Shown here: positions 1 to 21,069 of the stretch, piece by piece
How positions within the stretch are numbered: the stretch's first letter is position 1
Layout: each line of letters opens with the position of its first letter
DNA from: a virus
Direction: 5' to 3' (one strand)
IMG/VR virus record: IMGVR_UViG_3300025141_012750
Coordinates: 1 to 21,069 of that record
Length of the DNA: 21,069 nucleotides
The notes under the pieces: model-generated
Database searches by the model: none
Told to the model about the DNA's origin: nothing
The model's input: only the letters and a program-made list of their open reading frames with translations
Translations under genes and position numbers: made by a program

Positions 1-32
1 CGCTCCAACAGGGGTGGAAGCATTTCGGCCAT
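1..32 (-). CDS. Start of an unidentified tail-region gene, cut by the window edge
   Basis: An ATG at 32-30 opens a frame reading MAEMLPPLLE before the sequence ends. A GGAG ribosome binding site lies 7 bases upstream, inside the end of the preceding gene. The preceding stop codon (37-35) is 2 bases away, the tight packing seen throughout this operon. By position it should be another tail-tip, fibre or lysis gene, but ten residues do not allow identification. Only the start signals and the open frame are seen; that it is a gene is inferred. Confidence 0.55.
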   Translation of the reverse strand, partial: MAEMLPPLLE

Positions 33-34
33 CG

Positions 35-232
35 CTATTCTCCAATCGCCTCTATGGCGGATTCAATAATGCCAGTGAGCTCTCGGCGGGTCGTGTCGTT
101 CCGGTCCACGTCGTCCCGGCGGTCAGCTGGGATTGTCATGATCACATGAATGGCGTTCTCGTGAAGCTCGCCATCGGGATCGGAATAGTCGGCAACGACA
201 GCCGAATCAATAAACACGATCGGGTTACTCAT
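35..232 (-). CDS. 65-residue hypothetical protein of the tail-tip operon
   Basis: The ATG at 232-230 overlaps the stop of the 467-residue adhesin by one base (TGATG), so translation is probably coupled to it. The protein is acidic and soluble-looking, with no signal peptide or membrane segment. It begins MSNPIVFIDSAVVADYSDPD and has an Asp/Arg-rich middle (PADRRDDVDRNDTTRRE) and a short C-terminal helix. I do not recognise a family. Small proteins at this place in siphovirus operons are often chaperones or minor parts of the tail fibre, but this is position-based inference only. The reading frame is supported by the coupled start and by the next gene starting directly behind it. Confidence 0.7.
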   Translation of the reverse strand: MSNPIVFIDSAVVADYSDPDGELHENAIHVIMTIPADRRDDVDRNDTTRRELTGIIESAIEAIGE

Positions 233-1635
233 CAGACATACTCCTGAATCCTGAGGCGGGTGATGGTTACGGCCTCGCTTCCGCCGCTTGAAGCGTTCTT
301 ACAAACGATGCCGATCCAGGGCCCCGGGTCTCCGCTGTTGACGTTGTAAAACGTCGTCGTCTCAGCGGTTCCTCCCGTATTTGCTTGAAAGCCGGTAGGA
401 GTGACATAGGCCCGGAACGTGTCGAGGCCGGCGGTTAGATTCTGGTCTCCGTCATGGCCTCCGGCTCTGAACATGCCCTGGCCGATGTCCACGATCTCCA
501 GACACCCTTCAGTGTCGTCTGAATCGCTGGCGACGGCTGCCGAAATCTGGGCGCCAGAAGCCAAACCGCCCCACGTGCCCTTGGCTGCTTCAGCTCTGTA
601 CTTGTAGGTGCTGGACGCGCTCTGTCTATACATCGCATAGACGAACGGCATCTTTGTGGAGGTATTATCCCCCACGTTTCGAGTGAGCCCGATTCCGATG
701 AAGGAATTGTTATTGCCCAAGGTCATTCCAGTGAACGATATCTGAGCGCGGATCCTGGGCATAAACTGAGAGGATTCGCGGGTAAAACTCGAGGCGTCAA
801 CTTGGAGAAACACCCGGGTTGTTCCTGTGGAGCTTCCTCCGAAATCAATTTCCAACCCAGTCCCGTTGGTAAAGTCGGCACTCATGCTTCCGTTATTCCT
901 GACGTGTAGCCACCAGGAGCGCCCGTCTACCGTTTGCTTCGTGTCGTTTGTCAAAGCGGTGGTTGTGGCGGCGGTCAAGTCCAGGTCGAGAACATCAGTC
1001 CACGCGGCGGCCCCGGCGGCGGCGGTGTAATCAATCACCACCGTATCGGTAGCACTAACAGCGGTGGCCGCTGAGTCAGTGACGGTTAAGGCACAGACGT
1101 AGGCCCCACCGTTATCAAGCCCGGTCAGTGTAGCCGTCGCGCTGGTCGCGCTGGTAATCGAGGCCGAGGACCCGGACGGCCTGGTTACAAGGGTCCAAGA
1201 GTATGAAAGAGTCCCCGTCCCTCCACTACCACTTCCAGAAAGCGTTTGATCGCTGGAACTGCTCGTCTGGACATCCGATCCGGCGTTAGCCGTCACGGCG
1301 GCGGGTGCGTAGTCAATCACTACCCGGTCCGAATCGGTAAACCCGTCCGAGTCCGTGACGGTTAATTTGGCGGCGTAGGCCCCACGCTTGTCGATGCCTG
1401 TCAGCGTTGCATTCTGAGAGCTTGCGCTGGTGATCGAGGCTGAGGAGCTCGAGGGTTTAGATAGCAGAGTCCAGGCCCAAGACGCAGCGGTCCCGTTGGA
1501 CACACTGCCGGAAAGGCTTTGGTTTGCATCGCTACTGGTCTGGACGTCAGAACCAGCATTACAGGTGATGCCCTGGGAGGAGCCCCCACCAGCCGAGGTG
1601 CCTGGTGTTGTGATTTTTGGCCTGGATAGTGCCAT
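232..1635 (-). CDS. Tail adhesin with two PKD/Ig-like domains and a lectin-like C-terminus
   Basis: This 467-residue protein starts with a Gly/Ser-rich arm (residues 1-23) followed by two homologous PKD/Ig-like beta-sandwich domains, about 24-109 and 116-203. Both open with the same NAGSDVQTSS motif and end in a T(D)TVVIDY/DRVVIDY strand, the usual layout of PKD-type repeats. Residues from about 210 to 467 form a beta-rich domain without coiled coil that resembles a concanavalin-like jelly roll (SWWLHVRNNG, WIGIVCKN); this fold assignment is inference. PKD-like domains are common on surface-exposed phage proteins and help bind host glycans. The gene is the last large one of the tail block, where receptor-binding proteins usually sit. 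The ATG overlaps the preceding stop by one base. Most likely a receptor-binding or accessory tail protein; no catalytic motif is seen. Confidence 0.7.
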   Translation of the reverse strand: MALSRPKITTPGTSAGGGSSQGITCNAGSDVQTSSDANQSLSGSVSNGTAASWAWTLLSKPSSSSASITSASSQNATLTGIDKRGAYAAKLTVTDSDGFTDSDRVVIDYAPAAVTANAGSDVQTSSSSDQTLSGSGSGGTGTLSYSWTLVTRPSGSSASITSATSATATLTGLDNGGAYVCALTVTDSAATAVSATDTVVIDYTAAAGAAAWTDVLDLDLTAATTTALTNDTKQTVDGRSWWLHVRNNGSMSADFTNGTGLEIDFGGSSTGTTRVFLQVDASSFTRESSQFMPRIRAQISFTGMTLGNNNSFIGIGLTRNVGDNTSTKMPFVYAMYRQSASSTYKYRAEAAKGTWGGLASGAQISAAVASDSDDTEGCLEIVDIGQGMFRAGGHDGDQNLTAGLDTFRAYVTPTGFQANTGGTAETTTFYNVNSGDPGPWIGIVCKNASSGGSEAVTITRLRIQEYV

Positions 1636-2003
1636 CAGTTACCCCAGCCGACCAGGATGGCATACTCAGAGGACACCGAATTATCAGAGCCAGAATTCGG
1701 GGTGCTCTTGTGATAGATCACGCCATCGGACGAAAAGCAACAGACGCCACCCGTTACGCTGTTATCGCAGGTGGCGGCGGCGGTATCGTTTTCAACCAGA
1801 ATATTAATCCCGGTTCCTCCGCTCGTGCGGGCTAGGACGGGATCAACGGTTGATCCGCTACCTGCGGTGAGCTGGCAGAGCTGCCGGAACACCCGGAACT
1901 TCTGAACGCCAAGCGTAATTGTCGATTCGGTAGAGCTTGAAGCGCTGGTTTCAGAGATGCTCACCGCAATCTCATTCCCTTTTCGCGTAACTGTAACGGC
2001 CAT
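1635..2003 (-). CDS. 122-residue beta-rich tail-tip protein, function unknown
   Basis: The start is fixed by a GAGGAG site 6 bases before the ATG at 2003. The protein begins with a short positively charged strand (MAVTVTRKGNEIAVSISE), is rich in Ser, Thr and Gly, and has four Cys residues, two adjacent (GVCCF, about residue 88). Nothing resembles a membrane segment or an enzyme. Its stop overlaps the start of the PKD adhesin by one base and it follows the hub-like protein, so it is probably a structural part of the tail tip or an attachment adaptor for the adhesin. This rests on position and composition; I know no matching family. Confidence 0.65.
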   Translation of the reverse strand: MAVTVTRKGNEIAVSISETSASSSTESTITLGVQKFRVFRQLCQLTAGSGSTVDPVLARTSGGTGINILVENDTAAATCDNSVTGGVCCFSSDGVIYHKSTPNSGSDNSVSSEYAILVGWGN

Positions 2004-2048
2004 AATTTCTCCTCATTCAGTCAATCAGTCTGGAGTCAAACTAGTATA

Positions 2049-3677
2049 TCAGTAGTGTCGAATATCCCGATCTGGGATTGTATCAATCAACAAGGTAAAG
2101 ATCCAAGAGTCACCATCCCAGACCTTTCCCGAAACTATACACACCTGGCTTGTGAAATAAAGCGCGGGATCAGTAAGGCTTACCACGTCTCCAAGAGACA
2201 AGAAGGCGTGCCTTGGAGATGCCCGGTAGCTAATCGTCCTTGATGGAAGAGCTTCTAGATCGGTCAAATATCTGACCACGTGTTGCGCCGTCACTCTATC
2301 GTAGACGTATGCGCTCTCTATTGATCGGAAGCGCTGGCCATATCTGGAGATTGATTGGCGTGTGGTGACTGTGGAAAAGCTGGACGCATCCCCCGTTTCT
2401 TTTACTCCGGTTACGGCGTAGCGCTTGGGACTTGAGTCTGCCGCATTGAATGCATACCCAAGCCGAATTGAATTGTGAAGGCCTGAAAGGCTTCCCTCAA
2501 TTTGCACCTGGCTGCTCTGTTGAAACTCTGGACCAGCGGTGACCTGGAATCCGGATGATGCGCTAGCGCGAACATCATGAATGATTGGGTAGAGACCATC
2601 CGCGCCCTTTCTGATGGTTGCGGGAAGAATTATAGCCAGGTCAGAGACCCACTCCCAGACGCTGGCCTCTGGGTCTGAGATATACCCAGCCAAACCAAAT
2701 TGGTTGAGATAGTCAGAAACGGCGGCAAATGCTCCGGCGTCTATGCTCATGGTTGATTTGGTCAGGGCCCACCGAATCACATCACCAGCGCCGGAAAGCT
2801 CTGCTTCAGAGCGCCAAGGGTTCTTCATTCCTCCGCCGTTATTCCACCCAACCCAAAACTCTCGTTCTTTCGGATTTATGGTGGAGGCCCCGCTTGGGTC
2901 AACGGTTGCAATTGGCTGGCCTAAATCGTCTTCAGTATTCGTGACGCTGAAGGACTCAGATTCATCCGAATCGAAGATAGTTACTGTTGCCGCGTTCACG
3001 TGATGGCCAGCAATCACCAGCTTGGTAACCTTATCATTACCCGTGTCCACGTCTGCAATATAGGCCGGGCTTCCGCTCGTTATCTTTGTGGTCCCTTCAC
3101 TGTTTGTGTATACGCCTGGCGTTCCGAAAACAATTGGGTATGGTTTCCCTTCATGAACATTCTTTCCGTCCGTCGCAACGGCTGAGAAGGTGTCAACTGA
3201 TATTGATTGAGAAGCTGAAATCAAAACACCAGAATCTTCTGCAAGGCTTCCTTCAATGCTTGCGCTGATGTATCCGTTTGGCATTTCGGGGAAGCCGTAT
3301 TGGGGATCTGTAACATTCCCATTAAGCACAACCAGGCGCCCTTCATAGGTCTGTTGAATGGTTCCGCCTTGAGATAAAACGCAGCTAAGCTCAGCTCGAG
3401 CACCGCCAAGAAAATGGCCTTTTTGAAATAGGGCCGGAACATCAACCGGGAAAACAAGCTCCAAGGATATGACTTGTTGATCTATGGAATGATTGAACCG
3501 GTCAAGGCTTTCCTCATACCCAGGATCATCGAACCCACCAAGATAGCTGACTTGGGTTCCATTTGTTTTTGAAATGGTAAGGGGCTCAGTAGAAAACCGG
3601 AACGTCTGACCGGCGAAATCTATCTCAAGAAGCCAGAGTAGATCTGCACCCGCAACGGATGGCAGGCGGCGCGGCAT
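2049..3677 (-). CDS. Tail-tip hub-like protein (542 residues)
   Basis: This protein is translated from an ATG overlapping the stop of the 1118-residue gene by one base. The N-terminal part (about 10-110) is a beta-sandwich-like segment, followed by long beta-rich stretches and a C-terminal domain with the line AFLSLGDVVSLTDPALYF (near residues 485-505). An L-x-x-GD-V-V-x-L motif of this kind is frequent in phage hub proteins of the Mu gp44, T4 gp27 and lambda J class, which form the ring at the end of the tail tube and guide the tape measure through the envelope. Position (after tape measure and distal-tail protein) agrees. There is no peptidase or lysozyme motif I can recognise. Hub assignment is inference from the motif plus gene order. 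Confidence 0.65.
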   Translation of the reverse strand: MPRRLPSVAGADLLWLLEIDFAGQTFRFSTEPLTISKTNGTQVSYLGGFDDPGYEESLDRFNHSIDQQVISLELVFPVDVPALFQKGHFLGGARAELSCVLSQGGTIQQTYEGRLVVLNGNVTDPQYGFPEMPNGYISASIEGSLAEDSGVLISASQSISVDTFSAVATDGKNVHEGKPYPIVFGTPGVYTNSEGTTKITSGSPAYIADVDTGNDKVTKLVIAGHHVNAATVTIFDSDESESFSVTNTEDDLGQPIATVDPSGASTINPKEREFWVGWNNGGGMKNPWRSEAELSGAGDVIRWALTKSTMSIDAGAFAAVSDYLNQFGLAGYISDPEASVWEWVSDLAIILPATIRKGADGLYPIIHDVRASASSGFQVTAGPEFQQSSQVQIEGSLSGLHNSIRLGYAFNAADSSPKRYAVTGVKETGDASSFSTVTTRQSISRYGQRFRSIESAYVYDRVTAQHVVRYLTDLEALPSRTISYRASPRHAFLSLGDVVSLTDPALYFTSQVCIVSGKVWDGDSWIFTLLIDTIPDRDIRHY

Positions 3678-6600
3678 CAGACGATTTCCTGAATATTGAC
3701 GGAAGCAACCCGGAACACTTCACCCGGGCTTGTGTCTTCATCTCCAACAACGCTCTCCAGCCTGGCTGGGCTCATCATTCGGCCTGGAATGAATTGATTT
3801 CTACGGTTCAAGATTACGGTGTTTCCGCTTTTCGCTACGCTTGGAAGGTACACCAGAGCCTGCTCTGGCCCGTTCAGCATTCTAACGATACCCTCCATCT
3901 GGTAAGGAACGTCCCCAACGCTTGCGATAGGCTCCGCGCTTCCATCAGTGCTTCCCTTGATGTAGTCCGGGTCTGGGCTCGAGCCCTGAACTGAAGACAC
4001 GTCCACACCATCCGTCCAAGAGAATTGGACATTTCTTGCAGATGGGCCAAAGCTCTTGGAGCTTGTAGTGCCGTCAGTCCTGGTCGTAACCGTGGTGTTG
4101 GCTGTGGTCTCAATCACCCTACCCCGTGAGTATTGCCGCCCGAAAGCCTCCACCCATCCGATAATAGCTTGACCAATGGTGAAGTATCCTTCAACCGTAT
4201 CCTGTGCGCTAATCTTGATCCGATAGCCCGCATACTTTGAACCGTTGAGCTTCGCTATTACAACAATATTTGGCATTGAGATCCAGCCAAGCGTTCCTGT
4301 CGCTTGATCTGAACCGCTTACGTCTTCAAGAATGACTGTTGGCAATTTTTGCACTGTTGATCCACTCCATTTGCCTGAAGTGTTTGTCTTTACTTTCCTC
4401 AAGTTCACGCCGCTTAAACTCTTGAGCGCAAACGTCGCGCCTTCGAGCTCATCTGATTGCACATATTGAGAGCCAGCCGACGCGGCAGAAGGGATCACTG
4501 TGTTTCCTTCCCGCTTCCAACCAAGCGTGTTCAACCCAGATGCTGAATCAATGTTGGCAATAGTAACCCAACTTGTGGCCGCCGAATCGTAGCCCTCAAG
4601 AACTCCCGTCTTCCAGTTGATGCCAAGCAATGCCAAGCCGATCACATCATTACCAGGACAACTATCATCCGTTCCAAGCAGGCTGGAATCAAGCGGAAAG
4701 GCTATCGTTGCCTCTGTTTCCCCGGTGCTGCGCCACCTTACGCGCGGCGTCTGAGATTCGCTGAAGAATATACGTTCAACAGAGTACCCGTATCGGGTAT
4801 CTACATTGTAACGATCGGCAATCCTGGCTGGCCCGTCATGGGCAGTAATGAAGGTTCCCGCGTCCACATATGACCGGTATCCGCTCGAGGCGTATGGCTT
4901 GGCCCATAGGTCACCGGGATTGGCCTGCGTTACGATGTTATCTGTGCCCGTTGCGCCAGCCCTGCACACAAGGAATTCTGTCCATTTCGATGTAGCAGAC
5001 TGGCCGATATTCCCCCATATGATGTTGGAAGATGCGGCTGCGCCGACCTGGTCATCAGTCAAGGCGGTTCCGCTTGTAGACTTGATCCAATTCCTGTCGC
5101 TGTTGCTGTTCTTCAGTCGATACCAAATCTGAATCTTTCCATCATTGTTTCCGGTTGACCCGCCAAGGACAGCAATAATGAATTCATATTCATTGGTCAT
5201 TGTTATGGATACATCACCACCAACCTGGCTTGAGCCATTGTTGTCATATACCCGAAAACCAGACGACGAAAAGCGCACGGAAACATCATAATCATCAGCT
5301 CCGTCCGCTAGGCGTAAGCGAATGGCGCAAGCGTCAAGGGCTAAGCTTCCTGCATCACAAATCAAAGAAGCCCTAACAATGTACCCGGCATTATAAACGG
5401 CAGAGGTCAGGTCGGCGGAATAGCGCGCCGTTTGACCCGGCGCTGATGAGGTAGACAATTGAAGTTGACCAGCCGCCAATGATTGCGTTCCTGTAACGGT
5501 CGCGGTCCAGGTGCCCGTGTCTCCGGGTAGATCGAATGGCAACCAGGTCTCTGTAAACCCACCGATTCCATCGTTTCCATAATATCCAGCGACAAGGGGC
5601 ATTGTTACTGTAGAGGGACCGCCCATTCCAAGAAGCGTCAAGCTGTTATCTTCATTGCCTGGCGAGGCGGCGTGATTGGTCAACATGTTTACCCGTCCAC
5701 GGGAGAAACAGGTCTGCATATATAAGGGATAGGTCGAGCCGTCGTCAGCGTTAAACCAGAGGCCTCGAGGCCCATATTTAGGGCCGCCAATATCTGGAAT
5801 GACTGAAGACTTTCCTAAATCTATAATTGATTTCCCATCATCCAAGGAAGCAAAGACGCAACCGTAAGCGTCTCCGGCGTCATCTACTCCTGTCGCGTGC
5901 GCATAGATTACACCATCATCAGACACGCAGGCAGCAAGGCCACCAGAGATATAGGCCCAGGTTCCAAAAATTGAAAAATTCAAATCAGCCGGCGAAACAG
6001 AAACGGACGCGGCAGTAACGGGCTGAAACGCAGAGCCAATGCGGGAAAGAGCCATCTTGTAGCCATATTGGCTGACAATCACGAAAGCGTTTGCTTGGTA
6101 TACAACATCGAAATGACTTGTTGATTTCGCGGCGGTATCTATAGAGCCAGACGTATACGGCCCAACTTCAACCTGTGTGAACGAAAGCCCGGCACTGTCT
6201 GATGCGTATTGGGTGTAAAGGGTTTGATTCGCATAGTCGGTATCATTTGAAAATGTTCCCACCATCATCAAGACTTGGCCGCCACCATAGGCAGCGCGAA
6301 TCCCTGTAAGCTGATAGTCGGTCCGGCCAGAGCCAGTTGTTGCCCCGATAGTAATGGGCGCGTCAAGAACTGATGATGCGGCCAGAGACCATGAAGCGCC
6401 CTTATCGGTGCTCTCATACGCTCTCACCATGCCGGCGCCGTCTGCGGAGGCAAGATAGTACAGCAACAGTCGATCATTCGGAAGCTTGACCAGGCACGGC
6501 CAATAGTAATCGCCCGCCGCCGTGGATGGTGCGCTGGATTGAGAGTAAACAACAACAGCGCTTCCAAACGAGCTCGAGGCCGGCGCCATGGTTTGAATGA

Positions 6601-7033
6601 TCAACTCATGAGCTGACGCCGTCTGACGATGGTAGGCACAGACTATTGTTTGATCATCAAGCGAGACAACATCAGGCCCAACCGCCGCAACTGTTGGGCC
6701 TGTTCCATCTGTCCAGACTACTGACTGATAGTTGGTGATCACATTTGGGGTGTCCCAGCCTCGCCAGTTCCCATCGCCTTGATTTCTCCAAACAAAGGCG
6801 CCTGGCCCAGTCTTAGACGGGTGTCCAGGGCGCTGGGTTCTGATCCTCAACTGACCAGAGGCGGCCTGAACCCCGCTCGAAGTCAGAGACAATTCATAGT
6901 CGCCCTGTGCGCTTGGGATTCCAGGCTGGGGATCCGCCTGGGTAAAGCTGGATTCAGCAACCCAGACGGTGGATAGCCTTGGGTCTGGAACCAGCAGCCC
7001 TCGGAACTCTGACTTGGAAACATCTGAAGCCAT
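3677..7033 (-). CDS. Distal tail protein with sialidase-like (BNR/Asp-box) beta-propeller
   Basis: This 1118-residue protein directly follows the tape measure, the place of distal tail proteins. A very strong AAGGAGGT site lies 8 bases before its ATG, inside the end of the tape-measure gene. Residues 208-215 read STDKGASW, a full Asp-box (S-x-D-x-G-x-x-W) as found in sialidase/BNR propellers. Weaker copies occur near 277 (ASDSAGLSF), 370 (VSDDGVIY) and 395 (ASLDDGKSI), giving a propeller of roughly residues 100-450. Residues about 485-695 look like a beta jelly roll of the laminin-G/concanavalin type. From 700 to the end the protein is beta-rich and may attach to the tail. I cannot see the FRIP motif or a clear arginine triad, so enzyme activity is doubtful; glycan binding is more likely. 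Confidence 0.7.
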   Translation of the reverse strand: MASDVSKSEFRGLLVPDPRLSTVWVAESSFTQADPQPGIPSAQGDYELSLTSSGVQAASGQLRIRTQRPGHPSKTGPGAFVWRNQGDGNWRGWDTPNVITNYQSVVWTDGTGPTVAAVGPDVVSLDDQTIVCAYHRQTASAHELIIQTMAPASSSFGSAVVVYSQSSAPSTAAGDYYWPCLVKLPNDRLLLYYLASADGAGMVRAYESTDKGASWSLAASSVLDAPITIGATTGSGRTDYQLTGIRAAYGGGQVLMMVGTFSNDTDYANQTLYTQYASDSAGLSFTQVEVGPYTSGSIDTAAKSTSHFDVVYQANAFVIVSQYGYKMALSRIGSAFQPVTAASVSVSPADLNFSIFGTWAYISGGLAACVSDDGVIYAHATGVDDAGDAYGCVFASLDDGKSIIDLGKSSVIPDIGGPKYGPRGLWFNADDGSTYPLYMQTCFSRGRVNMLTNHAASPGNEDNSLTLLGMGGPSTVTMPLVAGYYGNDGIGGFTETWLPFDLPGDTGTWTATVTGTQSLAAGQLQLSTSSAPGQTARYSADLTSAVYNAGYIVRASLICDAGSLALDACAIRLRLADGADDYDVSVRFSSSGFRVYDNNGSSQVGGDVSITMTNEYEFIIAVLGGSTGNNDGKIQIWYRLKNSNSDRNWIKSTSGTALTDDQVGAAASSNIIWGNIGQSATSKWTEFLVCRAGATGTDNIVTQANPGDLWAKPYASSGYRSYVDAGTFITAHDGPARIADRYNVDTRYGYSVERIFFSESQTPRVRWRSTGETEATIAFPLDSSLLGTDDSCPGNDVIGLALLGINWKTGVLEGYDSAATSWVTIANIDSASGLNTLGWKREGNTVIPSAASAGSQYVQSDELEGATFALKSLSGVNLRKVKTNTSGKWSGSTVQKLPTVILEDVSGSDQATGTLGWISMPNIVVIAKLNGSKYAGYRIKISAQDTVEGYFTIGQAIIGWVEAFGRQYSRGRVIETTANTTVTTRTDGTTSSKSFGPSARNVQFSWTDGVDVSSVQGSSPDPDYIKGSTDGSAEPIASVGDVPYQMEGIVRMLNGPEQALVYLPSVAKSGNTVILNRRNQFIPGRMMSPARLESVVGDEDTSPGEVFRVASVNIQEIV

Positions 7034-7036
7034 TGA

Positions 7037-9559
7037 TCAATACCTCCTTTGACCTACCGGAAAATCGCGCTCTTTGGTTACGATCTTCCGAAAAGCGCCG
7101 CCCTTGCGGTATTCATCTTGAATAAATCGGTCGAAATGACGGTAGGCCGGAACCACAACCATAGAGCCAAGCGACTCCCCACGATTCAGCGCATTCACCC
7201 CCTCTTCTCCGATCTTAGATGTGGCGCCCCTATTCAGGACGGCCTCACCAGGCAGCAGCCTGGCGCTTACCTGGTCGGGACTCTTGGCCAAGGAGCCGCC
7301 GCGCACCATTCCGCCAATATCGAATGCTGGGTTCTCGGAGGCGATGAAGGAAACCTGTGCCGCAGTTGAGGCGGCAATAGCAAAGCCAGCGATTGGACCA
7401 GCGATTGGCCCAAGGTCCCGCATTGCACGAGTGACCGCAACGGCCCCATTGATCAGGGTTTCAGAAGTCGCTGCGACCTTTTGCGCAGTAAACAACCGGC
7501 GCCTCTCCTCAATGGATGCGTCCGCCATTTCTTCTTCCATCAATTGAGTGATTGTGCTCATGCTTTGAGCCAATTCAAGGCCCGCCGTCAGCGCGTCATC
7601 ATGTCTCTTACGCCTGTCCGCAATACGTTCCTCCTCTTGCTCCTCCTCCCTTAGCCCGAACTCTTTGTTGAGCTCTTCTTTCTTCTGGAGGAACTCATTC
7701 CAGACATCCAGTTCTTCCGCCCTGACTTTTCGAGAAATGTCCAACTCGTTGGCTCCCGAATTCTTTAGGTCTTCCTCCATTCTGCCCAACTGGAACAACT
7801 GCTCATCGCGAACGTCCTCAAGCAACCGGATTTTGTATTCCGCAGTCTCAAATGTCTTGCCTTGAGAGATGTTCTCGAGGTTGATGAATTGATCCTGAAT
7901 CGCTCTCGCCAAATCAAACGCCTCTTCTGCCTCACTCTTTTTGATCTCCTTTCTCTCAAAAGCGAACTCCTTCAATAGAGCCTGGCGCGTCTCATCAATC
8001 GCAGTCATCATCGTGTTGTTGCGCTTGTACTTATCGGCAAGCTCATCGAGCATTTCCATATCTTTGTGGAACAACTCGGCATGGGCGTCCAGTTCGCTTC
8101 TCAGGGTCTGCTCAGCGCTGAACCTCAAACCCTCGAGCATCTCAAGATCGGCCTTATACTGCTGATACCAGGCCTTCCTCTTCGCTGCCAGCTCGGCCTC
8201 TTCTGCCTTCGCGGCCCTGATCTTTTCCGCATGAGCAGCGATGATCTTGTTGAGCATCTCCGCAAGACCGATGACCTCTCCAGTAACTTTGTTGATGGCT
8301 CCATACCCGTGCCTGGCGCCTTCCACTGACTTTTCAACCGACTTCCACCGATCATCTTGAAGGTCCAACACCTCGTTCAAATGATCTATTGTTCTGCGAA
8401 CGCCTGCGGTCTCCTCCGTTGTGGTGCTGGCGGCCTGGTTGTTCGCTATGAAGCCCTCACTCAGCTTGCGGATGGCCTCCTCTGAGAGACGGACTCCATC
8501 GGTGATATTCACCATTTCACCGCCCATCTCCACCATGCTCAAGGTGAGCAGGTTGTCGACATCAGTCAACTTTCCACCGCTTATGCTTGCTTTTTCGTTC
8601 CAGCGAACGAAAGCTGAAAGCGACTCAATGTTCCCCGACAATGAGGCGCTCTGAGCCTGAAACGCCTCAGATTGGTAGTCGATCGATTCCGTTGTTTGAG
8701 ATGCCGCCATAGCCAGCGCAATATCGGACTCCCTGAGCGAGTCGATAGCCACAACCTGTTGTTGATACATCTCCCTCGCCCGCGTGAAGACCTCATAGGA
8801 CTTGCTCCCGTGGATGATGCTCATTTTTCGCTGTTTTGCGAGCTTGATCTCTGCATCCGCGCGAGCGTTTATCGTCTTTATGTTCTTCTCAAGCGTGGCA
8901 TCATTCTCCGTCAGTTCTCCCCGGTATATCTTGAGGCTCAGGGTCATCTGGTCTCGAAGATCTGCCTGCTTCTTCATGATTTCTTGGCGGGTGTCTTCTC
9001 TTCCCGACGCCTTCTTATTGGCCCCCATAAAGGCCTCCGCTTCTTTCCTCGCGCTGTAGGTCGCGGCCTCCCACGCGGCGAGCGCGACAACCACCGCGCC
9101 AACAACGGCGGGAGCCTGTGTCCACGCCAAAATCATCTGCTCGGTCATCCCTGCAACATCCGCTGCCAGGCGTGCATTTTTCGCCATCTCTGGGTTGATC
9201 TGATCCAAGACTGACGCCATGCCCGACAGTGCGCTATCAGCACGTCCTGCGTTGTCCGCCACGGCCTCCAGAGCCTCGTGCGAGCGCTGCTGTGGGGTCT
9301 TCATCTTCTCCAGCTTCTTAATGAAGCCATCCATGTCTTTTTCGAGCTTTGAGACAGACTTTCCAGCGCCATCGGCAGCCTTACCCGTCTTGTCCATCCC
9401 GTCTTGCGCCGCCTTTCCGGTGGCCTCAAACTTCCCAGCGAGGCCAGCTACCCCGTCTTGAAGGGATTCCAGGTTTTGAGCAACCCTGTTCAGCGCGTCG
9501 ATTAAGCCATCTGCCTTCGCAGAGATCTCAATTTCAATATTCTCACCGGGACCGGCCAT
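7037..9559 (-). CDS. Tail tape measure protein
   Basis: The protein sets tail length and threads through the tail tube during DNA ejection. It has 840 residues from the ATG at 9559, which has AGGAG 6 bases upstream; a TTG two codons earlier (9565) touches that site and is unlikely to be used. The sequence is mostly long charged helices and coiled coil (about 1-100 and 420-690), with hydrophobic helices near 150-175 (MILAWTQAPAVVGAVVVALA) and 735-770. The end carries RLLPGEAVLNRGA (near residue 785), a motif common at the C-termini of tape measure proteins. At about 1.5 angstrom per residue this predicts a tail near 125 nm. It starts 13 bases after the end of the frameshifted chaperone, the canonical arrangement. 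Confidence 0.93.
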   Translation of the reverse strand: MAGPGENIEIEISAKADGLIDALNRVAQNLESLQDGVAGLAGKFEATGKAAQDGMDKTGKAADGAGKSVSKLEKDMDGFIKKLEKMKTPQQRSHEALEAVADNAGRADSALSGMASVLDQINPEMAKNARLAADVAGMTEQMILAWTQAPAVVGAVVVALAAWEAATYSARKEAEAFMGANKKASGREDTRQEIMKKQADLRDQMTLSLKIYRGELTENDATLEKNIKTINARADAEIKLAKQRKMSIIHGSKSYEVFTRAREMYQQQVVAIDSLRESDIALAMAASQTTESIDYQSEAFQAQSASLSGNIESLSAFVRWNEKASISGGKLTDVDNLLTLSMVEMGGEMVNITDGVRLSEEAIRKLSEGFIANNQAASTTTEETAGVRRTIDHLNEVLDLQDDRWKSVEKSVEGARHGYGAINKVTGEVIGLAEMLNKIIAAHAEKIRAAKAEEAELAAKRKAWYQQYKADLEMLEGLRFSAEQTLRSELDAHAELFHKDMEMLDELADKYKRNNTMMTAIDETRQALLKEFAFERKEIKKSEAEEAFDLARAIQDQFINLENISQGKTFETAEYKIRLLEDVRDEQLFQLGRMEEDLKNSGANELDISRKVRAEELDVWNEFLQKKEELNKEFGLREEEQEEERIADRRKRHDDALTAGLELAQSMSTITQLMEEEMADASIEERRRLFTAQKVAATSETLINGAVAVTRAMRDLGPIAGPIAGFAIAASTAAQVSFIASENPAFDIGGMVRGGSLAKSPDQVSARLLPGEAVLNRGATSKIGEEGVNALNRGESLGSMVVVPAYRHFDRFIQDEYRKGGAFRKIVTKERDFPVGQRRY

Positions 9560-9572
9560 ATCCAACTCCTAC

Positions 9573-9793
9573 TCAGGAAGTATAGCGCGCCTGCGCCCTC
9601 TCCCAACGCCTACGGTTAGAGCTGCGCTCATTTATCCTAGCTTTCTCTGGTGGTTCGTTGTGCAACCGCCAATCGGCCAAGATCCTGAGCTTCATCGACT
9701 TATCTAGGCCAATATACCACCCAGGATCTTTTCCCCAGAACCTATCAATAGCGTATGCTACCCGGTCAGCCGATCCTCGGTCGCTACGGTAAA
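9573..9793 (-). CDS. -1 frameshift extension of the tail assembly chaperone (GT-type)
   Basis: In the -1 frame relative to the chaperone, no stop occurs between 9815 and the TGA at 9575-9573. Entered at the TTTT run (9794-9791), this frame adds 72 residues beginning YRSDRGSADRVAY and containing FWGKDPGWYIGLDKSMKLRI, with a basic tail rich in Arg (NRRRWERAQARYTS). The fused product would have about 197 residues. Siphovirus chaperones are almost always made as a short (G) and a frameshifted long (GT) form, and the long form contacts the tape measure; the next gene here is the tape measure. The TTTT run permits TTT-to-TTT slippage but is not a canonical X-XXY-YYZ heptamer. A small hairpin (CCGA-GGA-TCGG, 9780-9770) follows 10 bases later. 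An ATG at residue-33 of the extension could instead start a separate short protein, but it lacks a good binding site. Confidence 0.75.
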
Positions 9794-10162
9794 ATCCTCC
9801 ATCTCTACGATCTCCTCATCAGCCATGAGCTCTGCAGCGCACCAGTTGAGGTACGAAGACCCGATATTTAAGAGATTTACCCATCGACCACCCTTGGACC
9901 CAACCCAGTCGATTACCTGGTTTCCATATAGGATGAAATCACGCGAGGCGATATCGTAAACGGGCGCATCACTCACAGCCCCGTCCGACCGCTTAAGGCC
10001 AAGGCCAATCGCTGCGGCGGCCAACTTTGCAAAGTCAGCCGTCCTACTTTCTTTCTTCTGAGCGTCCGCCACAGCAAACCAGAGATCTACGGCGGCGGAC
10101 ATGCTCTCAGGGAAGATCAGGTCGAAAACCTCGTCTCCCAGCTTCAATTTTTTCTCAAACAT
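9758..10162 (-). CDS. Tail assembly chaperone, short form
   Basis: This protein coats the tape measure during tail assembly and recruits tail tube subunits; it is not part of the finished virion in relatives. There are two adjacent ATG codons (10165 and 10162). The AAGGAG site is 2 bases from the first and 5 from the second, so the second is preferred (134 residues). The protein is alpha-helical, with a beta-rich start (EKKLKLGDEVFDLIFPES) and an acidic end (ADEEIVEMEDFTVATED). Its place between tail tube and tape measure, and the overlapping -1 reading frame behind it, are the diagnostic evidence; sequence similarity within this family is very low, so the name rests on synteny. Confidence 0.8.
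   Translation of the reverse strand: MFEKKLKLGDEVFDLIFPESMSAAVDLWFAVADAQKKESRTADFAKLAAAAIGLGLKRSDGAVSDAPVYDIASRDFILYGNQVIDWVGSKGGRWVNLLNIGSSYLNWCAAELMADEEIVEMEDFTVATEDRLTG
9791..9794 (-). promoter_or_regulatory. Probable -1 ribosomal frameshift site (TTTT run)
   Basis: In the chaperone frame the codons are GAG GAT TTT ACC. After a one-base backward slip the TTT codon still reads TTT, and the ribosome continues in the open -1 frame. The frame-0 stop (9760-9758) lies 30 bases downstream, and the -1 frame is closed above 9815 by two TGA codons. The shift must therefore occur between 9815 and 9758, and this run is the only homopolymer in that interval able to keep base pairing. Confidence 0.5.
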
Positions 10163-10179
10163 CATTGCTCCTTTTCAAA

Positions 10180-10671
10180 TCAAGTAGGCTCGCTGTATGT
10201 GATTCCACCGTAGATCTCAGCAGAGACGCTGATGGTATTGGGGTCGCCCTCGCTGAAGCTCCAAGTGCAGAGGCACTTTGCAGCGGTCGCCCGATGATCG
10301 TTGGCGTCAGTATGAGCTGTACCCTCTACATCAAACTGAATGTCGATAAGATACTGCTCGTACCCGGTCCCGCCTGTAGATGTAGCCCCAGATGCTCCGC
10401 CAGTCTTATCAAGGAAGTCGATCAAAGACCCACCTGAAGACGCTTGGAAATCACGCATCATGACGGTGAAACTCAGGCTTGGAACTGGATCATCACCCTT
10501 ACGCAAGCCAACAATGGTGCCGCGATCTCGAATTACGATACGATCAGCCTTGGTGCCCCCATCGAACGAAAGATCACCGTTCTCGTAGGCTACAACGTAG
10601 GTGTTACCACCACCGTCTTTGAGGGTTACTGTTCCGTCCCTGCGGACTTTGACTACGGTGGATTCGGCCAT
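10180..10671 (-). CDS. Major tail tube protein
   Basis: This 163-residue beta-rich protein has its start fixed by AGGAG 6 bases before the ATG at 10671. The pattern (Val/Thr strands near the N-terminus, SFTVMMRDF near 70, a flexible Gly/Ser/Thr loop GGASGATSTGGTGYE near 90-105, then a strand LCTWSFSEGDPNTISVSAEIYG at the end) is that of a tail tube subunit, a two-sheet barrel that forms stacked hexamer rings. It directly precedes the tail chaperone and follows the neck genes, which is the universal position. Only one tube gene and no sheath gene is present, which argues for a non-contractile tail. Fold assignment is inferred from pattern and order. Confidence 0.8.
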   Translation of the reverse strand: MAESTVVKVRRDGTVTLKDGGGNTYVVAYENGDLSFDGGTKADRIVIRDRGTIVGLRKGDDPVPSLSFTVMMRDFQASSGGSLIDFLDKTGGASGATSTGGTGYEQYLIDIQFDVEGTAHTDANDHRATAAKCLCTWSFSEGDPNTISVSAEIYGGITYSEPT

Positions 10672-10680
10672 TTCGGACTC

Positions 10681-11193
10681 CTAAACGATGATGTCCATGC
10701 CGCTACTTGCGGACGGTCTGGGGGTTCTGGTGGTTCTGGGTATCCCTTTAATGGCTTCAACTACAGATTCAGAAATCTTTCGTTCAAGTTCAGGGATGTG
10801 TGCCAATGTTATCATCTCTTTAACTTTAAGGTATTCCGGAGATCCGCCCTTTCTTCTCGAAACAATGCTGACGTAGGGGCGATCTTTGTATTTCGCAGAA
10901 AGCGCAGAGTTGCCTTTTAGAGAATAATACTCGGCCCTCCAATCAATTGCATCGTTTCTCAACCAAATGGTGTGAGTGTTCTGCTCCGTCTCCACATTGG
11001 CCTTCCATGCGTTCATTGAGACATTCCGAGCGCCGTCCGGGGGCCTTCCTTTGTACTTCCATCCGGTCCACAACTTCCTGGTGTCCTGAAGGATCTTCTC
11101 GGTCATCTCGTTCATGATCTGAGCAACCGCCGTCTGAGCAACTGACTCCAGTCTTGAAAGGTCCGGCATTGAGAACTTTAATTTTGTCTTCAT
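10681..11193 (-). CDS. Neck / tail-completion protein (HK97 gp10-like), second of two
   Basis: This 170-residue protein starts at the ATG at 11193, with a modest GGGTGA site upstream. It has an N-terminal helix of about 40 residues (LSRLESVAQTAVAQIMNEMTEKILQDTR), then an aromatic, basic segment (LWTGWKYKGRPP) and strands with TIWLRNDAIDWRAEYYS, then RRKGGSPEY, and a C-terminal helix. Helix, TxW...A..Y strand and terminal helix is the layout of HK97 gp10-like neck proteins, which link the connector to the tail. It lies between a similar protein and the tail tube. The last 20 residues (PRTTRTPRPSASSG) look disordered. Family placement is inference from this pattern. Confidence 0.55.
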   Translation of the reverse strand: MKTKLKFSMPDLSRLESVAQTAVAQIMNEMTEKILQDTRKLWTGWKYKGRPPDGARNVSMNAWKANVETEQNTHTIWLRNDAIDWRAEYYSLKGNSALSAKYKDRPYVSIVSRRKGGSPEYLKVKEMITLAHIPELERKISESVVEAIKGIPRTTRTPRPSASSGMDIIV

Positions 11194-11196
11194 TGA

Positions 11197-11664
11197 TCAC
11201 CCAAACTGGCTGACGAGCTCTTCAAATGTGGCCAATTGTCTCTGGGGCCCAGACAAATCTTCGCGCGTTCTCTCCGTTCTCTCAATCTCTTTCTTCAAAT
11301 CCGACAGAAGCATGGGTTTGAACTCATTGAATGATTCCGGAACCACCTCTTGCCAAAGCGCGGGGCCAAGCCACCGCCAGTTGCTTCTGCGGACCCCCTT
11401 CGAGTGGACCCAGTCCGCATACCATGCCTTGTTCTCAATGAAGACCCGGGTGTTCCCGGTTGAGGACTCGTTGCGCCACGTCCAGCGCACAATCGAATAC
11501 CCGGTGAGAATGGGCCACTTGCTCTCTATGCTTAGGACAATCTCAGAAATATAATTGTTGAGCACGTTACTCTCCCTGAGGGTGAGCCTTCGATGCGAGC
11601 CATGCTTCCGCTTGATGAAGCGATCTATTGACTGGAACTTGATTTGGGCCGACACCTCACCCAT
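11197..11664 (-). CDS. Neck / tail-completion protein (HK97 gp10-like), first of two
   Basis: This 155-residue protein starts at the ATG at 11664-11662, which overlaps the preceding stop by one base (TGATG); a TTG one codon earlier is not needed. The layout matches gp10-like proteins: a basic start, helix (LNNYISEIVLSIESKW), then ILTGYSIVRWTW and the strand FIENKAWYADWVHSKG, which fits the usual Tgx-S...W / N...YA..V..G signature, then a C-terminal helical region with many charged residues (SDLKKEIERTERTRED). It is followed 3 bases later by a second protein of the same general design. The role would be to close the neck between connector and tail. Confidence 0.6.
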   Translation of the reverse strand: MGEVSAQIKFQSIDRFIKRKHGSHRRLTLRESNVLNNYISEIVLSIESKWPILTGYSIVRWTWRNESSTGNTRVFIENKAWYADWVHSKGVRRSNWRWLGPALWQEVVPESFNEFKPMLLSDLKKEIERTERTREDLSGPQRQLATFEELVSQFG

Positions 11665-12101
11665 CAAATCACCATGGACAGGTTGTATACCACGTCCAGG
11701 GAGAATCTTTGGATGTAATAAGCGCCGCCAGAGGCGTATTCAGCGGACGAGGCGCCCACAGAAATGGCCCCCGTCTGAGTGAGGGATGTTCCGTCTGCGT
11801 CTAAATATTTTATGGCCTTATACAAATCCTGAAGAGCCTGGCTGATGGCGGTCTGCCCGCTATTCGGGTTCAGCCTATGTCCCAACTCGATTTGGAAGCG
11901 ATTGTTTACGCGCAGCCCAGCCACCGTGGGCTTGAACCGATCAGGATTCGATGATGGCCCAAGGCTCAACATGCGGACAGAGAAAGACCGGTTCATCTGG
12001 GGCGCAGACGAGTTCGACACCCCAAGAGGGCTGACTGCCTTAGTGAGACCAGCCGCCTCAAGCCTAGCAATAATGGCGCTCAAAGCGGTGTCTGGTGTCA
12101 T
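11664..12101 (-). CDS. Tail terminator-like protein
   Basis: This 145-residue protein starts at an ATG overlapping the adaptor stop (TAATG). The alpha/beta pattern (N-terminal helix SAIIARLEAAGL, a central strand NNRFQIELGHRL, a helix ALQDLYKAIKYL, and a last long strand AYYIQRFSLDVVYNLSMVI) is that of the tail terminator family (lambda gpU type), which caps the tail tube and joins it to the neck. Two gp10-like genes and then the tube follow, so this gene lies in the usual neck cluster. The function is inferred from secondary structure pattern and synteny; neighbouring neck genes could exchange roles. Confidence 0.5.
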   Translation of the reverse strand: MTPDTALSAIIARLEAAGLTKAVSPLGVSNSSAPQMNRSFSVRMLSLGPSSNPDRFKPTVAGLRVNNRFQIELGHRLNPNSGQTAISQALQDLYKAIKYLDADGTSLTQTGAISVGASSAEYASGGAYYIQRFSLDVVYNLSMVI

Positions 12102-12853
12102 TAGTAGTTCCGTCTAGACCGATTTCGCCTATAGCTTAACGGGGAGAGGTATGTAACCGCAGGAATCGACTGCTGACGCGCGCTAAGCTGGTTGTCCTCA
12201 TCAGAGTCGATTCGGCTCCGCAACTTGGAATAGGCCCGCTCATATTGCTGCTCATAATAGTCCGAGAGCTGCATATATCGGTCACCAGCATTGAGCAGCG
12301 TAGCGTAGTCCCGAAAAATCAATGCCAAGGAGCGGGCAAACATGACATTGCGAAAAGCGCTCGGAGTCCGTAGTCGCCAAAAATACACCTGCTCAGAGTA
12401 CATTCGATTTGTGATATCACTCCACGCATCGTCAATATACTGCTGGCAACTGGTCACACCCGACGCCAGTAGGTTCGCCACATCTGAATGACGGTTCACC
12501 AGGTCGGTCTGGCCAATTGGTGGATACAGCCTGGCAACACAAAGGCATGCATCATTGTTAAATCGGTATGTCTTCCCTCCGATTATTACATCGAAGCGAA
12601 CAAGCCAGGACGGCCCCAGGGTCTTTCCGCTGGTATCAGAGGACGCTACGGTCCCAGAGATGGTCCCGCCGGCAATGGTGGCCGCCTGGGCGTCCACAAT
12701 GGCGCTTCCACCCGCATCATACAGGTAGAAGGTGCCGGAGGTCAGGGTTGGGGACGAACCGGCCTGCTCGATGTCGAGAGAGACGGTCTGGGACTTGTTG
12801 TGCTCGATAAGGGTAGGCCCCCGAAACCGGGCACTGTAGAGTGTATCCGACAT
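12101..12853 (-). CDS. Head-tail connector (adaptor) protein with beta-sandwich N-terminus
   Basis: This 250-residue protein has a very good AGGAGGT site 4-5 bases before the ATG at 12853. Residues 1-115 are beta-rich and Ser/Thr/Gly-rich like an immunoglobulin-type domain (SQTVSLDIEQAGSSPTLTSG...). The rest is helical (about 120-230: VANLLASGVTSCQQYIDDAW, AFRNVMFARSLALIFRDYAT, YYEQQYERAYSKLRSR), resembling the helical adaptor proteins that dock under the portal. The tail end is basic (YRRNRSRRNY). Adaptors of relatives lack the N-terminal sandwich, so the two-part structure is somewhat unusual. Position between capsid-side genes and tail terminator supports the role. Confidence 0.6.
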   Translation of the reverse strand: MSDTLYSARFRGPTLIEHNKSQTVSLDIEQAGSSPTLTSGTFYLYDAGGSAIVDAQAATIAGGTISGTVASSDTSGKTLGPSWLVRFDVIIGGKTYRFNNDACLCVARLYPPIGQTDLVNRHSDVANLLASGVTSCQQYIDDAWSDITNRMYSEQVYFWRLRTPSAFRNVMFARSLALIFRDYATLLNAGDRYMQLSDYYEQQYERAYSKLRSRIDSDEDNQLSARQQSIPAVTYLSPLSYRRNRSRRNY

Positions 12854-12869
12854 GGGGACCTCCTATCGA

Positions 12870-13232
12870 TTAGCTGGGAGCACCAGAGACCATGAAGAAC
12901 AGGGACCAACCAGAGGCTCCACCGGCAGCAATGTTGTCAGAAGCGTAGACGATAGCCATATCATTCTGATCCGCCCTGCCTACCTCAGCAGCACCATTGG
13001 GCTGGCAGATGATCAACACCTCCTCACCCGTGTTGGCGATGACGTAGAAGCGCCCCTTGGTGAGCCCGCCGGGCAGGATCACAGACTTGTTGCCGCCACC
13101 CGGATCAAGTGCCTGAGCAATCGAATCCTTGAGGGTGAGTGTTTTGTCAGTTGTCAGTGACTCTGCATTCCAGGCGCCAGGCAGTGCAAGCGGGCGCGGG
13201 ATCTTAAAGGGATTTGAACCATTGAATGCCAT
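12870..13232 (-). CDS. Head decoration-like protein
   Basis: This 120-residue protein has a TAGGAGG site 6 bases before the ATG. After a 25-residue Pro-rich arm (NPFKIPRPLALPGAW) comes a compact beta domain with LTLKDSIAQALDPGGGNKSV, the segment ILPGGLTKGRFYVIANTGEE and a closing GASGWSLFF. Lines like DPGG..x-VxLP....G..fxIxNTG are typical of small beta-barrel capsid-surface proteins that form trimers on the head. It is encoded after the capsid gene and before the connector, where decoration proteins are common. No enzyme motif is seen. The family call is from memory of the pattern and is moderate. Confidence 0.5.
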   Translation of the reverse strand: MAFNGSNPFKIPRPLALPGAWNAESLTTDKTLTLKDSIAQALDPGGGNKSVILPGGLTKGRFYVIANTGEEVLIICQPNGAAEVGRADQNDMAIVYASDNIAAGGASGWSLFFMVSGAPS

Positions 13233-13271
13233 TTCATCCTCCTACGGATATTCCCGGCATGGGATTAAAGT

Positions 13272-13415
13272 CTACTTCTTATCAGAACGCCTGTCTGCAC
13301 GTACCGCACACTCGATTGCCTTCTTCTTGGCTTTCTTAGCGTCTGCACCGTTCTGAACCATGTGCTGAACCATGCGATCAATCTGCTCGCGCCGCTTGTT
13401 TCGTTCACCAGCCAC
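13272..13415 (-). CDS. 47-residue basic protein with GTG start
   Basis: The frame begins at GTG 13415-13413, 2 bases after the preceding stop, with AAGGA 6 bases upstream (inside the end of the 232-residue gene), and ends at TAG 13274-13272. The peptide is MAGERNKRREQIDRMVQHM followed by VQNGADAKKAKKKAIECAVR and ADRRSDKK. It is strongly basic, helical and has one Cys. A short helical nucleic-acid-binding or chaperone peptide would fit, but there is no recognisable family. The good binding site, tight spacing on both sides and open frame support a real gene, although it is short and could be missed by automated callers. Confidence 0.6.
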   Translation of the reverse strand: MAGERNKRREQIDRMVQHMVQNGADAKKAKKKAIECAVRADRRSDKK

Positions 13416-13417
13416 AA

Positions 13418-14116
13418 TCAATCCTTCAAAGGATCTGCAGCCTTCCGTCGCGCAGCCTTTGGCTTGGTCTTGGCGACCTTTAGTTTCTCTTGCCGCATAG
13501 CATCCCAGCAGCCACGCATGTCTTCAAGCTTCTGGAGCTCCACATCATACTTGTTCTGAAGATGCGGATTCCGATTCAGCTTTGCGCCAATCCTTTCGGT
13601 GCGCTTGGACTGCTTCTCGAGCAACATCTGGTAGATCTCAGGAATCAATGGCTGAACGATTCCAGAATCTCTCAGTTTCGCCCTGAACTTCTCCCACTCG
13701 CCAGGCTTAGAGTCCCAGATGATCTCTCCATCAGGGAGCACCGTGGCCTCCGCGCAGAAATCGCAGTACCATTTCTGGCCGTTCTCGCAATCGTAATACT
13801 GGACGTAGCCCTCGTATTCACCGAGGCGGTTGTCGGTCGGGTTGATGTAGGTTCCACCCTTTTGGGTGACGCCAATAATTACCGGAGTCAGGTCTCCACT
13901 CTTCCCGATTCCGTTGCACCCGGGAACTGCCACCACCCGCTTAGGGATGGGTAGAAAGCCGTGCTCTCCGCCCACGAACTCCCAGGACTTAGGGTAGTGA
14001 ACGTAAACGAATCGCTTGCCTGGCTTGGTTCCACGGCGAATCGGGAGGCCATGGACCTCCCTGACATGTGCTTTCTCACGCTTGGGTTGAGTGAGGCGCA
14101 CGGTTCCTTGCTGCAT
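13418..14116 (-). CDS. 232-residue unknown protein with a Cys cluster, next to the capsid gene
   Basis: AAGGAG lies 5 bases before the ATG at 14116, directly behind the terminator U-run. The middle holds YYDCENGQKWYCDFCAEATV (C-x8-C-x2-C, about residues 109-120) and an isolated Cys at VPGCNGIGKSG; this could bind metal, but a fourth ligand is uncertain. The C-terminal third (about 150-232) is helical and very basic (KSKRTERIGAKLNR, LKVAKTKPKAARRKAADPLK). I do not know this family. It is expressed in the head block but below the capsid terminator, so less of it is expected than capsid protein; a DNA- or RNA-interacting assembly factor is one possibility. Confidence 0.7.
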   Translation of the reverse strand: MQQGTVRLTQPKREKAHVREVHGLPIRRGTKPGKRFVYVHYPKSWEFVGGEHGFLPIPKRVVAVPGCNGIGKSGDLTPVIIGVTQKGGTYINPTDNRLGEYEGYVQYYDCENGQKWYCDFCAEATVLPDGEIIWDSKPGEWEKFRAKLRDSGIVQPLIPEIYQMLLEKQSKRTERIGAKLNRNPHLQNKYDVELQKLEDMRGCWDAMRQEKLKVAKTKPKAARRKAADPLKD

Positions 14117-14127
14117 GTCTGCTCCTT

Positions 14128-14159
14128 AAAAAAGGGAGCCCCCAGAACAGGGGGCCCCC
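14128..14159 (-). terminator. Intrinsic terminator behind the major capsid gene
   Basis: On the minus strand a G/C stem (GGGGGCCCCC at 14159-14150, loop TGTTCT, GGGGGCTCCC at 14143-14134) is followed at once by six T (14133-14128). All ten positions pair in RNA, one as a G-U pair. The stem starts 9 bases after the capsid stop. The next gene's ribosome binding site follows the U-run directly, with no room for a promoter, so downstream genes depend on read-through or antitermination. Probable role: high capsid dosage with reduced connector and tail expression. Confidence 0.85.
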
Positions 14160-14168
14160 ATAAATGAA

Positions 14169-15089
14169 TCACACGTCTGAGACGATCTCGACGCCGCGAG
14201 CGTCTTCAACTTCGACAACTGCAGGGTACATATTCGCAATGCAGGTGCTCATCGCATTGTCAGCATCGCGAGAGAGCTCCACCAGGACTTCATTGGCATC
14301 CACGAGGATGTTGTCCTCTGGGATGTAGCTCTGAAGCGCCCGAACGGGAGCCATGGTGTACGCCCAGCAACCATCCACAAACATCGCGCCGGAATAGTCG
14401 GCGTTGGTGTTGATTTTGGCTACGCTATCGCTCTGATAGAAGCGAATACCGAGGAAGTCTCCCTGATATCCGGGGCCTCGAGCCTGCAGGGTCTCCGCAG
14501 TAGCTTCGCGGAACTGAATGGCACCGGTCTCTCCACGAAGGGAGGAACGGAAGTCATTCATCTGCTGGGCTTGCAGCACAGCCGTGTAGGGGCCGGATGC
14601 ATTCGAGGTGTTGAGCTGGAATAGCGCGTCGTAGATGGTATCCACGTCAAGATCCACACCGCTCGTCCCGACCGAATTGGAGAGGCTGTTGAACAGGTTG
14701 CAGAGAAGATCGGTCATGGTAAGACCGGCTCCCTCAACCAACTTGTTCACAACGCGGTCCAGATCGATGGGGCCACCAGAAATGCCGAATAGATCGGTCA
14801 CCTGGTACTGGCGAGCATAGCGGGCAACCTGCAAGGAGAACTTGCTGGTAGTGTATGCACTGTTCGACAGGCCGCCAACAGTCTCGGACGTGGCCGCAGC
14901 GAATGCGCCAGGCGTAGCGTCCAGGGTTACTTCCATCTTGTCTGAACCCACCGCGCTCCATGGAATCAACGTCATGACGCTGCGGAGATCCGTTGCATCA
15001 TAAAGCTGTTGACGCACAAGTGCGGAAAGGACTGCGGAAATACGCCCACCGGTAGACGATAGGGTACTAAAGGTAATTTCGTCAGCCAT
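14169..15089 (-). CDS. Major capsid protein (HK97 fold)
   Basis: This 306-residue shell protein starts at the ATG at 15089, with AGGAG 9 bases upstream. It lacks a long N-terminal scaffold (delta) domain, consistent with the separate scaffold gene before it. The sequence contains the extended N-arm (TLSSTGGRISAVLSALVRQQ), a strand series with MEVTLDATPGAFAAATSE, spine-helix-like segments (LDRVVNKLVEGAGLTMTDLL) and a C-terminal P/A-domain strand set ending VVEVEDARGVEIVSDV. The N-terminal arm seen in tail-tip capsids (about residues 1-60) is here. The leader between scaffold and capsid (15090-15187) contains dyads. Scaffold and terminase next door make the assignment secure, though the fold is inferred. 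Confidence 0.85.
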   Translation of the reverse strand: MADEITFSTLSSTGGRISAVLSALVRQQLYDATDLRSVMTLIPWSAVGSDKMEVTLDATPGAFAAATSETVGGLSNSAYTTSKFSLQVARYARQYQVTDLFGISGGPIDLDRVVNKLVEGAGLTMTDLLCNLFNSLSNSVGTSGVDLDVDTIYDALFQLNTSNASGPYTAVLQAQQMNDFRSSLRGETGAIQFREATAETLQARGPGYQGDFLGIRFYQSDSVAKINTNADYSGAMFVDGCWAYTMAPVRALQSYIPEDNILVDANEVLVELSRDADNAMSTCIANMYPAVVEVEDARGVEIVSDV

Positions 15090-15104
15090 AGTAACTGGCT
15101 CCTA

Positions 15105-15136
15105 ATAGTGAAGAGATGTTGTTCAACACCCACTAT
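15105..15136 (-). promoter_or_regulatory. Dyad in the capsid mRNA leader
   Basis: On the minus strand ATAGTG (15136-15131) pairs with CACTAT (15110-15105), and inside it TGTT pairs with AACA around GAAC. The structure lies 3 bases upstream of the capsid ribosome binding site (AGGAG, 15102-15098). It could protect or tune the most heavily used message of the phage. No protein-binding consensus is known to me. Confidence 0.35.
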
Positions 15137-15162
15137 CGGGGGGCGACTCCGCTACACATCAA

Positions 15163-15191
15163 GGCTATCTCTTGACAACCCACGATGTCAA
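15163..15191 (-). promoter_or_regulatory. Possible capsid promoter (perfect -35, poor -10)
   Basis: A consensus TTGACA (15191-15186) overlaps the scaffold stop. With a 17- or 18-base spacer the -10 position reads ATAGCC or TAGCCT, a poor match. TTGACA also forms an inverted pair with TGTCAA (15177-15172), so the site may instead be an operator or RNA hairpin. Low confidence; a capsid-specific start would fit the terminator after the gene. Confidence 0.25.
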
Positions 15192-15793
15192 ACAGAAGGT
15201 CCTTTGATTAAACCCTCTGCGGCGAGCGCCTTGAGAATCGCATCCTTGGAAGCCCCAAGCCCCACCCCGCCATTCCTAGACATTGCTGCCTTGATGTCAT
15301 CGGAAGACCATGACGTTCCGTTATTCCGAACCGGCTGCCCGGTTCCAGCGTTTGGGTTGCCCTTAAGCTCTACGGCGGGAGCAGGCTTCTCTTCGGCTCT
15401 GGGCTCCGCCTTCGCCTCTGTTTTAACCTCGGCGCCAGACTCTTTCTTCAAGAATGGAGCCAACAGCGCAGACGGGCTCTTCTGCTGGCCCTCCATCCAC
15501 GAAGCGAAATCCTTCGCGTCCTTAGCTTTGCTGAATCGCTCACGCACGAACTCTCGGACCTCTGGATCGATGATTCCAGCCGAGATCAGGGCAATATCCT
15601 GCTCATGCACGGAAGAAGTGGTGTCAAGCTTCGAGTGAGCCTCGGCAAGAGCGCCCTTCAGGCCCTTCACTTCCTCAAGAATCTTCGATAACTGCTCCTC
15701 CGCTTTCCTCCTCTTCTCCGATTCCTCTCTCAGCCGGTAGCTCGGCACCGTCCCCGGAGAGCTCTGAGTCTCCTCCTTCATTTCTTCGCTCAT
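15188..15793 (-). CDS. Capsid scaffold protein, N-terminus nested in the portal gene
   Basis: This protein directs capsid assembly and then leaves the procapsid. It has 201 residues from the ATG at 15793 (AGGG 8 bases upstream); other in-frame starts are ATG 15799 and GTG 15802. Its first 119 bases run inside the 3' end of the portal gene in another frame. Residues about 15-58 are a charged coiled coil (REESEKRRKAEEQLSKILEE). A helical domain, a Lys/Glu/Ala/Pro-rich linker (about 115-140) and a short C-terminal helix (KDAILKALAAEGLIK) follow, the last typical of scaffold tails that bind capsid. It is acidic, free of Cys and low in aromatic residues, and precedes the capsid gene; this pattern fits scaffold rather than protease. 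Confidence 0.8.
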   Translation of the reverse strand: MSEEMKEETQSSPGTVPSYRLREESEKRRKAEEQLSKILEEVKGLKGALAEAHSKLDTTSSVHEQDIALISAGIIDPEVREFVRERFSKAKDAKDFASWMEGQQKSPSALLAPFLKKESGAEVKTEAKAEPRAEEKPAPAVELKGNPNAGTGQPVRNNGTSWSSDDIKAAMSRNGGVGLGASKDAILKALAAEGLIKGPSV

Positions 15794-17252
15794 TATCATC
15801 ACCCTGTGTCGCTGGTGTTGCGGTTAGTGGGGCCTCTTGGCTCCGGTTCAGAATCTTTGTCATCCGATCAATATCAATAAGTCTACGAACAGCCTCTTCA
15901 TCTGAGTCAACGCCGGGATTTAGCCGACGATAGGCTTCGACACGGGAGATCAGTCCCATTTCTAGCTCGGATTTTATGACTTCCGTGTGGGTCTTGCGCT
16001 CTTCGGGCGTTGTTCCCACATTTGAGTATTCAATACGGTATTCCCCAGGCTCCTCAGGCAGACCGGGAGACGGAACAGCGTATGCGTTGGCCATCTTTGC
16101 GGCTTTTGCCAGAATGCGCTGATCAGCCATGCGTCGAGCTGGTTCTGTACGCTTCTGCTGGGCTCTCTTCCCCTGGTTGGAGACCACAATGGCATACCCC
16201 GACTGGCCCTGAGTCAGTTGCAGGTCGCTTGGGTTCAATCCAGCGTACACCGCCAAGCCCTTTTCGTACATCCGGAGCGATTCTGCCGCCGTTCTGGCGT
16301 CCATGGCGGGCGAATACTGCCCAAGCACAGCCCCAGTAGGGCCATCCGACTTAAATCTCAGAATGGACTTGTGATCTGTCGGGATGACTTCGACGTTGTG
16401 ACCAGAATAGTGCCTGGTGATACCGGCCTGCGTGGAGACATCGACCGCGTAGCGCTGCGGGTGCGATGCAGAGGTAAACCCATCGCCCCAGTGGGTCCAC
16501 AGAGCAGCGAGGCGCAGCGAACCAGCCACGAGCTCCGCTCCGGTATGGTAGGACCAGAGCTGTGGCGCAACTTCTGCATGAATAAGTTCATATGGAAGTA
16601 TGGGATTGCCTTCTCGGTCCATGTATGGATATTCGCCTGCCAAGTCCGGAGCGAATTGAGCGGTTACATCGGCCCAAACGTCTCCGGACTTGGTCAAGAT
16701 CTTGAATATCGGAGTCGGGGACATGACATCCCAGATTTCCTTGGTCCAGACCTCTTCGCCATTGGGCAAATGGCGCAAGCGAACTTCTGAAACATAGCCT
16801 GGAACGTCTGGTTGATCAGGCAACGCCCGGCAAACGACCAGGTCTGGAGACACTGGGCGATACCGAACCTTGGTGCCACCCGGAACCCAGTCAAGGCGGA
16901 ACAAAGACTCGCGGATAGCTTGCGCCCAGAGATCAGCCGTCTGCCTTTGGGGCCAGAGCCGATGGGTAATCACAGACGAGAGGCCGGGCTCAGCCCCGCT
17001 CCTTAGCGTAACCATTGGCGCGTCAAGGTATGCGTTGCAAAGTTGCTGCCAGACCATCCGAAACGTATTTCGCGAAAGGTCAGGATTAACCTCGAGTTCC
17101 ATCGAGACTTCTGCGGCAAACATGCTTCGGATTTCTTCGATTACATCGTCACGCTGTTGCCCCGTCAACATCCGATAGCGGAGGCTCTGAACATCCCATC
17201 GAGAGATGTCCTCATCGGACTGGGGCATGTAATCGCCAGGTATGTCGTACAT
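15675..17252 (-). CDS. Portal protein
   Basis: This protein forms the dodecameric ring at one capsid vertex through which DNA enters and leaves. It has 525 residues from the ATG at 17252 (GGAG 5 bases upstream), 10 bases after the terminase stop. The core (about residues 60-430) includes TFRMVWQQLCNAYLDAP near the start, a mixed central region and a helical stem-like segment YEKGLAVYAGLNPSDLQ, then the line SRVEAYRRLNPGVDSDEEAV (about 440-462), which is common in portals. The last 50 residues are acidic and Gly/Ser/Glu-rich, low complexity, and are the part overlapping the scaffold frame. Position next to terminase and scaffold gives strong support. Confidence 0.85.
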   Translation of the reverse strand: MYDIPGDYMPQSDEDISRWDVQSLRYRMLTGQQRDDVIEEIRSMFAAEVSMELEVNPDLSRNTFRMVWQQLCNAYLDAPMVTLRSGAEPGLSSVITHRLWPQRQTADLWAQAIRESLFRLDWVPGGTKVRYRPVSPDLVVCRALPDQPDVPGYVSEVRLRHLPNGEEVWTKEIWDVMSPTPIFKILTKSGDVWADVTAQFAPDLAGEYPYMDREGNPILPYELIHAEVAPQLWSYHTGAELVAGSLRLAALWTHWGDGFTSASHPQRYAVDVSTQAGITRHYSGHNVEVIPTDHKSILRFKSDGPTGAVLGQYSPAMDARTAAESLRMYEKGLAVYAGLNPSDLQLTQGQSGYAIVVSNQGKRAQQKRTEPARRMADQRILAKAAKMANAYAVPSPGLPEEPGEYRIEYSNVGTTPEERKTHTEVIKSELEMGLISRVEAYRRLNPGVDSDEEAVRRLIDIDRMTKILNRSQEAPLTATPATQGDDNERRNEGGDSELSGDGAELPAERGIGEEEESGGAVIEDS

Positions 17253-17262
17253 ATGATCTCCG

Positions 17263-18666
17263 CTACCCGATCAGCATCAGACCCGGTCCCTTGCTTCCGC
17301 TCGGGGCCAAGTATATCTCAGAAATGTAACCGCAACTGTCGAATGGGTCCTTCAAATCGTCATTTGCTCCTCTCCAGTGGCGCAAAGTATGGATCAAGCG
17401 GGTGCATCCGCGATGAACCCGGAATCTCCCATCAACACATGCGCTCGACATCATCCGTACCCGCGCATCAATCGAACCCCTACGCTTGTACGGAACCCGA
17501 ATGTCGAACGGTGGCCGTGATGACGAGCAGATTTTGGCGAACTCGCGCATATAGAGGTCGTTCAGAGAGAACCCCATCCCCATCTTGCCCGCACTGTTGG
17601 AGTCTCCTCGAGCCTCATCCACGTCTGATGGCTCTATTCCCCAGGTCCTCATCATTTCAGTGATGGCTCTGGCCTCTGAGGCCGGGGTTGAGAGTTCGTC
17701 ATCACAATGCTCATCGAGAACCCAAAGAGCAAACCCGTCCCAAGCAACCAGGTGGCAGACCGACTTACCGGGGCGCACCCCGTGGTCGAATCCAAGCCCG
17801 ATTGACTGGATGTTTTGCGGGATCTCGTCATCATCGAACAGATTGCCCTCCGAAAAGCCCGAAACCCAACGATCTTTCGTGAGACCTTCCCACTGCGCCA
17901 AGATCCGTTGGTTGTATTCCCATGGCGAACACTCCATCTTCTGGGCCTCAATATCCTCTTCACCACGATGCGGCGCATTCTCTTTAGAGAGCTCAATGTG
18001 TTCAACGTGCCACCCGGGTTCAGGTTCAACATTGTCCTCAACAGAGCCCTCGAGCATGTGTTGAAGCCACCCTACAGGACGCCCCACAGGCGTTAGCGTA
18101 AGCCAGTAGGGCGCCATATCCATGGTCAAACGTGCTCTTAGGCCGTGCCAGTGACTTTCTTTGGGGGGTTCATCGACCCACGCCCATTGGACCCTTTTTG
18201 ATTCCAGGGCAAGTAGCGTCTGCTCACACCCCTTCCCAACCATCTGGCTTCCGTTCACCGTTCTCAGAATCTTTTGACTTCGATACAGGTATCCAATCCC
18301 TGGAACATACTTACAAGACCCATCCAGAACACCTGGTGGCTCCAGTTCGTGCATGACTTCCGAGATCGTTTCCCATCCCGTCCGCAGATCGGAACACAAG
18401 ACCCACCCGGTGGAGCCTGGATTTGGAACTTCACGGTACGGGTGGTCGGAGAGCAGGTGAAACCACGCTTCCGCAGCGCCCCAGTACGTCTTTCCTACCT
18501 TATTGGCCGCAATAAATGCCCTCTTCCGGTTCTGTGACATGTGGAACCGCTTCTGCGGTGGCGACATTCCACCCCGCTCACCTGGCGCTTCACCACAATA
18601 CTTCGCCAGACCATTCTTCTGGTATCCGCGTGCAGTGTTGATAATAAACGCAGCAGGATCGAACAT
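17263..18666 (-). CDS. terL: Large terminase subunit (packaging ATPase and nuclease)
   Basis: This protein drives DNA into the procapsid and cuts concatemers. It has 467 residues. The Walker A-like loop is ANKVGKT at 54-60 (variant: the first Gly is Ala), Walker B is WAWVDE at 161-166 with the catalytic Glu, and the coupling motif is LTLTPVGRP near 190-198. A C-terminal RNase H-like nuclease follows, with candidate acidic residues in GLGFDHGV (about 288), VLDEHCDDE (about 313), DEARGDS (about 343) and KDPFDSCGY (near the end). It starts with a one-base overlap (TGATG) with the preceding small gene. This is the best identified protein of the window. Confidence 0.93.
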   Translation of the reverse strand: MFDPAAFIINTARGYQKNGLAKYCGEAPGERGGMSPPQKRFHMSQNRKRAFIAANKVGKTYWGAAEAWFHLLSDHPYREVPNPGSTGWVLCSDLRTGWETISEVMHELEPPGVLDGSCKYVPGIGYLYRSQKILRTVNGSQMVGKGCEQTLLALESKRVQWAWVDEPPKESHWHGLRARLTMDMAPYWLTLTPVGRPVGWLQHMLEGSVEDNVEPEPGWHVEHIELSKENAPHRGEEDIEAQKMECSPWEYNQRILAQWEGLTKDRWVSGFSEGNLFDDDEIPQNIQSIGLGFDHGVRPGKSVCHLVAWDGFALWVLDEHCDDELSTPASEARAITEMMRTWGIEPSDVDEARGDSNSAGKMGMGFSLNDLYMREFAKICSSSRPPFDIRVPYKRRGSIDARVRMMSSACVDGRFRVHRGCTRLIHTLRHWRGANDDLKDPFDSCGYISEIYLAPSGSKGPGLMLIG

Positions 18667-18887
18667 CAGGGCACCCTCCCGGTTGGAATCGGTACTTCAA
18701 ATGGCGCCCTGGTAGGCAACGGCTTCTGGGTTGGCTGTTCTCGAGCCCATTTCACAACCGGGCCCCACTGTCTCAACCAGTCTTCCGCATCCACCCTGTC
18801 TTGCGCATGCTTTCCAGCGTGAACCTGTCTGACCACGTGAGCGTAGGCCTGGGTCAACGCAGCAATCATTTGATCTACCCTGTCCAT
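18666..18887 (-). CDS. 73-residue protein between the terminase subunits
   Basis: It starts at the ATG at 18887, one base into the small terminase stop (TGATG), with GAGG 7 bases upstream; the TTG one codon before is not needed. Residues 1-50 are predicted helical with an amphipathic pattern (DQMIAALTQAYAHVVRQVHA, DWLRQWGPVVKWAREQ), and the end is Pro-rich (PTQKPLPTRAPFEVPIPTG). I know no family. Coupling to both subunits suggests a packaging accessory protein, but this is only positional. Confidence 0.7.
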   Translation of the reverse strand: MDRVDQMIAALTQAYAHVVRQVHAGKHAQDRVDAEDWLRQWGPVVKWAREQPTQKPLPTRAPFEVPIPTGRVP

Positions 18888-19345
18888 CAAGACGCCTCTT
18901 CAATCGCTTCATACAAGAGCTCGGGCGGCAGATCCTTCAGCGCCTTCACAACCTGACGACGCCCCTCGAGTGTGGTCAGATCGCTACTAACTTCTGCCAA
19001 CTCATCCGGAACCTCTTCAATCGGCCCATCCTTTCGGAACCCAAATCTCCGCTCGAGCACCCAGGCACTGGCTTGCCAGGACCCATTCATCGCCGCCTCC
19101 TGAATGATTATCAGGTGACGCTCGACGCACTTTGCCTTGGACTCCTCAACCGTCTTCAACAACAACTGCAGCCGAGGATCACCAGCCCCATTCTTAGCCT
19201 GGGCCATCCACCGGTAGTACGTCGATTCCGTACAACCCGCATAAGCAGCCGCCGCAGCGCTCTTCAGCCCCAACTCGAAAGCAATACCCAGCTTCTCAAT
19301 GAGACTGGGTGTGAGCTTGTTTTTTAATTTTCTAGGTGTAGCCAC
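18887..19345 (-). CDS. terS: Small terminase subunit
   Basis: This protein recognises the packaging site and recruits the large subunit. It has 152 residues from GTG 19345-19343, 3 bases after the preceding stop; the binding site is GGGG/AGGG-like and not ideal. A helix-turn-helix lies at about 25-48 (AFELGLKSAAAAAYAGCTES then TYYRWM), followed by a helical oligomerisation region (LLLKTVEESKAKCVERHLII, AAMNGSWQASAWVLERRFG) and an acidic C-terminus (EEVPDELAEV) that ends PPELLYEAIEEAS. ‘AAxxxGxTExTxYRW’ is the classic HTH of small terminases. It is directly upstream of the large terminase. Confidence 0.88.
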   Translation of the reverse strand: MATPRKLKNKLTPSLIEKLGIAFELGLKSAAAAAYAGCTESTYYRWMAQAKNGAGDPRLQLLLKTVEESKAKCVERHLIIIQEAAMNGSWQASAWVLERRFGFRKDGPIEEVPDELAEVSSDLTTLEGRRQVVKALKDLPPELLYEAIEEAS

Positions 19346-19348
19346 GCC

Positions 19349-19606
19349 CTACTTCCCCTTCTTCCCCCTGCGCCTCTTATTTGAGGACTTCCTGGCCGCA
19401 GAGGCTCTCTTGTAGAAAGTCTTCTTCCCGACCTTCCTGCGACCAATATATGCCGCCAGGCCTTCCGGGTTGTAAACCTTCGACTTCCCACCCTTCTTGT
19501 TCCGGGTGCGCAAAGACTTCAACAACGCCTTCTTGGTCGGGTTTCGCTTTGAGGACTTCCCAGTCCTACGACGTTGCCTTGTAGCTTTGATTCCTCTTTT
19601 TGCCAT
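19349..19606 (-). CDS. 85-residue extremely basic protein, first gene of the late block
   Basis: 35 of 85 residues are Lys or Arg and only one is acidic (Glu at NPEG), a net charge of about +34. The start is ATG 19606 with AAGGG 8 bases upstream. Both ends are Lys/Arg/Ser tails (KRGIKATRQRRRTGKSSKR; KSSNKRRRGKKGK). A short ordered centre reads NPEGLAAYIGRRKVGKKTFY. It probably binds DNA or RNA and could condense DNA, assist packaging or antitermination. I recall similar NPxALAxxIGRKK cores in metagenomic phage proteins but cannot verify a family. It is directly upstream of the small terminase. Confidence 0.7.
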   Translation of the reverse strand: MAKRGIKATRQRRRTGKSSKRNPTKKALLKSLRTRNKKGGKSKVYNPEGLAAYIGRRKVGKKTFYKRASAARKSSNKRRRGKKGK

Positions 19607-19860
19607 TTCGGTAGCCCTTGACGAGTCAACGCCTTTTAAATTGGGGAAAGATCAGAGAGTGAGGCACACCCAGTCAGGCCCCCCCCTACCTCTCGATCGT
19701 ACCTCTCAGGGGCTCTCACGTCCAGCCCGCCCGACTCTATCGGCCTGGATGCTTCCGGCGAAGCGCTCGGTGCCAGGGCCAGGCACGAGGCCCCTGAGGC
19801 GCACTGGTGGCGCTCCATCATGCCCGGCTCGAACCGTCGGACCGATAGCCTGAACCGTAT

Positions 19861-19914
19861 AGGTTTCCATACGGGTGTATGAGTTTCCATACGGGTGTAT
19901 GGGTTTGCATACGG
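19861..19914. repeat. 20-base tandem repeats with internal dyads
   Basis: Two adjacent units share GTTTCCATACGGGTGTAT exactly (19863-19880 and 19883-19900); a third, weaker unit starts at 19901 (GGGTTTGCATACGG). Each full unit contains CATAC-GGGT-GTATG (19868-19881, 19888-19901), an inverted pair with 5-base arms. CCGTAT (19855-19860) also pairs with ATACGG (19869-19874). The 20-base period is about two turns of DNA, so bound proteins would stack on one face. Typical of operators, iterons or terminase-binding sites. Confidence 0.75.
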
Positions 19915-20087
19915 TTACTTTTACGGTCCGCACAAAGATCGGGTCCTGGTTCCTCCCCACTCCACAAAGGAAAGATCTCGCAAAACCCCGCAAGGCTTTG
20001 AGATCCGTAGGCTTACCATCCACATCCGATCATCAGTGAGATCCCCAGTCATCAGGGCCTGACATAATCATCTCCCGGGGTATCCCT

Positions 20088-20353
20088 GTTCCATGCTGTT
20101 CCATGCCCAAAACCGCATAGAACAAACGACACCAATGGTAGATACTGAACTATCGCAAGATATCCACCGGTTCCATGTCAGCAAAACCCTATACACCTGT
20201 AACGCGCCACACGATCCTCAGTATGATCACCAGTGAGGCTACAGGTTCTATTATATAAAAGGTCTGATCATTAAAGGTATATCACGATAGGCCAGGTTCA
20301 AGCGTAACTATCCCTTGTTCCATGGGTAGAACTATCCTGACCATTGATAGAAC
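20088..20353. repeat. Cluster of eight GTTCYA motifs on both strands
   Basis: GTTCCATG occurs at 20088, 20098, 20170 and 20317. GTTCTA is at 20245, and its complement TAGAAC at 20118, 20327 and 20348. The last two are part of TAGAACTAT copies exactly 21 bases apart; the first two are exactly 10 apart. A related (G/T)AACTATC string is present at 20147 and 20305. Eight hits in 270 bases is well above chance for a 6-base motif with one two-fold position. A protein-binding array is likely. Confidence 0.6.
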
Positions 20354-20388
20354 TATATGATTCTGTCTCATGGTTACGCGTAGCGCGC

Positions 20389-20394
20389 TATACT
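20389..20394 (+). promoter_or_regulatory. Candidate -10 element for the plus-strand genes
   Basis: TATACT matches the bacterial -10 consensus in 5 of 6 positions. The best -35 (GTCTCA at about 20365, spacing 18) is poor, so an activator or different sigma factor would be needed. Transcription would begin near 20401, at the foot of the hairpin at 20400-20442. The two TAGAACTAT copies lie immediately upstream, where a regulator would act. Confidence 0.45.
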
Positions 20395-20399
20395 GTATT

Positions 20400-20442
20400 C
20401 ATGGCGGGGGGCACAACCCAATCAACCCAATCCCCCCCCATG
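20400..20442 (+). promoter_or_regulatory. G/C hairpin in the leader of the plus-strand genes
   Basis: CATGG-C-GGGGGG (20400-20411) pairs with CCCCCCCCATG (20432-20442), 11 pairs with one bulged C. The 20-base loop carries CAACCCAAT twice in tandem. It sits at the predicted 5' end of the message and its foot abuts the GGAG site (20442-20445) of the first small gene. It may stabilise the RNA or control access to that site. No T-run follows, so it is not a standard terminator. Confidence 0.5.
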
Positions 20443-20451
20443 GAGCAAACA

Positions 20452-20601
20452 ATGACCAAGATCAATACCTCAATCCGCAGCGCCTACCGTTCAGCTCTTC
20501 CTTGGAGGATTCGCGTCCGCATGCCTGCAGCCATCAGGGCTGCCGCTATCACTGCGTCAATCTCCTCTGTTCCTGTTCTCCTGCTCACGATTTGCGGGTA
20601 G
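20452..20601 (+). CDS. 49-residue small predicted membrane protein
   Basis: The ATG at 20452 has GGAG 6 bases upstream, which favours it over in-frame upstream starts (ATG 20401 at the predicted transcript start, no binding site). The peptide is MTKINTSIRSAYRSALPWRI followed by a basic stretch (RVRMPAAIRAAAITASISSV) and PVLLLTICG. A basic N-terminal half plus a roughly 18-residue hydrophobic C-terminal end suggests a membrane-associated peptide. I know no family. It is the first plus-strand gene and seems to belong to an early gene cluster; tiny early membrane proteins often interfere with host functions, which is inference. Confidence 0.55.
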   Translation: MTKINTSIRSAYRSALPWRIRVRMPAAIRAAAITASISSVPVLLLTICG

Positions 20602-20609
20602 GCGAACCA

Positions 20610-20693
20610 ATGATTGACATCAATAGAATCCTGTCCGCTTCGATCTACGGCTTCACAGTCGTAACCATTCTCTCCGCCATGGTGATCTCATGA
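20610..20693 (+). CDS. 27-residue predicted single-pass membrane peptide
   Basis: The frame reads MIDINRILSASIYGFTVVTI then LSAMVIS. Residues 7-26 are hydrophobic, long enough for one membrane span. Its stop overlaps the next start (ATGA at 20690-20693), the usual sign of coupled translation. The binding site is weak (AGG, 7 bases before the ATG). It begins 8 bases after the previous stop. The context argues for a real gene although the length is minimal. Confidence 0.45.
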   Translation: MIDINRILSASIYGFTVVTILSAMVIS

Positions 20694-21013
20694 CTCGCTG
20701 TGTTCTCACGTGGGGCGGCTACCCGTGCAGCTACCCGTCTGAGTGGAATCATGTGGCGTGCATGCGCTCCCGGCCTGTAACGGTCCAGAATACCACTTGG
20801 GAAAGCTACTCACCGTCGATCGGCTTCTTTTATCAGGATGAGCTGATTGCTAAATTGTTCATTGCCCCAGATTTGCCCAGTGCCAGAGAGAACCCGAAAG
20901 ACAGGAAATACCATCTATACGTAGTAGAGGACGGCGACATGATTGAAGAGACCGCAGCCTCCACAGACGACGAAAGCGAAATCCTGTTCCTACTCCAACA
21001 AATTCACAGCTAG
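20690..21013 (+). CDS. 107-residue unknown protein of the plus-strand block
   Basis: It is coupled to the preceding peptide by ATGA. The protein starts MTRCVLTWGGYPCSYPSEWN (three Cys in the first 25 residues, including VACM), has a beta-rich centre (SIGFFYQDELIAKLFIAPDL, KYHLYVVEDGDMIEETAAST) and an acidic C-terminus (DDESEILFLLQQIHS). No domain is recognised. Because the start site is weak (GGTG), coupling probably provides translation. It is probably an early or accessory phage gene; function unknown. Confidence 0.65.
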   Translation: MTRCVLTWGGYPCSYPSEWNHVACMRSRPVTVQNTTWESYSPSIGFFYQDELIAKLFIAPDLPSARENPKDRKYHLYVVEDGDMIEETAASTDDESEILFLLQQIHS

Positions 21014-21023
21014 AGGCATAGCA

Positions 21024-21069
21024 ATGACCTATTCAGAATTGGCCCACAGAATCATATCCACGATCTATC
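21024..21069 (+). CDS. Start of a further plus-strand gene, cut by the window edge
   Basis: GAGG lies 7 bases before an ATG at 21024-21026, 10 bases after the previous stop. The frame stays open to the end (MTYSELAHRIISTIY). It continues the plus-strand cluster. Too short for identification. Confidence 0.55.
   Translation, partial: MTYSELAHRIISTIY

Follow-up and report, generated by a model that had tools for sequence, protein, structure and literature searches.

Several described systems can be set beside an array of repeated dyads in a phage control region. The lambda cosB R sites and SPP1 pac are recognition arrays of small terminases, and the late promoters of P2-type phages carry a dyad centred at about -55. 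In P2 and 186 these late-promoter dyads have the form TGT-N12-ACA and are bound by Ogr/B/delta (PMC3931495). In phi29, several imperfect inverted-repeat sites of protein p4, with the consensus CTTTTT-N15-AAAATG, are located between the early A2c/A2b promoters and the late A3 promoter; p4 is a dimer made early in infection, and its sites switch transcription from early to late (PMC3100819). The operators of HipB, TATCC-N8-GGATA, are four cooperative sites for a dimeric HTH protein of the Xre family (PMC3376134). Here we report an array of dyads which is novel in its sequence and in the clade that hosts it, and ordinary in kind.

The array belongs to the window, that is, the whole virus record analysed here (21,069 bases, a marine-type phage fragment), and lies within a divergent early/late intergenic region of about 740 bp. 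The late genes follow on the minus strand in the order 85-residue basic protein, TerS, a 74-residue ORF, TerL and tape measure, and small early ORFs begin on the plus strand at about 20344. Among the late genes, three are referred to below:

19349..19606, minus strand: first late gene, encoding a very basic, Lys/Arg-rich protein of 85 residues without known family
18887..19345, minus strand: terminase small subunit (TerS), phrog_4102, E 1.4e-18
17263..18666, minus strand: terminase large subunit (TerL), with a weak Terminase_6N match

The array itself, at 19855-19914, consists of three 20-bp units in exact head-to-tail tandem:

19855..19874, plus strand: site 1, CCGTATAGGTTTCCATACGG, with perfect 6-bp arms and an 8-bp spacer
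19875..19894, plus strand: site 2, GTGTATGAGTTTCCATACGG
19895..19914, plus strand: site 3, GTGTATGGGTTTGCATACGG

The first-pass annotation had described two exact 18-base copies at a 20-base period. Both copies are present and slightly longer than claimed, with at least 19 bases (GTTTCCATACGGGTGTATG, at 19863-19881 and 19883-19901), and they span the junctions of sites 1/2 and sites 2/3. The period itself is real and well beyond what chance would give: with matches at 35 of 40 positions (0.875), the array outranks every other tandem repeat of period 15-30 in the window, while none of 20 dinucleotide shuffles of the complete window exceeds 0.647. The CATAC-N4-GTATG dyads (19868-19881 and 19888-19901, arising at the unit boundaries) and the flanking CCGTAT...ATACGG pair are both found as described. 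The stretch is also free of genes, as had been stated, being located between the 85-codon gene and the early ORFs, and the ORFs drawn across it have no conservation in relatives. What had been missed is that every 20-bp unit is a dyad of its own, GTAT-N8-ATAC with YGTAT-N8-ATACR symmetry, which makes a palindromic site of 20 bp, and not a direct repeat, the natural unit. A scan for promoters and terminators gave no sigma-70-like promoter, and no terminator at the array.

The same type of site is found at the same place, with the same gene order and in 1-6 copies, in six related contigs (TerL 90-94% identical); rather than being absent from such relatives, the outcome that the first-pass annotation had named as speaking against it, the dyad recurs in all six. 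Together with the window they form a clade of seven contigs, with near-duplicates among them (G001/G007 and G003/G006), and searches with the 85-residue protein and with a terS DNA pattern recovered only the same six contigs. In the 330-bp regions upstream of a conserved core (listed below), YGT-N12-ACR occurs 25 times in the seven genomes with 1.28 expected, and each of the other half-site spacers from 4 to 18 gives at most 4 occurrences. In the five non-redundant genomes, 18 sites are present at the peak spacer versus at most 8 in 2000 dinucleotide shuffles, the maximum being taken over spacers; with the window left out, there are 15 sites versus a shuffle mean of 1.41 and a shuffle maximum of 6. 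GTAT-N8-ATAC is present 10 times within 400 bp upstream of the core, in 5 of the 7 genomes, with no occurrence outside these regions in about 122 kb, and GTAT/ATAC pairs at other spacers form no comparable cluster. A matrix made from the window's three sites only has its genome-wide best match within the homologous 450 bp in five of the six relatives (G001, G002, G005, G006 and G007), and its second-best match there in G003. Overall, in all seven genomes the array is a clade-conserved, operator-like cluster of sites: repeated dyads with a single fixed half-site spacing recur in, and are restricted to, one gene-free control region, as in operator arrays. The earlier proposal that a DNA-binding protein has its binding array here is well supported by the same dyad, fixed spacer and same place in six relatives.

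The early/late organisation is clean in the relatives, with the array region at the junction, and in G001 this region is the sole divergent junction of early and late genes. G002 (L027) departs from the divergent arrangement of the other members, its small genes ahead of the control region (1077-2871) being oriented in the late direction. Beyond the clade, the exact full array has no match among the viral contigs searched, and in the more distant G008/L011 (71% TerL) neither this dyad nor the second motif family described below is clustered. Matches of the consensus site STGTATGRKTTTCCATACRG beyond G005 come from three unrelated contigs, two of them being hairpins just past a stop codon and one being intragenic, and they were set aside as chance or terminator-like.

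Within the clade, the sites vary considerably. Counted loosely, so that a few may be chance, there are 3 sites in the window, 6 in each of G001 and G007, 4 in each of G002 and G005, and 1 in each of G003 and G006. The single sites of G003 and G006 are degenerate, showing that the clade can do without a full array. The two-turn phasing of 20 bp pointed out by the first-pass annotation is true of the window (20/20) but is not kept in the relatives, where the spacings are 19-29 in G001/G007 and 31-183 in G005, and individual gaps are 19, 25, 27, 28, 31 and 46; as copy number, spacing and orientation all vary, the exact 20-bp phasing is specific to the window's phage. Among the 25 sites, the end pairs are CG in 11, TA in 9 and CA in 5, that is, pyrimidine/purine pairs both complementary and non-complementary, and this mix shows that the two half-sites vary partly independently. 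The asymmetric centre (TTTCC/TTTTCC) is on the late-sense strand in the relatives and on the opposite strand in the window. From an upstream block that ends in AAAAG to the core, the sequence is strongly divergent, yet the same dyad type recurs in it, with site centres at -18 to -216 from the end of the conserved core and a distance that varies among genomes.

Beside the array, the conserved elements are as follows:

19918..19955, minus strand: anchor block ending in GTAAAAG, adjoining the array, from the alignment of relatives
19689..19699, minus strand: core CGATCGAGAGG, on the late-gene side of the array, in all seven genomes
19633..19642, minus strand: A/T box AATTTAAAAG, which is TATATAAAAG in several relatives
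19618..19629, minus strand: TTGAC-N2-GTCAA dyad just before the 85-codon gene, at +59/60 from the core in all seven genomes

The first site starts within a few bases of the anchor block in the window, G001, G003, G006 and G007. On the late side, the order before the basic gene is CGATCGAGAGG, GTGCCTC, the A/T box and TTGACNNGTCAA, which is common to six relatives, and the A/T box is possibly the -10 region of a late promoter. The TTGAC-N2-GTCAA dyad has one further occurrence in 125 kb. At 19680-19689, right after GAGAGGT, the window and G005 have a late-sense run of G8-9 and the other relatives a run of C5-7, so that a G/C run at a conserved position appears to have changed strand. In addition, the early leader (about 20404-20440) contains G6 and C8 runs that could pair into a strong hairpin at the 5' end of the RNA, preceded by a TATAAT-like box, and most relatives are similar.

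Compared with the described systems, phi29 p4 would be the nearest by mode of action, having inverted-repeat sites where the early and late regions meet and an A-tract close to the centre of the dyad. However, its consensus is plainly unrelated in sequence and spacing, and the p4 sites overlap mapped promoters, whereas the late promoter here is putative. With the P2 Ogr dyads the array shares an identical spacing and a location upstream of late genes, and exact TGT-N12-ACA is present 9 times in the G001, G005 and G007 regions versus 0.26 expected. The window differs in carrying the YGT-N12-ACR variant, its sites ending in ACG on one side, and the sites here are clustered at variable distance instead of being single at about -55. 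The Ogr_Delta C4 zinc-finger family (PF04606) gave no match at E<=10 in any of the nine records, several of them being fragments, and since no Ogr_Delta protein is found, the array is not assigned to the P2 Ogr system. The HipB operators are alike in their N8 dyad geometry, their site of about 20 bp and the presence of several sites per control region, and the relatives encode an HTH_3/Xre protein; they differ in the half-site, and here we have a phage control region and not a toxin-antitoxin operon, with no HipA/HipB homologue noted. The lambda cosB R sites and SPP1 pac resemble the array in being repeated sites upstream of terminase genes, but unlike small-terminase arrays the one described here is not conserved in step with TerS, and the packaging-type constraint appears to be inside terS.

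On balance, we lean towards reading the array as a set of operators at which a dimeric regulator, made early, would control the late operon. The three adjacent 20-bp operators of the window, with the consensus S-YGTAT-N8-ATACR-S and an A/T-rich centre, would be bound by a homodimeric, sequence-specific regulator that is made by the phage and produced early in infection. They would act from the single divergent region that parts the rightward early genes from the leftward late genes (basic protein, terminase, head and tail), with several dimers side by side upstream of the late core (CGATCGAGAGG...A/T box...TTGACNNGTCAA). The most likely role would be timing the switch-on of the late operon, perhaps also turning the early genes off. 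The binding of a protein, its action on late transcription, the phage origin of the binder and the target promoter are what we infer here, and the array most likely docks a phage switch protein rather than serving as a DNA-packaging signal. Against the operator reading are the distance between sites and core, which varies unlike that of a classical activator, the lack of a sigma-70-like promoter, and the small size of the clade.

As for the regulator, all three relatives with the early region covered have a gene there for a Cro/CI-type HTH_3 protein, about 89 residues long (E 6e-15, 8e-11 and 4e-9). A search with the HTH profile gave the same three relatives and one distant contig, and the window's contig ends short of its early genes. 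The genes are:

G001 (L026), 26706-26975: early HTH_3 gene
G002, near 31380-31526, minus strand: early HTH_3 gene
G003, near 15978-16124: early HTH_3 gene

In the three relatives the flanks of this protein are largely invariant and many of the substitutions fall in the HTH, which suggests that its DNA specificity may have switched or drifted between close relatives. The HTH_3 protein would be the leading named candidate for the binder, better than TerS or the 85-residue protein, and the matching operator geometry of the HipB type fits this candidate. The second motif, TGTKCYA, is an equally plausible target of the HTH_3 protein as the array. In a more specific form, the HTH_3 protein would be the early-to-late switch, activating the late operon via the fast-evolving YGT-N12-ACR cluster, so that the P2-Ogr site geometry would have been reached by an unrelated protein whose specificity changes between close relatives; to this form we attach rather little likelihood.

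Among the other explanations, the one that survives best is a replication origin, and we still hold it to be unlikely. In this view the origin is the intergenic region, and the dyads are bound by an initiator such as the VapE-type SF3 helicase or a partner protein. The longer relatives (32.9 and 33.1 kb) encode a VapE-type helicase, SSB, an Erf-type annealase and RusA, so that an origin is needed, and this intergenic region is enriched in GATC and contains an A/T-rich minimum with TGTKCYA elements on either side, often spaced by 10-11 bp. However, these origin-like features are located on the early side, 100-500 bp from the array. The array lacks such A/T richness and shrinks to one site in two of the relatives. 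As an iteron candidate, TGTKCYA is distinct from the array and preferable to it. In all seven genomes it clusters on the early side, at offsets from -744 to -333 with one at -256, and is present on both flanks of the A/T minimum, with a dominant form that depends on the genome (TGTTCCA, TGTTCTA or TGTGCTA). In the window its elements are:

20316..20322, plus strand: TGTTCCA, on the early side
20118..20124, minus strand: TGTTCTA
20097..20103, plus strand: TGTTCCA
20087..20093, plus strand: TGTTCCA, 10 bp from the element at 20097..20103

This family (20087-20322) is a candidate for a replication origin or for early-repressor sites, and being the better candidate for either, it makes an origin at the array less likely. 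In all seven genomes the intergenic region has 1.4-2.1 times the GATC density of the remaining sequence, and G001 additionally encodes a Dam-type methyltransferase and GP88.

It appears improbable that the array is a packaging site, bound by the small terminase as a pac or cosB-like element. In favour of this, the array does lie upstream of terS, and arrays of the R type are known from cos phages. The TerS HTH (AAAYAGxTExTYYRWMAQA) is nevertheless near-invariant in the seven genomes, while the sites range from 6 to 1 and their orientation flips, so that the array does not follow TerS in its conservation; a weak counter-indication is the single variable residue of this HTH (S/A/T in E-x-TYYRW), which sorts with rich versus poor arrays. 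A better pac candidate than the array is a synonymously frozen stretch inside terS:

19292..19330, minus strand: terS codons 6-18, candidate pac/nucleotide element, AAATTAAAAAACAAGCTCAC..., with 10 of 12 testable codons identical in the seven genomes

The corresponding proportions are 18% in terL (P 1.5e-6) and 23% in the rest of terS (P 1.8e-5), pointing to a nucleotide-level element inside terS. In P22, pac is located in the terS gene (PMC9611059). In addition, every contig that covers the array region continues across it, and the break points of the two longest are elsewhere, showing no fixed terminus at the array. The first-pass annotation had named the small terminase and the basic 85-residue protein as possible binders, and both are now disfavoured: the former for its near-invariant HTH facing variable sites, with the constraint lying inside terS instead, and the latter for being 86-92% identical in the four members aligned, including G003 with its single weak site. 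The 85-residue protein has no Pfam, PHROG or cultured-phage match above noise, and its AlphaFold model is mostly helical with low confidence (pLDDT 71, pTM 0.38).

Just as little weight is given to an RNA element, in which the dyads would be hairpins in the late leader RNA, for antitermination or attenuation. The 71-nt stretch does fold better than shuffles (z -4.7 on the minus strand and -3.1 on the plus strand), but tandem palindromes fold anyway, and the relatives are weaker (z -2.2 and -1.6), with no hairpin array in G003/G006. On the late-sense strand 5 of the 25 sites have C-A mismatched ends, and no Rfam family scored above its curated cut-off. The asymmetric centre changes strand, and its location on opposite strands together with the varied end pairs argues for double-stranded DNA sites read by a dimer, not for an RNA hairpin. 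Finally, a regulatory protein of the host, such as a repressor or nucleoid protein that the phage exploits or endures, is a very improbable binder, since, common as this geometry is among bacterial dimeric HTH proteins, no cellular genome with the phage was found when cellular genomes were searched with a TerL profile, and site number and sequence diversify so fast at 90% TerL identity that a phage-encoded, co-evolving partner fits better.

The operator reading concerns a clade whose cultured relatives, in the collection searched, do not go beyond 22-26% identity in TerL and 30-37% in the helicase, with no match in a nucleotide search against phages and no integrase recognised. For such a clade, without cultured kin beyond this distant terminase/helicase similarity, the array is the first concrete handle on its gene timing. 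The spacer-locked dyad, the turnover in copy number and the diversified candidate regulator would together make a testable case of operator-regulator co-evolution, in phages without recognised lysogeny genes.
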